Of a stretch of 64,000 bases of DNA, positions 1-64,000 are shown one piece after another. This DNA is from Lysobacter sp. BMK333-48F3 (GTDB taxonomy: Bacteria; Pseudomonadota; Gammaproteobacteria; Xanthomonadales; Xanthomonadaceae), in the NCBI RefSeq assembly GCF_019733395.1, contig NZ_JAIHOO010000001.1:4216894-4280893 (forward strand), read 5' to 3'. The translations under genes were made by a program, and so were the position numbers. The notes under the pieces are model-generated. The model saw nothing but the letters and a program-made list of their open reading frames with translations. It ran no database searches and was not told the origin of the DNA. Position 1 is the stretch's first letter; every line of letters begins with the position of its first letter.

Positions 1-983
1 TCGCCGGCGAGGTGCGCGCCGCCGATCTGGATCGTGTCCAGGCTGGACAGGTCGTAGCGCCGGCGTGCGCCCGACTCCAGCCAGGCCAGCGCCAGCGCCG
101 GCACCACCGCGGTCAGGCTGACCCGCTCGCGCTGGATCAGTTCGAAACAGGCCTCGGCCTCGGGCCGCCGCGCCAACACCACGCAGCCGCCGGCATCGAA
201 CACCCCCAGGGCGCCGGGCGAACTCATCGGGAAGTTGTGCGCCGCCGGCAGCGCGCACAGGTAGACGCAGCGCTCGTCGAGGCCGCAGATCCGGGCGCTG
301 GCGCGGACGCTGTACAGATAATCGTCGTGGGTGCGCGGGATCAGCTTGGGCACGCCGGTGCTACCGCCGGACAGCTGCAGGAAGGCGACCTCGCCCGCAT
401 CCGGGCCGTCGGCCGGATCTCCGGTCGGCAGCGGCGCGTCGTACAGCGCATCGAATGCGTGGAATTCCTGCGCCTCGCCGACCACGATCGCCTGCTGCAG
501 GCAGGCGTGCTCGGCCTGCAGTTCGCGCAGCAGGTCGCGGTAGTCGAAGCCGCCGTCGCGGTCGGCGACGATGGCGGCGCGGGCCTGGGCGTGGCCGACG
601 AAGTAGCCGATCTCGGCGCGCCGGTGCGCCGGCAAGGCGAACACCGGCAGCGCGCCGATCCGGAACAGCGCGTAGCAGGCGACGTAGTGTTCGGCCAGGT
701 TCGGCAGCTGCAACACCACCCGGTCGCGCGCCACGATGCCGATCCGGCGCAGGCCGGCGGCGAAAGCGCGCACGCGGCGGTCGAATTCGGCGTAGGTCCA
801 GCGGCGCTCGCCGCAGACCAGCGCGATCCGCTGCGGATGCTGCGCCGCCACTTGCGCCAACCGCGTGTACAGGCCGATCCCGGCCCAGTAACCGCGCTCG
901 CGATAACGCCGGGCGAAGTCCGCCGGCCACGGCACGAAGCCGTCCAGATGCGCGTCCCCCTGCGCCTGCGCCGCTACGCTCAT
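1..983 (-). CDS. entE: 2,3-dihydroxybenzoate-AMP ligase (EntE/DhbE type), 3' end outside window
   Basis: Activates 2,3-dihydroxybenzoate as an adenylate for loading onto an aryl carrier protein, the entry step of catechol siderophore assembly in the cytosol. About 327 residues are visible and the C-terminal part runs off the left edge. The adenylate-forming core motif is seen as LQLSGGSTGVPK, followed by PRTHDDYLYS, and the N-terminus (DGFVPWPADFARRYRERGYW) is the usual opening of this family. The ATG at 983-981 overlaps the stop of the upstream isochorismate synthase gene as ATGA, so the two are translationally coupled. The remaining pathway genes (isochorismatase, NRPS or polyamine-condensing enzymes) would be expected to the left of the window. 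Lysobacter makes the catechol siderophore lysochelin, so that product is plausible but is inference. Confidence 0.9.
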   Translation of the reverse strand, partial: MSVAAQAQGDAHLDGFVPWPADFARRYRERGYWAGIGLYTRLAQVAAQHPQRIALVCGERRWTYAEFDRRVRAFAAGLRRIGIVARDRVVLQLPNLAEHYVACYALFRIGALPVFALPAHRRAEIGYFVGHAQARAAIVADRDGGFDYRDLLRELQAEHACLQQAIVVGEAQEFHAFDALYDAPLPTGDPADGPDAGEVAFLQLSGGSTGVPKLIPRTHDDYLYSVRASARICGLDERCVYLCALPAAHNFPMSSPGALGVFDAGGCVVLARRPEAEACFELIQRERVSLTAVVPALALAWLESGARRRYDLSSLDTIQIGGAHLAG

Positions 984-2236
984 GCCTCGCCCTCCCCCGC
1001 CTCCACGGCATGCGCCAGGCCCATCGCGCCGAGCATGGTGCCGAGCTTGGCGCTGGTTTCGGTCAGCTCGGCCTCGGGTTCCGAGCCGGCGACGATGCCG
1101 GCTCCGGCGAACACGGTCGCCTGCTGTTCCTCGACCAGGGCGCACCGGATCGTCACCGCCCATTCGCCGTCGCCGTCGGCGTCGCACCAGCCGACCAGGC
1201 CGGTGAACAGGCCGCGGTCGTAGCCTTCCAGTTCGCGGATCGCGTCGCGCGCGAGCTGGGTCGGCGCGCCGCACACCGCCGGGGTCGGATGCAAGGCCAG
1301 GGCCAGGCGCAGCGAACTGGTGGCCGGATCTTTCAGCACGCCGTCGACGCGGGTCGACAGATGCCACATGGTCGGCGTCGCCAGCAGCGACGGCGTCGCC
1401 GGCACCTGCAACTCGCGACAGTACGGGGCCAGGCTGGCGGCCACCGCCTCGACCACCAAGGCATGCTCGTGCAGGTCCTTGGCCGATTCGAGCAGGCCGC
1501 GGGCGCGGCGCGCATCCTCGTCGGGATCGGCGACGCGCGGGATCGAGCCGGCCAGCGGATTGGAGACGATGCGCGCACCGCGCTTGGCCAGCAGCAGTTC
1601 CGGGCTGGAGCCGATCAGGCAGGCCGGCGCGCCCTGCACCGCGGCCAGGTCCATGGCGAAGGTGTAGGCCGAGGGCGCACGCGCCAGCAGTTGCGACAAC
1701 AGCTGCGGAACGTCGACCCGCGCGCCGATGCGCAGGCTGCGCGACATCACCACCTTACGCAGTCCGCCGTCGCGGATCTGCGCCAGCGAGCGTTCGACGT
1801 TGCGCTTGAACTGGGCCGGCGCCGGCACCGACTCGATCGCCGGCCTGGGCCGTTCGTTGCCGGGCACCGCGCTCAACGCCGCGCCGCGATGGCGTGCGCG
1901 GCCGGCGGCGAACACCGCCTGACTCGGCAGCCACAGGCACGCGCCCTGGCCGCGGTCGAACGGCACTGCGCCGAGCAGCGGCAGCCGGCCGTGTTCGAGC
2001 GCGGTCTGCGCGAGCAAGCGCTCGGCCGCGCCGGCCAGGTCGTCGTCGATCGCCCGGGTCAGCGGCGCCAACAGCCCGCGCGCATGCCATTGCTGATGCG
2101 AGGAAGAGAACAGCGAGTCGTGCGGCTGATAGCCCGACAACAGCGGCGAGGCGGCGCCGGCGATCGCGAGCGCTGCGACGGCGGCGGTGTCGTTGCCGGT
2201 GTCTTGGCGCGCCAGTCCATTGGCGTCGCCGATCAT
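980..2236 (-). CDS. entC: isochorismate synthase (EntC/DhbC type)
   Basis: Converts chorismate to isochorismate, the first committed step to 2,3-dihydroxybenzoate. The protein is 418 residues. It belongs to the chorismate-utilising fold, with the conserved blocks [19 protein letters not shown] and [13 protein letters not shown], and ending in the TGLVGW region. An open frame continues upstream of 2236, but family homology begins only at [11 protein letters not shown], so that start is preferred. The next gene (dihydroxybenzoate ligase) overlaps by 4 bp. Fur control is expected for such genes, but I found no convincing Fur box between 2237 and 2500. Confidence 0.9.
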
Positions 2237-2567
2237 GGCGCGCCTCCGCACGTATCGGCGACAGGGCATGACGCGCACGGCTGCGACAGCGCGCACGAAC
2301 GAAGACGGGCTGGCGCGTCGATCGCGCCGCGAGTGGATTTCACGGAAGCACCTGCAAGCTCTGGGGGATGGTCGAGCTTGCGGGCGTGGGCGCCGGCTGG
2401 CTGAGGGACGGGCGATGGGGCGCCGTCGAATGGGCAATAAAGTAAGCGCAGCCGGCGAGCTTGGCAAGGCGATAACGCCGGCGATGCGCGCCGGATAATG
2501 TGCTGCGCCGCACGGTCCGGAACGACCGTGCGGCGTCGCATCGCGATCGTGCGCCGCTGCGCTGCGA
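2237..2567. other. intergenic region between entC and the glucanase gene
   Basis: No gene is visible in these 331 bases. It must hold the promoter for the minus-strand siderophore genes and the 3' flank of the glucanase gene, including the hairpin at 2506-2535. No clear -10/-35 pair or Fur box could be assigned by eye. Confidence 0.5.
2506..2535 (-). terminator. 12-bp perfect hairpin downstream of the glucanase gene
   Basis: CGCCGCACGGTC (2506-2517) and GACCGTGCGGCG (2524-2535) pair perfectly around a 6-base loop, 33 bases past the stop of the glucanase gene on the minus strand. There is no clear T-run after it, so it may be a weak terminator or an mRNA-stabilising hairpin. Confidence 0.55.
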
Positions 2568-3914
2568 TCAGTAGTCCTGGTAGTAAACGTTGTCGATGAA
2601 GACATCGACGTTCGACCCGGGCGGATCGGCGGCGAGCATGAACATCTGCTTCAGCGCATGCAGGTCGAGGTCGTGGAAGGCGCTGAACGGGATGCTGACT
2701 TCGTGCCAGTTGCCGTCGCGGACCAGGCCGTATTGCTGGCCACCGGGGGCGAACACGATCCAGCTGTCGCCTAAGGAACTGTTGAGGCCGATCTTGAAAC
2801 TGTTGCCGGCGGTGGTGCGCATATGGAACTTGAGCCGGCCGTTGCCGAAGCGGCTCATGTTGCGATAGCCGGTGTACACGCCGAGCCCGTACCACGCGCC
2901 GGCGTTGGCGCGGAAGGCCATCGACTGGCTACCCTCGTACGCCGGCGCGGCGATCGGAGTCAGGTTGTTCCACAAGTACAGCTCGGCGTCGCTGCCGTAG
3001 TTCAGGCGCGCGTTCATGTCGCCGCGCTCGGTGTAGACGCCGAACTTGCCGGCGGGTGCGTTGGCGCCGGTGTACAGCTCGCTGCCCGGGTTCTGGTACA
3101 GGCGGATGTAGTCGATCTCCATCTTGCCGGGTAGCGGCGCGCTGATCCCGGCGTTGGAATAGATGCCGGTGTAGCTGCCGCCGACGGCCAGGTTCAGCAG
3201 CAGGAAGTGCTGCTGGTGGAACTCGTGCAGCGAGGCGCCCTCGATGTCGGAAATCGCGAACTCGAAGTACGGCCGGCCGTCGATGGAGACGCGGATGAAC
3301 TGCGGGTCCCAGGTCATGCGATAGACGTGGAAGCCACCGGACAGGTCGCTGGGGCTGTCGTAGTCGCGGCCGTAATCGGCCTGCGAACCCTGGTAGTCCC
3401 AATGCACCGCCGCGCCGACCCGGCGATTGGTCAGCCCGGCGCCGATCGCCGCGGCCGAGCCCATTTCGACCAGGTCGATCTCGCCGCGCGCCGGCCAGTT
3501 GCCGACCGTGCCGAGCATCCAGTACGCCGGCCACAGGCCGTTGCGCAGGTCCGGCACCTTGATCCGCGCCTCTAGGGTGCCGTACTTGAAGTGCAGCCGG
3601 CCCTCGGTCTTGAGCCGCGCCGAGGTGAACGCGCGGCTGCCGAAGGCCTCGCGCCGGGCTTCGATCACCAGCCGTCCGTTCTCGATCCGCGCGTTCTCCG
3701 GCCGGCTGGTGTAGTACTGCAATTCGCTGTTGCCCCAGCCGCACAGGCCGATCTGGCAGCCGTCGCCGACGTCGTAAGTCCAGCGGTTGCGGTCGATCGA
3801 CGGACCGTTGAATTCGTCCCGCCAGACCAGGGTCTGCGCGGCGGCGGGCATTGCCGCGGCCAGGCCGAACAGCGATGCGAGCAAGGCGGTCGTTGCCAAG
3901 CGCGTGGGATTCAT
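2568..3914 (-). CDS. secreted glycoside hydrolase family 16 beta-glucanase
   Basis: Probable endo-beta-1,3-glucanase (laminarinase type) that attacks fungal or algal glucans outside the cell. The protein is 448 residues with a Sec signal peptide (residues 1-26, cleavage after PAAA). A GH16 domain covers about residues 28-265, with the catalytic EIDLVE motif at 145-150 (E145 nucleophile, D147, E150 acid/base), one residue tighter than the barley-type spacing but normal for the family. The C-terminal 170 residues (GKFGVYTERGDM...VDVFIDNVYYQDY) form a beta-rich module like the carbohydrate-binding domains on Lysobacter and marine glucanases. The start at 3914 is fixed by the signal peptide. Exact substrate is inference. 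A palindromic operator lies upstream at 3981-3994. Confidence 0.9.
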   Translation of the reverse strand: MNPTRLATTALLASLFGLAAAMPAAAQTLVWRDEFNGPSIDRNRWTYDVGDGCQIGLCGWGNSELQYYTSRPENARIENGRLVIEARREAFGSRAFTSARLKTEGRLHFKYGTLEARIKVPDLRNGLWPAYWMLGTVGNWPARGEIDLVEMGSAAAIGAGLTNRRVGAAVHWDYQGSQADYGRDYDSPSDLSGGFHVYRMTWDPQFIRVSIDGRPYFEFAISDIEGASLHEFHQQHFLLLNLAVGGSYTGIYSNAGISAPLPGKMEIDYIRLYQNPGSELYTGANAPAGKFGVYTERGDMNARLNYGSDAELYLWNNLTPIAAPAYEGSQSMAFRANAGAWYGLGVYTGYRNMSRFGNGRLKFHMRTTAGNSFKIGLNSSLGDSWIVFAPGGQQYGLVRDGNWHEVSIPFSAFHDLDLHALKQMFMLAADPPGSNVDVFIDNVYYQDY

Positions 3915-3980
3915 GAGCCGGTTCTCCTGCAAGCGATGGGGAGGCGCCCGCGTGCGCAGGCCGCTCGAATGTCCTCTCAA

Positions 3981-3994
3981 TGACAGCGCTGTCA
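3981..3994. promoter_or_regulatory. perfect 14-bp palindrome TGACAGCGCTGTCA, LacI-type operator candidate
   Basis: The sequence is perfectly palindromic with a central CG, the form typical of LacI-family sugar regulators. It lies 67 bases upstream of the glucanase start, in the divergent region 3915-4176. Control of the glucanase by a glucan or beta-glucoside-responsive regulator is inferred; no such regulator gene is in the window. Confidence 0.6.
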
Positions 3995-4176
3995 ACGGCG
4001 CCGGCCGCGGCGGAAGCGCAGATGATCCGGTTTCCAGGCCGGGTTCACGGTTCGGGTGTGGCGCGGATGCGGCTGCGCCGGGCCGCGTGTTGCAGGACAG
4101 CAGCGGTTCGCGTCGCGCCGGGCTGGCGGAACCGCCGCCAGCGGAGATAATCCGGGCTTTCCTCGCCCGATTCCGC

Positions 4177-5685
4177 ATGCCTCTTTCGCATCTGCTGTTG
4201 CGCGCGCTCTTGCCCGCCGCCCTGCTCTGCGCCGCCCTGCCCGGCCGCGCCCTGGAGCTGCCGCGCCGCTGGATCCACGGTGCCGCCGGCGAGCCCGCCC
4301 TGCAGGTGCAGGCGGCCGCGCCGGGTCTGTGGATCCTGCGCCAGTCCAAGGCCTCCAACTTCGAGGCGCCGTTCCTGTACCTGCTCGCCGGCGAGGATCG
4401 CGCGCTATTGCTCGACAGCGGCGCCGAGCCCGCCGTCGGCACCGCGCTGCCGCTGCGCGCCGCCGTCGACGAGTTGCTCGCGCAATGGCAACGCGAACGC
4501 GGCCGCAGCGAACTCTTGCCGCTGGTGGTCGCGCATACCCACTCGCATCGCGATCACATGTACGGCGACGCCGTGTTCCGCGATCGTCCGCACACCCAGG
4601 TGGTCGGCCGACCGGTCCAGGAAGTCGCCGCGTTCTTCGGCCTGGCGCGCTGGCCCGAAGGCGAAGCTGGCTTCGACTTGGGCAGCCGCGAACTGCGCGT
4701 GCTGCCGCTGCCGGGCCACGACCCGGCGCATATCGCCGTCTACGATCCGCTCACGCGCAGTCTGTTCAGCGGCGATAGCCTGTATCCGGGCCTGCTGACC
4801 GTGCGCGATCTGCGCGCTTACCGCGCCAGCGCCGCACGCCTGGCCGCGTTCGCCCGGCGACGGCCGGTGACGCAGGTACTGGGCGCGCACATCGAGATGA
4901 GCGCGCGCCCCGGCGAACTGTACCCGCTGGGCAGCACCGTGCAGCCCGACGAACACGGTCTGGCCCTGGACGGCGCGATCCTGCCGCGCTGGCGGGCCGA
5001 GGTCGAGGCGCTCGGCGACTTCCTGCACCAGGACACGCACCCGCACTACGCTTTCGCCCGCGTGCCTCAGACGGGCGAATTCGCCGACCCGCCCAACACT
5101 CACGGCATGCTGGTGGCCGGCGTCGACACGGTCTATCTGTCGCATCTGCCGATGCCGCACTCGCCGCACGACTACCAGCTGATCTTCCAGGCGCAACTGC
5201 CGGCGCAGGCGCTGACGCGCTATCGCGAAGACGCCGCCGGGCATCCGCAGCACTACTACACCCTGGTACCGAGCGAGCGCTGGGTGCTGCCGGACACGAT
5301 CAAGCCCGGGGCGAGCTTCCGCGCCGACCTCTACCGCGGCCATTTCGAGCGCGGCGGCACGCCGATCGCACGCGACCTGCAGGTCGGCGTGGGCCGGATC
5401 GTGCATTTCCGCCGCTTCGAACCCGGGCGCAAGCCCGATGCCGCGGCCTGGATCGCTTTCGGCGGCGGTCGCGAACGTTTTCTCGCCCATCGCATCGAAG
5501 CCGCGCCGGACATGGACCAGATCGTCCGCATCGACGGCTCCGCGACCGGCGCCGCGCTCGACGAAGGCCGCCCGTTGCGTCGGCCGTGGGCCCGCGGCCT
5601 GGGCGAGTTGCGCGTCGGCGACCGCGTCGGCCGGGCCCGGGTCGAGCGCGTGCTGTACACCGAATACGGCGATCTGGCGCGATGA
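4177..5685 (+). CDS. exported metallo-beta-lactamase-fold hydrolase
   Basis: Protein of 502 residues with an N-terminal signal peptide (MPLSHLLLRALLPAALLCAALPGRA). A metallo-beta-lactamase domain occupies roughly residues 30-260, with the metal-binding motif THSHRDH and later LPGHDPAHI and FSGDSLY (conserved His and Asp ligands). The C-terminal half has no recognised domain and has tryptophan- and proline-rich stretches. It is longer than single-domain members. The substrate cannot be told from sequence. The start is the first ATG in front of the signal peptide; the open frame upstream has no family similarity. The gene is divergent from the glucanase. Confidence 0.8.
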   Translation: MPLSHLLLRALLPAALLCAALPGRALELPRRWIHGAAGEPALQVQAAAPGLWILRQSKASNFEAPFLYLLAGEDRALLLDSGAEPAVGTALPLRAAVDELLAQWQRERGRSELLPLVVAHTHSHRDHMYGDAVFRDRPHTQVVGRPVQEVAAFFGLARWPEGEAGFDLGSRELRVLPLPGHDPAHIAVYDPLTRSLFSGDSLYPGLLTVRDLRAYRASAARLAAFARRRPVTQVLGAHIEMSARPGELYPLGSTVQPDEHGLALDGAILPRWRAEVEALGDFLHQDTHPHYAFARVPQTGEFADPPNTHGMLVAGVDTVYLSHLPMPHSPHDYQLIFQAQLPAQALTRYREDAAGHPQHYYTLVPSERWVLPDTIKPGASFRADLYRGHFERGGTPIARDLQVGVGRIVHFRRFEPGRKPDAAAWIAFGGGRERFLAHRIEAAPDMDQIVRIDGSATGAALDEGRPLRRPWARGLGELRVGDRVGRARVERVLYTEYGDLAR

Positions 5686-5701
5686 CGCGCCGGCCCGCGG
5701 C

Positions 5702-5732
5702 TTGACCTTCCCACGTGGGAAGGTTGCATGCT
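5702..5732 (+). promoter_or_regulatory. CueR/MerR-type copper promoter with perfect 20-bp palindrome
   Basis: ACCTTCCCACGTGGGAAGGT (5705-5724) is a perfect inverted repeat lying between a -35 element TTGACC (5702-5707) and a -10-like CATGCT (5727-5732). The spacer is 19 bases. The long 19-20 bp spacer with a GC-rich dyad starting at the -35 is the hallmark of MerR-family activators such as CueR. It lies 81 bases upstream of copL, so copper-induced transcription of copL-copA-copB-cytochrome c is inferred. No cueR gene is in the window. Confidence 0.85.
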
Positions 5733-5812
5733 GCGCGACGCGGGCGGGCGATTCGGCTTGAAACCCAAGTCGGCCTGCACCATCCTGTGCCCCGCACTCC
5801 TGTCGGCGCCTC

Positions 5813-6256
5813 ATGACCTTGTATTCGCTACTGCTGCGCGTGCTGCTGATCGTCGCCCTGAGCCTGAACGGCTATGCGACGGCGGCCATGTCCGTGAGCG
5901 GAGCGCATGCGATGCACGGCGGACGCGGATCCGATCGCGTTGCCGCACCCGTCGCGGCCGTCGCCGACGCATCGGCCGCAGCCGAGGCGCAGGCCAGTTG
6001 CCATGGCCACGAAGACGGCACCGCGCCGGCACCGACGGCCGTCCCTGAACCGACCGCGCCGGACGGCGCGCCCGCCGGCGACGACGATTGCTGCGGACAG
6101 GCCTTGTGCCAATGCGATTGCCTGCAGGCCGCGGCGATCGTCCGCATCGCCCTGCCCTTGCCTGCGCCGCTGGCGGCCGCGGCTCCGGCCCTGCCGGCGG
6201 AAACCGGCGCGCCGAACGCCGAATCCAATCGCCTGATCCGGCCTCCCATCGCCTGA
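5813..6256 (+). CDS. copL: CopL-family metal-binding protein
   Basis: Small exported protein (147 residues) that opens the Xanthomonas-type copLAB copper-resistance operon; in Xanthomonas copL is needed for copper-dependent expression of copAB. The N-terminus is a signal-like hydrophobic segment (LYSLLLRVLLIVALSLNGYATAAM). Several potential copper ligands follow: a MHGG stretch, CHGHED and the cysteine cluster CCGQALCQCDC near residues 94-104, then an alanine/proline tail. It lies directly behind the CueR-type promoter and about 150 bp before copA. The assignment rests on position, size and the ligand pattern. Confidence 0.8.
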   Translation: MTLYSLLLRVLLIVALSLNGYATAAMSVSGAHAMHGGRGSDRVAAPVAAVADASAAAEAQASCHGHEDGTAPAPTAVPEPTAPDGAPAGDDDCCGQALCQCDCLQAAAIVRIALPLPAPLAAAAPALPAETGAPNAESNRLIRPPIA

Positions 6257-6410
6257 GTCCCGCGCCGGAGCCCACGCTCCGCCACCCGCAGCGCTGCGCG
6301 CCACAGGCGTGCGGCCTGCAGCGCCCGTCCGTGGCCGCAGCCGCGCTGCGCTTGCCCGGACCCGAATGCTTCGCGACACTGCTCGCGACGCTTCCCGCAA
6401 GGAAGGTCTG

Positions 6411-8234
6411 ATGAACCGATACTCCCGTTTCGGCGGCAACGACGCCGCGCATCCGCCCGACGCCGGCCGCCGCCGCTTCGTCGCCGGCCTGGCCGTCGGC
6501 GGCCTGGTCGCCGGCAGCGGCCTGTGGCGCAACGCCGCCGCCGCGCCGCTGGCGACCGCGCCGCAAGTGCTCAGCGGCACCGAATTCGACCTCTCGATCG
6601 GCGCCGCGCCGGTCGATTTCACCGGTCGCGTGCGCCAGGCGATCACCGTCAACGGCAGCCTGCCGGCGCCGCTGCTGCGCTGGCGCGAAGGCGATACCGT
6701 GACCCTGCGCGTGGCCAACCGCCTGCGCGAGGGCATGACCTCGATCCACTGGCACGGCCTGATCCTGCCGGCCAACATGGACGGCGTGCCGGGGCTGAGC
6801 TTCGACGGCATCCGCCCGGGCGAGAGCTACGTCTACCGGTTCAAGGTCGGCCAGTCCGGCACCTACTGGTACCACAGCCATTCGCTGTTCCAGGAACAGG
6901 CCGGCCTGTACGGCGCGATCGTGATCGACCCGCGCGAGCCGGCGCCGTTCCGTTACGACCGCGAGCACGTGCTGTTGCTGTCGGACTGGACCGACCTGGA
7001 CCCGGCGGCGCTGTTCCGCCGGCTCAAGAAGATGTCGAGCTACGACAACTACTACAAGCGCACGGTCGGCGATTTCATGCGCGACGCGCGCGAACGCGGC
7101 CTGCGCGAAACCCTGCGCGACCGCGGCGAATGGGGGCGGATGCGGATGACCCCGACCGACCTGTCCGACGTCAACGGCCATACCTACACCTACCTGCTCA
7201 ACGGCCGCACCCCGGCCGGCAACTGGACCGGCCTGTTCCGGCCCGGCGAAAAGGTGCTGCTGCGCTTCGTCAACGGCTCGGCGATGACCTACTTCGACGT
7301 GCGCATCCCGGGGCTGAAGATGACCGTGGTCGCCGCCGACGGCCAGTACATCCACCCGGTCACGGTCGACGAGTTCCGCATCGCCGTAGCCGAGACCTTC
7401 GATGTGCTGGTCGAACCCAGCGGCCAGGACGCCTACACGATCTTCTGCCAGGACAATGCCCGCACCGGCTACGTGCGCGGCACCCTGGCGGTGCGCGAGG
7501 GCCTGCAGGCCGAGGTGCCGCGCAACGATCCGCGCCCGCTGCTGACCATGGAGGACATGGGTCATGGCGGCATGGGCCACGGCGGACACGACATGGGCGG
7601 CATGAAGGGTATGGAGGGCGGCTGCGGCGCCAACATGGGCCATGGCGGCGGCATGAAGGGCATGGAAGGCGGTTGCGGCGCCAACATGGGCGGAGGCGAT
7701 CATGCGAAGCACGGCGCTGCGGCATCGCCGCAGGGCGATCCGCGCCTGATCGACATGCGCGCGATGAGCGTCGCGCCCAAACTCGACGACCCCGGCATCG
7801 GCCTGCGCGGCAACGGCCGCAAGGTGCTGACCTACGCCGACATGCGCAGCCTGTTCGACGATCCGGACGGCCGCGAGCCCGGCCGCGAGATCGAGCTGCA
7901 CCTGACCGGCCACATGGAGAAGTTCGCTTGGTCCTTCGACGGGCAGAAGTTCGAAGGCGCCGAGCCGATCCGCATGACCTACGGCGAACGTCTGCGGGTG
8001 GTGCTGGTCAACGACACCATGATGACCCACCCGATCCATCTGCACGGGTTGTGGAGCGACCTGGAGAACGAGCGCGGCGAATTCCATCTGCGCAAGCACA
8101 CCATCGACATGCCGCCGGGGACGCGCCGCAGCTACCGCGTGCGCGCCGACGCGCTCGGCCGCTGGGCCTACCACTGCCATCTGCTCTACCACATGGAAGC
8201 CGGGATGATGCGCGAAGTGAGGGTCGAAGAATGA
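6411..8234 (+). CDS. copA: CopA family copper-resistance multicopper oxidase
   Basis: Periplasmic multicopper oxidase (607 residues) that oxidises Cu(I) and sequesters copper. A twin-arginine signal is seen (GRRRFVAGLAVGG), as expected for a folded copper enzyme. The copper-ligand motifs appear in order: HWHGLILP, YWYHSHSLFQEQ, HPIHLHGLW and YHCHLLYHMEAGMM. A Met/His/Gly-rich stretch between about residues 380 and 440 contains a 17-residue tandem duplication (MKGMEGGCGANMGHGGG) and probably binds Cu(I). The start at 6411 follows an AAGGAAG ribosome-binding site and precedes the Tat motif. The stop overlaps the copB start as ATGA. Confidence 0.95.
   Translation: MNRYSRFGGNDAAHPPDAGRRRFVAGLAVGGLVAGSGLWRNAAAAPLATAPQVLSGTEFDLSIGAAPVDFTGRVRQAITVNGSLPAPLLRWREGDTVTLRVANRLREGMTSIHWHGLILPANMDGVPGLSFDGIRPGESYVYRFKVGQSGTYWYHSHSLFQEQAGLYGAIVIDPREPAPFRYDREHVLLLSDWTDLDPAALFRRLKKMSSYDNYYKRTVGDFMRDARERGLRETLRDRGEWGRMRMTPTDLSDVNGHTYTYLLNGRTPAGNWTGLFRPGEKVLLRFVNGSAMTYFDVRIPGLKMTVVAADGQYIHPVTVDEFRIAVAETFDVLVEPSGQDAYTIFCQDNARTGYVRGTLAVREGLQAEVPRNDPRPLLTMEDMGHGGMGHGGHDMGGMKGMEGGCGANMGHGGGMKGMEGGCGANMGGGDHAKHGAAASPQGDPRLIDMRAMSVAPKLDDPGIGLRGNGRKVLTYADMRSLFDDPDGREPGREIELHLTGHMEKFAWSFDGQKFEGAEPIRMTYGERLRVVLVNDTMMTHPIHLHGLWSDLENERGEFHLRKHTIDMPPGTRRSYRVRADALGRWAYHCHLLYHMEAGMMREVRVEE
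7602..7703 (+). repeat. 51-bp tandem duplication inside copA
   Basis: Two in-frame copies (7602-7652 and 7653-7703) encode MKGMEGGCGANMG plus a glycine/histidine spacer. Small synonymous differences (GGT/GGC, GAG/GAA, GGC/GGT) show the duplication is not brand new. It lengthens the Met-rich copper-binding loop. Confidence 0.85.
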
Positions 8235-9310
8235 ACCGCCTTCGTCCGCATGTTTCCGCATTGAGCCTGGCGCTGTGCGCCGCGGCCCTGGCGCCGGGCT
8301 TCGCCGCGGCGCAGTCGGCGCACGCCGGCCACGCACCGCCGCCGGCGGCTGCGCCCGCGACGCAGTCGGCCGAGGCCGATCGTTCGCAGATGGATCACTC
8401 GAAGATGGGCCACGGCGAAGCCGCCCCTGCGCAGCGGGATCGCGCGCAGACCAAGCATGGCGAGGCCGATCACTCGACGATGGACCACTCGCAGATGAAC
8501 CACGGCGAAGTCGACCATTCGCAGATGGACCATTCGAAGATGGGCCACGGCGAGGCCGATCGCCCGCCCGCCGAGCGCAAGGCCGCGGCCGCGGGCGAGC
8601 CGCGCGAGCCGATTCCGGTGCCGACCGACGCCGACCGCGCCGCGGCGTTTCCGCCGCTGCAGCACCATATGCAGCACGCGCCGGCGGTGAATCATTACCT
8701 GGTGTTCAACCGGCTCGAATCGGTCGAGGCCGAGCACGGCAGCGCCCAGGCCTGGGAAGCGCAGGGCTGGATCGGCACCGACACCGACCGGCTGTGGCTG
8801 CGCAGCGAGGGCGAGCGCGAGCACGGCGCCACCGAATCGGCCGATCTGGAAGTGCTGTACGGCCGGGCGATTTCGCCGTGGTGGGACGCGGTGGCCGGCC
8901 TTAAGCACGACTTCCGTCCCGAGTCCTCGCAGACCTGGGCCGCGTTCGGCGTGCAGGGCCTGTCGCCGTACAAGTTCGAAGTCGCCGCGACCGCGTACAT
9001 CGGCGAATCCGGACGCACCGCGCTCAACCTGGAGGCCGAGTACGAACTGCTGCTGACCAACCGGCTGATCCTGCAACCCTTGATCGAGGTCGATTTGAAC
9101 GGCAAGGACGACGCCCGGCGCGGCGTCGGCCGCGGGCTGAGCACGGTCGAGGCCGGCCTGCGCCTGCGCTACGAGTTCAACCGCCACTTCGCGCCGTACA
9201 TCGGCCTGAGCCGCGAACGCGCCTTCGGCGATACCGCCGACTACCGGCGCGCCGACGGCGAGGACGTGGACGACACCCGGTTCGTCGCCGGCATCCGGCT
9301 CTGGTTCTGA
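8231..9310 (+). CDS. copB: CopB outer-membrane copper-resistance protein
   Basis: Outer-membrane beta-barrel protein of the CopB family (359 residues). The signal peptide is MNRLRPHVSALSLALCAAAL..FAAAQ. It is followed by a His/Met-rich N-terminal segment with repeats of the form DHSQMDHSKMGHGEA (about residues 45-110), a likely periplasmic copper-binding arm. The C-terminal 220 residues are beta-strand rich and end in Phe (FVAGIRLWF), as outer-membrane proteins do. The start overlaps the copA stop by 4 bp, and the gene is followed 10 bp later by the cytochrome gene. Confidence 0.93.
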   Translation: MNRLRPHVSALSLALCAAALAPGFAAAQSAHAGHAPPPAAAPATQSAEADRSQMDHSKMGHGEAAPAQRDRAQTKHGEADHSTMDHSQMNHGEVDHSQMDHSKMGHGEADRPPAERKAAAAGEPREPIPVPTDADRAAAFPPLQHHMQHAPAVNHYLVFNRLESVEAEHGSAQAWEAQGWIGTDTDRLWLRSEGEREHGATESADLEVLYGRAISPWWDAVAGLKHDFRPESSQTWAAFGVQGLSPYKFEVAATAYIGESGRTALNLEAEYELLLTNRLILQPLIEVDLNGKDDARRGVGRGLSTVEAGLRLRYEFNRHFAPYIGLSRERAFGDTADYRRADGEDVDDTRFVAGIRLWF

Positions 9311-9320
9311 CGAGGACGCC

Positions 9321-10208
9321 ATGAACAACACGCTACGCAACACGCTGCGGCTCGGCGCCGCGGCGACGGTCGCGCTCGGCCTCGGCGCGGCCGCGACCTG
9401 GGCCGGACTGTACGACGTCGGCGCCGACGCGCCGCATTCGCGCCCGGTCTATGCCCTGCTCGACTACGCCCGCGAACGTTCGATCGCGGTGCGCGCGCGC
9501 GAACTGCAGGTGCCGCCCCTGGACGATCCCGAACGCATCCGCCAGGGCGCCGGCAATTACGAGGCGATGTGCGCGGGTTGCCACCTCGCGCCCGGCCGCG
9601 ATCCGACCGAGCTCGCGCGCGGACTGTATCCGGCGCCACCGGACCTGAGCCGGCACGAGGTCGATCCGGCGCAGGCGTTCTGGACCATCAAGCATGGGAT
9701 CAAGGCCTCGGGCATGCCGGCCTGGGGCGCGAGCATGGAGGATGCCCATCTGTGGAATCTGGTCGCGTTCCTGCGCCGGATGCCGGCGATGAACGCCGCG
9801 CAGTACCGCGATTGGGTCGAACGCAGCGACGGCCATTCGCACGGCGGCGGCGAGACCGCCGGCGTGGGGTCCGGCCACGCCGACGCCGGGCACGCGCATC
9901 CGGCGCAGGCCGATTCAGCGGGCGCCGGCACAGCGGACCACGCCGCGATGACGCATCCCGCGGCGAAACCGGCCCGTCCGGCAACGGCCGGTTCGCCGCA
10001 GGCGGTGCCGACGACACCGCCGCCGCCCTCGCCCGCCGATACCGGCGCCGCCAGCGGACACGGGCACGGACACGATGGACACGGCGACGACCCTGCTCAT
10101 CCGCCCAAGCCCGCGCCGGCTCGCTCCGCCCCGACGACGCCGGCGCAGCCCCCAAGCGATGTCGAAGCCGTACCGGCCGAGCATGAATCACATTCGCACC
10201 GGCACTGA
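9321..10208 (+). CDS. membrane-anchored c-type cytochrome with long His-rich tail
   Basis: Protein of 295 residues. An N-terminal hydrophobic segment (about 10-30) is a signal or anchor. One haem c site CAGCH is at residues 84-88, with a probable distal Met132 (ASGMPAWG), as in class I cytochromes. After about residue 160 the protein becomes a low-complexity tail rich in His, Ala, Pro and Gly (GHADAGHAHPAQ, GHGHGHDGHGDD), ending HESHSHRH. The gene is 10 bp after copB with a GAGGA ribosome-binding site, so it is probably part of the copper operon. Passing electrons from CopA-type Cu(I) oxidation, or binding periplasmic copper with the tail, are both inferences. Confidence 0.85.
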   Translation: MNNTLRNTLRLGAAATVALGLGAAATWAGLYDVGADAPHSRPVYALLDYARERSIAVRARELQVPPLDDPERIRQGAGNYEAMCAGCHLAPGRDPTELARGLYPAPPDLSRHEVDPAQAFWTIKHGIKASGMPAWGASMEDAHLWNLVAFLRRMPAMNAAQYRDWVERSDGHSHGGGETAGVGSGHADAGHAHPAQADSAGAGTADHAAMTHPAAKPARPATAGSPQAVPTTPPPPSPADTGAASGHGHGHDGHGDDPAHPPKPAPARSAPTTPAQPPSDVEAVPAEHESHSHRH

Positions 10209-10235
10209 ACGCGCCTTCTGGTCCGGGTAACGTCC

Positions 10236-10266
10236 CGGCCGCGGCGATCCGGCATCGCCGCGGCCG
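10236..10266 (+). terminator. 13-bp hairpin after the copper operon
   Basis: CGGCCGCGGCGAT (10236-10248) pairs perfectly with ATCGCCGCGGCCG (10254-10266) around a 5-base loop, 27 bases past the cytochrome stop. No T-run follows, so termination efficiency is uncertain. Confidence 0.6.
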
Positions 10267-10348
10267 ACCGGGCGCCGACCTTGGGGGCTGCGCGGCCGAC
10301 AGGCTATGATCCCCGCAGGACGATCCGGCCCGAGTCGAGGAGCACGCC

Positions 10349-10774
10349 ATGTCGATCACCTCCAAGGCCCGCCGCGACGCCAAGAAGCGCAAACTCGCCA
10401 AGGCCCGCAGCGCACCACCGCCGGGCCCCGGCATCGAGCCGCACGCCGAACTGCGCGACGACGCCGGCCGCCTGCTCGGCGGCATCGTCCGCCGCGAAGG
10501 CGAATGGACCCTGGGCCTGGGCGGCCGCATCGTCGGCGGATCGGAGAGCGCCGCGCGCGTGCTGGCCCTGCTCGAACGCGCCGCCAGCCTGCATCGCCGC
10601 GAAGGCCGCGAGGTCAGCCTGGGCTGCTCGCCGGCGCTGCGCCGCGCCGCCGACAGCGAAGTCGCCCAGCGCGGGATCAGCTTCGAGCAGTTCCGCGCCG
10701 AACTCGAACGCGAACTGGCGCTGGAAACCGACCCGGACCACGGCGGACTCGACGCGGCCGCCGTGCGCCACTAA
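10349..10774 (+). CDS. conserved hypothetical protein
   Basis: A 141-residue soluble protein without signal peptide or membrane segment. The N-terminus is strongly basic (SITSKARRDAKKRKLAKARS). The middle (GRLLGGIVRREGEWTLGLGGRIVGGSESAARVLALLERAA) looks like a beta-hairpin followed by a helix, and the C-terminal 40 residues are acidic. I do not recognise the family. A GAGGAG ribosome-binding site precedes the ATG. It stands alone between the copper operon and an FAD oxidoreductase gene on the same strand. Confidence 0.7.
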   Translation: MSITSKARRDAKKRKLAKARSAPPPGPGIEPHAELRDDAGRLLGGIVRREGEWTLGLGGRIVGGSESAARVLALLERAASLHRREGREVSLGCSPALRRAADSEVAQRGISFEQFRAELERELALETDPDHGGLDAAAVRH

Positions 10775-10853
10775 TTTCACCCGCCGCGGCGATCACCCGG
10801 CGCTGACGCCGCAACGGTTTTGCTAGGCGCATGCCCTGCACGCAGCGCCGGTC

Positions 10854-12068
10854 ATGATGGACCTCAAGAGCGGCACGCCGTACTGGGCGATCCGCAACGG
10901 CCTGATGCACGCGTTTCCGCCGCTGCGCCAAGACCTGCGCTGCGAGGTCGCGGTGATCGGCGGCGGCATCAGCGGCGCGCTGATCGCCGACGAACTGGCC
11001 GCGCACGGCATCGACACGGCGCTGTTCGAGCAGCGCGACATCGGCTGGGGCAGCACCGCCGCCAGCACCGCCCTGCTCCAGTACGAAATCGACACGCCCC
11101 TGCTCGAGCTGTGCCGGCGCTACGGCGAAGACGCCGCGGCCGCCGCCTACCGCGCCTGCGCCGAAGCGATCCCGGCGCTGGAGTCGGTCGCGCGCGGGCT
11201 GCGCGACGTCGACTTCGCCCGCTGCGACAGCCTGTATTTCGCCAGCAAGCCGCGCCACCGCACGGCGCTGCGCGACGAGGCCGCCTTGCGCCTGCGCCAC
11301 GGCCTGCAGTTGCGCTGGCTCGACGAGCAGGCGCTGGCCGCCGACTACGGCTTGCGCGCGCCGGGCGCGATCCTCAGCGCCTGCGCCGCCCGGGTCGATC
11401 CGTATCGCATGACCTTGCGCCTGTTGGCCCGATTGCAGCGGCGCGGGGTCGGCGTCTACGACCGCACCCGGCTGCAGTTGCTGCGCTCGACCTCGCGCTC
11501 GGTCGAGCTGCGCAGCCAGGGCGGCTTGCGGGTGCGCGCCGGCCACGCGGTGGTCGCCGCCGGCTATGCCGGCCAGCACTGGCTCCGGCAGCGCCTGGCC
11601 CGCAACCGCAGCAGCTACGCCTTCGTCACCGATCCGCTCGACGACGCGACGCTCGGCGGTTTGCGCGACACCCTGGTGTGGGAAACCGCGCGGCCCTACC
11701 TGTACCTGCGCGCCACCGGCGACGGCCGCCTGCTGGTCGGCGGCGCGGACGATGCGGTCGATCTGCCGGCGCGGCGCGATCGGCGCGTGCCGGGCAAGGC
11801 GCGCAAACTGGTCGCCGCGGTCGCGCGGCGTTTTCCCGGGTTGTTGTTGCGGCCGGCGTTCGCCTGGGGCGGCACCTTCGCCGAAACCGACGACGGCCTG
11901 CCCTGGTTCGGCGCGCATCCGCAGCACGGCCCGCGGGTGTTGTTCGCGATGGCCTACGGCGGCAACGGCATCACCTACAGCATGATCGGCGCGGGCCTGC
12001 TGCGCGCGGCGATCGAACGCCGCAAGCATCCGCTGGCGGAGCTGTTCTCGTTCGATCGTCGAGGATGA
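10854..12068 (+). CDS. FAD-dependent oxidoreductase, DAO/glycine oxidase family
   Basis: A 404-residue flavoprotein of the DadA/glycine oxidase superfamily. The dinucleotide-binding motif VAVIGGGISGALIADELAAHG is near residues 32-52, followed by the family sequence DIGWGSTAASTALLQYE. The C-terminal substrate/FAD segment reads WGGTFAETDDGLPWFG and AMAYGGNGITYSMIGAGLL. It has no signal peptide. The substrate is probably an amino acid or other amine but cannot be stated. Two adjacent ATGs (10854, 10857) are possible starts. Confidence 0.85.
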   Translation: MMDLKSGTPYWAIRNGLMHAFPPLRQDLRCEVAVIGGGISGALIADELAAHGIDTALFEQRDIGWGSTAASTALLQYEIDTPLLELCRRYGEDAAAAAYRACAEAIPALESVARGLRDVDFARCDSLYFASKPRHRTALRDEAALRLRHGLQLRWLDEQALAADYGLRAPGAILSACAARVDPYRMTLRLLARLQRRGVGVYDRTRLQLLRSTSRSVELRSQGGLRVRAGHAVVAAGYAGQHWLRQRLARNRSSYAFVTDPLDDATLGGLRDTLVWETARPYLYLRATGDGRLLVGGADDAVDLPARRDRRVPGKARKLVAAVARRFPGLLLRPAFAWGGTFAETDDGLPWFGAHPQHGPRVLFAMAYGGNGITYSMIGAGLLRAAIERRKHPLAELFSFDRRG

Positions 12069-12084
12069 GATTAAGGCGCGCCGC

Positions 12085-12726
12085 TCAGCGCACGGCGGCT
12101 TCGAATTCGGCGAAGGCCGGCCGGTCTTGCGCGGCCGCGTGCACGCGGGCCAGCCGGTAGCCGCGGCCATCGGCTTCGACGGTCGCGCCGAGCGCGATGC
12201 GCTGGCGCCGCACCTGGGCCGGCGGCGCCGAGGCCAGAGTGAACTCCGCCGGCCAGTGGATCCATTCCAGCGAGCCGTCGGCCGCGTCCAGGGCTTGCAC
12301 GGCGATCCGCGAGGCGCCGATGCGCGTGCCGCCGTCGCCGGCGAACACCGGAATCGATGCGGCGGCATCCACGCAGGGCGAGTCGGAACTCGGCCCCTTG
12401 AGCAGCACGGTCGCGCGTTCGCGTTCGTGCGACGGCTCCAGGCGCACGACCTGGTAGCACTGCGCGCCGGCCACCAGCCACTGGCCGGGCGCGTACTCGG
12501 CGGTCGCGGTCCATTCCCGGCCCGGCTCCGGCATCAGCGCCAAGCGCGCGCTCATGCGTCCGTCGTCGTGGCGCTCGACGCGCTCGATCGCCAGCGAATG
12601 GCCGTCGTCCAGGCGCACGACCGTGCCTTGGCGAATGACCCGGCCGCCGGCTTCGGCGGCGTCAGCGTGCGGCATGTGCATCGACAGGACCAGGATGGCG
12701 GGCAGCAGCCCTTGCGACAGTGTCAT
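12085..12726 (-). CDS. exported protein of unknown function
   Basis: A 213-residue protein with a signal peptide (MTLSQGLLPAILVLSMHMPHADAAEA). The rest is predicted beta-rich and has two or three cysteines (AQCYQVV, DSPCVDAAAS). I do not recognise a family. It is convergent with the FAD oxidoreductase gene, with only 16 bp between the stops. Confidence 0.65.
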   Translation of the reverse strand: MTLSQGLLPAILVLSMHMPHADAAEAGGRVIRQGTVVRLDDGHSLAIERVERHDDGRMSARLALMPEPGREWTATAEYAPGQWLVAGAQCYQVVRLEPSHERERATVLLKGPSSDSPCVDAAASIPVFAGDGGTRIGASRIAVQALDAADGSLEWIHWPAEFTLASAPPAQVRRQRIALGATVEADGRGYRLARVHAAAQDRPAFAEFEAAVR

Positions 12727-12825
12727 GGGATCGTCCGGACGGGCGCCGGCGGCGGCCTCCGCGCGGTCGAGCTTAGGCCAAGCCGCGCGCGGGCGACAAG
12801 CGCGGCGCGCGCAGCGTGACCGCGA

Positions 12826-13710
12826 TCACTTGGTCGCCGACGACACGCCGTAGCTGAACGAATCCATCGCCTCGTCGAACGGGATCTTCTTCACCCCTTC
12901 GGTGCCGTGCGGGTTGTACACCTCGACATAGCGCTGGCCGTTCTCTTCCTTGACCCCGACCACGGTATAGACGTGCCAGTCGACCAGGCCGTGCTTGGTG
13001 GCCACGTCCTTGTTCACGCCCTTGAAGTCGTCGGGCGTGCCGAGCACCACCGCCTTGCCGCCGTCGAGGTCGCTCTTGAGGTCCTCGAAGCTGTAGTCGT
13101 CGGTGTCGATCTGATCGGCGTCGTGGCCGGTCAGCAGGCTCATGATCTCGGCCGAGTTGCCGCCGTGGTTGATCGCGTCGTAGCCGCCCTTGTACTGGGC
13201 GTAGGCCTTCTCGACGATCTTCGGCCAGATCTCGGCCTTCTCGCCCTTGCCGTTGACGAAGTCGCCCGAGCCGTTGGCGGACTTGTCGGAGAAGTTGCCG
13301 TCGACCTTGATCTCGACCTTCTTGTATTCGCCGCCGCCGAAGAAACCGGGGATGCCGAGGAAGCCGTTGTCCTTCTCGTAGAAGGTCACGGTGTAAGTGC
13401 CGTCGCCGTTGTCGCGCACCGCGTTCTTGACCAGTTCCGGGTTCTTGGCCGCGACCGCGCCGATCCCGGCGACCACGTAGCAGTCGTTGAGGCCGCCCTG
13501 GGCGATGTCGTCGTAGTCGACCGCATGGCCGTCGCCGGCGCCCTGCTCGAACACCTTGGTCTCGCCCTGGATCGGCTTGCAGTCGCCGGTGCCGTCGCAG
13601 GCGTTCTTTTTGTCGCCGCCGAGGTTCTGGGCCTGGTCGCCGGGCAGGAAGGGATCGAGCGCCTGCAGGGCGCGCTGGCCGATATCGGTGACGGACGAGG
13701 TCCAGGACAT
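12826..13710 (-). CDS. calpain-like (C2 family) cysteine protease
   Basis: A 294-residue protein with the calpain catalytic pattern. The Cys block is QGGLNDCYVVAG with C77 and the oxyanion Gln six residues before it (Q71). The His block is GLVDWHVYTVVGV (H246) and the Asn block is EVYNPHG (N266). WPKIVEKAYAQYKGGYDAINHGG matches the calpain segment between the Cys and His blocks. There is no signal peptide or membrane segment; the first 75 residues are polar and include two cysteines (ACDGTGDC). Lys and Asp content is higher than in neighbouring proteins. It could be an intracellular protease or an effector exported by a signal-less route; that is open. The start at 13710 is preferred over the longer frame, whose extension is Arg/Pro-rich shadow coding. 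Confidence 0.85.
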   Translation of the reverse strand: MSWTSSVTDIGQRALQALDPFLPGDQAQNLGGDKKNACDGTGDCKPIQGETKVFEQGAGDGHAVDYDDIAQGGLNDCYVVAGIGAVAAKNPELVKNAVRDNGDGTYTVTFYEKDNGFLGIPGFFGGGEYKKVEIKVDGNFSDKSANGSGDFVNGKGEKAEIWPKIVEKAYAQYKGGYDAINHGGNSAEIMSLLTGHDADQIDTDDYSFEDLKSDLDGGKAVVLGTPDDFKGVNKDVATKHGLVDWHVYTVVGVKEENGQRYVEVYNPHGTEGVKKIPFDEAMDSFSYGVSSATK

Positions 13711-13860
13711 GACGCGGCTCCGGATGCGGGGAATGGGCCGAAGCATGCGCGGCGGCGCGGCGCCTGCCCAGCTAGGGCGTGCCCCATCTCGGGCCGTCCC
13801 GAGCGCACCACGGCGGCCTCGCCGCATGCGCCGCAGCGCGGTTCGCAACTCCAGCCGAGA

Positions 13861-13902
13861 CGATACGAGAACGGGCCGCTTGCGCGGCCCGTCGTCGTAT
13901 CG
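13861..13902 (-). terminator. long imperfect hairpin after the OmpA lipoprotein gene
   Basis: CGATACGA...CGGGCCGC pairs with GCGGCCCG...TCGTATCG around a TTGC loop, with a short internal bulge. It lies about 70 bases past the OmpA-family stop on the minus strand and upstream of the protease gene, so it probably separates the two transcription units. Confidence 0.65.
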
Positions 13903-13971
13903 CTGGTCGGCTGTCCCGCCGGTACTGAGCGGCGACGCTCAGTCGGCGATCCAGGATCTACGAGCAGGCGT

Positions 13972-14718
13972 TTACGAACGCACCGGCACCAGGGTGATTT
14001 CGACCCGGCGGTTCTGCGCCCGGCCGGCCTCGGTGTCGTTGCTGGCGATCGGGCGGGTCTTGCCGGCGCCGGTGAGGATGAAACGGTCGCGCATCAGGCC
14101 CTTGGACATCAGGTAATTGCCGACGCTGCCGGCGCGCTGCTCGGACAGGCGCTGGTTGACCGCGTCCGTGCCGATGCTGTCGGTGTGGCCGGCGACCTCG
14201 ACGATGGTCTGGTTGTACTCGGTCAGGGTGCTGGCGACGTTGTCGAGCACCGGATAGAACTGCGGGTCGAGATTGGCGCTGTTGAAGGCGAAGGTGATGT
14301 TGCTCGGCATGTTCAGGGTGATGTTGTCGCCGTTGCGGACCACGTCGACGCCGGTGCCGGCCATGCGGTCGCGCAGCGCGCGTTCCTGGCGGTCCTGGTA
14401 GTTGCCGATCGCGCCGCCGGCCAAACCGCCGACGCCGGCGCCGATCAGGGCGCGCTGGCGGCGTTCGGTGGCATCGTCGCCGCTGAGCAGGCCCGCGGCC
14501 ACGCCGGCCAGGGCGCCGATCAACGCGCCCTTCTGGGTCTTGCTCATCCCGCCCTGCTGCTGCGGCGGCGGGTTCTGGTTCGGATAGCCCTGGTTCGGAT
14601 AGGGCTGCTGCTGTCCGCCGTAGTAGCCGCCTCCGCCGGTCGCGCAGCCGGCGAGCATCGCGGTCATGGTGGCGGCGGCCAGGGCGAGCTTGAGCGTCTT
14701 CGAGATCGGGGTTTTCAT
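13972..14718 (-). CDS. OmpA-family outer-membrane lipoprotein (YiaD type)
   Basis: A 248-residue lipoprotein that tethers the outer membrane to peptidoglycan. A lipobox (MLAGCATG) follows the signal sequence. Next comes a Gln/Pro/Tyr-rich linker and a glycine-zipper segment (GALIGALAGVAAGLLSG, ALIGAGVGGLAGGAIG). The C-terminal OmpA domain carries NITFAFNSANLDP, VAGHTDSIGTDAVNQRLSEQRA and the Arg pair AQNRRVEI that contact diaminopimelate. The start at 14718 is fixed by the lipoprotein signal. Confidence 0.93.
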   Translation of the reverse strand: MKTPISKTLKLALAAATMTAMLAGCATGGGGYYGGQQQPYPNQGYPNQNPPPQQQGGMSKTQKGALIGALAGVAAGLLSGDDATERRQRALIGAGVGGLAGGAIGNYQDRQERALRDRMAGTGVDVVRNGDNITLNMPSNITFAFNSANLDPQFYPVLDNVASTLTEYNQTIVEVAGHTDSIGTDAVNQRLSEQRAGSVGNYLMSKGLMRDRFILTGAGKTRPIASNDTEAGRAQNRRVEITLVPVRS

Positions 14719-14843
14719 GGCGGTCCTCGGCTGTGGCGGTGTTGCGTGCGCGCCCAAACTAATCACGCCGCCGTCGCGGGCGGGTGACGAGCGCGCGCGC
14801 CGCTGCGCCGCGATTCAGCTTGCCGGGAGGCGCCGCGCGGCGC

Positions 14844-16325
14844 TCAGGCCGAGATCGGTTCCGGCATCAGCGCGTCGGCGCCGGCCGCGTCCAGGGGCAC
14901 GTCCCAATTGCCCATCAGCGCCAGGTACAGCAGCTTGTCGAATTCGCTGCCGAAGCGCTGGATCACCGCGTCCGGGTCGGGGATCAGTTTGCCGTCGGCG
15001 ATCAGGCCGAAGTGGACCTTGCCGTTGTAGCTGAGGATCGAAATGCCGATCCCGATCGAGCCGGTCTGCGGTACCCAGAACATCATCCCGTCCAGGCGCG
15101 AGCCGGCCATGTACAGCGGCTGCTGCGGCCCGGGGACGTTGGTCGCCACGGCGGTGGCCTTGCGGCTGAACAGCTCCAGCGCCAGCCCCTGGACCTGCGA
15201 CGGCGCCATGCCGAGTGCGGCCAAAAGTCCAAATGCAACAATGGCTTGTCGGGAATTCTTGAGATTATTCATGCACTCGGCGACGCGCTCGACCCGGCGG
15301 ATCGGGTTGTCTTCGCCGACCGGCAGGTCGAGGAACACCAGGCCGAAGTGGTTGCCGAGCTTGCGCGCGTGTTCGAGCGGACGCAGGTTGACCGGCACCG
15401 TGGCGCGCAGGGTCAGGCCGTCGACCTGGTCGCCGCGTTCGATCATGTAGCTGCGCAGCGCGCCGGCCGCGGTCGCCATCAGCACGTCGTTGACCGTGCA
15501 GTCGCAGGCGCGGCCGACCGCCTTGACCTCTTCCAGGTCCAGCGGCTCGGCCCAGGCCACGCGCTTGCTGACCCCGAGCTTGCCGCGCAGCAGCGAGGGC
15601 GGATCGTCCGACAACGACAGCGCGTGCAGCAGTTCGCGCGCGATCTCGCCGCCCTCCTTGGCCAGCATCGCCGCCAGGGTCGGGTCGCGGTACATCTCCA
15701 TGCCCTTCTCGACCACCTTGCTGCCGAGCTTCATGTAACGGTCGACCGCGCCGACCCGACGGGCGACGTCGACGCCGTCCTGCTTGAGCCAGGCCTGGGC
15801 CAGGTCGCTGCCCTTGGCCGGCTGGGCGGTGGTGTCGGTCAGCGACAACAGCACCTGGACCAGGGCGATGCCGTCGGCGTAGCTGTGGTGGATGCGCGCG
15901 ACCAGGGCCGAGCCGCCGTTGTAGCGCTCGACCAGATGGAACTGCCACAAGGGCCGGCTGCCGTCGAGCGGGCTGGACGCGAGTTGGCTGACGAAGCGCT
16001 CCAGGGCGCGCTTGCCGCCGCGCCCCGGCAGCGCGGTGTGCTGCACGTGCCAGTCGATGTCGAAGTCGTCGTCGGTCTGCCAGTAGGCGCCGGCGGCGGT
16101 GTCGACCGCCTTCTGCCGGAACCGGGTATAGGCCAGGAAACGCTGCTTGACCACGCGCTTGAACGCATCCACCGACATCGGCTCGGCGAACATCAGCACG
16201 CCGGTGATCATCATCGGGTTGGTCGGCCGCTCCATCCGCAGCCAGGCCGTGTCGACCCGCGACATCGGTTCGCGCCGTGCGCGCTTGCGCGATTGCGTGG
16301 TCGATCCCGCCTCTGCCTTGGCCAT
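14844..16325 (-). CDS. wax ester synthase/diacylglycerol acyltransferase (WS/DGAT family)
   Basis: Acyl-CoA:alcohol or acyl-CoA:diacylglycerol acyltransferase making storage lipids (493 residues). The active-site motif HHSYADG is at residues 146-152 (HHxxxDG). The conserved N-terminus MSRVDTAWLRMERPTNPM and the C-terminal VPGPQQPLYMAGSRL also match the family. A GGGGAGGA ribosome-binding site precedes the ATG at 16325. An AT-rich, rare-codon patch at 15221-15275 encodes MNNLKNSRQAIVAFGLLA. Which acceptor is used cannot be read from the sequence. Confidence 0.9.
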   Translation of the reverse strand: MAKAEAGSTTQSRKRARREPMSRVDTAWLRMERPTNPMMITGVLMFAEPMSVDAFKRVVKQRFLAYTRFRQKAVDTAAGAYWQTDDDFDIDWHVQHTALPGRGGKRALERFVSQLASSPLDGSRPLWQFHLVERYNGGSALVARIHHSYADGIALVQVLLSLTDTTAQPAKGSDLAQAWLKQDGVDVARRVGAVDRYMKLGSKVVEKGMEMYRDPTLAAMLAKEGGEIARELLHALSLSDDPPSLLRGKLGVSKRVAWAEPLDLEEVKAVGRACDCTVNDVLMATAAGALRSYMIERGDQVDGLTLRATVPVNLRPLEHARKLGNHFGLVFLDLPVGEDNPIRRVERVAECMNNLKNSRQAIVAFGLLAALGMAPSQVQGLALELFSRKATAVATNVPGPQQPLYMAGSRLDGMMFWVPQTGSIGIGISILSYNGKVHFGLIADGKLIPDPDAVIQRFGSEFDKLLYLALMGNWDVPLDAAGADALMPEPISA

Positions 16326-16402
16326 GCGTCCTCCCCGGATGTTCGGCGAGTGAATCATGCGGTCGCAGGAGCGGTCAACGCGCTTGCGCGCGTTGCGCGC
16401 AC

Positions 16403-16487
16403 GGGGATGGGGAATCGGGAATAGAGAATCGGTCAAAGCATGCGCTGCTTTCCGATTCCCCATTCCCCATTCCCTATTCCCGACCCC
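16403..16487. repeat. hairpin element with GGGAATGG-type arms
   Basis: The left arm GGGGATGGGGAATCGGGAAT (16403-16422 and on to 16433) is complementary to a right arm of ATTCCCCATTCCCC units (16452-16486). The centre is a small hairpin, AAAGCA-TGCGC-TGCTTT (16435-16451). The photolyase stop codon at 16474-16476 lies inside the right arm. The same G-rich heptad sequence appears at 41762-41816 and 45922-46074. Confidence 0.8.
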
Positions 16488-17901
16488 GATAGGCCTGCAA
16501 CGCCGCATCGCGCCCCGCGGCCAGGTCGACCAGGGGCTGCGGCGGGTAGTCGGGGGCGATTCGGCGCAGGCGGGCGGGGTCTTGCCAGGGGGCGAAGCGC
16601 AGCGGCACGGGCAGCGGCGCCAGTTCCGGCAGCCAGCGCGCGATATAGGCGCCGTCGGGGTCGAATTTCTCGGCCTGGGTCACCGGGTTGAAGATGCGGA
16701 AGTACGGCGCGGCGTCGGCGCCGGTGCCGGCGACCCACTGCCAGCCCAGGGTGTTGTTGGCCAGGTCGGCGTCGACCAGGGTGTCCCAGAACCAGCGCGC
16801 GCCGTGTCGCCAGTGGTAGCGCAGGTGCTTGGTCAGGTAGCTGGCGACGATCATGCGCACGCGGTTGTGCATCCAGCCGGTGGCCCACAGCTCGCGCAGC
16901 CCGGCATCGACGATCGGCACGCCGCTGCGGCCCTGTTGCCAGGCTTCCAGCTTCAGCGGCGACAGCCGCGCCCAGGCGAAATCGTTGAAGCGCGGATTGA
17001 AGTTCTGCTCCGGCGTGTCCGGAAAGTGATGCAGCAGGTGATGGGCGAACTCGCGCCAGCCCAGTTCGCGGATCGCCGCATCGACATCGCCCGCGTTGCC
17101 GGCGTTGCGCTCGGCCTGCAGCGACGCGACCGCGCGCCAGGGCGCGATCTCGCCGAAGTGCAGGTGCGGCGACAGGCGCGAAGTGCCGACCCGGTCGGGC
17201 CGGTCGCGCTGCTGCGCGTAACCGCGCAGGGCGCCGTTGACGAAGGTCTCCAGGGCCGCCAGCGCCCCGCCCTCGCCCGGCGTCCAGTCGGTCCAGAACG
17301 AGGCATCCCAGCGCGGCGTCGGGGTCAGCTTGAGCGCCGCCAGCGGCACCCCGTCGGGGCCCTGGGCGACGGCCGGCAACGAGGCCGGCGGCGGCCAGCA
17401 ACTGGTATCGCGCCAGTCCGCCAGCGCCGCGCGCCAGAACGGGGTGAACACTTTGAACGGTCCGCCCTGTTTGGTGCGCAAGGTCCACGGCTCGAACAGC
17501 AATGCGCTGTTGTGGCTTTCGGCCTGCACGCCCATCCGCCGCAGCGCCTGCTTGATGCGGGTGTCGCGGCGCTCCAGATACGGCTCGTAACGGCGGTTCC
17601 AGAACACCGCCCGCGCGTCCATCGCCAGGACCAGCGATTGCAGGGTCGCCAGGCTGGGGCCGAAGAAGTGGCGCAGGTGCGAACCGCGCTTGCGCAAGTC
17701 GGCGTCCAGCGCGGCCAGGGCGCGATGACGCCAGGCGTCGGAGGCCGCGCCCGGGCGCCAGTGGCCGTGCTCGTCGGGGGCATGGATATAGACCGGCACC
17801 GGCGCATAACCGGCCTCGAGCGCCGCGCGCAGGGCCGGATTGTCGGCCAGGCGCAGATCGTTGCGGAACCACACCAGGGCGACGGGCGGAGCCTCGGGCA
17901 T
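16474..17901 (-). CDS. phrB: deoxyribodipyrimidine photolyase (class I CPD type)
   Basis: Light-driven repair of pyrimidine dimers in DNA; 475 residues, the usual length. The N-terminal alpha/beta antenna domain starts VALVWFRNDLRLADNPAL. The C-terminal FAD domain contains TSRLSPHLHFGEI, WREFAHHLLHHFP, WMHNRVRMIVASYLTKHL, WFWDTLVDADLANNTLGWQWVAGTGADAAPYFRIFNP and QAEKFDPDGAYI, all family signatures. The last codons and the stop fall inside a repeat element, so the C-terminal tail (AYRGRE) may have been reshaped by it. Confidence 0.95.
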   Translation of the reverse strand: MPEAPPVALVWFRNDLRLADNPALRAALEAGYAPVPVYIHAPDEHGHWRPGAASDAWRHRALAALDADLRKRGSHLRHFFGPSLATLQSLVLAMDARAVFWNRRYEPYLERRDTRIKQALRRMGVQAESHNSALLFEPWTLRTKQGGPFKVFTPFWRAALADWRDTSCWPPPASLPAVAQGPDGVPLAALKLTPTPRWDASFWTDWTPGEGGALAALETFVNGALRGYAQQRDRPDRVGTSRLSPHLHFGEIAPWRAVASLQAERNAGNAGDVDAAIRELGWREFAHHLLHHFPDTPEQNFNPRFNDFAWARLSPLKLEAWQQGRSGVPIVDAGLRELWATGWMHNRVRMIVASYLTKHLRYHWRHGARWFWDTLVDADLANNTLGWQWVAGTGADAAPYFRIFNPVTQAEKFDPDGAYIARWLPELAPLPVPLRFAPWQDPARLRRIAPDYPPQPLVDLAAGRDAALQAYRGRE

Positions 17902-18013
17902 GCGGCGGGCGGCGGGCGGCGTCAGGGAGGGGCAGTATGCATGAGCGGGGAAAGAGTGGAGAGGAACGAGAAACGAGTAAAAGCCGGGGACATCGCAGTC
18001 CGCGAACGAAACA

Positions 18014-18054
18014 GGGACGGAGGGGGTTAAGCGATGCTTAACCCCCTCCGTCCC
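18014..18054. repeat. perfect 19-bp hairpin, REP-like
   Basis: GGGACGGAGGGGGTTAAGC (18014-18032) and its exact reverse complement (18036-18054) flank a 3-base loop GAT. It lies between the photolyase and protease genes. This type of GGGACGGAGGGG repeat resembles REP sequences mobilised by REP-associated tyrosine transposases in proteobacteria; that link is inference. It could also stop transcription from either side. Confidence 0.75.
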
Positions 18055-18154
18055 TGGCGCTTCCCCTAACTGTCGAAGCGGGGAACGAGCGTCGCGTAGC
18101 CACTCGCTCCCGCTCCTTCAAGGCGGCGCAGCCGCCGCCTCGTTCTGCTGGCGC

Positions 18155-19720
<1,566 letters not shown>

Positions 19721-20524
19721 TCGTGACTCCCCGAGATGAAAGGCGGCCCGGACGCGCCGGGCCGGTAGCGATACGCCGCGGTCTGGGCCGCGACGCACAT
19801 CCGACGCTAGCGCCGTCGGGCGCGACTCGGGAATGAGTGAACCCCCTCAGGGAACATGTAATTTTGCTACTTAAATCACAAATTTAATATGATGAATCCG
19901 GCGCTTCTGGCCGCTGTAGGGTGGACGCTGCGTTAGTGCGTTTCGGTCAATCGGTAAGCCGTTTTGTGGCCGCCCAAACAAGGGAGCCCTCGCTTGATGT
20001 CTTGGCGTGCGCAGCTCATCCGGTCGAGGTGCGCACTGAAACCTCGAGCAAGCGGCGAACGAAGAACACTCATACGCATTGCCGCCCGAAGCAGCGCTCA
20101 ATACAGCGTCAAGCTCAGTCATAAAACGAAAATTCGCCTGGCGACATGCTTGGGCCGAACTCGATAGCGATAGCGATCGAGTTCAAGGACTGAACAGGAC
20201 TAAAGGCGCGATGTCGCGATATGCGCGACTAAGGGGACGCTCGCGCGGACACAGAGCCGTCGCCGAGCGAATAGCGAACCCAGGTCAACTTCAATAATCG
20301 TGCCGCATGAGCGCGAATCGAACTTCATGACTGCTCGAAGAACATGCATCGCGACACACCTTGACGAGCTCTGCAACACACTTCTAATTTCTTCGCCGGA
20401 TTCGCCGCGCGGAAGGGAAACGGCGCTTCGATCGGCCGAGTTTCGACCCTTCGATGACCTCGCCTTAGGCGGCATGCATCCAACGCACGCCACCGTACGC
20501 TCACTTTTAATCTAGGCAGTGGAA
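19721..20524. other. gene-poor region of lower GC
   Basis: No convincing gene is seen in these 804 bases. Base composition shifts to clearly AT-richer DNA from about 19855 on (for example the stretch around 19858-19895), unlike the surroundings. Several short open frames exist on both strands, but none has a ribosome-binding site, codon use or motif I would trust. The promoter of the minus-strand protease must lie near 19721-19850. Confidence 0.5.
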
Positions 20525-21640
20525 ATGAAGTCAGGATCGTGGGTCGCCACATTTTTGAGCCTGTTTTTGCTATCCCCCAACAGCCTTGCGTCCCCTGCGC
20601 TGCACACCGAGGACCTGATGCTGCCGGTCCAGATCGATGGCCGAACCGAGGCCCTGGGGGCTTACTTGGCCAGGCCGGACAAGCCGGGCCGGTATCCGAT
20701 CGCACTGATCGTCAATGGATCGTCCCCTGAGCCGCGCCAACAACACGCCGATGGACTAGCGCACATCGCCCGCGATTTCGCTCATCGAGGATGGCTGGCT
20801 GTATCGGTCAGTTTTCGCGGCTATGGGTATTCCTCCGGCACTCGGCATGACGATGCGGGAAGTTGCAAATCGCCGACTGTCGCCAAGTTTTTTGAGCCCT
20901 ACGCTAAAGATCTCGCCGCTGCTTTGAGCACTATCAAGCACCGCCCCGATGCCGATCCGTCCCACTCGATAGGCCTCGGAATCTCGATTGGCGGCGTTTC
21001 CGTACTTGCTTTGGCCGCCCAACCGGATCGGCCTTTGGATGCGGCCATCAATCTTTCCGGCGGGCTCTATCCGGACTATTCGCTCCGCGAAGAACAATGC
21101 CCGGAATTCAACGACGACTTGGTCCAGTACGTAGGAAAATTGGCCGAACGCAGCCGTGCGTCCACGCTGTGGTTGTATGCCGAGAACGATCAATCGTTCT
21201 CGCCAGAGCTCGCGCGCAGAATGCTCAAAAGCTACCGGGCCAAGGGCGGCGCTGCCGAACTGGCCGTCCTCCCGCCGTTCTGGCGCGATGGCCATCAGCT
21301 CTACAGGCATGAAGCGAGCCCACTGATTCGGCCCCGGATCGACAGCTTCCTGCGAGGCCTCAAGCTACCCTCGATCGATTCGCATGCCCTGGCGTCCTTG
21401 AACGCAATCTTGCCCCCCGAATCGCGGAAAAGCCTGCAGGTCTATCTCGAAGGAGATTCGAGCGAGAAAGCGCTGGCGCTTTCTGGCGACAAGAAACTCT
21501 TCTGGGGCAGAGGGTATGGTTCGCTCGACGATGCCCGCAGCACTGCATTGAAACAGTGCCAGAGCGAAGCGACCGGTTGCCGCATCGTCGCCGAAAACAA
21601 TGAACTGGTGGAGTCTTGGCAGGATCCTGCCGCGATTTGA
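20525..21640 (+). CDS. exported alpha/beta hydrolase with extra C-terminal domain
   Basis: A 371-residue protein with a signal peptide (VATFLSLFLLSPNSLAS). The alpha/beta-hydrolase domain covers about residues 35-280. The nucleophile elbow is GISIGG with S154, the acid is probably in YAENDQSF and the His is in DGHQLY. Topology resembles dienelactone-hydrolase-like enzymes. The last 60 residues (ALSGDKKLFWGRGYGSLDDARSTALKQCQSEATGCRIVAENN) look like a small separate domain of the kind found in DUF4189-like secreted proteins. Codon use is AT-richer than the neighbours (TTT, ATT, GCT, CTT frequent), suggesting transfer. A GTG at 20519 is an alternative start; ATG 20525 is better spaced from GGCAGTGGA. 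Confidence 0.75.
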   Translation: MKSGSWVATFLSLFLLSPNSLASPALHTEDLMLPVQIDGRTEALGAYLARPDKPGRYPIALIVNGSSPEPRQQHADGLAHIARDFAHRGWLAVSVSFRGYGYSSGTRHDDAGSCKSPTVAKFFEPYAKDLAAALSTIKHRPDADPSHSIGLGISIGGVSVLALAAQPDRPLDAAINLSGGLYPDYSLREEQCPEFNDDLVQYVGKLAERSRASTLWLYAENDQSFSPELARRMLKSYRAKGGAAELAVLPPFWRDGHQLYRHEASPLIRPRIDSFLRGLKLPSIDSHALASLNAILPPESRKSLQVYLEGDSSEKALALSGDKKLFWGRGYGSLDDARSTALKQCQSEATGCRIVAENNELVESWQDPAAI

Positions 21641-21734
21641 GTTCTAGACGAGATTCCGACAGGCATGCCATTGCGACCGATCCGCCGCAGAACAAGATTC
21701 CGCGGCGGATCGGTGGTCTCAAGTCTCGCCAGCC

Positions 21735-22826
21735 TCAGCTCTCGACGAAGCGCACCCGGCGGGTGATCGAGCAGGTCAGCTCGTAGCCGATCGTGGCGCT
21801 GGCCTGCGCGATGCGTTCGACCGGCAGTTCCGGCCCCCACAGCAGCACCGGATCGCCGACCTTGGCCCCGGGCACGCCGCGCAGGTCGATGGTCATCAGG
21901 TCCATCGACACCCGGCCGATCAGCTGGGTGTCGTGGCCGGCGACCCGCACCGGAGTGCCGGACGGCGCCGCGCGCGGGTAGCCGTCGCCGTAGCCGATCG
22001 CGGCCACGCCGATCCACATGTCTTCCGGGCATTCCCAGGTCGCGGCATAGCCGATCTTCTCGCCCTTGCGCACCCGGTTGACCGCGATCAGCCGGGTCGA
22101 CAGGGTCATCGCCGGGCGCAGACCGAAATCGGCGCCGGTGCGGCCTTCGACCACGCTGATCCCGTACAGCAGGCCGCCCGGGCGGATCCACTGCGCATGC
22201 GCGTCCGGCCAGCCGAGCACCGCGGCCGAATTGGCCAGCGAACGCGGCCCGTCCAGGCCCTCGGTCGCGGCGGCGAAGGCGCGCAGTTGGGCGCGGGTCT
22301 GGCCGTGGCCGGCCTGGGCCGGGTCGAGCTCGTCGGAACTGGCGAAATGGTTCATCAGCACGATGCCGTCGGCGACCGCCGCCGCCTCGCTCAGGCGCGC
22401 ATGCGCCTGGCGCACCTGGTCGGGGGCGAAGCCGAGCCGGTGCATGCCGCTGTCGACCTTGAGCCAGCAGCGGATCGGCTCGCCGGGACCGGCTTGCTCG
22501 AGCATCTCGATCTGGCTGGGATGGTGGACCACCGATTCGACTCCGAGCCGGCGCAGTTGCGGCAGGTCGTCGGCCTCGTCGAAGCCCGACAGCAGCACGA
22601 TCGGCTGCGACAGGCCGGCGGCGCGCAGGCGGTCGGCGTCGGACAGGGCCGCCACGCCGAAGGCGTCGGCGCCTTCCAGGGCGCGGGCAACGCGCTCCAG
22701 GCCGTGGCCGTAGCCGTCGGCCTTGACCACCGCCATGACCCGGCTGTGGGGGGCGAGCGCCCGGGCCTGGGCGAGGTTATGACGCAAGGCGTCGGTGTGG
22801 ATGCTTGCGCAAGTCGGTCGTGCCAT
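21735..22826 (-). CDS. alr: alanine racemase
   Basis: PLP enzyme (363 residues) interconverting L- and D-alanine for peptidoglycan. The PLP lysine is K35 in AVVKADGYGHG. The catalytic tyrosine region reads AAIGYGDGYPRAAPSGTPV, and VSMDLMTIDL matches the second-subunit contact motif. The preferred start is ATG 22826 (MARPTCASIHTDALRHN); an in-frame ATG three codons earlier (22835) is possible. In many relatives alr lies next to dnaB, as here with two small genes in between. Confidence 0.95.
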   Translation of the reverse strand: MARPTCASIHTDALRHNLAQARALAPHSRVMAVVKADGYGHGLERVARALEGADAFGVAALSDADRLRAAGLSQPIVLLSGFDEADDLPQLRRLGVESVVHHPSQIEMLEQAGPGEPIRCWLKVDSGMHRLGFAPDQVRQAHARLSEAAAVADGIVLMNHFASSDELDPAQAGHGQTRAQLRAFAAATEGLDGPRSLANSAAVLGWPDAHAQWIRPGGLLYGISVVEGRTGADFGLRPAMTLSTRLIAVNRVRKGEKIGYAATWECPEDMWIGVAAIGYGDGYPRAAPSGTPVRVAGHDTQLIGRVSMDLMTIDLRGVPGAKVGDPVLLWGPELPVERIAQASATIGYELTCSITRRVRFVES

Positions 22827-22956
22827 GCGCCGCATTCTAGCGAGCGCCGTCGGCGCGCCGATGAGCTGAGTGTGAAGTCGCTGCGCTTGTGCAGGACGGG
22901 CAAAGCCGGGGACGTCGGTTGCGGGGGCGCGGTCGCGTGGCAGGAGCACCCCCCTG

Positions 22957-22974
22957 CCCCCTTTTCAAAGGGGG
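22957..22974. repeat. CCCCCTTT-TC-AAAGGGGG hairpin repeat
   Basis: Perfect 8-bp stem with a 2-base loop. A second family member, GCCCCCTTTGTCAAAGGGGGC, is at 41617-41637. Both lie next to CAACAG/AACAGC runs, suggesting a shared larger repeat unit scattered in intergenic DNA. Confidence 0.7.
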
Positions 22975-23065
22975 GAACAGCAACAGCGCGGAGGCAACGA
23001 CGGTAGCGCGGGGCAGTCGCGCGAAACATTGCTGCGCAGCGGATGCCCGCGTGGCGGATGCTCTT

Positions 23066-23160
23066 GTAGGAGCGGCGTGAGCCGCGAGCGGCGGCCTGCG
23101 CGGCCCCATCCATCGCGTCGCCACGCCCATCCGCCGCAGGGTAGGAGCGGCGCCCCACGG
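23066..23160 (+). repeat. two GTAG-headed REP elements (SMAG-like)
   Basis: GTAGGAGCGGCGTGAGCCGC at 23066-23085 forms a short stem-loop headed by GTAG; a partial second copy starts at 23141 (GTAGGAGCGGCGCC). A third is at 34341-34363. GTAG-headed palindromes of this kind are known from Stenotrophomonas (SMAG elements) and relatives, where REP-associated tyrosine transposases mobilise them. No such transposase gene is in the window. Confidence 0.75.
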
Positions 23161-23268
23161 GGATTTCCTCCGGTCACAAGCCGCGACCGCGAACCCTCGG
23201 GCAGCGACGAAGGCTGCGGCGGGCCCATCCCCCTGCCCCACTTCTCCAACCGAACGACGGCGAGAACG

Positions 23269-23301
23269 AAAAAGCCGCGCGGACAGACGCCCGCGCGGCT
23301 T
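23269..23301 (-). terminator. intrinsic terminator after the glycine-zipper gene
   Basis: AAGCCGCGCGG (23272-23282) and CCGCGCGGCTT (23291-23301) form an 11-bp stem. The A-run at 23269-23273 gives a U-tract on the minus-strand transcript. It lies about 115 bases past the stop at 23417. Confidence 0.8.
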
Positions 23302-23416
23302 CGATGTCGAGCCTGGAACGATCGGCAGGAGCGCGCGGCTTGGGCAAGCACGGAAGCGGTCCGAAACCCGCTCCCGCTCCGCTAGCGCCTATGCTCCAGC
23401 TCGTGAGCGCTCAGGC

Positions 23417-23749
23417 TCAGTCGCAGCGACGCTCGATCACCGTCTCGGTCTTGTTCTGCTGGTGCTCCTGGATCTTGCGGCCCGCGAGCGCGCCGCCGAC
23501 CGCGCCGGCCGCCGTCGCCAGCTTCTTGCCGTTGCCGCCGCCGACCTGGTTGCCGAGCAGGCCGCCCGCGACCGCGCCGATCGCGGTGCCGGTGATCTTG
23601 TGCTGGTCCTTGATCTGCTTGGGACGCTGCACTTCGACGTCGTAGCAGCGCGGGGTCTTCTTGGACTTGCTCTGGGCGCCGGCGACGCCGGTGGCCGCGA
23701 CGCAGGACATCAGCACGATCGCGAGGGTGGATTTCAGGTTGGAGTTCAT
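23417..23749 (-). CDS. exported glycine-zipper 2TM protein
   Basis: A 110-residue envelope protein. A signal peptide (NLKSTLAIVLMSCVAATGVAGAQ) is followed by a short basic region and the glycine-zipper module ITGTAIGAVAGGLLGNQVGG...ATAAGAVGGALAGRKIQ, as in the 17-kDa surface antigen/YmgG-like family. Two cysteines (RCYDVEV, ERRCD) could form a disulfide. Function in this family is not settled; it is probably a small outer-envelope protein. It is monocistronic, with its own terminator. Confidence 0.85.
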   Translation of the reverse strand: MNSNLKSTLAIVLMSCVAATGVAGAQSKSKKTPRCYDVEVQRPKQIKDQHKITGTAIGAVAGGLLGNQVGGGNGKKLATAAGAVGGALAGRKIQEHQQNKTETVIERRCD

Positions 23750-24069
23750 GGACGCACCGATGGAAGGGAGGAAAGAATCGAGCGATACGATGCGCCGCGC
23801 TGCGTCACGAACACGTCAATCGCCGAGCGTTCGGCGGTGCGCGACGCGCAGCGGCGGCATCGCGCAGCAGGCTAGCGCGATGCAGCTGAACGGGCGATGC
23901 AGCAACGCGATGGCGATGCGCGAGGACGCGGCGCATCTTCGACAACGTGCGCGGCATCACTGATTGGCGCCGGGCCGAAGACGGCCCGGCCCCACTCCAG
24001 CGATCGCGCTATCCGCATCGCTTCCGGGCGCGGACCGCAACGGGACCCAGCCGGGCGGCGCGATCGCGC
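23750..24069. other. intergenic region
   Basis: No gene is seen in these 320 bases. Apart from the hairpin at 23969-23990 there is nothing I can assign. The promoter of the glycine-zipper gene should be near 23750-23850. Confidence 0.5.
23969..23990 (-). terminator. 9-bp GC hairpin
   Basis: GCCGGGCCG (23969-23977) pairs with CGGCCCGGC (23982-23990) around AAGA. It lies 80 bases past the stop of the minus-strand gene ending at 24070. No T-run is present. Confidence 0.5.
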
Positions 24070-24513
24070 TCAGCGCGGCTTGCTGTGCCAGAGCGCGTTG
24101 ACGATGATCCAGCGGCCGTCGAAGCGGCCCATGTGGAAGTAATCGACGAACCAGGGCGTTTCCGCGCGCACCGCGGCGGCGTTGCCGGCCACGTCGAGCA
24201 CCCGGCAGCTGCGGTTCCATTGTTCTTTGGGGGTCTTCAGCGCGCCCTGCTTGGTCAGCTCGACCAGCTCTTCTTTGGACATGCGGCGCAGCCCGAGGCG
24301 CTCGTACGGGGTATCGCCGATCACCGCGCGCTTGGCCAGGTCCGGGTGCAGGGCGCGCGCGACGCGTTGCGGATCGGCTTCGAGCTGGCCGTCGAGGTAG
24401 TCGAAACAGGTCGCCTCGATTGCGGCGATCGTCGCCGACTCGGGCGGTGCCGCCGGGGCGGTGGCGCTTGCGGCCGCAAGCAGCAGGGAAAACATCGACA
24501 TCCAGGCCTCCAT
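24070..24513 (-). CDS. small exported protein, putative lumazine-binding/NTF2-like fold
   Basis: A 147-residue protein with an N-terminal signal-like segment (MSMFSLLLAAASATAPAAPP). The remainder (ATIAAIEATCFDYLDGQLEADPQRVARALHPDLAKRAV...WHSKPR) follows the pattern of Lumazine_bd_2 (PF12893) proteins: two helices, then a curved sheet with DGRWIIVNALW near the end. Ligand and role are unknown. Several in-frame ATGs exist upstream (24522, 24555); 24513 places the hydrophobic segment properly. Confidence 0.7.
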   Translation of the reverse strand: MEAWMSMFSLLLAAASATAPAAPPESATIAAIEATCFDYLDGQLEADPQRVARALHPDLAKRAVIGDTPYERLGLRRMSKEELVELTKQGALKTPKEQWNRSCRVLDVAGNAAAVRAETPWFVDYFHMGRFDGRWIIVNALWHSKPR

Positions 24514-24642
24514 GGGGCGCATGCGGACCGGGAGCGGTCCGCCGGCGCCGAGCATAGCCGGGCGCCGCAGCGCGGCCAGTGCCTGTAGTCGGGGCGGTGG
24601 GACGAACGCCGGTTATCGCGCTGCGGACCCGCTCGCGCCGGC

Positions 24643-26055
24643 CTACTCGAACGAACCGATCGAATCGTGGCTGAGGTTGTCGAAGCGGGTGTATTCGCCG
24701 AAGAACTTGAGCTTGAGCGAGCCGGTCGGGCCGGAACGCTGCTTGCCGATGATGACCTCGGCCAGGCCTTTGTCCGGCGAGGTTTCCTTGTTGTAGTAGT
24801 CGTCGCGGTAAATGAAGATGATGATGTCCGCGTCCTGCTCGATAGCGCCGGATTCGCGCAGGTCGGCCATCACCGGACGCTTGTCGGCGCGCTGTTCCAG
24901 CGAGCGGTTGAGCTGCGACAACGCGATCACCGGCAGGTTGAGCTCCTTGGCCAGGTGCTTGAGCGAACGCGAGATCTCGGAGATTTCCGTGGCGCGGTTT
25001 TCGCTGTTGCCCGGCACCGACATCAGCTGCAGGTAGTCGATCACGATCAGGCCCAGGTCGTGCTCGCGCTTGAGCCGGCGCGACTTGGCGCGCAGCACGT
25101 CCGGCGACAGGCCCGGGGTGTCGTCGATGAAGATCTTGACCTCGCGCAACTGGCGGATCGCGCCGGTGACGCGCGCCCAGTCCTCGTCCTCGAGCTGGCC
25201 CGATCGCAAGCGCTGGGCGTTGACCCGGCCGACCGAGGAGATCAGGCGCAGGGCCAGCTGGCTGGCGGACATTTCCATCGAGAACACCGCCACCGCCTTC
25301 TTGGTGCGGAAGGCGACGTGCTCGGCGATGTTGAGGGCGAAGGTGGTCTTGCCCATCGCCGGACGCGCGGCCAGGATCAGCAGGTCGGTGTTCTGCAGGC
25401 CGGCGGTCATTTCGTCGAATTCGGTGTAGCCGGTCGGCAGGCCGGTGACCGCGCCGCCGTTGGCGTAGCGCGTCTGCAGCACGTCGAAGGCTTCCGACAG
25501 GGCCTTGGTCACCGGGGTGAAGTCGGTGCGCCCGCGGGCGCCGGCCTCGGCGATCGCGAACACCTGCTGCTCGGCCTTGGACAGGATCTCGCTGCTGTCG
25601 CGGCCGTCGGGCTGGAAGCCGTCGTTGACGATCTCGGTGCCGACCTCGATCAGCTTGCGCATCACCGCCTTGTCGCGAACGATCTCGGCGTAGGCGGCGA
25701 TGTTGGCCGCCGAGGGCGTGGTGCTGGCCAGCTCGATCAGGTAGGCGCCGCCGGCGACTTGCTCGGACAGTCCCTGCGAGTCGAACCATTCGCCCAGGGT
25801 CACCGCGTCGAACGGCCGGCTGCGCTCGGCCAGCTCGCGGATCGCGCGGTAGATCAGCTGGTGGTCGCGACGATAGAAATCCTCTTCGACCAGTTGGTCG
25901 GCGATCCGGTCGTAGGCGTCGGGCGCCAGCATCAGCCCGCCGAGCACCGCCTGCTCGGCCTCGACCGACTGCGGCGGCACCCGCAACTGGTCGACGCGCT
26001 GCTCGGCGCGGGTCTCGAAACGCTTCTCGCCGCGGAAACCGGATCGTGCGCTCAT
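24643..26055 (-). CDS. dnaB: replicative DNA helicase DnaB
   Basis: Hexameric 5'-3' helicase at the replication fork (470 residues). The N-terminal primase-interacting domain begins VPPQSVEAEQAVLGGLMLAPDAYDRIADQL. The RecA-like C-terminal domain has Walker A ARPAMGKT, Walker B GLIVIDYLQLM, and the motifs ISRSLKHLAKELNLPVIALSQLNRSLEQR and DLRESGAIEQDAD. No intein is present. The start at 26055 (MSARSGFRGEKRFETRAEQRV) is chosen because the longer frame lacks homology. DnaA-box-like sites lie upstream at 26289-26309. Confidence 0.97.
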   Translation of the reverse strand: MSARSGFRGEKRFETRAEQRVDQLRVPPQSVEAEQAVLGGLMLAPDAYDRIADQLVEEDFYRRDHQLIYRAIRELAERSRPFDAVTLGEWFDSQGLSEQVAGGAYLIELASTTPSAANIAAYAEIVRDKAVMRKLIEVGTEIVNDGFQPDGRDSSEILSKAEQQVFAIAEAGARGRTDFTPVTKALSEAFDVLQTRYANGGAVTGLPTGYTEFDEMTAGLQNTDLLILAARPAMGKTTFALNIAEHVAFRTKKAVAVFSMEMSASQLALRLISSVGRVNAQRLRSGQLEDEDWARVTGAIRQLREVKIFIDDTPGLSPDVLRAKSRRLKREHDLGLIVIDYLQLMSVPGNSENRATEISEISRSLKHLAKELNLPVIALSQLNRSLEQRADKRPVMADLRESGAIEQDADIIIFIYRDDYYNKETSPDKGLAEVIIGKQRSGPTGSLKLKFFGEYTRFDNLSHDSIGSFE

Positions 26056-26288
26056 CGGGAAGGCGTTCCTCTGCTCAGCATGGCGGCGGCCGGGTCGGCG
26101 ACCGGACGAGCCGCGCGGGCTCGAAAGGGATGACGGGCGCACCGGCCGCGATCCCGCCGCGGCGCGTCGCCGGACGAAGAACGGGAAACCGGGCGCGCCT
26201 GGTGAAAACATGCCGCATGAAGCAGCATCGTAGACGCGATGCGCCGGCGGGGGTTGCAGACAGCTCTGTAGCGGACCTGTGGCGAAGT

Positions 26289-26309
26289 TGTGGATAAGGC
26301 GTGGACAAC
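26289..26309. promoter_or_regulatory. DnaA-box pair upstream of dnaB
   Basis: TGTGGATAA (26289-26297) is the exact reverse complement of the DnaA box TTATCCACA. GTGGACAAC (26301-26309) is a second site matching TTGTCCAC on the other strand. They are about 235 bp upstream of the dnaB start. DnaA control of dnaB is inference. Confidence 0.6.
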
Positions 26310-26368
26310 TCGCCCTTCTATCGCCCGACCGGGTCGCCCAGGCTGAGACTCGCCCGCGCCTGCGCCGC

Positions 26369-26400
26369 AAAAACGAAAGGCGCCCAGAAGGCGCCCTTCG
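26369..26400 (-). terminator. intrinsic terminator of the rpsF-rpsR-rplI operon
   Basis: CGAAAGGCGCC (26374-26384) pairs with GGCGCCCTTCG (26390-26400), with one G-U pair, around CAGAA. The A-run at 26369-26373 supplies the U-tract on the minus strand. It lies 20 bases after the rplI stop. Confidence 0.88.
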
Positions 26401-26419
26401 CATGCCGCGGTCGGATCGA

Positions 26420-26872
26420 TCAGGCCGCTTCGGGAGCGACGGTGACCTTGACCGTGATTTCGACGTCGGCGTGCAGGTGCAGCAGCACGTCGTATTCGCC
26501 GGTGCGGCGGATCGGGCCTTCACCCATGATCACTTCCGACTTCTCGACCGGGTGGCCGGCCTTGGTCAGCGCCTCGGCGATGTCGCGCGGGGTCACCGAG
26601 CCGTACAGCTTGCCTTCGGTCGCGGCGTTGGCGTAGACGGTGATCTCGACGCCTTCCAGCTTGGCCTTGCGGCCTTCGGCGCCGTCCAGCTGCGACTTGG
26701 CCTTGGCTTCGTACTCGGCGCGACGCGCTTCGAACTCGGCCAGGTTGGTGGCGGTGGCCGGAACGGCCTTGCCCTGCGGCACCAGGAAGTTGCGGCCGTA
26801 GCCCGGCTTGACGTTGACCTTGTCGCCGAGGTTGCCGAGGTTGGTGACCTTCTGCAGGAGGATCAGTTGCAT
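26420..26872 (-). CDS. rplI: 50S ribosomal protein L9
   Basis: Large-subunit protein of 150 residues, the usual length. The N-terminal domain [36 protein letters not shown] is diagnostic. A long connecting helix ([16 protein letters not shown]) and the C-terminal domain ([12 protein letters not shown]) follow. It is last in the rpsF-rpsR-rplI operon and followed by an intrinsic terminator. Confidence 0.98.
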
Positions 26873-27038
26873 AGGATTGCTCCGTATTCGTTAGCGGGCC
26901 TGTAGGCCCGCAGCAGGATTCGCTGTCCGAAAAGGCTTTGTGCGCGAGGCGGGACCGCGGCCCTCGCCCCTGCCCTCACCCGCAAGCGGGAAAGGGAGAC
27001 AAAGGGTTCGCCCGCCTGAGGCGGGCGAACGGCCTTAC

Positions 27039-27269
27039 TCAGGCGTTGTGGTTGTCGGTGTACGGGATCAGGGCCAGGAAACGGGCGCGCTTGACGGCCG
27101 TGGCCAGCTGGCGCTGGTACTTCGACTTGGTGCCGGTGACGCGGCTCGGCACGATCTTGCCGGTCTCGGTCAGGTACTGGCGCAGGGTGTTGAGATCCTT
27201 GTAGTCGATCTCTTTGACGCCCTCGGCGGTGAACTTGCAGAACTTGCGGCGGCGGAAGAACTTGGACAT
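27039..27269 (-). CDS. rpsR: 30S ribosomal protein S18
   Basis: Small-subunit protein of 76 residues. [29 protein letters not shown] and [19 protein letters not shown] are the family signatures; the protein binds S6. It begins 11 bp after rpsF and is followed by a 166-bp gap before rplI, longer than in the enteric operon. That gap contains a degenerate CCCTCACCCGCAAGCGGG repeat. Confidence 0.98.
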
Positions 27270-27280
27270 GGGGGCGATCC

Positions 27281-27709
27281 TCAGGCGGCTTCGGCGTTGT
27301 CGTCGGCGTTGTCGGCGGTGCCGACAGCGTTGTCGCTGTCGTCGTCACGACGACGGCGCTCGCCGCGCTCGGGCTTGTCGCCCTTCTCGTCCTTGAACTT
27401 CATGATCAGCGACTGCTCGGTGTCGGCTTCGTCGCGCTTCATGACCAGGTGACGCAGGACGGCGTCGTTGAAACGGAAGCCGTCGACCAGCTCGTTCAGC
27501 ACGGTCTGGGTGACTTCGATGTTGAGCAGGACGTAGTGGGCCTTGACCAGGTTCTCGATCGGGTAGGCCAGCTGGCGGCGGCCCCAGTCTTCGAGACGGT
27601 GGATCTTGCCTTCGCCGCCTTCGATCAGCGACTTGTAGCGCTCGATCATGGCCGGCACCTGCTCGCTCTGGTCCGGATGGACCAGGAACACGACTTCGTA
27701 ATGACGCAT
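27281..27709 (-). CDS. rpsF: 30S ribosomal protein S6
   Basis: Small-subunit protein of 142 residues with the core [29 protein letters not shown] and [18 protein letters not shown]. The C-terminal tail ([27 protein letters not shown]) is acidic and poorly ordered; in some bacteria this tail is glutamylated by RimK. It heads the operon rpsF-rpsR-rplI. Confidence 0.98.
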
Positions 27710-27951
27710 GGTGTGATTCCTTGTGGATGAAGGACCGCCGACGGCAGCCCGGTTCAGCCCCCCAACGCCGCAACGGCGCGGTGGAGCAAGGTCCCCTGCC
27801 CGGCCTGAGGCCGCGCGGGAGCCGGAAAGTATGGCAGCCCGGGGCTTGCGGGGCAAATCGCCCCTACGCCCTGCCCCAGGCCGAGCGTCGCAGCCGGCCT
27901 TTCAGGCCCAAGGCCCCGGCTTCGACGAATCCCGAGCCCCAGCCAAAAATC

Positions 27952-29754
27952 TCAGTCCTTGCCGAGATTGCTCTTCTTGCGCGCGATCCAGGCATCGATG
28001 TGCTTCTCCAGCACCGCCAGCGGCACCGAGCCGGTCGCCAGCACCTCGTCGTTGAACTCGCGCAGGTCGAAGCCCTCGCCCAGGGACTGGCGCGAACGCT
28101 CGCGCAACTCGGAGATCTTCAGCTGGCCGATCTTGTAGGCCAGGGCCTGGCCCGGCCAGCCGATGTAGCGGTCGATCTCGTTGACCACGTCCTGCTCGGT
28201 CTTGGGCGCGTTGTCGAGGAAGAAGGCGATCGCCTTGTCGCGGCTCCAGCCCTTGCTGTGCATGCCGGTGTCGACCACCAGCCGCACCGCCCGCCACATG
28301 TCGTAGGCCAACTGGCCCATGCGGTCGTAGGGGTCGTCGTACAGGCCCATGTCGTAGCCCAGGCGCTCGGCGTACAGGCCCCAGCCCTCGCCGTAGGCGA
28401 CGAAATAACCGGTGCGGCGGAACATCGGCGCATCGGCCAGTTCCAGGCCGCTGGCGAACTGGAAATGGTGGCCCGGCACCGCCTCGTGCAGCGACAGCGG
28501 GATCATTTCCCAGGTCGGCCGGGTCTCGGGCTTGTACAGGTTGACGTAATAAAACCCGGCGCGGGTGCCGTCGACCGCGCCCGGCAGGTAATAGGCCGTG
28601 GTCGTGTCGGGGGCGACGTTGTCGGGGATCGGGCGCACGCCGTAGGGCTGGCGCGGAATCTTCTTGGAGATCTTGACCAGCTCCGGATCGATCCGCTTGG
28701 ACACCGCGCGATAGGCGGTCAGCAGCGCCTCCGGCGTCTTATGGAAGAACTTCGGGTCGCTGCGCAGGTGGGCGAAGAACTCGGCCAGGCTGCCCTTGAA
28801 GCCGACTTCGGCCTTGACCTTCTCCATCTCGGCGCGGATCCGCGCCACTTCCTTGAGCCCGATCTGGTGGATCTGCTCGGCGCTGAGGTCGGTGGTGGTG
28901 AAATCGGCGGCGAGGAAGTCGTAGTAAGCCTTGCCGTCGGGCAGCTCGCTGGCGGCGATGCTGCTGCGCGCGGCCGGCAGGTACTCCTTGTCGAAATAGG
29001 CGGCGAAGTCGCGGTAGGCCGGCACCACCCGCTCGCGGATCAGTTGCTGCGCTTCGCGCTGCAGGCTCTCGCGCTCGGCCGCCGGCACGCCCTCGGGGAA
29101 GCGCGCGAACGGCTTGTACAACGGGCTCTTGGCCGGGTCGTCGACGATCTGCTTGGCGATCTGCGCCGGCACCCGCTGCATCAGCACCTTCGGCGGCACG
29201 ATGCCGGCCTTGACGCCCTCGCGCATCAGCGCCTGGTTCTGCTCGATCAGGGCCGGCAGGCCGCGCAGGCGCGCCAGCCAGTCGCGGTAGTCCTTCGCGG
29301 TCTGGAACGGTTGCGCTTCCAGGATGCCGTCGGCCAGTTGCACGCCGCCGCTCTGCCCGACCGGGATCAGGTACTCGCGGAAACGCTGCCGCTGCACCGA
29401 CTTCTCCAGGTTCCAGGCGAACACGTCGTAATTGAGCTGGTCGGCCTCAGACAGACTGCTGCGGTCGATCGCCTTCAGCCGCGCCAGGGCGGCGCGGTCG
29501 GCGGCCTGGCGGGCCTGGGTCGCGGCCAGGCCGACATCGCTCCAGCGGTCGTTGTAGCGCTTGTCGCCGTTGAAGGTCGCGCCTTCCGGATTCTCGCGCA
29601 GGCCGCGCTGCCATTCCTCGTCGAACAGGGCGTGCAGGGCTTGCGCGCTGGCGTTGCGTTGGACCGCGGCCGGCTCGGCCTGGGCGGAAGCGGCGGCGAT
29701 GGGCAGGGCCAGGCCGGCCGCGATCGCGGCGGCGAGCAGAACGGGTCGAAGCAT
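27952..29754 (-). CDS. exported DUF885 putative metallopeptidase
   Basis: A 600-residue protein with signal peptide MLRPVLLAAAIAAGLALPIAAASAQA. It belongs to the DUF885 family of helical, carboxypeptidase-Taq/M32-like proteins, with the putative zinc site LSLHEAVPGHHFQ near residues 422-434 and a downstream Glu in VAYGEGWGLYAERLG. The N-terminal segment FDEEWQRGLRENPEGATFNGDKRYND is typical of the family. It is probably a periplasmic or secreted peptidase; substrates are unknown. It stands alone. Confidence 0.88.
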   Translation of the reverse strand: MLRPVLLAAAIAAGLALPIAAASAQAEPAAVQRNASAQALHALFDEEWQRGLRENPEGATFNGDKRYNDRWSDVGLAATQARQAADRAALARLKAIDRSSLSEADQLNYDVFAWNLEKSVQRQRFREYLIPVGQSGGVQLADGILEAQPFQTAKDYRDWLARLRGLPALIEQNQALMREGVKAGIVPPKVLMQRVPAQIAKQIVDDPAKSPLYKPFARFPEGVPAAERESLQREAQQLIRERVVPAYRDFAAYFDKEYLPAARSSIAASELPDGKAYYDFLAADFTTTDLSAEQIHQIGLKEVARIRAEMEKVKAEVGFKGSLAEFFAHLRSDPKFFHKTPEALLTAYRAVSKRIDPELVKISKKIPRQPYGVRPIPDNVAPDTTTAYYLPGAVDGTRAGFYYVNLYKPETRPTWEMIPLSLHEAVPGHHFQFASGLELADAPMFRRTGYFVAYGEGWGLYAERLGYDMGLYDDPYDRMGQLAYDMWRAVRLVVDTGMHSKGWSRDKAIAFFLDNAPKTEQDVVNEIDRYIGWPGQALAYKIGQLKISELRERSRQSLGEGFDLREFNDEVLATGSVPLAVLEKHIDAWIARKKSNLGKD

Positions 29755-29942
29755 GGCGGGTTCCCCGGGAAACAGTCCCCGAGTCTAGCCCGCGGCGCCG
29801 GCGGCGCCTTATGGCGAAAGTTGGGCCGGGCGCCGAAATCTGGCGCGCCGAACGAAGCGCTTCGAAGCTGGCGCGCCGATTCAGACCGGCCCAGGCAGGC
29901 GCGATGCCCTGCGGCGATCGCCGCCGGCCGCGCGCCCGCGCC

Positions 29943-30281
29943 TCAGGCCGCGTCGGCCGAGGTGGTGAAGCTTTCGCCGCAGCCGCACTCGGCGGTGGCG
30001 TTGGGGTTCTGGAACACGAACATCTCGCCCAGTCCCTGCTTGAGGAAGTCGATGCGGGTGCCGTCGACCAGCGGCAGGCTGATCGGGTCGACGTAGATGC
30101 GTACGCCGTCCTGCTCGAACACGGTGTCGCCTTCGCGCGCCTCGCGCGCCAGGTCGGCGGTGTGCTGCCAGCCCGAGCAACCGGTCTTGGTCACGCCGAA
30201 GCGCAGCCCCAGTGTGCCGGGCGATTCGGCCAGGAAGTGCTGGACGCGGGCGAGAGCGGCGGGAGCGAGGGTGACGGCCAT
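29943..30281 (-). CDS. A-type iron-sulfur carrier (HesB/IscA/ErpA family)
   Basis: A 112-residue carrier delivering Fe-S clusters to apoproteins. The three conserved cysteines are seen in TKTGCSGW and ECGCGESF near the C-terminus, with the family segment LGLRFGVTKTGCSGWQH. Whether it is IscA or ErpA cannot be decided by eye; no isc or suf genes adjoin it. It is divergent from asnS. Confidence 0.9.
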   Translation of the reverse strand: MAVTLAPAALARVQHFLAESPGTLGLRFGVTKTGCSGWQHTADLAREAREGDTVFEQDGVRIYVDPISLPLVDGTRIDFLKQGLGEMFVFQNPNATAECGCGESFTTSADAA

Positions 30282-30562
30282 GGACGGGGCTTCTTGGGGA
30301 CTTGCGGTGGAGGGTCGGCGCAGCGGATCGCGACGCCGGATTCATGTTATCAGCCCGGCCGCGGCCGGCTGTACCCGATATGGCGGCTGACCGGACCGGT
30401 TCAAGCCTGGGTTCAGGCCCGTGCCGCCGGACCGAGGCGCCGGGCCCAAGGCGGCACCGTGACCGCCGCCGCAGTTCGCCGGACCCTGCCCCCGGCGCGT
30501 GCGGCCGGCGCCATCCGTTATGATCGCCCTCCCTCACACGCAACGCGCTAAGGCGGCACGAC

Positions 30563-31963
<1,401 letters not shown>

Positions 31964-31994
31964 GTACATCGGAGCGGCTGCGTCCGCTCCCAGC

Positions 31995-32079
31995 CGTCGT
32001 TCCCGCGAAAGCGGGAACCCAGGGCTTCATCGCGACCGCGCCGTGAAGTCTCTGGATCCCCGCCTTCGCGGGGACGACG
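31995..32079. repeat. short inverted-repeat element, nuclease-free relative of the 53.4-kb unit
   Basis: The left arm starts CGTCGTTCCCGCGAAAGCGG (31995-32014) and runs to 32024. The right arm (about 32050-32079) is its near reverse complement. A short interior ends GTGAAGTCTCTGG (32043-32055). Each arm is itself a TTCCCGC/GCGGGAA-type hairpin. It is the same layout as 53378-53749 but without the GIY-YIG gene, and has one TGAAGTCTC (32044-32052) where the larger unit has two. Confidence 0.85.
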
Positions 32080-32142
32080 ATCACCGTCGTGCGCGGCGAG
32101 CGGCCGGCAACGCGCTCCCCGCGCCTCATCGAGAGGCAGCGA

Positions 32143-32448
32143 GTGATCCTGTTCCTGGCCCTGACTTTCGTCGGCATCGCGATCTCCGCCGCGTGCGCGT
32201 TCGCGATCTTCTGGCCGCTGGCGCTGGTGCATCTGCGCGACCGCCACCCCTCGCTGCGCGGCGAACTCGGCGAGGCCGCGTTCGTCAGCCCGCAGGCCTG
32301 GCGCTGGCTGCTCGGCAGCCGCTACCGCAGCGCCGGCGACCGCAACCTCGACGGGCTGGCGACGCCGGCGCGGATTTCCCTGTTGACCGTTTTCGCCGCA
32401 CTGGCCTGCGCCGGCCTGCTGTGGCTGCTTTCCATGGTGGTGTCATGA
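32143..32448 (+). CDS. small two-helix membrane protein
   Basis: A 101-residue protein with two predicted membrane helices (ILFLALTFVGIAISAACAFAIFW near the N-terminus; ISLLTVFAALACAGLLWLLSM at the C-terminus) and a charged loop (LRDRHPSLRGELGEAAF...LLGSRYRSAGDRNLD). The layout recalls universal stress protein B (UspB) of enteric bacteria, but similarity is weak. The GTG at 32143 after GAGAGGCAGC is preferred. The stop overlaps the next gene as ATGA. Confidence 0.65.
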   Translation: MILFLALTFVGIAISAACAFAIFWPLALVHLRDRHPSLRGELGEAAFVSPQAWRWLLGSRYRSAGDRNLDGLATPARISLLTVFAALACAGLLWLLSMVVS

Positions 32449-32786
32449 GCGAATCCGAAATCTCCAGCGCCGGCGACGCCGGCGCTTCCCGCAGCGAGCA
32501 GTGGTGGCTGGCCACCCTCGGCCGCACCGTGATCTGGGCCCGGCTGCGGGTGCGCGAGGCCGGCACCGCCGAGGTCTTCGACAGCGACGGTAATACCCTG
32601 CCCTACGACAGCGAGGACACCGCCCGCGCCGCGCTGATGGACGCCGAGTTCGTCGAACTCGACGGCCTCGACGAGGACGACGCGCAAGCGCGCGGCTTCG
32701 CCCTGGCCGAACTGGCGCCGCCGCGCGCGGGCGACGACGAGGGCCTGGCCGCGCTGATGATCCAGAAGCTGCCGCAACGGCACTGA
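32445..32786 (+). CDS. conserved hypothetical acidic protein
   Basis: A 113-residue soluble, acidic protein without recognised domain. The middle (VIWARLRVREAGTAEVFDSDGNTLPYDSEDTARAALMDAEFVELDGLDEDDAQARGFAL) looks like a small beta-alpha unit. It is translationally coupled to the upstream membrane protein (ATGA at 32445-32448) and lies 8 bp before the PaiB-like gene, so the three probably form one operon. Confidence 0.7.
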   Translation: MSESEISSAGDAGASRSEQWWLATLGRTVIWARLRVREAGTAEVFDSDGNTLPYDSEDTARAALMDAEFVELDGLDEDDAQARGFALAELAPPRAGDDEGLAALMIQKLPQRH

Positions 32787-32794
32787 GCCCGGCC

Positions 32795-33421
32795 ATGTAC
32801 CTGCCCCGCGCATTCGCCGAAACCGACCTGGGCGCGCTCGACCGCCTGGCCGACGCCTACGACTTCGCCAGCCTGATCACGGTGCGCGAGGGCGCGCCGG
32901 AGGTCAGCCACCTGCCGCTGCTGTACCGGCGCGAGGGCGAGCGGATCGAACTGCGCGGCCACTGGGCCCGGCCCAACCCGCAGGCGCGCCACGCCGGCCC
33001 GGCGCTGGTGGTGCTGCAGGGCCCGCACGCCTATGTCTCGCCGGGCTGGTACCCGGACAAGGAAAGCGCGGCGCGGGTGCCGACCTGGAACTACGCCCTG
33101 GCCCATCTGCACGGCGAGTTGCAGACCTTCGAGGACGAAACAGGACTGGCGCAGTTGGTCGACGACCTCAGCCGCCGCCACGAAGCCCGCCTCGGCAGCG
33201 ACTGGCGCTTCGAATTCGAACGCGACGACCACCGCCGCCAGTTGCGCGGCATCGTCGGCTTCCGCTTCCTGGTCGAGCGGATCGAACTCAAGTTCAAGCT
33301 CAGCCAGAACCATCCCCAGGCCAACCGCGACAGCGTCGTCGCGCGGTTGCAGGCGCAGGATCGCGACGACAGCCGCGCCATCGCCGCGCTGATGCGCGAG
33401 CGCGCCGCGCAGGCCGAGTGA
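32795..33421 (+). CDS. PaiB-like FMN-binding negative transcriptional regulator
   Basis: A 208-residue protein of the PaiB family (flavin-reductase-like split barrel). It begins MYLPRAFAETDLGALDRLADAYDFASLITV and contains PALVVLQGPHAYVSPGWYP, VPTWNYALAHLHGEL and the C-terminal KFKLSQNHPQANRDSVVARL, all family signatures. Bacillus PaiB is linked to control of sporulation and protease genes; the role here is unknown and DNA binding is not obvious from the sequence. Confidence 0.88.
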   Translation: MYLPRAFAETDLGALDRLADAYDFASLITVREGAPEVSHLPLLYRREGERIELRGHWARPNPQARHAGPALVVLQGPHAYVSPGWYPDKESAARVPTWNYALAHLHGELQTFEDETGLAQLVDDLSRRHEARLGSDWRFEFERDDHRRQLRGIVGFRFLVERIELKFKLSQNHPQANRDSVVARLQAQDRDDSRAIAALMRERAAQAE

Positions 33422-33539
33422 CCGGTCGGGTGACCGACCTAGTGAATTGGCGCGCGTTTGCGCGGTCGAAGGACGGCCCGCAAACGCCGGCCGGGACCAT
33501 CGTCCGAGTGAATCGAATCGAGCGAATCGGAGACTGCGT

Positions 33540-34325
33540 ATGGATCTGAACCTCAGCGGCAAGCACGCCCTGGTCTGCGGCGCCTCCGAAGGCATCGGCC
33601 GCGCCGCCGCGCACGAACTGGCCCTGCTCGGCTGCGACGTCACCGTGCTGGCGCGCCGGGCCGAGGCCCTGGCCGAGGTCGCCGCGGCGCTGCCGCGCCA
33701 GGGCGCGCAGGCGCACGGCTGGATCGCCGCCGACGTCGCCGACGCCGCCGGCCTGGCGGCGCAGGTCGAGGCCCTCGCGGCCGGCAAGCCGGTGCAGATC
33801 CTGGTCAACAACACCGGCGGCCCGCCGGGCGGCCCGGCCCATGCCGCCGCCGACGCGGCTTATTTCGATGCCTTCCAGCGCCATCTGATCGCCAACCACA
33901 CCCTGGTGCGCGCGTTGCTGCCGGGCATGCGCTCGGCGCGCTGGGGGCGGATCGTCAACGTGATCTCGACCTCGGTACGCGAACCCATCGTCGGCCTGGG
34001 CGTGTCCAACACCATCCGCGGCGCGGTCGCCAGTTGGGCCAAGACCCTCTCGCGCGAGCTGGCCGGCGACGGCATCACGGTCAACAACGTCCTGCCTGGG
34101 TACACCAAGACCGGACGCATCGAACAGATCATCGCCGACCGTGCGCGCAACAGCGGCCAGTCCGAGCAGGAAGTGATCGAAGCGATGCGCAAGACCGTGC
34201 CGGCGCAGCGCTTCGCCGAACCCGGCGAGATCGCCGCCTGCATCGCCTTCCTGTGCTCGCCGGCGGCCGGCTACGTCAACGGCGTCAGCCTGGCCGTCGA
34301 CGGCGGCCGCATGCAATCGATCTGA
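33540..34325 (+). CDS. short-chain dehydrogenase/reductase lacking the usual Tyr-Lys pair
   Basis: A 261-residue Rossmann-fold protein. NAD(P) is bound by GASEGIGRAAA; the structural motif is NNTGGPPGG rather than NNAG. The active-site region reads VISTSVREPIVGLGVSNTIRGAVASWAKTL, where the normal YxxxK is replaced by SNTIR. This variant is shared by a subgroup annotated as 3-oxoacyl-ACP-reductase-like. Catalysis may use other residues, or the protein may not be a classical reductase. The C-terminal 18 codons overlap, antisense, the 3' end of the minus-strand gene. Confidence 0.85.
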   Translation: MDLNLSGKHALVCGASEGIGRAAAHELALLGCDVTVLARRAEALAEVAAALPRQGAQAHGWIAADVADAAGLAAQVEALAAGKPVQILVNNTGGPPGGPAHAAADAAYFDAFQRHLIANHTLVRALLPGMRSARWGRIVNVISTSVREPIVGLGVSNTIRGAVASWAKTLSRELAGDGITVNNVLPGYTKTGRIEQIIADRARNSGQSEQEVIEAMRKTVPAQRFAEPGEIAACIAFLCSPAAGYVNGVSLAVDGGRMQSI

Positions 34326-36205
34326 GCGCCCAATCCCCTTGTAGGAGCGGCGTCGCGGCGGCCGAGGCGCGAGCGTTCGAACCACCACAGCAGGCTCGCG
34401 GCGGTCAGCCAGGCCAGGAACCAGGGCCAGGCGGGCATGCGCGCCGGCGCGGTCGGTGCGAACCAGCGCGGTTGCGCTGGCTCCAAGGCGACCGCCGCCG
34501 ACGACGGCCGCACTAGCGCCGCGGTCGCCTGGCGCAATTCGTTCGCGCGCAAGCCCGGCGCCTCGTCCTGGGCGCGCACCACGAACGGCACGCGTCGCGT
34601 GCCGTCGACCAGCAGATGCCAGCCGGCCTGTTGCGGCCAGAATCCGGAGCAGCGCCGCGCGCCGCTGGCCGGATCGGGCAGCAATCCGATCTGGCCGCCG
34701 TCTGGCGCGAACACCCGAGCCGAATCGCCCAGCCCGCACAGCACGCTGCGGCGGTGCTGGCGGAACGGGTCCGATTCGGCGGCCTCGTCGCGCAGCGGCG
34801 TTTCGACCGCGTTCGCCCGCGCCAGCGTGGCCACGGCCTGGCTCCACAGCTGCGCATGCAGTTCGTCGCGCCCGGCCAGCACCAGGCGAAAACTGTCGCC
34901 CAAGGTCCATACCGCGACCCGGCCGCGGCCCCGGGCGCGCCAGGCCGCCAACGCCGCGCCGTCGGCGGCGCGCAGCCAGACCTGCGCCGTCGCCGGCAAG
35001 GCCAGCGCCCGCCGGCTCAGCAGCGGCGTCTCGCCAGGCGCTTGCTCCGGCCGCCGCGGCGCATCGGCGCTGCCGGGCCCCAGGCGCGCCCGCACCGCGG
35101 CCTCGTCGCGCGCCTGCGCCGGCCAACGCGCCGGCAGCGCATCCGCGCCGGCGCCGAGCTCGAAACCGAACCCGCGCCACTGCGCCCGGGTCCGCGCCGA
35201 CAAGGGACCGGTGACGCGCAACAGCACGCCGAGCCCGTCGCGCGCCGCCGCAGACACCGCGGTTCGCGAGGCCTCGCTCAAGCCGTCCCAGGCGCGCTCG
35301 TCGACCAGCAGCAGGTCGAAGCCGGCCAGGGTCGCGGCATCGATCGGCAACGGCGGATCGCCGATCTGCAGTCCGGCGCCCAGCGCGATCTGGCTGTGCA
35401 GGCGCACGCCGGCGTCCTCGGCCCAGCGCCGCAGGTACTTCAGCTCCGGATTCGGCGCGCCGGCGAGCAGCAGCACGCGCGGCGCCGCGTCCGTGGCGAC
35501 GTTCAACGGCAGCGACAAGGTGTCGACCGCCGCGCCGCGCGCATCGCGCAGGCGCAGCACGAACTCCACCGGACCGGCCACCCGGGCCAGGCCTTCGAGC
35601 CGGAAGCGTCCGTCGCGCGCCAGCGCGATGCGGTCGATGCGCTGGCCGGCCGGGTCGAGCAGTTCGGCGCTGCCGCCGGCCAGATCGTGGGCGCGGCCGT
35701 GCACGGCGAAGACATTGCCCGCGCTGGCCCGCTGCGGCGGCCACCATTCGCTCAGGCCGCGCGGCAGCGGCGCCGGGACGAAGCTCAGCGCCAGCCCCTG
35801 CGCCGCAGCGTGGTCGCGCGGCTCCAGGCCGGCGCCGATCACCCGCAAACGCCGCGCCTGCGGATGACGGCGCAGGGCCGTGGCCAGGTCCGGCACGCGT
35901 TCGCCGTCCAGACCGGGCGGAGCCTCCGGCAGGACCACCCGCGCCGCATCCGCGGCGAACGCGTCCGGCGCGGCGGCGGCGGTGAGCACGACCAGTTCCG
36001 CCTGCGGCGTGCGCAGCGGCGGCGGCGGGAACAGGGTCAGGAACAGCAGCGCCGCGCACAGCGGTTGCGCGGCCAGCAACAGGCCCAGCCGCCAGGCGCG
36101 TGCGCGATGTTCCGGCACGGTGCGGTACTGGCGCGCGAGCAGGCGCAGCACGGCGACCAGTGTCGCCGATGCCAGCAGGGCGGCGGCCGCGACGCCCGGG
36201 TTCAT
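34271..36205 (-). CDS. large membrane protein of the MoxR/DUF58 module
   Basis: A 644-residue membrane protein, last gene of the module. Two N-terminal helices (GVAAAALLASATLVAVLRLLA; AWRLGLLLAAQPLCAALLFLTLF) are followed by a long periplasmic part. That part includes a class I glutamine-amidotransferase-like segment (APRVLLLAGAPNPELKYLRRWAEDAGVRL...FDLLLVDERAWDGL). A C-terminal helix (WPWFLAWLTAASLLWWFERS) ends it. The usual end would be soon after WWFERSRLGRR. Here the frame continues through a GTAGGAGCGG repeat (34341-34363) into the antisense 3' end of the dehydrogenase gene. The start overlaps the DUF4175 stop (ATGA at 36202-36205). Confidence 0.8.
   Translation of the reverse strand: MNPGVAAAALLASATLVAVLRLLARQYRTVPEHRARAWRLGLLLAAQPLCAALLFLTLFPPPPLRTPQAELVVLTAAAAPDAFAADAARVVLPEAPPGLDGERVPDLATALRRHPQARRLRVIGAGLEPRDHAAAQGLALSFVPAPLPRGLSEWWPPQRASAGNVFAVHGRAHDLAGGSAELLDPAGQRIDRIALARDGRFRLEGLARVAGPVEFVLRLRDARGAAVDTLSLPLNVATDAAPRVLLLAGAPNPELKYLRRWAEDAGVRLHSQIALGAGLQIGDPPLPIDAATLAGFDLLLVDERAWDGLSEASRTAVSAAARDGLGVLLRVTGPLSARTRAQWRGFGFELGAGADALPARWPAQARDEAAVRARLGPGSADAPRRPEQAPGETPLLSRRALALPATAQVWLRAADGAALAAWRARGRGRVAVWTLGDSFRLVLAGRDELHAQLWSQAVATLARANAVETPLRDEAAESDPFRQHRRSVLCGLGDSARVFAPDGGQIGLLPDPASGARRCSGFWPQQAGWHLLVDGTRRVPFVVRAQDEAPGLRANELRQATAALVRPSSAAVALEPAQPRWFAPTAPARMPAWPWFLAWLTAASLLWWFERSRLGRRDAAPTRGLGAQIDCMRPPSTARLTPLT
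34341..34363 (+). repeat. GTAG-headed REP element inside a 3' coding end
   Basis: GTAGGAGCGGCGTCGCGGCG is related to the copies at 23066 and 23141. It lies within the last codons of the 644-residue minus-strand gene, just past the dehydrogenase stop. Confidence 0.7.
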
Positions 36206-38427
36206 CGTCCGCCCTCCGCCTGCAAGGCCTCGAAATAACGCCGGTCGCCGGCGTCGCCCGCGGCGCGGCGCGGCACCGTCGCCGCTGGACGCGCCAGCAC
36301 CGGCCACAACAGGGCGCGCAGTCGCGCCCGGCAGTCGCTGCAGTCGCCGCGCTGGCGCAGCGCATCCAACGCGGCCGCGAACGCCAGCGGATCGCTCACC
36401 CGCTCCGGATGCGCGCCGAGCCAACGCTCCAGGGCGGCGTAGTCGACCGGCGCCGCGGCGGCGCCCGGCACCGGCTGCAAGGCCTGCCACAGGGCCGCCG
36501 GCAAGGGGTCGGCGGCGGTCGCCGCGACCAGCGGATCGGCGCGCCGCGCCAGGCCGGCGCGGTCGCCGCTCAGGCGACGGGAGAAGTCGATCGGCGGCAG
36601 CTCCGGGCCGACCCGGGCCAGGTAGATCCGGTCCGCCTGCTGCACCTGCTTGATCAGGCGCAGGGCGCGATAGGCATACGGCAGCGCTTGTTGCGGCCGG
36701 CCCTGGCGCAGTTGCAGTTCCGACTGCCACATCTCGTCCAGCGCCGATTTGAGCAAGGTCCGGGTCTTGGGGTCGAGCAAGGTCGCGGCCTCGGCGATGT
36801 CGTGGGTGTGGCCGAACTGCTCCAGCACCGAGCCGGCTTCGCCGAAGCGCTGCGGCACCGGGTCGTGGGTGTGGCCGTCCTCGCCGGCCGGCGCCGGTTT
36901 CGCTGTCGCACCGTCCGCGCCGGGTGCGGCTGGGTGCCCGTCGTGGGCGCCGCCTTCGTGCGCCGCGGCGTCGTGCTCGGTCTCATTCGCGTCGTTGGTC
37001 GGCAAGCTCGGCGCGCCTTCGGATTCCTCGCCCAGGAACTGGCCGTAGCGCAAGCGCAGCAGGCGCTGGTCGACGCCGATCGCGTCGGAACGCTGGACGA
37101 AGCGTTCGCCGTCGAGCTTGCGCCGCTGCGCGATCAGCGCTTCGGCGTCGATGATGATCTGGCGCTGGCTGCGGAAATACGCCGGCATCACCGTCTTGAC
37201 CAGCCCTTCCACCCCGGTCGCCTCGCTGCCCTGCTCGGCCGGCCAGCGCAGGATCAGGCTGGCGCTGCGCACGCTCTGCGCCTGCGGGCGGCGGTTGTCG
37301 TCGACGCTGAGCTGCACGATCAGGTCGTCGCCGCGGGCGAAGCCCAGCGCGGCCAGGTCCAGGCGCAGCGCGTAGCGCTTGGCGGCCGCGCCGCCGCGGC
37401 CGGGCACGCGCAGGGTCTGCTCGCGAAAGGCGATGTTCTCGCCGCTGCCCTGGGCCAGGGTCACGCGCAGCGTGGCGTAGGCGGCCAGGCCATAGTCGTC
37501 GCTGGCGTCGAAGGCCAACGGCCAGTGGCGCTGGCCGGGCTCGACCAGGCTGAGGCTGCGTTCGGGCTCGATCGTCCGCAGTTGCGGCGGATGGTCCGGT
37601 ACCACGTCGAGCCGGTGCAACCGCTGCGACTGCGTCGCCGGCGCGCCGCGGGCGACGATCCGGTACAGCGCCGAACGGGCCAGCGTGCCTTGCCCATGCC
37701 AGTCGCCGTCCGCGCCGCGTTGCAAGGGCAGCCGCCGGCCGTCGAGGAAGGCCAGCTCGGCGGTTTGCGGTTGCGGCGCGAAACGCAGCCGCCAGCGCAG
37801 GCTCGAGCCTTCGGCGATGCGCCCCTGCAGGCCGGGTTCGTCGCGCGCCGGCAGGCCGGTGTAGGCCGGCGGCTGCACGCGCAGGTTCTGCGCCAGCAGG
37901 CGCGGCTGCCCCGGCGCGGCGGCGACCGCGGGCGCCGGCGTCAAACCGCCTTCGCTCGGCGCCGCCGGGGTTCGCGGCCACAACAGCGCGGCGGCGGCGA
38001 GGGCCGCAGCCGCCAGCCCCGACAGCGCTATCCATCGCCGCGACCAGGCCGGACGCAGATCGGGCGCCGGTCCGGCGGCCAATCGCGCCTGCAGCCGCGC
38101 TTGCTGCAGGCGCTGCAGTGGGTTGAGATCTTGCTCGCGCGCGAACAGCAGCTCGGCGCTGTCGTCCATGTCGCGGCGCAGACCGTCGAGCCGTCGCGTC
38201 AGCCAGCGCCGGTCGAGCGCGGCGGCGGCGCGCCAGGCGAACGCCGACACGATGCCGGCGGCGACGACGAAGCCGAGCGCGGCGACGGCGGTACCGCAAA
38301 CGCGCCACAAGCCGGCGGCGAGCGCCGCCGCCCACGGCAGCCCCAGCGCGGCCCGGTCCAGACCGCGACGCCAACGCGCCGCACGCCAGGCCCGGCGCAG
38401 CCGCAGCTCGGCCGCAGCGGCGCTCAC
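36202..38427 (-). CDS. DUF4175 family membrane protein
   Basis: A 741-residue protein. The N-terminal membrane helices (LPWAAALAAGLWRVCG, AVAALGFVVAAGIVSAFAW, WIALSGLAAAALAAAALLW) are followed by a long periplasmic region with beta-rich segments (LRVQPPAYTGLPARDEPGL; FDASDDYGLAAYATLRVTL) typical of DUF4175. A His-rich linker (EHDAAAHEGGAHDGHPAAPG) and a helical C-terminal part follow. The start is a GTG at 38427 overlapping the BatA-like stop (GTGA). Function is unknown; the family is usually found with MoxR, DUF58 and BatA-type genes. Confidence 0.82.
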   Translation of the reverse strand: MSAAAAELRLRRAWRAARWRRGLDRAALGLPWAAALAAGLWRVCGTAVAALGFVVAAGIVSAFAWRAAAALDRRWLTRRLDGLRRDMDDSAELLFAREQDLNPLQRLQQARLQARLAAGPAPDLRPAWSRRWIALSGLAAAALAAAALLWPRTPAAPSEGGLTPAPAVAAAPGQPRLLAQNLRVQPPAYTGLPARDEPGLQGRIAEGSSLRWRLRFAPQPQTAELAFLDGRRLPLQRGADGDWHGQGTLARSALYRIVARGAPATQSQRLHRLDVVPDHPPQLRTIEPERSLSLVEPGQRHWPLAFDASDDYGLAAYATLRVTLAQGSGENIAFREQTLRVPGRGGAAAKRYALRLDLAALGFARGDDLIVQLSVDDNRRPQAQSVRSASLILRWPAEQGSEATGVEGLVKTVMPAYFRSQRQIIIDAEALIAQRRKLDGERFVQRSDAIGVDQRLLRLRYGQFLGEESEGAPSLPTNDANETEHDAAAHEGGAHDGHPAAPGADGATAKPAPAGEDGHTHDPVPQRFGEAGSVLEQFGHTHDIAEAATLLDPKTRTLLKSALDEMWQSELQLRQGRPQQALPYAYRALRLIKQVQQADRIYLARVGPELPPIDFSRRLSGDRAGLARRADPLVAATAADPLPAALWQALQPVPGAAAAPVDYAALERWLGAHPERVSDPLAFAAALDALRQRGDCSDCRARLRALLWPVLARPAATVPRRAAGDAGDRRYFEALQAEGGR

Positions 38428-39611
38428 GGCCCGCCTCCGCTGCGCGCCCGTGTGGCCCGCCAGCGTTCCAGCAACGCGACCAGGGCGATAGCTACAGCCA
38501 GCCACGGACCCAGGTCCTGCGGCGGCAAGACCGCGGCGACCGCGCCGGTGCGCGGCACGACATCGCCGGCCCGCGCCCGCGTCGGCGGCGGCGAAGACGG
38601 TTGGAACAAGCCGCGCAAGCCGGCGACGAAGCCGGGCTCGAGCAGTTCCGGCCATTGCGCCGGCGACAACGGCCGGGTCAGACGCAGCAAGCGGCCGCGA
38701 CCGTAGTGGCCGCCCTGCGCCAGCACCGCGCCGGCGGCGTCGCGCCACAAGGCAGCAGGTTCCGGCGCGGCATCGGCCGGCCAGTCCGCCTGCGCATCCA
38801 GCAACACGGTGGCGCCCTCGCGCGCGCGCGCCAGGACCGTCGCGGGTACCGCGCCGGGCGCGAGCCAGATCAATCCGTTCGAGGCCTGCGGCCAGGATGC
38901 CGAGAGCGGCGCGACATCGGCTCGCGCGTCGGCCGGCGCGGTCGCGCTCCAGGCCATCAGCGCCGCGCGCAGGTACGGAAGCGCCGAAGCGCGCTCGGGC
39001 GCATGCCGCAACGCCGGCGGCGCGACGGCCGCCAGCGCGACCATCGGCGGCGACGGCGAGGCACCCGCGGTCGCGTGCCAGCCGATCCGCCGCGACAGGC
39101 GCAGCCGTTCTGCGTCCAGTCCGCCCAGACGCTCGGGCACGAACACCTGCAGCGCGGCCTGCGCCGGCAGGCGCGCATCGAGTTCGCGCAACAGGCTGGC
39201 GGTCGCCGCCGTGCCTGCGTCGGCGGGCGGGACGACAGCTTCTTCGGCGACGGCGGGAAAGCCCGGGATCAGCCAATGCAGGCCTGCGCCCTGCGCGGCT
39301 GCCGCGGCACGCGCCGCTGCCAAGTCCGCGCCCGGGGCCACCGCCACCCAAGCGCGTGCGCTGTCGGCGCCCGACAACACCGGCCGCGCCAGCCACAGCG
39401 CCAGCAGGGCCAGCAGCAACAACCGCAGCAACAGCAGCGGCCAATCGTCGAAGCGGATCCGATGGCGCGGTTTCGGCCGTTGCCGCAACCAGCGCAGCGC
39501 GGCGAACTCGGTCGGGCGCTGTTCGCTGCGCCGGGCCAGATGGATCAGCAAGGGCAGGACCCAGGCCGCCAGCGCGGCCAGGCCCAAAGGCAGCAACAGC
39601 GCCAGGCTCAC
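38424..39611 (-). CDS. BatA-like N-terminal double-transmembrane protein
   Basis: A 395-residue protein opening with the BatA N-terminal signature (SLALLLPLGLAALAAWVLPLLIHLARRSEQRPTEFAALRWL). A second helix (LLLLRLLLLALLALWLARPVL), a periplasmic region and a C-terminal helix (LAVAIALVALLERWRA) follow. Related proteins act with MoxR ATPases and von Willebrand proteins in envelope stress or complex assembly. No MIDAS motif is seen here. The GTG start at 39611 overlaps the DUF58 stop. Confidence 0.8.
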   Translation of the reverse strand: MSLALLLPLGLAALAAWVLPLLIHLARRSEQRPTEFAALRWLRQRPKPRHRIRFDDWPLLLLRLLLLALLALWLARPVLSGADSARAWVAVAPGADLAAARAAAAAQGAGLHWLIPGFPAVAEEAVVPPADAGTAATASLLRELDARLPAQAALQVFVPERLGGLDAERLRLSRRIGWHATAGASPSPPMVALAAVAPPALRHAPERASALPYLRAALMAWSATAPADARADVAPLSASWPQASNGLIWLAPGAVPATVLARAREGATVLLDAQADWPADAAPEPAALWRDAAGAVLAQGGHYGRGRLLRLTRPLSPAQWPELLEPGFVAGLRGLFQPSSPPPTRARAGDVVPRTGAVAAVLPPQDLGPWLAVAIALVALLERWRATRARSGGGP

Positions 39612-40501
39612 GCGCCCTCCGCTGCGTCGCGGCCGCCGAACAGCCGCCGCAGCGGCAGGTCCAGTTCCTGGTCGAGCACGTATTCGGCGCGGCGGATGCC
39701 GCAGGCCTGCAATCGCGCGTCGATCGCCTGGCGTGCTGCGGCGAAGCGGCGCAGGAACTCCTCGCGCAGCGCGGCGCCGTCGCCGAGCAGTTCCTCGCCG
39801 GTTTCCGGATCGCGGAAGCGGTGCCCGCCGCGGTATGGGAAGTCGCGCTCCTCGGCGGTCAGGATGCGGATGCTCAGCACTTCGCGCCGCGCCGCGGCCA
39901 GCCGCTCGGCGACCTCCAGCGCGGCCTCGTCGAAGCCGTCGCCGAGCATCAGCACCAGGTCGCCGGCGCCGATCCGCTCCCACAACGGCCGCAGCCGTTG
40001 CGGCGCCGGCCAGCGACCTTGCGCGCGCAAGGCATGCAGTTCCAGCCACAGCCGGTCGCGCTGGCGGGTGCCGGTGGCCGGAGCGATCAGGCGCAGGCCG
40101 TCTTCCTGCAGGGCGATCAAGCCGAAACGGTCGCCCTGGCGCAGGGCCAGCTCCGCCGCGCACGCGGCCAGGGCCTTGGCCGCATCGAGCCGGCTCCAGT
40201 TGGGACGGGCGGCGTCGCCCTGCCCCATCGAGGCGCTGGCGTCGACCAGCAGCCACAGCGCCAGCGGACTTTCGCGCTCGGCTTCGCGGACGAAGAAGCG
40301 GTCCGAGCGCGCGTACAACTTCCAGTCGATCTGGCGCGGCTCGTCGCCGGGCTCGTAGGCGCGGTACTGGGCGAATTCCAGGCCGGCGCCACGGCTGCGG
40401 CTGCGGTGCTGGCCCAGTCCGTGCGCGCCGACCGCGCGCCGCGAAACCAGGCTCAGACCGCGCAGGCGCGCCCGCACCGCCGGCGGAATCAGCTCGCGCA
40501 T
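39608..40501 (-). CDS. DUF58 domain protein (von Willebrand A-like)
   Basis: A 297-residue cytosolic or membrane-associated protein. The DUF58 core is GLEFAQYRAYEPGDEPRQIDWKLYARSDRFFVREAERE, followed by a vWA-like fold with LWLLVDASASMGQG (a MIDAS DxSxS: DASAS). Partner of MoxR ATPases, which remodel such proteins; the client is not known. It starts 8 bp after the moxR stop and overlaps the BatA-like gene. Confidence 0.9.
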   Translation of the reverse strand: MRELIPPAVRARLRGLSLVSRRAVGAHGLGQHRSRSRGAGLEFAQYRAYEPGDEPRQIDWKLYARSDRFFVREAERESPLALWLLVDASASMGQGDAARPNWSRLDAAKALAACAAELALRQGDRFGLIALQEDGLRLIAPATGTRQRDRLWLELHALRAQGRWPAPQRLRPLWERIGAGDLVLMLGDGFDEAALEVAERLAAARREVLSIRILTAEERDFPYRGGHRFRDPETGEELLGDGAALREEFLRRFAAARQAIDARLQACGIRRAEYVLDQELDLPLRRLFGGRDAAEGA

Positions 40502-40509
40502 GCGCCGGC

Positions 40510-41526
40510 TCAGGCGTCCGGCGCGGGCAAGGCGCGCAGCAGCACCGCGACCACATCGTCGGCGCTGCGCGATTCGGCCTCGGCGGCGAACGACAGCAAC
40601 AGGCGGTGGCGCATCACCGGCGCGGCTAGGGCGATCACGTCCTCGCGGGTCGCGGCCAGGCGGCCGTGCAGCAGGGCGCGGGCTTTCGAGGCCAGGGCCA
40701 GCGACTGGCCGGCGCGCGGGCCGGCGCCCCATTTCACCCATTGCCGGACTTCGGCCGGCGCGCCGTCGCCCGGCCGGCTGGCGCGCACCAGGCGGGTGAT
40801 CCAGCGCAGCAGGTCTTCGCTCAGATGCACCTCGCGCACCCGCGCCTGCAGCGCCAACAGGTCGGCGCCGTGCATCACCCGCGGCACCTGCGCGCCGTGG
40901 CTGCCGGTGGTCTGGCGCAGGATGTCGTGTTCTTCGTTCTCGCTCGGGTAGCCGACCCGGATGTGCAGCAGAAAGCGGTCGAGCTGGGCTTCGGGCAAGG
41001 GATAGGTGCCGGCCTGTTCGAGCGGGTTCTGGGTCGCCAGGACGAAGAACGGCGCCGGCAGCGCGTGGGTGGTGCCGGCGTAGCTGACCGTGCGTTCCTG
41101 CATCGCCTCCAGCAACGCGGCCTGGGTCTTGGGCGGGGTGCGGTTGAGTTCGTCGGCCAGCAGCAGATGGGTGAAGATCGGCCCGGGCTGGAAGCGGAAA
41201 TGACGATGGCCGGTGCCGTGGTCTTCTTCCAGCAACTCGGTGCCGAGCAGGTCGCTGGGCATCAGATCGGGGGTGAACTGGACGCGCCGGAACTGCAGCT
41301 CCAGCGCCTGCCCCAGCGAACGCACCAGCAGGGTCTTGCCCAGCCCGGGCACGCCCTCGAGCAGGCAATGGCCGCCGGCGAGCAGGCCGATCAGCAACTG
41401 CTCGACCACCTCGTCCTGGCCGACGATCGCCTGCGCGATCGCCCCGCGCAACTCGCCCAGCCGCTCCAGCAGCGCCTGCAACCCGACTTCGCCGCCCACT
41501 TCGTCCGCTACCGCCTTGGTGTTCAT
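40510..41526 (-). CDS. MoxR-family AAA+ ATPase
   Basis: A 338-residue chaperone-like ATPase. Walker A is GVPGLGKT, Walker B HLLLADELNRTPPKTQAALLEAMQE, and sensor 1 FFVLATQNPLEQAGTYPLPEAQLDRF, all diagnostic of MoxR. It is expected to act on the neighbouring DUF58 and BatA-like proteins. It is separated from the upstream DUF4159 gene by a 295-bp repeat-rich gap, so it may have its own promoter. Confidence 0.95.
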   Translation of the reverse strand: MNTKAVADEVGGEVGLQALLERLGELRGAIAQAIVGQDEVVEQLLIGLLAGGHCLLEGVPGLGKTLLVRSLGQALELQFRRVQFTPDLMPSDLLGTELLEEDHGTGHRHFRFQPGPIFTHLLLADELNRTPPKTQAALLEAMQERTVSYAGTTHALPAPFFVLATQNPLEQAGTYPLPEAQLDRFLLHIRVGYPSENEEHDILRQTTGSHGAQVPRVMHGADLLALQARVREVHLSEDLLRWITRLVRASRPGDGAPAEVRQWVKWGAGPRAGQSLALASKARALLHGRLAATREDVIALAAPVMRHRLLLSFAAEAESRSADDVVAVLLRALPAPDA

Positions 41527-41616
41527 GTCTGGTCCCGATTCCTACTGCGTCAAATGCAACGGCAAGAGCAAAAGCAAGAGCAACAGCAAATCCCCCGCAT
41601 CCGCTGCGCGGACGCC

Positions 41617-41637
41617 GCCCCCTTTGTCAAAGGGGGC
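41617..41637. repeat. GCCCCCTTT-GTC-AAAGGGGGC hairpin repeat
   Basis: Perfect 9-bp stem with a 3-base loop, related to the copy at 22957-22974. Just before it (41560-41600) lies a purine-rich AAGAGCAAAAGCAAGAGCAA run that also occurs, in diverged form, near 45965-45985. Confidence 0.7.
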
Positions 41638-41761
41638 AAAGGCGCGAGCGCTGGCCGCAACCGCCAGGCCCTTAGCCTTTCTCGCGCCTTTCCCGCACTT
41701 TTCTCGCGCCTTTTCCGGACCTCTGCCTTGCCTTTGCCTGCGCCTTCGACCGCGCCCTACG

Positions 41762-41816
41762 ATTCCCTATTCCCTATTCCCTATTCCCTATTCCCTATTC
41801 CCCATTCCCCATTCCC
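41762..41816. repeat. heptanucleotide tandem repeat (ATTCCCT/ATTCCCC)n
   Basis: About eight consecutive 7-bp units, first ATTCCCT five times and then ATTCCCC and variants, lie directly downstream of the DUF4159 stop (41822, minus strand). The same unit builds the arms of the hairpin elements at 16403 and 45922. Copy number of such arrays often varies between strains. Confidence 0.85.
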
Positions 41817-41821
41817 GGCTC

Positions 41822-42523
41822 TCACCCCATCAACGCATACATCACTATATTGACCGCGAACTTGGTGTTGTCCTCGGCCAGGAAGCGCTTGTTGCGCCAG
41901 TCGTAGTCCCATTCGCAGCCGTAGTCCTTGTTGCTGTACAGCACGCCCAGGCGGCCGTCGATCTCGATGCCCTGCAGGTAGTCGTGAACCAGGTCGTCGC
42001 CCCAGCCGTTGAGCTCGAAGCCGGTCGCCGGCGGACCGTCGAAGACGAAGAAGCTGCGGTAGAGAGGATGGTTCTTAGGCAGGCGCTTGAGCGCCTTGCG
42101 GCCGAAGATCGACGCCATCTGGCTTTCGAACGAACGCGCGAACAGACCGTCGATGTCGTGGTTGCAGTCGTCGACGAAGACGAAGCCGCCGTTGCGCACG
42201 TAGCGCTCGAAATTGCGCCGTTCCTCGGGGTTGAACTCGACCAGCTTGTGCCCGGCCAGGTAGCAGAACGGCGCGCCGAGCATCTTCGGATCGGACAAGG
42301 CCAGCACGTGTTCCTTCGGGTCCACCCGCAGATCGGTGTAGTCGACCAGCGCGGTGATCAGGTTGGCCGGCATGCGCTGGTCCACGTCCCAGTCGCCGGA
42401 GTCGTACTTGAGCCGGGTGAACCAGAAGTCGTAGTCGGCCGCGGCCCGCGCCAGCGGCGAGCGCGCCAGCCAGGCCCCGGCCAGGCCGCCGGCGAGCAGG
42501 CGCAGGAAGGCGGCGCGGTTCAT
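41822..42523 (-). CDS. exported DUF4159 protein
   Basis: A 233-residue protein with a signal sequence (RAAFLRLLAGGLAGAWLARSPLARAAA). The DUF4159 domain is seen as FWFTRLKYDSGDWDVDQRMPANL, LSDPKMLGAPFCYLAGHKLVEFNPEERRNFERYVRNGGFVFVDDC and HPLYRSFFVFDGPP. In other bacteria this domain is fused to the BatA-like protein or encoded beside MoxR genes, so its place here is typical. It starts 80 bp after the pmbA-type stop. Confidence 0.88.
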   Translation of the reverse strand: MNRAAFLRLLAGGLAGAWLARSPLARAAADYDFWFTRLKYDSGDWDVDQRMPANLITALVDYTDLRVDPKEHVLALSDPKMLGAPFCYLAGHKLVEFNPEERRNFERYVRNGGFVFVDDCNHDIDGLFARSFESQMASIFGRKALKRLPKNHPLYRSFFVFDGPPATGFELNGWGDDLVHDYLQGIEIDGRLGVLYSNKDYGCEWDYDWRNKRFLAEDNTKFAVNIVMYALMG

Positions 42524-42602
42524 CGCCGCCCTCGCCCGCCGGCGCGCGAGGGCCGGGACGGTCCGCGATGCCGCTGCGGCGAACCGTCCCGCACCGCCAT
42601 GC

Positions 42603-43937
42603 TCAGACCGCGTCCGAGAGCGAGGTGAAGGTGAAATCGCGCAGCTTCATCGGCGGGATCATCATCACGAAGTTGGACTCGTCGCCGGCCACGCGCACCG
42701 GGCGGCCGAGCTCCTCGATGTTGTTGAGCATGATCACCGGCGATTCGTTGAAGCGGAAGTTCTTCACCGGATGCTTGATGACGCCGTTCTCGATGTAGAA
42801 GGTGCCGTCGCGGGTCAGCCCGGTCAGCAGCACGGTCTGCGGATCGACCAGGCGGATGTACCAGGTGCGGGTGACCAGGATGCCCTTCTGGGTGCCCTTG
42901 ATCAGCTCGGCGGTGGACTTGTCGCCGCCGGCCATCAGCAGGTTGCCCGGCTGGCCGACCGCCTTCTTGCCCTGCTTCTGCGCCCAGTAGCGCGAATAGC
43001 CCAGCGCGGCGATCTTGCCGTTCTCGACCACCGCCATCTTCTCGCGCGGCAGGCCCTCGTTGTCCCAGGGCAGCACCGCGGCGCGCACGTCCCAGGGATC
43101 GGCGCTGATGTTGACCCGGCTGTCGTAGACCTGCTCGCCGAGCTTGTTGCCGCCGCCCTTCTTGGACAGGAAGCTGCGGCCTTCGTCGGCTTGACGCGCG
43201 TCGAAGAAGCCCATCATGAACGAGATCAGCCCGGCGGCCGCGGCCGGCTCCAGGATCACCGTGTACTTGCCCGGCTCCAGCGCCTTGGCTTCGGCCGATT
43301 CGGTGGCCTTGCGCATGGCGATGCGGACCTCGCTGTCGGCCTTGAACTCGGCGGCGTCCTTGAGGTTGCGGCCGACCCAGCCCGAACCGCGGCCGTCGTC
43401 GGTGCGCACGGTGCAGGTGTAGTTGAAATTGGTCGCCTTCTGATAGCCGAAGTTGCCGTTGCTGTTGGCGATCGCGACGAAGCTGCGGCCGTCCTCGAGG
43501 AAACCGGCGGCGGTCAGCTTGCCGGCGCGGCAGGGCGCGATCGAGTCGGACGCGGCCTTGGCGCGGAACTCGGGATCGATCGCCGCGGTGGATTCGCTGA
43601 AGGTCGGGCTGGGCTTGTAGTCCTGCTTGCCGATCGCCGGCACGAACTCGGGATTCTCCGGCGCCAGCCGGGCCAGGTCCTCGGCGCGGCGCACCACCCG
43701 CTCCAGCGCGGCGTCGTCGAACTCGTTGATCGTGGCGATGCCGACGCGCTTGCCGAACGCCACCTGCACGGCCAGGTCGACGTTGCTGACGATGCCGCTG
43801 GTGGACACGTCGTTGAGGGCGAAACGGATGTTGCCGTCGACCGACCCGGTCAGGGTCGCGGTGCACTCGTCGGCCTTGGACAGGGCGATGACCTTGTCGA
43901 GGATGGCCTTGGCTTCGGCTTCGGTGAAGATGCTCAT
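42603..43937 (-). CDS. PmbA/TldE-type subunit of the TldD/TldE protease
   Basis: A 444-residue PmbA/TldD-superfamily protein lacking the HExxxH zinc motif, as expected for the TldE partner. It carries the family blocks VAFGKRVGIATINEFDDAALERVVRRAE, PGKYTVILEPAAAAGLISFMMG and NLLMAGGDKSTAELI. There is no signal peptide, although its partner has a Tat signal. TldD/TldE complexes degrade unfolded peptides and mature some modified peptides. It starts 21 bp after the tldD-type stop. Confidence 0.9.
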   Translation of the reverse strand: MSIFTEAEAKAILDKVIALSKADECTATLTGSVDGNIRFALNDVSTSGIVSNVDLAVQVAFGKRVGIATINEFDDAALERVVRRAEDLARLAPENPEFVPAIGKQDYKPSPTFSESTAAIDPEFRAKAASDSIAPCRAGKLTAAGFLEDGRSFVAIANSNGNFGYQKATNFNYTCTVRTDDGRGSGWVGRNLKDAAEFKADSEVRIAMRKATESAEAKALEPGKYTVILEPAAAAGLISFMMGFFDARQADEGRSFLSKKGGGNKLGEQVYDSRVNISADPWDVRAAVLPWDNEGLPREKMAVVENGKIAALGYSRYWAQKQGKKAVGQPGNLLMAGGDKSTAELIKGTQKGILVTRTWYIRLVDPQTVLLTGLTRDGTFYIENGVIKHPVKNFRFNESPVIMLNNIEELGRPVRVAGDESNFVMMIPPMKLRDFTFTSLSDAV

Positions 43938-43958
43938 GGTCGTGTTCTCCTGCGCCGG

Positions 43959-45587
43959 TCAGCCGAGCTTGCGGGCGGTGTTGATGACGTTGACGCCGTT
44001 GAAGCGCGCCGTGGCGGAGCCGTGCGAGACCGCCGAGACCTGGCCCGGCTGGCCCTTGCCGTCGAAGAACGAGCCGCCCAGGCGGTAGTCGCTTTCGTCG
44101 CAGACGGCGACGCAGGAGTTCCAGAATTCCGGGGTGCGGATCTGGTAGGCCACGTCTTCGAGCATGCCGGTGATCTTGCCGTTCTTGATCTCGTAGAACA
44201 GCTGGCCGCCGAACTGGGCGTTGTAGCGCTGCTGGTCGATCGAGAACGAGCCGTCGCCGACGATGTAGATGCCGTTCTCCACGTCCTTGATCATGTCGGC
44301 GACGCTGAGCTTGTTCTTGCCCGCCGCCAGCGACACGTTGGCCATGCGCTGGAACTGCACGCTGGACCAGGAGTCGGCGTAGCAGCAGCCGTCGGATTCG
44401 GTCTTGCCGAGGATGTGGGCCTGGTCGCGGATGGTCTGGTAATCGACCAGCACGCCGTCCTTGATCAGGTCCCAGCGCTTGGTCTTGACGCCTTCGTCGT
44501 CGAAGCCGACCGCGCCGAGGCTGCCGGCCTGGGTCTTGTCGGCGAACACGGTGACCTGGTCGCTGCCGTACTTGAACGCCGACTTGAGCTTGTCGACGGT
44601 GGCGAAGCTGGTGCCGGCGTAGTTGGCCTCGTAGCCGAGCACGCGGTCGAGCTCGAGCGGATGGCCGATCGACTCGTGGATGGTCAGCCAGGTGTGCGAG
44701 GGGTCGAGCACCAGGTCGTACTTGCCCGGCTTGACCGAGGGCGCGCTGAGCTTCTGCCGCGCCTGCTTGGCCGCGGCGACCGCGTCCTCGACCATGTCGT
44801 AGGAGTCGCGATAGTTGACCACGCCGTTGGGCGAGACGACCTTGCCCGAGGCGGCGCCGTCCAGATACTCGTAGCCCATGCCCATCGGCGAGGACAGGCC
44901 TTCGCGGGTGCGGAACTTGCCGCTGGCCTTGTCGATCGCGGTCACCGTCATCGGCGCCCACACCCGGTGCACGTCCTGGTCGATGTAGGAGCCGTCGGTC
45001 GAGGCGAAGTATTTCTGTTCGTTGACCAGGAACAGCATCGAGTTGACGAAATCGGCGCCGGCCTTGAGCGCGGCGGCGTTCACGCTCAGCAGCAGCTCGG
45101 CCTTGTCCTTGATCGGCACTTCCATCGCGTTCTTGCGGATCGGGGTTTTCCAAGCCACCTCGCCCACGCCCGGAGTCTTGGCCAGCTCGACCTTGGCGGT
45201 CTGGGTCTTGGCGTTGGCGCGGGCGATCGCGGCGGCCTGCTTGGCCGCCTCGGCCACGCTCTTGTCGTCCAGGCGGTTGGTCGCGGCGAAGCCCCAGGCG
45301 CCGTCGACCAACACGCGGATGCCGATCCCGGTCGACTCGGTGTTGACCACGTTCTCGACCTTGTCCTCGCGGGTGATCACGAATTGGCGCAGGTAGCGGC
45401 CGATGCGCACGTCGCAATAGCCGGCGCCGGCGCCGCGGGCGGCGGTCAGCGCGGTGTCGGCCAGGCGCTTCTTGCGCGCCACATCGAGCGGAACCAGCAG
45501 CGCTTCGGCGGCGATGGCGCTGCCGAAGGGAATCATCAGACCGGCGATGCCGAGCCCGGTCATGCTGAGGAAGTTGCGTCTGTCCAC
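43959..45587 (-). CDS. TldD-type metalloprotease with Tat signal
   Basis: A 542-residue TldD-family protease subunit with the zinc motif HESIGH (H304, E305, H309). The N-terminus is a twin-arginine signal (DRRNFLSMTGLGIAGLMIPFGSAIAA), so export is predicted, unlike cytosolic E. coli TldD. The GTG at 45587 is the only start that gives the Tat motif at the N-terminus. It is first gene of a run that continues with the PmbA-type partner, DUF4159 and the MoxR module. The substrate is unknown; envelope proteins or peptides are plausible. Confidence 0.88.
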   Translation of the reverse strand: MDRRNFLSMTGLGIAGLMIPFGSAIAAEALLVPLDVARKKRLADTALTAARGAGAGYCDVRIGRYLRQFVITREDKVENVVNTESTGIGIRVLVDGAWGFAATNRLDDKSVAEAAKQAAAIARANAKTQTAKVELAKTPGVGEVAWKTPIRKNAMEVPIKDKAELLLSVNAAALKAGADFVNSMLFLVNEQKYFASTDGSYIDQDVHRVWAPMTVTAIDKASGKFRTREGLSSPMGMGYEYLDGAASGKVVSPNGVVNYRDSYDMVEDAVAAAKQARQKLSAPSVKPGKYDLVLDPSHTWLTIHESIGHPLELDRVLGYEANYAGTSFATVDKLKSAFKYGSDQVTVFADKTQAGSLGAVGFDDEGVKTKRWDLIKDGVLVDYQTIRDQAHILGKTESDGCCYADSWSSVQFQRMANVSLAAGKNKLSVADMIKDVENGIYIVGDGSFSIDQQRYNAQFGGQLFYEIKNGKITGMLEDVAYQIRTPEFWNSCVAVCDESDYRLGGSFFDGKGQPGQVSAVSHGSATARFNGVNVINTARKLG

Positions 45588-46099
45588 GTTGGCTCCGCCC
45601 GTTATGGCCCGTGCGATCGGTTGCGAACCGCGTCGCAAGGCATGGATGAATGTGACCGCCGGACTGTGCGCAGCGGCTCAGCGCGCAGTCAAGTGCCGTC
45701 CGCCACCGCGTCATGGCATCGTCATCGCCCCTGCACGCGCTGCGCACACAACCAGGATGCGGCGCAAGCGAACGCGGTTGCACGCGGGATTTACGCTGCT
45801 ATCGGCGCGACGCGACCGGCGCGTTCGCACACCGCCGCGACGGCGATCGCAGCCTCGGAACGAGACGATGCGCACCTGGCACGGCCCAAGGGTCATGCAT
45901 GACTTTGGTCACGGGTTGGGGGGCGGGAATGGGGAATCGGGAATGGGGAATCGGGATTAGCAGAAGCGAAAGCAGAGCAAAGCCGGTGCTTGCGAATTCT
46001 GCAGCTTTGCCGATTCGGGTTTTCCATTCCCGACTCCCCGATTCCCCATTCCCCATTCCCGACTCTCGATTCCCAGCCACAAGCGTTAAGCTTGGCGCC
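45588..46099. other. divergent intergenic region with large hairpin repeat
   Basis: 512 bases between the divergent tldD-type and aldehyde dehydrogenase genes. No gene is seen. The 3' part is filled by the repeat element at 45922-46074; promoters for both sides should lie in 45600-45900. Confidence 0.6.
45922..46074. repeat. large inverted-repeat element with GGGAATGG-type arms
   Basis: The left arm of GGGAATGGGGAATCGGGAATGG (45925 onward, to about 45956) is complementary to right-arm units ATTCCCCATTCCCCATTCCC (within 46021-46074). The interior of about 65 bases carries AAGCGAAAGCAGAGCAAAG and GCAGCTTTGC, which can pair further. It is the same family as 16403-16487 and lies 25 bases upstream of the aldehyde dehydrogenase start. 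Confidence 0.8.
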
Positions 46100-47527
46100 A
46101 TGCACAAATTCCGGCACTGGATCGACGGACAGCCCCGCGATGCGGCCGGGGGCCGTTGGCTCGACGTCCACGACCCCGCCAGTGCGCTGGCGTATGCGCA
46201 GGTCGCCGCCGGCGACGCCGACGACGTCGAACTCGCCGCGAGCGCGGCGCAGCGCGCCCTGCCCGGCTGGGCCGGGCTGCCGCCGAGCGAACGCGCGCGC
46301 TGGCTGGAGGCTCTGGCCACGGCGCTGGAGGCGCGGCTGGAGGATTTCGCCCGGGCCGAATCGCGCGATGGCGGCAAGCCGATCCGGCTGGCCCGCGAGG
46401 CCGAAATTCCGCGCGCCGTGGCCAATCTGCGCTTCTTCGCCCAGGCCGCGACCCAGTTCGCCAGCGAATCGCATCACGGCCAGGCCGGGCTGAACTACAC
46501 CCTGCGTACCCCGCTGGGCGTGGTCGCGACGATCTCGCCCTGGAACCTGCCGCTGTACCTGTTCACCTGGAAGATCGCCCCGGCCCTGGCCGCCGGCAAT
46601 ACGGTGATCGCCAAGCCCTCCGAGGTGACCCCGGCCACCGCGACCCTGCTCGGCGAGCTCGCCGCGCAGATCGGTTTCCCGCCCGGCGTGCTCAACATCG
46701 TCCACGGCCTCGGCCCCGAGGTCGGCGAAGCGATGGTCCGGCACCCGGCGGTGAAGGCGATCTCCTTCACCGGCAGCACCGCGGTCGGCCGGCGCATCGC
46801 CGGCATCGCCGCGCCGATGCTGCGCAAGGTCTCGCTGGAGCTCGGCGGCAAGAACCCGACCCTGGTGTTCGCCGACAGCGATTGGCGCGCCCAGCTCGAC
46901 ACCCTGGTGCGCTCGGCGTTCCAGAACTCCGGGCAGATCTGCCTGTGCGGTTCGCGCCTGCTGATCGAGCGCAGCATCTACGCCGAGGTCCGCGATGCCT
47001 TGGTCGAACGCGCGCAGGCCTTGCGCGTCGGCGACCCCGGCGACGAGAGCACCGCGCTCGGCCCGCTGGTGTCGCAGGCCCATTACGACAAGGTCGTGGC
47101 CGCGCTGCAGCGCGCCCGCGACGAAGGCGGCACGGTGCTGTGCGGCGGCCAGGCGCTGGACCGGCCCGGCTGGTACGTCGCCCCGACCCTGATCGAAGGC
47201 CTGGGCCCGGACTGCGCCAGCAACCGCGAAGAGATTTTCGGCCCGGTCGCGACCCTGCAGGCCTTCGACGACGACGAGCATGCCCTGGCCCTGGCCAACG
47301 CCAGCGACTACGGCCTCAGCGCTAGCCTATGGACGCGCGACCTCAACCGCGCCCATCGCCTGGCCGCGCGCCTCAACGTCGGCATGGTCTGGATCAACAC
47401 CTGGCTGCAACGCGACCTGCGCACGCCGTTCGGCGGCGTCGGCGCGTCCGGCCTCGGCCGCGAAGGCGGCGTCGAGGCGATGCGTTTCTTCACCGAGGCC
47501 AAGAACGTCGGCCTCCACCTGGGATGA
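46100..47527 (+). CDS. aldehyde dehydrogenase, probable 2-aminomuconate semialdehyde dehydrogenase
   Basis: A 475-residue NAD-dependent aldehyde dehydrogenase. TISPWNLPLYLFTWKIAPALAAGNTVIAKPSE binds the cofactor, SLELGGKNP holds the general base Glu, and NSGQICLCGSR holds the catalytic Cys. Context assigns it to oxidation of 2-aminomuconate 6-semialdehyde to 2-aminomuconate in the kynurenine/3-hydroxyanthranilate meta-cleavage route: it is the first gene of a run including 3-hydroxyanthranilate dioxygenase and ACMSD. The ATG at 46100 is preferred over the longer frame, which reads through a repeat element. Confidence 0.88.
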   Translation: MHKFRHWIDGQPRDAAGGRWLDVHDPASALAYAQVAAGDADDVELAASAAQRALPGWAGLPPSERARWLEALATALEARLEDFARAESRDGGKPIRLAREAEIPRAVANLRFFAQAATQFASESHHGQAGLNYTLRTPLGVVATISPWNLPLYLFTWKIAPALAAGNTVIAKPSEVTPATATLLGELAAQIGFPPGVLNIVHGLGPEVGEAMVRHPAVKAISFTGSTAVGRRIAGIAAPMLRKVSLELGGKNPTLVFADSDWRAQLDTLVRSAFQNSGQICLCGSRLLIERSIYAEVRDALVERAQALRVGDPGDESTALGPLVSQAHYDKVVAALQRARDEGGTVLCGGQALDRPGWYVAPTLIEGLGPDCASNREEIFGPVATLQAFDDDEHALALANASDYGLSASLWTRDLNRAHRLAARLNVGMVWINTWLQRDLRTPFGGVGASGLGREGGVEAMRFFTEAKNVGLHLG

Positions 47528-47534
47528 CCGCTGC

Positions 47535-48215
47535 ATGAGTAGTACCGCCACCAGTCCGCTCGAAGACCTGCTCGAGCGCAATCGCGAATGGTCCGAACGG
47601 ATCAACGCCGAAGACCCCGAGTTCTTCGCCCGCCTGTCTCGCCAGCAGGCGCCGGAGTACCTGTGGATCGGCTGCTCCGATTCGCGCGTGCCGGCCAACC
47701 AGATCATCGACATGGCCCCGGGCGAAGTCTTCGTCCACCGCAACATCGCCAACGTGGTCGTGCACACCGACCTCAACTGCCTGTCGGTGATCCAGTTCGC
47801 GGTCGACGTGCTCAAGGTCAAGCACATCCTGGTGGTCGGCCACTACGGCTGCGGCGGCGTCCACGCCGCGCTGCACGGCCAGCGCGTCGGCCTGGCCGAC
47901 AACTGGCTGCGCCACGTCGCCGACGTCGCCGACAAGCACGCCGGCTGCATCCACCATGCGCACAGCGACGAGCGCCACGACCGCCTGTGCGAGCTCAACG
48001 TGATCGAGCAGGTGCAGAACGTGTGCCTGACCACCATCGTCCGCGACGCCTGGAGCCGCGGCCAGCCGCTGGCCGTGCACGGCTGGGTCTACAGCCTGCG
48101 CAACGGCCTGGTCCACGACATGGGCATCGACGTCGACGCCTACGACAAGCTCGACGGCCTTTACGCCGCGGCGGTGACCCGGGTCAACGGCTACCGCGGG
48201 GATTCGCCGCGATGA
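47535..48215 (+). CDS. can: beta-class carbonic anhydrase
   Basis: A 226-residue zinc enzyme interconverting CO2 and bicarbonate. Zinc ligands and the catalytic dyad are seen in GCSDSR (C47, D49, R51) and HYGCGG (H103, C106). It sits 7 bp after the aldehyde dehydrogenase and overlaps the RidA gene, so it is built into the kynurenine operon. ACMSD and later steps release CO2, so hydration of that CO2 is a sensible role, but this is inference. Confidence 0.95.
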
Positions 48216-48652
48216 GCCAGGCGGTGCGCACCGACGCCGCGCCGCGCCCGGTCGGGCGCTACCCGCATGCGCGCCGGGTCGGCGAACTGCTGTTCCTGTC
48301 CGGGGTCGGTCCGCGCGACGCGGCCAGCAACGCCGTGCCCGGCAACGTCCACGACGCCGACGGCCGGCTGATCGCCTACGACATCGAGCTGCAATGCCGC
48401 TCGGTGTTCGCCAACGTGCGCGCGGTGCTCGAAGCCAGCGGCGCGTCCTGGGACGACCTGGTCGACGTCACCGTCTACCTGACCGACATGGCGCGCGATT
48501 TCGCCGCCTACAACGCGGTCTGGGCCGAGTACTTCCCCGACATCGAGCATGCGCCGTGCCGGACCACGCTCGGCATCACCGCCCTGCCGACCCCGATCGC
48601 GATCGAACTCAAATGCATCGCCCGCCTGCCGGCGGACGCCGCCAAGGACTGA
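48212..48652 (+). CDS. RidA-family protein, probable 2-aminomuconate deaminase
   Basis: A 146-residue protein of the YjgF/YER057c/UK114 (RidA) family, with [52 protein letters not shown] and [23 protein letters not shown]. In the meta-cleavage pathway a RidA-like enzyme deaminates 2-aminomuconate to 4-oxalocrotonate; the operon position supports that. The ATG overlaps the carbonic anhydrase stop (ATGA). Confidence 0.88.
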
Positions 48653-48654
48653 CC

Positions 48655-49200
48655 ATGCTGCCCGGCCCGATCAACCTGCAAGCCTGGATCGACGAACACC
48701 GCCATCTGCTCAAGCCGCCGGTCGGCAACAAGGTGATCTACGTCGGCGACTTCATCGTCATGGTGGTCGGCGGGCCCAACCAGCGCACCGACTACCACTG
48801 GGACGAAGGCCCGGAGTGGTTCTACCAGCTCGAGGGCGAGATGGTCCTGCGCATCCAGGAAACTCTGTCTGACGGCAGCGGCGCGGTGCGCGACATCCCG
48901 ATCCGCGCCGGCGAGACCTTCCTGCTGCCGCCGCGGGTGCCGCATTCGCCGCAGCGCCTGCCCGACTCGGTCGGCCTGGTGATCGAGCGCAAGCGCCTGG
49001 CGCACGAGGACGACGGCCTGATGTGGTTCTGCGAGCGCTGCAACCACAAGCTGTACGAAGAGTTCTTCAAGCTGCGCAACATCGAGACCGATTTCCCGCC
49101 GGTGTTCGACCGCTTCTATTCCTCGCGCGAGCATCGCACTTGCGGCGAGTGCGGGCATCTGAACCCGGCGCCGGCGCGCTACGCGATGCCCGATACCTGA
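48655..49200 (+). CDS. nbaC: 3-hydroxyanthranilate 3,4-dioxygenase
   Basis: Cupin iron dioxygenase (181 residues) opening 3-hydroxyanthranilate to 2-amino-3-carboxymuconate 6-semialdehyde. The iron ligands lie in [19 protein letters not shown] and [11 protein letters not shown]. The bacterial-type C-terminal rubredoxin-like site is complete: CERC near residue 125 and CGEC near residue 164. It starts 2 bp after the RidA gene. Confidence 0.96.
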
Positions 49201-49210
49201 GGCCGCGGCG

Positions 49211-50572
49211 ATGCGGGCGCCTACGCAATCGTCGTTGCGCCGGCTGGGCGGCCTGCTCGCCGCAGCCTTGCCGGCCCTCGCGGCGGCCGCACCTTCGCCC
49301 GAGCCGGCCCCGGCCGTCGTGGTGCTCGCCGGGTGCCTGATCGCCGAACCCGGCGAGGCGGCGCTCGGCCCGCACACCCTGCTGCTCCGCGACGGTCGCG
49401 TGCAGCGGCTGCAATCCGGCCTGGACCGCACCGCCGAGGCCGGCGCGCGCGTGCTCGACCTGTCGCAGGCCTGCGTCCTGCCGGGGCTGATCGACGCGCA
49501 CATGCACCTGGCGATCGATTCGGAAGCCGATCCCGCGCTGTACGCCGAGCCGGCGCGGCTGGCCCTGGCGGTGGCCGGCTATGCGCGGCGTCTGCTGCGC
49601 GCCGGCGTGACCACGGTGCGCGACGTCGGCGACAACACCGGCGTGACCTACGCCGTGCGCGACGCGATCGAGGCCGGCACCGTCGAAGGCCCGCGCATCC
49701 TCGCCGCCGGCCGGATCGTCTCGCGCAGCGGCGGTCACGGCGCCAAGCGCGCCGCGCCCGGCGACGTCGCCGCTCCGCCGGCCGCATGCGACGGCCCCGA
49801 ATCCTGCCGCCGCGCGGTGCGCGAGAACGTCGAGGCCGGCGCCGACTGGATCAAGCTGACCGTGTCCGGCTCCGGCCGCGAAACCGGCGGCCGCGCGCAG
49901 GCCGCGCCGATCCTGTTCCAGGACGAACTCGACAACGCGACCGCGGCGGCGCGGCAGGCGCAGCGCCCGGTCGCCGCGCACGCCCACAGCACCCAGGCGA
50001 TCGACCTGGCGCTGCGCGCCGGCGCGCGCACGATCGAGCATGGCACCTATTTCGACGCCGGCTCGACGGCGCTGTTCAAGCGCCGACAGGCCTACCTGGT
50101 GCCGACCGCGTTCATCGCCCACTACGTCGGCACCCAGTTGGACCGCTTCGCCGGCGGCCGCGACGGCCAGTCGCAGCAGGACCTGCGCGCCTGGGTCGAC
50201 GCCGCCAGGCAAACCCCGGGCCGGGCCTGGCGCGCCGGCGTGCCGCTGGCGCTGGGCACCGACGCAGGCCCCAGCTTCGCCACCGATGCGACCGCGCGCG
50301 AAGTCGCGCATTACGTCGAATCCGGCGTGCCGGCGGCCGCGGCGCTGCGCGCGGCCACCGCCGGCAACGCCGACGCGCTCGGCCTGGGCGCGGAGCTCGG
50401 TCGGCTGCGCCCCGGCCTGCGCGCCGATCTGATCGCGGTGGACGGCGACCCGCAACGCGACCCGGCCCTACTGCAACGCGTGCGCATGGTCATGAAACAC
50501 GGCCGGCTGGTCTGCCTGAACGACTGCGCCGAAGCCGGCGCGGGATCGCCAGCGCAGGAACCGGCCAAGTAG
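49211..50572 (+). CDS. exported amidohydrolase in the kynurenine operon
   Basis: A 453-residue amidohydrolase-superfamily protein (imidazolonepropionase/prolidase-like). The metal site is LPGLIDAHMHLAID, followed by VRDVGDN, AHAHSTQAIDLAL, IEHGTYFD and PLALGTDAGPSFA. The N-terminus (RRLGGLLAAALPALAAAAPSPEPAPA) looks like a signal peptide, so export is likely. No step of the known meta-cleavage route needs it, and it is not related to kynurenine formamidase of the KynB type. It is 10 bp from both neighbours, so it is co-transcribed. The substrate is unknown. Confidence 0.82.
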   Translation: MRAPTQSSLRRLGGLLAAALPALAAAAPSPEPAPAVVVLAGCLIAEPGEAALGPHTLLLRDGRVQRLQSGLDRTAEAGARVLDLSQACVLPGLIDAHMHLAIDSEADPALYAEPARLALAVAGYARRLLRAGVTTVRDVGDNTGVTYAVRDAIEAGTVEGPRILAAGRIVSRSGGHGAKRAAPGDVAAPPAACDGPESCRRAVRENVEAGADWIKLTVSGSGRETGGRAQAAPILFQDELDNATAAARQAQRPVAAHAHSTQAIDLALRAGARTIEHGTYFDAGSTALFKRRQAYLVPTAFIAHYVGTQLDRFAGGRDGQSQQDLRAWVDAARQTPGRAWRAGVPLALGTDAGPSFATDATAREVAHYVESGVPAAAALRAATAGNADALGLGAELGRLRPGLRADLIAVDGDPQRDPALLQRVRMVMKHGRLVCLNDCAEAGAGSPAQEPAK

Positions 50573-50581
50573 ACTGCCGCC

Positions 50582-51592
50582 ATGCTCAAGATCGACACCC
50601 ACGCCCACTACCTGCCGCGCGACTGGCCCGACCTGGCGCGCAAGTACGGCGACGACCGCTTTCCGGTGATCCACCACACCGAGGACGGCCGCCATCGCAT
50701 CTACAAGGACGGCAAGTTCTTCCGCGAGATCTGGTCCAAGACCTGGGACCCGGTGGAGCGGATGGAGGACTACGCCCGCTTCGGCGTGCAGGTGCAGGTG
50801 ATCAGCACCGTGCCGGTGATGTTCAGCTACTGGGCCAAGGCGCACCAGGCGCTGGACCTGCACCAGGCGCTCAACGAACACATGGCCCAGGCCTGCCGCG
50901 ACTATCCGCGCCACTACGCCGGCATCGGCACCGTGCCGCTGCAATCGCCGCGGCTGGCGGTGCAGGAGCTGGAGCGCTGCATGGACCAGCTCGGCCTGCA
51001 GGGCGTGCAGATCGGCAGCCACGTCAACGACTGGAACCTGGACGCGCCGGAGCTGTTCGAGTTCTTCCAGGCCGCCAGCGAGTTGGGCGCGGCGATCCTG
51101 GTCCACCCCTGGGACATGATGGGCACGCCGAGCATGCCCAAGTACTGGCTGCCCTGGCTGGTCGGCATGCCGGCCGAGCAGTCGCGCGCGGCCTGCTGCC
51201 TGGTGTTCGGCGGCGTGCTCGAACGCCTGCCGAAGCTGAAGATCTGCCTGGCTCACGGCGGCGGCAGTTTCCCTTACACCATCGGCCGGATCGAGCACGG
51301 CTTCAACATGCGCCCGGACCTGGTCGCCACCGACAACCCGCGCAATCCGCGCGACTACCTGTCGCAGCTGTATTTCGATTCCTGGGTCGCCGACCCGCGC
51401 GCCCTGCAGTACCTGCTCGACACCTGCGGCGTGTCGCGGGTGATGCTCGGCACCGACTACCCCTTCCCGCTCGGCGAGCAATCGCCCGGCGCCGGCATCG
51501 CCTCGCTGGACCTGCCGCCGGCCGACCAGGCCCGGCTGTACCACGGCACCGCGCTGGAATGGCTGGGCTTGCCGAAGTCGCGTTTCGAATGA
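50582..51592 (+). CDS. nbaD: aminocarboxymuconate-semialdehyde decarboxylase (ACMSD)
   Basis: Zinc-dependent decarboxylase (336 residues) turning 2-amino-3-carboxymuconate 6-semialdehyde into 2-aminomuconate 6-semialdehyde and CO2, which diverts flux away from quinolinate/NAD. The metal and active-site motifs are HAHYLP (H7, H9), ILVHPWDMMG, LAHGGGSFPYTIGRIEHG and MLGTDYPFPLGE. It is preceded by 3-hydroxyanthranilate dioxygenase (with the amidohydrolase between). Confidence 0.95.
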   Translation: MLKIDTHAHYLPRDWPDLARKYGDDRFPVIHHTEDGRHRIYKDGKFFREIWSKTWDPVERMEDYARFGVQVQVISTVPVMFSYWAKAHQALDLHQALNEHMAQACRDYPRHYAGIGTVPLQSPRLAVQELERCMDQLGLQGVQIGSHVNDWNLDAPELFEFFQAASELGAAILVHPWDMMGTPSMPKYWLPWLVGMPAEQSRAACCLVFGGVLERLPKLKICLAHGGGSFPYTIGRIEHGFNMRPDLVATDNPRNPRDYLSQLYFDSWVADPRALQYLLDTCGVSRVMLGTDYPFPLGEQSPGAGIASLDLPPADQARLYHGTALEWLGLPKSRFE

Positions 51593-51641
51593 ACCCCGAT
51601 CGCTCCGCCCGCCACGACGCCTGCGTCCGCACGAGCCCCGC

Positions 51642-52016
51642 ATGCCGCACCTGACCCTGCACTACACTGCCAACCTCGCCGGCTTCGACGCCGACGCCGC
51701 GTTGGCGACGCTCAACCGCGTCCTCGCCGACAGCGGCCATTTCGACGAAGCCTCGATCAAGAGCCGGGCCCTGCGCCTGGATCACTACCGCATCGGCACC
51801 GCCGACGCCGGCCGCGGTTTCGTCCATGCCCAGCTCAAGATCCTGCCGGGCCGCGACGCCGCGGTGCGCGCCGCCTTGTCGCAGGCCGTGCTCGACGCGC
51901 TGCGCGCCCGACTGCCGGCCTCGGCCGGCGCGGCCGAATTCCAACTCTGCGTCGAAGTCGACGAGATCGTCGCCGACGCCTACCGCAAACACGTACTCGC
52001 TCCGGACCCGCTCTGA
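51642..52016 (+). CDS. CHMI-like tautomerase (5-carboxymethyl-2-hydroxymuconate isomerase family)
   Basis: A 124-residue tautomerase-superfamily protein with the catalytic N-terminal proline (MPHLTLHYTANLAG). SRALRLDHYRIGTADAGRGFVHAQLKILPGR and AEFQLCVEVDEI match CHMI/HpaF. No homoprotocatechuate genes are present, so in this operon it may act on 4-oxalocrotonate or another muconate intermediate. That reassignment is inference. It is 4 bp before kynU. Confidence 0.85.
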   Translation: MPHLTLHYTANLAGFDADAALATLNRVLADSGHFDEASIKSRALRLDHYRIGTADAGRGFVHAQLKILPGRDAAVRAALSQAVLDALRARLPASAGAAEFQLCVEVDEIVADAYRKHVLAPDPL

Positions 52017-52020
52017 CCCC

Positions 52021-53307
52021 ATGACCGACCTGCATTCCGCGGCCCACGCCGCCGCCCTGGACGCCGCCGATCCGTTGCCGACCCTGCGCGAGCAGTTCCT
52101 GGTCCCGCGCCACGGCGGCGCCGAACAGGCCTACTTCGTCGGCAACTCGCTCGGCCTGCAGCCGCGCGGCGCCCGCGCCCATGTCGAGGAAGTGCTGGAC
52201 AAGTGGGCGACCGAAGCGGTCGAAGGCCACTTCACCGGCCAGGCGCAGTGGATGCCCTATCACGAACTGGTGCGCGAACCGCTGGCGCGGCTGGTCGGCG
52301 CGCAGCCGCAGGAAGTGGTGGCGATGAATTCGCTGACCGCCAACCTGCACCTGATGATGGTCAGCTTCTACCGCCCGACCCGCGAACGCCCGGCGATCCT
52401 GATCGAGGCCGGCAGCTTTCCGTCCGACCGCTACGCGATGGCCTCGCAGATCGCTTTCCACGGCTTCGACCCGGCCGTCGACCTGATCGAGCTGGAGCCC
52501 GACCGTCCCGGCGGCCTGATCTCGATGGAACGCATCGAGCGCGCCATCGCCGAGCACGGCCCGCGCCTGGCCCTGGTGCTGTGGCCGGGCGTGCAGTACC
52601 GCACTGGGCAAGCCTTCGACCTGGCCGAAATCGCCCGCCTCGCCCACGCCCAGGGCGCGTTGTGCGGCTTCGACCTGGCCCACGGCGTCGGCAACCTGGA
52701 TCTGCGCCTGCACGACAGCGGCACCGATTTCGCGGTCTGGTGCCACTACAAGTACGTCAACGCCGGCCCCGGCGCGGTCGCCGGCTGCTTCGTCCACGAG
52801 CGCCACGCCGGCACCGACCGGCCGCGCTTCGCCGGCTGGTGGGGCCACCAGGCCGCGACCCGCTTCCGCATGGGGCCGGAGTTCGTGCCGACTCTCGGCG
52901 CCGAAGGCTGGCAGCTCAGCAACCCGCCGATCCTCGGCCTGGCGCCGCTGCGCGCCTCGCTGGAGCTGTTCGACCGGATCGGCATGGCCGCGCTGCGCGA
53001 CAAGTCGCTGCGCCTGACCAGCTACCTGGAGCGACTGATCCGCGCGCGCCTGGCGCAGACCCTCGAGATCGTGACCCCGGCCGATCCTACCCAGCGCGGC
53101 TGCCAGCTCTCGCTGCGGGTCATCGGCGGCCGCGGCCTGGTCGGCCGCGAAGCCGGCCGCGCCCTGTTCGACTACCTCGCCGCCCAGGGCGTGCTCGGCG
53201 ACTGGCGCGAACCGGACGTGATCCGGATCTCGCCGGCGCCGTTGTACAACACCCATGCCGATATCGCACGGTTCGTGCAGGCAGTGGAGGATTGGCAGGG
53301 GAGCTGA
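52021..53307 (+). CDS. kynU: kynureninase
   Basis: PLP enzyme (428 residues) cleaving kynurenine or 3-hydroxykynurenine to (3-hydroxy)anthranilate and alanine. Family blocks are YFVGNSLGLQP, ALVLWPGVQYRTGQAFDL, CGFDLAHGVGNLDL, the PLP-lysine motif VWCHYKYVNAGPGAVAGCFVHE and GWWGHQAATRFRMGPEF. It starts 4 bp after the CHMI-like gene and is the last gene before the inverted-repeat element. Confidence 0.97.
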   Translation: MTDLHSAAHAAALDAADPLPTLREQFLVPRHGGAEQAYFVGNSLGLQPRGARAHVEEVLDKWATEAVEGHFTGQAQWMPYHELVREPLARLVGAQPQEVVAMNSLTANLHLMMVSFYRPTRERPAILIEAGSFPSDRYAMASQIAFHGFDPAVDLIELEPDRPGGLISMERIERAIAEHGPRLALVLWPGVQYRTGQAFDLAEIARLAHAQGALCGFDLAHGVGNLDLRLHDSGTDFAVWCHYKYVNAGPGAVAGCFVHERHAGTDRPRFAGWWGHQAATRFRMGPEFVPTLGAEGWQLSNPPILGLAPLRASLELFDRIGMAALRDKSLRLTSYLERLIRARLAQTLEIVTPADPTQRGCQLSLRVIGGRGLVGREAGRALFDYLAAQGVLGDWREPDVIRISPAPLYNTHADIARFVQAVEDWQGS

Positions 53308-53377
53308 GACGGCCGTAAGCCGATGCTGATGCTTACGCCCAGCGTCACGTTGCCAGTACTGCCACGCCCCTATCTAT

Positions 53378-53749
53378 CGTCATTCCCGCGAAGGCGGGAA
53401 TCCAGAGCGAGGTCGTAGCGTGAAGTCTCCCGCGGTCTACCTGCTGGCCAGCGCAAAACGCGGCACCCTCTACATCGGAGCGACCTCGAACCTGATTCAG
53501 CGGGTGTGGCAACATCGGAATCATGCGGCGGACGGATTCAGCAACCGCTACGACGTCACCCGCCTGGTTTGGTACGAGCAGCACGAAACGATGGAAAGCG
53601 CCATTCTTCGCGAAAAACAGCTGAAGAAGTGGAATCGGCAATGGAAGATCGGTCTGATCGAAGAAAGCAACCCAGACTGGCGGGACCTATGGCAAGACAT
53701 CGCAAGTTCCGGCTGAAGTCTCTGGATTCCCGCCTTCGCGGGAATGACG
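53378..53749. mobile_element. 372-bp unit: perfect 30-bp hairpin inverted repeats around a GIY-YIG gene
   Basis: The left end (53378-53407) and right end (53720-53749) are exact 30-bp reverse complements. Each end is itself a hairpin (TTCCCGC-GAAG-GCGGGAA). Between them lies only the GIY-YIG gene, flanked by two direct copies of TGAAGTCTC (53421-53429 and 53714-53722). The first copy begins inside the GTG start codon and the second begins with the stop codon TGA. The unit sits between kynU and the kynurenine monooxygenase gene. A related short version without the gene is at 31995-32079. Treating it as a mobile or mobilised unit is inference from this structure. Confidence 0.75.
53420..53716 (+). 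CDS. GIY-YIG nuclease family protein (single domain)
   Basis: A 98-residue stand-alone GIY-YIG domain. VYLLASAKRGTLYIGATSNL is the GIY/YIG pair, LIQRVWQHRN carries the catalytic Arg and conserved His, and SAILREKQLKKWNRQWK contains the metal-binding Glu, so the active site looks complete. GTG start and TGA stop both lie inside copies of TGAAGTCTC. Such small proteins are usually annotated only as GIY-YIG nuclease family, with no known role. Here the enclosing perfect inverted repeats suggest it acts on, or moves with, those repeats. Confidence 0.93.
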   Translation: MKSPAVYLLASAKRGTLYIGATSNLIQRVWQHRNHAADGFSNRYDVTRLVWYEQHETMESAILREKQLKKWNRQWKIGLIEESNPDWRDLWQDIASSG

Positions 53750-53807
53750 GCCTGCGGGTTTCTGGCAGCCCGGCCCCTCTCATGCGGCGTGCCGCAGGAC
53801 TCATTCT

Positions 53808-55175
53808 TTGAACGTGTCTACCGACAAACACCTCACCATCATCGGCGCCGGCCTCGCCGGCGCCCTGCTCGCCACCCTGCTCGCCCGCCGCGGCTGGCAG
53901 GTCGACGTGTACGAGAAGCGCGGCGATCCGCGCCAGCAGGGCTATCAGGGCGGGCGCTCGATCAACCTGGCCCTGGCCGAGCGCGGCCGCCACGCGCTGC
54001 GCCTGGCCGGCGCCGACGAGGCGGTGATGGCGCAGGCGGTGATGATGCGCGGGCGCATGGTCCACTTCCTCGACGGCCGCACCGACCTGCAGCGCTACGG
54101 TCGCGACGACAGCGAAGTGATCTGGTCGGTGCACCGCGGCGAGCTCAACCTGATCCTGTTGCAGATCGCCGAAGACGCCGGCGCGCAGCTGCATTTCCAC
54201 CGCGGCCTGCAGTCGGTCGATTTCGAACGCCGCCTGGCGGTGTTCCACGACGACCGCGACGACAGCGCGCACGAGATCGTGTTCAACAGCCTGGTCGGCG
54301 CCGACGGCGCCGGCTCGGCCCTGCGCGGGGCGATGAAGCAGGCCGTCGACCTGGGCGAGCGCACCGAGTTCCTCGGCCATTCCTACAAGGAGCTGGAGAT
54401 CCCGCCGGCCGCCGACGGCGGCTTCAGCATCGAGCCCAACGCCCTGCACATCTGGCCGCGCGGCCGCTACATGTGCATCGCCCTGCCCAACGACGAGCGC
54501 ACCTTCACCGTCACCCTGTTCCTGCCCAACCAGGGCGAGCCGGGCTTCGACACCGTGCGCAGCGGCGCCGATGCGCGGGCCTTGTTCGAACGCGACTTCG
54601 CCGATGCCCTGCCGCTGATTCCGCAACTGGAACAGGACTTCGAGCGCAACCCGACCGGCCTGTTGGCGACCTTGTACCTGGACCGCTGGCACCTGGACGA
54701 CCGCGCGGTGCTGCTCGGCGACGCCGCCCACGCGATGGTGCCGTTCCACGGCCAGGGCATGAACTGCGCGTTCGAAGACTGCGTCGCCCTGGCCGAGCGC
54801 CTGCTCGCCGACGACGACCGCGCCCGCGCCTTCGCCGATTTCCAGGCCCGGCGCCTGCCGAGCGCGCGCGCGATCCAGGCCATGGCGCTGGAGAACTACC
54901 TGGAGATGCGCGACCGCGTCGACGACGACGATTACCTGCTGCAGCGCGCCCTGGAGCGCGAGCTGGCCGAGCGCCACCCGGACCGGTTCATGCCGCGCTA
55001 CGCCATGGTCACCTTCCACCGCATGCCCTACGAGGTCGCCTTCGAGCGCGGCCAGCGCCAGCGCGAGCTGCTGGTCGAGCTGACCCGCGGCCACGACAGC
55101 CTGGCCAGCCTGGACTGGGATGCGGTCGACGCGACCGTGCGCGCGCGCCTGAGCCCGCTGCCCGCGGACGAGTGA
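53808..55175 (+). CDS. kmo: kynurenine 3-monooxygenase
   Basis: FAD monooxygenase (455 residues) hydroxylating kynurenine to 3-hydroxykynurenine. FAD-binding motifs are IIGAGLAGALLATLLARRGW and LLGDAAHAMVPFHGQGMNCAFEDC. GYQGGRSINLALAERGRHAL and the C-terminal helical region with PRYAMVTFHRMPYEVAFERG are specific to this group. The start is TTG at 53808 (an in-frame GTG at 53814 is possible); no ATG is available. The gap to kynU holds the GIY-YIG unit, which may have split the operon. Its stop is 4 bp before sbcB. Confidence 0.95.
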   Translation: MNVSTDKHLTIIGAGLAGALLATLLARRGWQVDVYEKRGDPRQQGYQGGRSINLALAERGRHALRLAGADEAVMAQAVMMRGRMVHFLDGRTDLQRYGRDDSEVIWSVHRGELNLILLQIAEDAGAQLHFHRGLQSVDFERRLAVFHDDRDDSAHEIVFNSLVGADGAGSALRGAMKQAVDLGERTEFLGHSYKELEIPPAADGGFSIEPNALHIWPRGRYMCIALPNDERTFTVTLFLPNQGEPGFDTVRSGADARALFERDFADALPLIPQLEQDFERNPTGLLATLYLDRWHLDDRAVLLGDAAHAMVPFHGQGMNCAFEDCVALAERLLADDDRARAFADFQARRLPSARAIQAMALENYLEMRDRVDDDDYLLQRALERELAERHPDRFMPRYAMVTFHRMPYEVAFERGQRQRELLVELTRGHDSLASLDWDAVDATVRARLSPLPADE

Positions 55176-55179
55176 GCCC

Positions 55180-56622
55180 ATGGCCGCGAGCTTTTTGTTC
55201 TACGACCTGGAAACCTTCGGCGCCGATCCGCGCACGACCCGCATCGCCCAGTTCGCCGCGATCCGCACCGATCCCGACCTCAACCCGGTCGAGACGCCGA
55301 TCAGCGTGTTCGTCAAGCCCGCCGACGACCTGCTGCCCTCGCCGATCGCGACCCTGATCACCGGCATCGCGCCGCAGGACGCGCTGCGCGACGGCGTCGG
55401 CGAGGCCGAGATCTTCGCCCGCATCTTCGACGAGATGGCGCGCCCGCAGACCTGCAGCGCCGGCTACAACTCGCTGCGCTTCGACGACGAATTCGTCCGC
55501 CACGGCCTGTTCCGCAATTTCTACGATCCCTACGAACGCGAGTGGCGCAACGGCAATTCGCGCTGGGACCTGCTCGACGTGCTGCGCCTGGCGCACGCCT
55601 TGCGTCCGGACGGGGTGATCTGGCCGCAGCGCGAGGACGGCGCGACCTCGTTCAAGCTCGAGCACCTGGCCGAGGCCAACGGCGTGCGCGAAGGCGATGC
55701 GCACGAAGCCCTGTCCGACGTGCGCGCCCTGATCGGCATCGCGCGCAAGTTCAAGACCGCGCAACCGCGGCTGTGGGACTACGCCCTGCGCCTGCGCGAC
55801 AAGCGTTTCGCCGCCGGCCTGCTCGACATCATCGGCATGGTCCCGGCGCTGCACGTCTCCCAGCGCTACCCGGCCGCGCGCTTGTGCGCCGCGCCGGTGA
55901 TCCCGCTGGCGCGGCATCCGCGCATCGACAGCCGGGTGCTGGTGTTCGATCTGGCCCAGGATCCGCAGGCGCTGCTGAACCTGGCCGCGGACGAGATCGC
56001 CGACCGCCTGTACACGCCGACCGCCGACCTGCCCGAGGGCGAGGAGCGGATCGCGCTCAAGGAAGTGCATCTGAACCGCTGCCCGTCGTTGATCGCCTGG
56101 AACCACCTGCGCCCGGCCGACTTCGACCGGCTGCGGATCGACCCGGCCCAGGTCGAGCGCCGCGCCGCGCAGATCCGCGAAGCCGGTCCGGAATTGGTCG
56201 AGAAGGTCCGTCGCGTCTACGCCGAGGATGCGGCGCGCGAGCCCGGCGACGTCGACGGCTCGCTCTACGACGCCTTCATCAACGAAGCCGACAAGCGCCT
56301 GTTCCGGATCGTCCGCAGCACCGCGCCGGAAGCGCTCAACAGCGTGGAGTTCGACTTCCGCGACGCGCGCTTGCCCGAGCTGTTGTTCCGCTACCGGGCG
56401 CGCAACTGGCCGCACACGCTCGACGCCGGCGAACGCCGGCGCTGGGACGACTACCGACGGCGCCGGCTGGGCCAAGACGCCGGCCTGGCCGAATACGGCT
56501 TCGAGCGCTTCCACGCCGAACTGCTGCAGGCCCGCGCGATGGCCGGCGAGGACGGCGCCAAGCACGTGCTGCTGGACCGGCTGCAGGACTGGGCGGAGCA
56601 GATCGAGCGAGGGCTGGGTTAA
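55180..56622 (+). CDS. sbcB: exodeoxyribonuclease I
   Basis: 3'-5' single-strand DNA exonuclease (480 residues, usual length). The DEDDh core begins FLFYDLETFGADPRTTRIAQFAAIRTD, with AGYNSLRFDDEFVRHGLFRNFYDPYEREW and GDAHEALSDVRALIGIAR. SH3-like and helical extensions follow. It is 4 bp after kmo, so it may be read through from the kynurenine operon although functionally unrelated. Confidence 0.97.
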   Translation: MAASFLFYDLETFGADPRTTRIAQFAAIRTDPDLNPVETPISVFVKPADDLLPSPIATLITGIAPQDALRDGVGEAEIFARIFDEMARPQTCSAGYNSLRFDDEFVRHGLFRNFYDPYEREWRNGNSRWDLLDVLRLAHALRPDGVIWPQREDGATSFKLEHLAEANGVREGDAHEALSDVRALIGIARKFKTAQPRLWDYALRLRDKRFAAGLLDIIGMVPALHVSQRYPAARLCAAPVIPLARHPRIDSRVLVFDLAQDPQALLNLAADEIADRLYTPTADLPEGEERIALKEVHLNRCPSLIAWNHLRPADFDRLRIDPAQVERRAAQIREAGPELVEKVRRVYAEDAAREPGDVDGSLYDAFINEADKRLFRIVRSTAPEALNSVEFDFRDARLPELLFRYRARNWPHTLDAGERRRWDDYRRRRLGQDAGLAEYGFERFHAELLQARAMAGEDGAKHVLLDRLQDWAEQIERGLG

Positions 56623-56785
56623 GGGCGAGAAGTGCGCGCAGAGAAGCGAGGAGCCAGCCGGATCGCTGCAGTCGGCCGACCGGCGACGATCTGCACACAC
56701 CGCCCTACCCCGCTCCGGCTAATCTTCCCCTCTCCCTGCTCTGGCTCTGCTCACTACTCACTCCTCTGCGCTCTCTCCTAGCCTT

Positions 56786-57472
56786 ATGCCCGGTTACTTC
56801 TCCGAAGCCAGCTTCAAATTCCTGCGTTCGCTGGCGCGCAACAACAACCGCGAATGGTTCCATGCCCACAAGGCGGCCTACGAGGAGCAGGTGCGCAGGC
56901 CGTTCCAGCGCCTGTTGACCGACCTGCAGCCGGTGCTGGCCGAAGTCAGCCCGCATTACCGCAGCGAGCCCAAGACCGTCGGAGGCTCGCTGTTCCGGAT
57001 CCAGCGCGACACCCGCTTCGCCAACGACAAGGCGCCGTACAAGACCCACCAGGGCGCGCGCCTGTTCCACGAGCGCGGGCGCCAGGTCGAATCGCCCTCG
57101 TTCTACATCCACCTGCAGGGCGGCGAGTGCTTCATCGCCGCCGGGGTCTGGCATCCGCAACCCGACACCCTGCGCAAGATCCGCCACTTCGTCCTCGACA
57201 ACCCCGGCAGCTGGAAGGCCGCCGCCTACGCGCCGGCGTTCCGCAAGCGCTTCGACCTGGACGACAGCGAAATGCTGACCCGCGCCCCGCGCGGCTTCCC
57301 GGCCGAATTCGAGTTCGCCGACGACCTGCGGCGCAAGAACTTCGTCGCCCTGCGCGCGATCGACGACGCCGTCATGACCGGCCCGCGCCTGCTGTCGACG
57401 CTGCACAAGGACCTGACCGGGCTGGCTCCGTTCACCGACTATCTGTGCGCGGCGCTGGACCTGGAATTCTGA
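56786..57472 (+). CDS. DUF2461 family protein
   Basis: A 228-residue soluble protein of the DUF2461/TIGR02453 family. It begins FSEASFKFLRSLARNNNREWFHAHKAAYEEQVRRPFQRL. GGSLFRIQRDTRFANDKAPYKTHQGARLFH, SPSFYIHLQGGECFIAAGVWHP and GFPAEFEFADDLRRKNFVALRAI are family signatures. Function is unknown. The upstream 160 bases are pyrimidine-rich and hold no gene. Confidence 0.88.
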   Translation: MPGYFSEASFKFLRSLARNNNREWFHAHKAAYEEQVRRPFQRLLTDLQPVLAEVSPHYRSEPKTVGGSLFRIQRDTRFANDKAPYKTHQGARLFHERGRQVESPSFYIHLQGGECFIAAGVWHPQPDTLRKIRHFVLDNPGSWKAAAYAPAFRKRFDLDDSEMLTRAPRGFPAEFEFADDLRRKNFVALRAIDDAVMTGPRLLSTLHKDLTGLAPFTDYLCAALDLEF

Positions 57473-57580
57473 GCCCGATGCAGCGACCGCAAGATCGGAA
57501 GACAGCGATCGCGAGCTAGCGGAAGCTACAACTCTCTCCTATCTCCCAACCGCTATCTCCTGCTCTAATACGCCCGCCCC

Positions 57581-58759
57581 TTGCCGCAAGACGCCGCCCC
57601 GGTGCCTGCCGAATTCCGCCGTTACGCCCTGTTCTACCTCGGCTACTTCGGCGCGCTCGGCGCCTACACGCCCTACATCGGCCGCTGGGTCACCAGCCAC
57701 GGCCACGGCGGCTATGCGGTCGGGGCGATGCTGGCGCTGTGGTACGGCGGCCGCATCCTGGCACCGCCAACCTGGGCGCGCTGGGTCGGGCGCAGCCCGC
57801 GGCCGGGCCATTGGCTGGTCGGCGGCTGCCTGCTGGCGCTGCTGATCTTCGCCGGCTTCCTGCGCTACGACCAAGGCCTGGCCCTATTCGCGGTGATGGG
57901 CCTGTTCGCGGTGTTCTTCAATGCGGTGATGCCGCAGTTCGAGGCGATGACCCTCAACGCGCTCGGTGCGCGCAACCACGACTACGGCCAGATCCGCATG
58001 TGGGGCTCGATCGGCTTCCTGCTGGTCGCGGCCAGCTACGGCTGGCTGCTCGACCGGCTCGGCGACGACGCCTTCGTCTGGCTGACCCTGCCCTGGCTGG
58101 CGCTGACCGTGGTCGCGGCCTGGCTGCATCGCGCCGACCCGGCCCAGCCGCCGGCGCCCGCCGATGCGCCGCGCGAAGCGCTGTGGCGCCGGCCGGGCAT
58201 GCGTCCGCTGCTGGTCACGGTGCTGCTGACCCAGCTCGGATTCGGCCCGTTCTACGTGTTCTACACCTTGCACCTGCAGGCGCAGGGCCACGACGGCTTC
58301 GCGGTCGGCCTGCTGTGGGCGATCGGGGTGCTGTGCGAGATCGCGATGTTCTGGCAGGCGCCGCGGCTGGTGCAGCGGTTCGGCGCGCAACGGCTGCTGG
58401 CCGCGTGCATGCTCGCGACCGCGGTGCGCTGGACGATCGTCGCCGCGTTCGCCGACTCCTTCGCCTGGATGGCGCTGGCCCAGACCGGTCACTCCTTGAG
58501 CTTCGCCGCCTTCCACGCCGGCTGCATGCGGCGCATGGCCGAACTGTTCCCGGTCCGGCGCGACATGGCCGCGGCGCAAGGCCTGCTGTCGGCCTTCAGC
58601 AGCGGCATCGGCGGCGTACTCGGCGCCGGCATGGCCGCGTTGGCCTGGCAACTGGGCAGCGGCGCGCTGGCCTTCGGCGCCGGCACGGTCTGCGCCCTCG
58701 CCGCACTCGCCGTGCATCTGTCGGCCCAGCGCCGCCGCGGGACCGAAGCCGCGGCCTGA
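57581..58759 (+). CDS. MFS transporter (MFS_1_like, HcaT-type)
   Basis: A 392-residue inner-membrane permease with about twelve hydrophobic segments. The N-terminus FRRYALFYLGYFGALGAYTPYIGRWV and the segment MPQFEAMTLNALGARNHDYGQIRMWGSIGFLLVAASYGWLLDRLG are typical of the MFS_1_like group that includes 3-phenylpropionate transporter HcaT. The substrate is not known. No ATG start is available: TTG 57581 or GTG 57602 are both possible and no strong ribosome-binding site decides. Confidence 0.87.
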   Translation: MPQDAAPVPAEFRRYALFYLGYFGALGAYTPYIGRWVTSHGHGGYAVGAMLALWYGGRILAPPTWARWVGRSPRPGHWLVGGCLLALLIFAGFLRYDQGLALFAVMGLFAVFFNAVMPQFEAMTLNALGARNHDYGQIRMWGSIGFLLVAASYGWLLDRLGDDAFVWLTLPWLALTVVAAWLHRADPAQPPAPADAPREALWRRPGMRPLLVTVLLTQLGFGPFYVFYTLHLQAQGHDGFAVGLLWAIGVLCEIAMFWQAPRLVQRFGAQRLLAACMLATAVRWTIVAAFADSFAWMALAQTGHSLSFAAFHAGCMRRMAELFPVRRDMAAAQGLLSAFSSGIGGVLGAGMAALAWQLGSGALAFGAGTVCALAALAVHLSAQRRRGTEAAA

Positions 58760-59014
58760 GCGGCGGCCGCGGATCCGCATTGCGGTAGCGCCGCGCACCC
58801 ATTCGGAGTTGCGGTTTCTGTAAGCGTGCGCGCGGTCGCCTGGCAATCCCGCCGCGGTCACGCTTTTCATCGCCGCGCTACCGCGCTGCCGCATGACAGC
58901 AACATGCGCCTACGTATGCTCGAACCGAGGCCGTGCAGGATGCGCCGGCCACATCGATCGGGCGCGCCGGCGGGATGCCGGCCTCTTGCGCCCGGGCATT
59001 CTCGGGGAGGAGAC

Positions 59015-59905
59015 ATGCAACAACTCCGCAATCGGCGGCGGCCTGCGGCCGCGGCCGCACTCGCTGTCGCGCTCGTCGCGGTCGCGCCGCTGACCGCCGG
59101 CGCCAACACCGGCGTCGCCTTCGTCCACGGCACCGGCAAGCAGAGCAACGCCTACCAGGACTACTGGAAGCCGGCGATGGTCGACAGCGTGCGCCAGGGC
59201 CTGGCCAATCCGGCCAACTACACCGTGGTCAACTGCGATTTCGAGCAGTACATGTGGGACAGCCGCGCCGCCGGCTGCCTGGCCCAGCAACTGACCGACT
59301 TCATCGCCGCCCGGCAGATCACCCGCCTGATCGTGATCACCCATTCCAACGGCGGCAACGTGATGCGTTGGATCCTGTCCAATCCCACCTACGACAGCCG
59401 CTACCCCAACATCATCGCCAAGACCGTGCGGGTCAACGCGATCGCGCCGTCCTCGGCCGGCACCCCGCTCGCCGACGCGGCGATGAACGGCAACGTGTTC
59501 GAACAGGCGGTCGGCTGGCTGCTGGGCTACAAGTCCGACGCGGTGAAGATGCAGCAGGTCAGCTGGATGGCCAACTACAACCGCAACAACCTCTACGGCA
59601 CGGCCGGCCGCCCGGCCCTGCCCAAGCCGTTCCGCAGCGTGGTCGGCAGCGACGTCGACTCCTCGCCGTTCGACAGCGACAGCTATTGCGGCGGCTACAC
59701 CGAGAACGTCGGCCTGGAGACCACCCAGAACTGGCTCGACAGCTGCTCCGACGGCTTCCTCAACTGCTCCAGCCAGTCGGCCGCGGGCAGCGTCTGGTTC
59801 CAGGACAAGCAGCGCACCGCCGGCGGCGAACCGCTGAGCCACAACCAGAGCCGGCGCGCCTGCTTCAACCTCAACACCATCCTGCGCAGCGACATGACCC
59901 AATGA
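59015..59905 (+). CDS. exported alpha/beta-hydrolase (lipase-like)
   Basis: A 296-residue protein with a signal peptide (RNRRRPAAAAALAVALVAVAPLTAGA). The fold begins TGVAFVHGTGKQSNAYQDYW (oxyanion HG motif). The nucleophile elbow is VITHSNGGNVMRW, a HSNGG variant of GHSxG. At least six cysteines in the mature part (NCDFEQ, GCLAQ, YCGGY, SCSDGFLNCSS, RACF) suggest disulfides, fitting a secreted enzyme. A GGGGAGGAG ribosome-binding site precedes the ATG. It is probably an operon with the DUF4785 gene. Substrate unknown; lipid or ester is likely. Confidence 0.8.
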   Translation: MQQLRNRRRPAAAAALAVALVAVAPLTAGANTGVAFVHGTGKQSNAYQDYWKPAMVDSVRQGLANPANYTVVNCDFEQYMWDSRAAGCLAQQLTDFIAARQITRLIVITHSNGGNVMRWILSNPTYDSRYPNIIAKTVRVNAIAPSSAGTPLADAAMNGNVFEQAVGWLLGYKSDAVKMQQVSWMANYNRNNLYGTAGRPALPKPFRSVVGSDVDSSPFDSDSYCGGYTENVGLETTQNWLDSCSDGFLNCSSQSAAGSVWFQDKQRTAGGEPLSHNQSRRACFNLNTILRSDMTQ

Positions 59906-59916
59906 GGCCGACGACC

Positions 59917-61095
59917 ATGCGAACGATCCTGACTCTCGCGCTGCTCGCCGCAGTCGCCGACGTCTTCGCCGCCGATGCGCCGCTGCTGCCGCCGGCCCGC
60001 ACCGACCAGGTGCCGCAGCGGCTGAGCGCTCTGGCCGCGCCCAAGGCCGCGATCGAACGCGCGCCGGTGGGTTTTTCCTGGGCCTTGGACCCGTACGCGC
60101 CGCTGACCGCCGCCGCGCAGCCGACCGTCGCGGAAAGCCGCGAGTATTGGCAAGAGACCGACGGCGCCGAACTGCAGCGCGGCCTCGACCTGTCGACCAG
60201 CGCGCCGGGCGCGCTGATCCGGGTCAGCCCGGTCGCGGGCGCCGCGCCGGTGCCCGCGGATGCGGTGCAACTGCGTCGCGGCGGCCAGGCGGTCGCGCTG
60301 GCCAAGCGCAACGATGCCGCACAACTGCAAGCGGCCGGACTGCAGGTCGCCGACGGCAGCGCCGCGGTGCAACTGGCCGACCAGGCCGGCCCCGGCCGCT
60401 ATGCGCTGCAGGTCGCGCAGGCGCGCGGCCGCTACCTGGTGCACGTGTACGAACCGCACAGCCCGGTGCGCCTGCATGCATCGCTGAGCCAAGACCGGGC
60501 CTTGGCCGGCGGCCGCAGCGAAGTCGTGGTCGACCTCAGCGACGGTCAGCGCCAGTTGTCCGATGCGCAAGGCAGCGCGCTGCTGGTCGCGCCTTCGGGC
60601 CGCAACTGGCCGCTGAGCCTGCAGCGTGGCCGCGACGGCCGCCTGCGCGCGCCGGTCGTCGTGCCCAGCGACGCCGGCGAACAGCCGGCCGGGCTGTGGG
60701 AGGTGCAGGTATTCGCCGCCGCCGGCGAGGTCCAGCGCGACGTGCGCACTGCGCTCGCGGTCGCCCAGCCGACCGCGCGCCTGGAAGGCCGCTACGCCTT
60801 CGACGCGCGCCGGATGAGCTTCGAACTGCCGGTGCGCGCCGCCTCGCCGGGCCGTTACGAGCTGCGCGGCACGCTGTACGCCAGCGGCCCGGACCGCAGG
60901 CTGCGCCCGATCGCGATCGCCCACAGCGCGCAATGGCTGGACAGCGGCAGCGGCCGGATCGAACTGGCCTTCGAGCGCAAGCAGTTGCCGGCCGGATTCG
61001 GCGCGCCGTTCGAACTGCGCCAGCTCGAACTCAACGACCAGAGCCGCCTGGCCCCGGTCGAGCGCCGCGAGCGGGCGGCGCGGGTCGGTCGCTGA
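59917..61095 (+). CDS. exported DUF4785 protein
   Basis: A 392-residue protein with signal peptide MRTILTLALLAAVADVFAA. The remainder is beta-rich and consists of at least two immunoglobulin-like domains (ALIRVSPVAGAAPVPADAVQLRRGG; RLHASLSQDRALAGGRSEVVVDLSDGQRQL; GRYELRGTLYASGPDRRLRPIAIAHS), as in the DUF4785 family. It is coupled to the upstream hydrolase gene; an in-frame ATG at 59902 overlapping that stop is an alternative start. It may be a companion or chaperone of the hydrolase (inference). Confidence 0.8.
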   Translation: MRTILTLALLAAVADVFAADAPLLPPARTDQVPQRLSALAAPKAAIERAPVGFSWALDPYAPLTAAAQPTVAESREYWQETDGAELQRGLDLSTSAPGALIRVSPVAGAAPVPADAVQLRRGGQAVALAKRNDAAQLQAAGLQVADGSAAVQLADQAGPGRYALQVAQARGRYLVHVYEPHSPVRLHASLSQDRALAGGRSEVVVDLSDGQRQLSDAQGSALLVAPSGRNWPLSLQRGRDGRLRAPVVVPSDAGEQPAGLWEVQVFAAAGEVQRDVRTALAVAQPTARLEGRYAFDARRMSFELPVRAASPGRYELRGTLYASGPDRRLRPIAIAHSAQWLDSGSGRIELAFERKQLPAGFGAPFELRQLELNDQSRLAPVERRERAARVGR

Positions 61096-61518
61096 GGCGC
61101 AGTAGCTTCGCAGGTTGGAAGCCCCTCTCCCGCCTGCGGGGTGAGGGGCTGCGATTGCGAGTCATTGGCTCGCGCGGCACCGAACGCCCGAACGCCGCGC
61201 GTTCGGGCCGGGATGGGGTTGGGGTGAGGGGCTGTTCGTGTGGTGTCGTGTCTTCGGATGCTGCGCTTGCGTACCTGAAAGCCCCTCTCCCGCTTGCGGG
61301 AGAGGGGTTGGGGTGAGGGGCTGTGCGGTATCGCGTCTTCGGCGGCCACGCTTGCGTACGTCGCTGCGGTTGGTCGCGGCTCGCGCCGCCCCAATAGGTG
61401 AGGCCGGATTCGCAGGCCGACGCCTTCCGTCCGGACCGGCGACGGAATACGGCTCCGCTTAAGCCAGCATCGGGCCAACGCCGCTAATCTGTCGGCTCAC
61501 GCTCACCGGACCGCCCCG
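61096..61518. other. repeat-filled intergenic region
   Basis: No gene is seen in these 423 bases. About half is made of CCCCTCTCCCGC-type repeats (61119-61323); the rest is unassigned and must include the promoter of the DUF2939 gene. Confidence 0.6.
61119..61323. repeat. two GCCCCTCTCCCGC...GGGTGAGGGGC palindromic repeats
   Basis: Copy one starts at 61120 (GAAGCCCCTCTCCCGCCTGC). Its far arm GGGGTTGGGGTGAGGGGCTG appears at about 61214-61233, after an inserted stretch. Copy two (61278-61323) is compact: GAAAGCCCCTCTCCCGCTTG followed by CGGGAGAGGGGTTGGGGTGAGGGG. A degenerate relative (CCCTCACCCGCAAGCGGG) is at 26968-26985, between rplI and rpsR. This is a common intergenic repeat type in Xanthomonadaceae. 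Confidence 0.75.
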
Positions 61519-62070
61519 ATGAAGAAATGGATCGCCTTGCTCGCGCTCGTCCTGGCCCTGTTGCTCGGCTACGTCGCTGCGGGACCTTTTTTGACCGTGC
61601 ATGCGATCCGCAGCGCGGTCAAGGAAGGCAACACCGGCGAGTTGTCCAAGCACGTCGACTTCGCCGCGATCCGGCTCAGCCTCAAGGCCCAGGTCGACGA
61701 CTACCTGGTGCGCCGCGCCGGTCCCGAGGTGCAGTCCAACCCGTTCGGCGCGATCGGCCTGAGCCTGGCCGGCAGCCTCGCCGGCACCGCGGTCGACGCG
61801 ATCGCCACGCCGATGGGCATCGGCGCGGTGCTGGAAGGGCGCAAGCTGCTGCGCCGGGTCGACGGCAGCGCGAGCCGGCGCGACGCCTACCAACCGGTGG
61901 CGCCGGCCGAGCCGCTCAAGGAACTGAGCTATCGCTTCGAATCGCCGTCGCGCTTCACCGCCACCGTCGCCAATGCCGACGGCGATCCGGTGGTGTTCGT
62001 GCTGACCCGCAATGGGCTCAGCTGGACCGTCACCGACGTGCGCCTGCCCTTGGACAAGATGCTGCCCTGA
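61519..62070 (+). CDS. DUF2939 family protein
   Basis: A 183-residue protein with one N-terminal hydrophobic segment (KKWIALLALVLALLLGYVAAGPFLTVHAI), signal or anchor. The conserved DUF2939 pattern follows (AGPFLTVHAIRSAVKEGNTGELSKHVDFAAIRLSLKAQVDDYL). A C-terminal beta-rich part ends SWTVTDVRLPLDKML. Function is unknown. It is monocistronic, with a GC hairpin after it. Confidence 0.85.
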   Translation: MKKWIALLALVLALLLGYVAAGPFLTVHAIRSAVKEGNTGELSKHVDFAAIRLSLKAQVDDYLVRRAGPEVQSNPFGAIGLSLAGSLAGTAVDAIATPMGIGAVLEGRKLLRRVDGSASRRDAYQPVAPAEPLKELSYRFESPSRFTATVANADGDPVVFVLTRNGLSWTVTDVRLPLDKMLP

Positions 62071-62079
62071 GCCGCGCCC

Positions 62080-62099
62080 GCGTCGTCGCGCGACGACGC
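62080..62099 (+). terminator. palindromic GC hairpin after the DUF2939 gene
   Basis: GCGTCGTCGC immediately followed by GCGACGACGC, a perfect 20-base palindrome starting 10 bases after the stop. There is no T-run, so this is a weak candidate. Confidence 0.45.
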
Positions 62100-62276
62100 G
62101 GACGACGCGACCGGCCTGCATCGATCGTGCCAGGACCGATGCCGCCGGTCGCTCCGTTCGACCGTTGTTCCGGCGAATTTTCCGCGCTCGCATTTTTCAC
62201 CCTCGGGTAACGCCGGCGGGCGCAGCGTCCGCTCGGGCGCCGTGCGCGCCCGTCCGCAGTCACGAGGGTCGAGAAC

Positions 62277-62786
62277 ATGAAACGCATCGCTTTGAGCGCG
62301 TTGATCGCGACGTTCGCGCTCGTCCCGGCGCAAGCCGAGCATCGCGAATTCCGCGCGGTCCTGGAAGGCAGCCAGGAGATTCCGCTGGTGTCCACCGCGG
62401 GCGGCGGCGGTTTCCGCGCGCGCCTGGACGGGGGCGCGATCCATTACGAGTTGTCGTACGCCGGCCTGGAAGGCGACGTGACCCAGGCGCATATCCATGT
62501 CGGACAGCGCGGCGTCAACGGCGGCGTCGCGGTATGGCTGTGCTCCAATCTCGCCAGCCCGCCGACGCCGGCCGGCGTGCAACCCTGCCCGGCCGCTCCC
62601 GCGCGCATCACCGGCACCATCCTGCCCGCCGACGTGGTCGGCCCGGCCGGCCAGGGCATCGCCGCCGGCGAGTTCGAGGAACTGGTCCGCGCCCTGCGCG
62701 ACGGCAACGCCTACGCCAACGTCCACACCAGCAAGTTCCCCGGCGGCGAGGTGCGCAGCCAACTGGGCGATCCGCGCGAGGACTGA
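62277..62786 (+). CDS. exported CHRD-domain protein
   Basis: A 169-residue protein with signal peptide MKRIALSALIATFALVPAQA. A single CHRD (chordin) domain follows: EFRAVLEGSQEIPLVSTAGGGGFRARLDGGAIHYELSYAGLEG, AHIHVGQRGVNGGVAVWLC and YANVHTSKFPGGEVRSQL. Two cysteines (WLCSN, QPCPA) could form a disulfide. Bacterial CHRD proteins are secreted, with no defined role. It stands alone. Confidence 0.9.
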   Translation: MKRIALSALIATFALVPAQAEHREFRAVLEGSQEIPLVSTAGGGGFRARLDGGAIHYELSYAGLEGDVTQAHIHVGQRGVNGGVAVWLCSNLASPPTPAGVQPCPAAPARITGTILPADVVGPAGQGIAAGEFEELVRALRDGNAYANVHTSKFPGGEVRSQLGDPRED

Positions 62787-62909
62787 AGCGCGGCAGCGCC
62801 GGCCGAGCGCCGCACCGCGACCGGGCGGTTACGCGTTTGCTTTCGCGATCGTCGAATGAACCCGGCCACGCCGCCCGACGTGGCCGGCGCGTGCGCGACG
62901 CGGGAACGG

Positions 62910-63830
62910 TCAGCGGTTGGCGACTCCGTGCGGCACGTGGCCGGCGGCGACGTGGTCGCGCGCCGAGCGGATGTTGTGCTCGGAATCGTCGAAGAAGATG
63001 TCGGCGCCGAACGCTTCCAGGAACGGCCCCTTGGAGCGGCCGCCCAGAAACAGCGCCTCATCGAGGCGAATGTTCCATTCGCGCAGGGTGCGGATCACCC
63101 GCTCGTGGGCCGGAATCGAGCGCGCGGTGACCAGGGCGGTGCGGATCGGCGCGTCCTGGCCGACCGGGAACGCGGCCTGCAAGCGGTGCAAGGCGTCCAG
63201 AAAACCCCGGAACGGACCGCCGGACAGCGGCTCGCCGGCATGGCTGCGCTCGTGTTCGGTGAACGCGGTCAGGCCGCCCTCGCGCGACACGCGCTCGCCT
63301 TCGTCGTCGAAGATCACCGCGTCGCCGTCGAAAGCGATGCGCAACTGGTCCGGGCTCAGGTGCGGCGCCAGCCGCGACGGCGGAATCGCCGGCAGCAGGG
63401 TCGCCGCGGCGACGCCGGCGGCGAGCGCGGAACCGACGTCCTCGGCGTTGGCCGATAGGAACAGGTCGGCGCCGAACGGACGGATGTAGGGGAACGGCGG
63501 CGCGCCGTTGCTGAACGCCGCGCGCTTGATCGACAGGCCGTGGTGGGCGATCGAATTGAAGATGCGCAGGCCGCTGTCGGCGGAGTTGCGCGAGATCAGG
63601 ATCACCTCGACCCGCGGCGCTTCCGGCGGCGCGCCGTGATTGAGCGCCAGCAGTTTGCGCACCAGCGGGAAGGCGATGCCGGGCCGCAGCACGTCGTCCT
63701 CGTGCTCGCGCTGGAACGAGGCGTAGGCGTCGATGCCCTCGCGCTCGAACAGCGCGTGGCTGTCTTCCATGTCGAACAAGGTTCGCGAGGAGATCGCGAC
63801 GATCAACGGATCGGCATCACGGTCGGGCAT
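62910..63830 (-). CDS. cytosolic 5'-nucleotidase
   Basis: A 306-residue protein of the bacterial 5'-nucleotidase family (PF06189). It begins PLIVAISSRTLFDMEDSHALFEREGIDAYASFQREHEDD. HAD-like motifs follow: IAFDGDAVIFDDEGERV, ALVTARSIPAHERVIRTLREW and LFLGGRSKGPFLEAFGADIFFDDSEHNI. It dephosphorylates nucleoside 5'-monophosphates. The start at 63830 is chosen by homology; the longer frame adds a low-complexity extension. Confidence 0.92.
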   Translation of the reverse strand: MPDRDADPLIVAISSRTLFDMEDSHALFEREGIDAYASFQREHEDDVLRPGIAFPLVRKLLALNHGAPPEAPRVEVILISRNSADSGLRIFNSIAHHGLSIKRAAFSNGAPPFPYIRPFGADLFLSANAEDVGSALAAGVAAATLLPAIPPSRLAPHLSPDQLRIAFDGDAVIFDDEGERVSREGGLTAFTEHERSHAGEPLSGGPFRGFLDALHRLQAAFPVGQDAPIRTALVTARSIPAHERVIRTLREWNIRLDEALFLGGRSKGPFLEAFGADIFFDDSEHNIRSARDHVAAGHVPHGVANR

Positions 63831-63879
63831 GGGGGCATTGTAGAGGAACCCGGCCGCGGCGACGCCTAGGCCGGAAGCC

Positions 63880-63960
63880 AGTGATGAGGGAGGAGTAAAG
63901 AGGAACGAGCTACGGCAGGAGCCCTGCACGTTTCTCTTTACCCGTTCCTCCGCGCTCATT
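63880..63960. repeat. imperfect inverted repeat GAGGAGTAAAGAGGAACGAG / CTCTTTACCCGTTCCTCC
   Basis: The left part (63883-63910) and right part (63930-63950) are partly complementary and could fold back over a 25-base centre. A related purine-rich sequence (AAAGAGTGGAGAGGAACGAG) occurs at 17951-17970, downstream of the photolyase start. It is probably another dispersed intergenic repeat. Confidence 0.5.
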
Positions 63961-64000
63961 TCCGGGTTCGCGCTCCTCCCCGGGCTCCCCACCCTATATC

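Follow-up and report, generated by a model that had tools for sequence, protein, structure and literature searches.

Two described systems come close to the locus considered here. The first one is formed by the RAYTs, which, in the accessible part of their description, are single-copy and vertically inherited genes that duplicate REPINs (PMC8049555); the TnpA-REP genes are described as flanked by REPs and co-evolving with them (PMC6006769, accessible part). The second is the group of CGTC-tagged REPs, which, in the words of the defining paper, "apparently lack a dedicated transposase" (Di Nocera 2013, PMC3733652). Its CGTC-1 family includes dRS3 of Neisseria and RPE-6 of Rickettsia, and the word GIY occurs 0 times in the accessible text of that paper. 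Similarly, the string "palindrom" is absent from the accessible text of the 2006 survey of GIY-YIG proteins (PMC1564403), and a term search of the accessible text of the 2024 review of prokaryotic MITEs (PMC10969869) returned none of REPIN, dRS3, RAYT or GIY. No literature link between GIY-YIG proteins and REPs was found in titles and abstracts, a search whose coverage stops short of bioRxiv and the majority of subscription journals; a report outside this coverage may exist.

The window, a stretch of 64,000 nucleotides from a Lysobacter genome of 5.2 Mb, contains a 372-bp unit between a kynureninase ORF and an FAD monooxygenase ORF, in which a small GIY-YIG gene is enclosed by two hairpins. 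The gene and the hairpins are tightly linked, the ends of the units are matched, the number of repeats follows the gene, and the stem and the protein co-evolve, with residue 70 at the center. Read from sequence, this is probably a REP-associated nuclease unit, composed of a GIY-YIG endonuclease and two outward CGTC REP hairpins which would serve as its own recognition sites.

The unit and the dispersed REPINs

The features of the window are listed in Table 1. The two arms are 100% complementary over 30 nt with a spacing of 312 nt, and each of them folds into its own hairpin of an 8-bp stem and a 4-nt loop, equalled by 0 of 200 shuffles for the left arm and 1 of 200 for the right; both properties had been proposed in the initial annotation and hold. 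A 26-nt core is present in 4 copies in the window (up to 3 mismatches) versus none in 100 shuffles, and a 23-nt core gives 104 matches genome-wide at the same tolerance, versus 0 for the reversed control. The repeats are CGTC REPs. They share with the CGTC-1 REPs, as characterized in the accessible text of PMC3733652, the unpaired CGTC tag at one end (or TGTC/CCTC), the 8-bp stem beginning with AT, the 4-nt loop, the CCA tail, the dimers with the tags outside and the many genomic copies.

Table 1. Positions of the unit, its parts and its neighbors in the window
Feature	Position	Strand	Basis or remark
Left CGTC-tagged REP	53378..53407	+	Matches the CGTC-1 description (PMC3733652, accessible part)
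Parts of the left REP	tag 53378-53381; stem 53382-53389/53394-53401; loop 53390-53393		Tail CCAGAG
GIY-YIG nuclease, 98 aa, GTG start, REP-associated subfamily	53420..53716	+	PF01541, E 8.7e-15
Codon 70 (Lys), whose residue varies with the third base of the stem core	53627..53629	+	Covariation
Right REP, exact inverted copy, tag outward	53720..53749	-	Complementarity, folding
TGAAGTCTC spanning the stop codon; opens the 3′ subterminal TGAAGTCTCTGGAT common to dispersed REPINs	53714..53722	+	
Second TGAAGTCTC, over codons 1-4, probably coincidental	53421..53429	+	
REPIN, two REPs with tags outward, 39-bp interior ending in TGAAGTCTCTGGA	31995..32079	.	
ORF with kynureninase, upstream neighbor	51826..53307	+	TIGR01814, E 9e-139
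FAD monooxygenase, downstream neighbor	53808..55175	+	

The enclosed protein belongs to the GIY-YIG superfamily, with a PF01541 match above the cut-off and five residues (Y7, Y18, R28, E65 and N84) that do not vary among 50 aligned members. These are presumably the catalytic residues; an apparently complete active site had been assigned at the outset. The AlphaFold2 model of the protein has a mean pLDDT of 92.6, and dN/dS lies between 0.04 and 0.11 in the homologue pairs that yielded a value, 10 out of 11. The closest named relatives are Lysobacter records. The YhbQ/UPF0213 subfamily is reached by a remote profile match only (1zg2, E 1.6e-4) and differs in genomic context. The source genome has three GIY-YIG matches: the window gene, a YhbQ-like one, and one in a 678-aa frame that, by its length, is probably UvrC. 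A defence or phage origin was considered and rejected, as the matches in PADLOC (E 0.0011) and PHROGs (E 0.0014) are weak only; Foldseek matches to other folds (superoxide dismutase, ERH), weak as well, were set aside. At several loci, including L039, L044 and L054, the frame continues into the right-hand REP, which gives C-termini such as GFPPSRE. The name kmo for the downstream monooxygenase comes from the initial annotation, and all NCBIfam matches of this neighbor are below the cut-off.

The short sequence TGAAGTCTC does lie at both the start and the stop of the gene, as first described, and occurs for a third time in the window at 32044-32052, inside the REPIN. The 3′ copy is the end sequence common to the REPINs. 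The precise fit of the 5′ copy to the start codon, once taken as a sign that the frame is adjusted to the repeat boundaries, is probably a coincidence because only 5 of 84 intact homologues begin with M-KSP.

The examined loci of the source genome contain 20 tags-outward REP pairs, the dimer type that was counted, and one of these pairs is the unit itself. Their interiors measure 38-39 bp in 13 cases and 55 and 59 bp in two; of these 15 short interiors, 9 end exactly in GAAGTCTCTGGA, the 12-nt 3′ end of the unit, and 3 more do so with one mismatch. Dimers and unit thus have the ends and part of the subterminal sequence in common, like non-autonomous elements and their source. A REPIN may be an internal-deletion product of the unit, formed via the two TGAAGTCTC copies; the sequence common to REPINs and unit is confined to the 3′ subterminal part.

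Hairpins, repeat number and residue 70 across genomes

A homologue is present in 79 of 247 genomes of the same bacterial family, patchily distributed over 25 of 54 genera, and a single genome can give as many as 5 match rows. Ninety of about 119 match rows, mostly the best-scoring, were examined as loci. Outward CGTC hairpins within 260 bp are found on both sides in 65 of these 90, on one side in 19 and on neither in 6, a count that retains the distant, REP-free L114 and L123. The same detector found hairpins on either side of 0 of 30 YhbQ-like GIY-YIG control genes, taken from relatives with REP-rich and REP-poor genomes mixed. Where both sides have a hairpin, the nearest two carry an identical 5-nt stem core in 64 of 65 loci, against a shuffled mean of 31.1 and a maximum of 41 in 10,000. 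There are five main stem cores: CCCGC, CCGGC, CCAGC, CCTGC and CTCGC.

Across Pseudomonadota as a whole, a match was obtained in 111 of 398 genomes. A set of 80 named loci from many taxa was reduced to 73 after dropping the 7 with less than 200 bp of flank; hairpins occur on both sides in 39, on one side in 21 and on neither in 13, and an inverted repeat with a best score of at least 16 is formed by the own flanks of 57 loci versus 22 for mismatched partners. Both-side hairpins are found, for example, in a complete Planctomycetes genome (L316) and in MAGs of Dehalococcoidia (L300), Nitrospirae (L337) and Deltaproteobacteria (L345), whose labels may be wrong. Three Rhizobiaceae units (L145-L147) have another type of CGTC hairpin, whose stem is longer.

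Several observations from distant taxa stand beside these counts. Neisseria gonorrhoeae (L142, L310) has a member 69% identical to the window protein, with dRS3-type REPs on both sides at 187-261 bp, beyond the usual distance. Distant GIY-YIG relatives on plasmids of Planktothrix agardhii (L150, Cyanobacteriota) and Spirosoma oryzicola (L152, Bacteroidota) are likewise surrounded by hairpin repeats, of the GTCATTCTGAG or GTCATCCCGAG type, hinting that the link between GIY-YIG genes and hairpins extends to other repeat families. In Sinorhizobium meliloti Ak57 (L145), a partial second GIY-YIG fragment between REPs (at about 480-600) precedes the intact unit in tandem, and one more GIY-YIG gene is found between hflX and mazG. 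Four records labelled as plasmids (CP090106, NZ_CP104131, NZ_CP119140 and NZ_AP026896) have chromosome size, 2.2-4.9 Mb, and are probably mislabelled chromosomes, a judgement that uses the presence of rpsB, lexA and metG in CP090106 and size alone in the other three.

The number of repeats follows the gene. Counted with the pattern GTCATNCCCGCNNNNGCGGGNAT, the median is 25 in the 79 carriers of the family versus 0 in the 168 non-carriers, and at least 20 repeats are present in 43 of 79 versus 2 of 168 (p 9e-28, a value that overstates independence because the genomes are related). Within the genus (n = 20), 15 carriers have 12-191 REPIN-end matches versus 0-11 in 5 non-carriers. The exceptions in the family are three genomes with REPs and no detected gene (G055 with 31, G039 with 28 and G127 with 18). 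A side case is G641, in which the family gene was not found and 11 REPIN-end matches are left; it may represent a recent loss of the gene. RAYTs were tried as movers of these REPs and rejected. PF01797 was found in 19 of the 20 genus genomes, including all 5 gene-less ones, yet not in G642 with its 143 repeat matches. The RAYT genes do not follow the repeats and do not explain them.

The sequence of the stem is also connected with the protein. On the tree of 84 intact proteins (6 of the 90 loci, broken or odd, were left out of the trees), the stem class changes 13 times versus 34.1 in shuffles, none of 200 being as low. The most informative alignment column for the stem class is residue 70, with 1.40 bits versus 0.22 shuffled (78 rows). 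The model places it, five residues past the invariant E65, in the turn that joins helix 58-69 to helix 73-83, and it tracks the third base of the stem core: Lys with C, Glu with G and Ala with A. In the family, Lys accompanies CCCGC in 47 of 48 loci and Glu accompanies CCGGC in 9 of 13; Ala is found with CCAGC (10 of 11) and with CCTGC (3 of 3), and Arg or His with CTCGC (3 of 3).

A table for loci outside the family, assigned as such by record titles and group codes and compiled after the residue-70 pattern had been seen, has Lys in 39 of 42 CCCGC loci and Glu in 12 of 17 CCGGC loci (plus one Asp); the rarer cores are represented by Ser twice and Ala once for CCAGC, Lys twice and Ala once for CCTGC, and Lys once for CTCGC. 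It was drawn from 121 loci, of which 74 have a four-base-loop hairpin and a readable residue, N. gonorrhoeae being counted twice (L142, L310); L303, L331 and L353 escaped the residue pattern, and the remaining loci are without such a hairpin. Over the 147 rows of the combined set, residue 70 again ranks first with 0.97 excess bits, the next column having 0.47. Twelve of the 24 inferred stem changes fall on branches with a change of residue class, and 10 of these follow the rule. The tree of so short a protein is weakly resolved, with only 1 independent pair on well-supported branches. Part of the association may be due to lineage because the non-CCCGC types except CCTGC lie mostly at one genomic site, upstream of yhdH.

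The repeat populations show the same tendency in the 63 of 79 carriers with a retrieved intact unit. CCCGC repeats have a median of 47 in Lys-70 carriers versus 2 in carriers of other types (41 versus 22 genomes, L114 and L123 included, p 8e-8). The other two comparisons, made without L114 and L123, are weaker, with many exceptions: CCGGC repeats have a median of 37 with Glu/Asp versus 6.5 (9 and 52 genomes, p 0.005), and CCAGC repeats a median of 14 with Ala/Val/Ser versus 1 (19 and 42 genomes, p 0.001), while one cross comparison is also nominally significant (p 0.03).

Residence, exchange and loss of the unit

The unit was initially taken for a candidate minimal mobile element, and a recent insertion at the kynureninase-monooxygenase junction has to be rejected. 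This site is occupied in 22 of the 90 family loci, 9 in same-genus and 13 in other-genus genomes, and in 13 of the 15 same-genus carriers; the two others (G643 and G644) have the unit upstream of yhdH. In 21 of the 22 loci the unit lies 50-220 bp from both neighbors, the monooxygenase of L090 being 1.4 kb off. The second long-term site, just upstream of yhdH (TIGR02823), holds 26 of the 90 family loci from several genera (for example L080, L107 and L118) at 26-276 bp from yhdH, or 773 bp in L083; L259, L261 and L263 are also upstream of yhdH. Stems are CCCGC or CCTGC at the kynureninase site and CCAGC, CCGGC or CTCGC at the yhdH site. The units keep to few sites and are therefore long-term residents, and one site can hold different hairpin types. 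The initial annotation had held that mobility would lose its support if all relatives had the gene at the same junction and homologues elsewhere usually lacked the repeats: the former is true of most relatives with the gene, whereas homologues elsewhere are flanked by repeats.

The protein can diverge strongly at a fixed site, as in G138, where the unit protein is 61% identical to the window protein versus 89% for the neighbor protein. A direct example of exchange is the pair L080 (in G223) and L118 (in G235), both at the yhdH site. Upstream, 1769 bp are identical, and downstream there are 5 differences in 2051 bp; the replaced block extends from the stop codon of the upstream gene into the nuclease gene (300 nt), as far as its final 57 nt. 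Hairpin type (CCAGC to CCGGC) and residue 70 (Val to Glu) change together between the two loci, and the exchanged coding parts (243 and 234 nt) have 163 identical positions. The repeat populations of G223 and G235 are similar (CCAGC 74 and 73, CCGGC 143 and 140). This counts against the nuclease-unit reading, and it is also what a recent swap would lead one to expect.

The proposed comparison of junctions in related strains also showed presence and absence, as four same-genus genomes are without the gene at the kynureninase-monooxygenase junction. In G116 and G217, the closest relatives by neighbor protein (96%) among the searched genomes, the unit is absent there and 2-3 exact repeats are present in each genome; the boundaries of these empty junctions are not exact enough for a reading of precise excision or of a target site. 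Loss is the simpler reading because the unit lies at the same junction in other genera. A REP-like palindrome remains at the junction of the gene-less G015, and nothing recognizable at that of G190. Judged as a transposon, the unit has several sites, two of them long-resident, one allelic swap and inexact empty junctions.

The dispersed REPINs were followed to orthologous sites of G217. Judged by eye, degenerate REPINs are present there at L002, L016 and L235, and there is no REPIN at the sites of L010 and of the window REPIN, the latter place holding unrelated sequence. No target duplication was readable at these sites or at the empty junctions. Over about 100 kb compared between S. meliloti Ak57 and Sinorhizobium sp. 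K101, with 7 and 2 REP-like hairpins, no clear REPIN insertion was seen. No new REPIN insertion was thus caught in either comparison, which counts against claiming active mobilization. In K101, a palindrome stands in place of the Ak57 unit and consists of the outer arm of each hairpin, the product to be expected from a deletion between the stems. Composite palindromes tagged with CGTC on either end recur in G022, G035, G018, G110 and G132 and at L092 and L156, and look like scars of deletion between two REPs.

Interpretation and comparison with known systems

The logic suggested at the beginning, of a REP with its own enzyme in which a GIY-YIG protein stands in for a RAYT, is borne out by the flanks, by the repeat number following the gene and by the covariation of enzyme and hairpin. 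The unit is likely a counterpart of the RAYT-REPIN pair that recognizes its own hairpin and either maintains the repeats or spreads them; the chemistry involved is inferred. The enzyme would bind the REP hairpin, either as an extruded cruciform or as a single-stranded hairpin at the replication fork, and nick or cut it; host repair or replication might then copy or re-homogenize the REP dimers, making the REPINs non-autonomous dependants of the nuclease unit. The unit itself mostly resides at few fixed sites. It is sometimes lost, perhaps when the stretch between its hairpins is deleted, and at other times swapped as an allele.

Other explanations can be weighed against the same data. A homing-type selfish allele, which cuts unit-less alleles and is copied in by recombination with the dispersed REPINs as by-products, seems rather unlikely. 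It would account for the swap between nearly identical flanks in L080 and L118, for the three stem types at the yhdH-upstream site of different genomes and for the divergence of the G138 protein at a fixed site, but the hairpins flank the unit on both sides instead of the unit interrupting one target, and hundreds of dispersed repeats are unexpected for a pure homing gene. Similarly unlikely is a housekeeping nuclease that resolves REP hairpins or cruciforms to protect replication, while something else spreads the repeats. SbcCD and Slx1, which act on unusual DNA structures, offer a parallel for such an enzyme. A protective enzyme, however, needs neither its substrate at both ends of its gene nor hairpins that change with its specificity; moreover, RAYTs do not track the repeats, the repeats look decayed in the gene-less G217, and the gene itself is patchy.

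A passenger explanation, in which some other enzyme moves the REPs and their place beside an intergenic nuclease gene is due to chance, is highly improbable. Such REPs are common in carriers, as the 104 matches in the source genome illustrate, and yet none of the 30 control genes is flanked, the ends are matched, and the covariation of residue and stem appears in two data sets.

A recognition unit maintaining its own repeats, the preferred reading, also permits a broader and more tentative proposal, with slightly better than even chances: that the CGTC REP superfamily, in Proteobacteria and beyond, is recognized and multiplied by dedicated GIY-YIG nucleases of about 95 residues, in a transposition-like process by an enzyme class that uses no covalent DNA intermediate, and that a single residue sets the specificity (Lys for C, Glu for G, Ala for A or T). 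The CGTC REPs, including dRS3 of Neisseria, which are without an enzyme in the accessible text of their defining paper (PMC3733652), now have a specific candidate enzyme of very small size whose recognition code apparently lies in one residue, so their origin becomes directly testable. If the proposal is true, REP systems originated two or more times, and did so with enzymes unrelated to each other; a compact GIY-YIG protein whose hairpin specificity is readable would also serve as a good model of structure-specific DNA recognition.

Among known systems, the CGTC-1 REPs as published, in the accessible text, have no dedicated enzyme, whereas here a GIY-YIG gene is regularly enclosed. Stand-alone GIY-YIG proteins of the YhbQ/UPF0213 type resemble the window protein in size and fold, 1zg2 being the nearest PDB sequence, but REP flanks were found at none of 30 loci. 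The GIY-YIG homing endonucleases (I-TevI) differ in that the unit has neither an intron nor an extra DNA-binding domain and is flanked by its own repeat instead of lying within a target. A further likeness is to the RAYT/REPtron: a small enzyme gene flanked by its own REPs (on both sides in 65 of 90 loci), long residence, dispersed dimers of the same REP, and co-evolution of enzyme and REP. RAYTs, however, are HUH-Y1 enzymes with GTAG REPs, and the enclosed protein is PF01541, not PF01797, with REPs tagged CGTC, not GTAG. The unit thus works like RAYT-REPIN but stands outside that system because its enzyme is unrelated.
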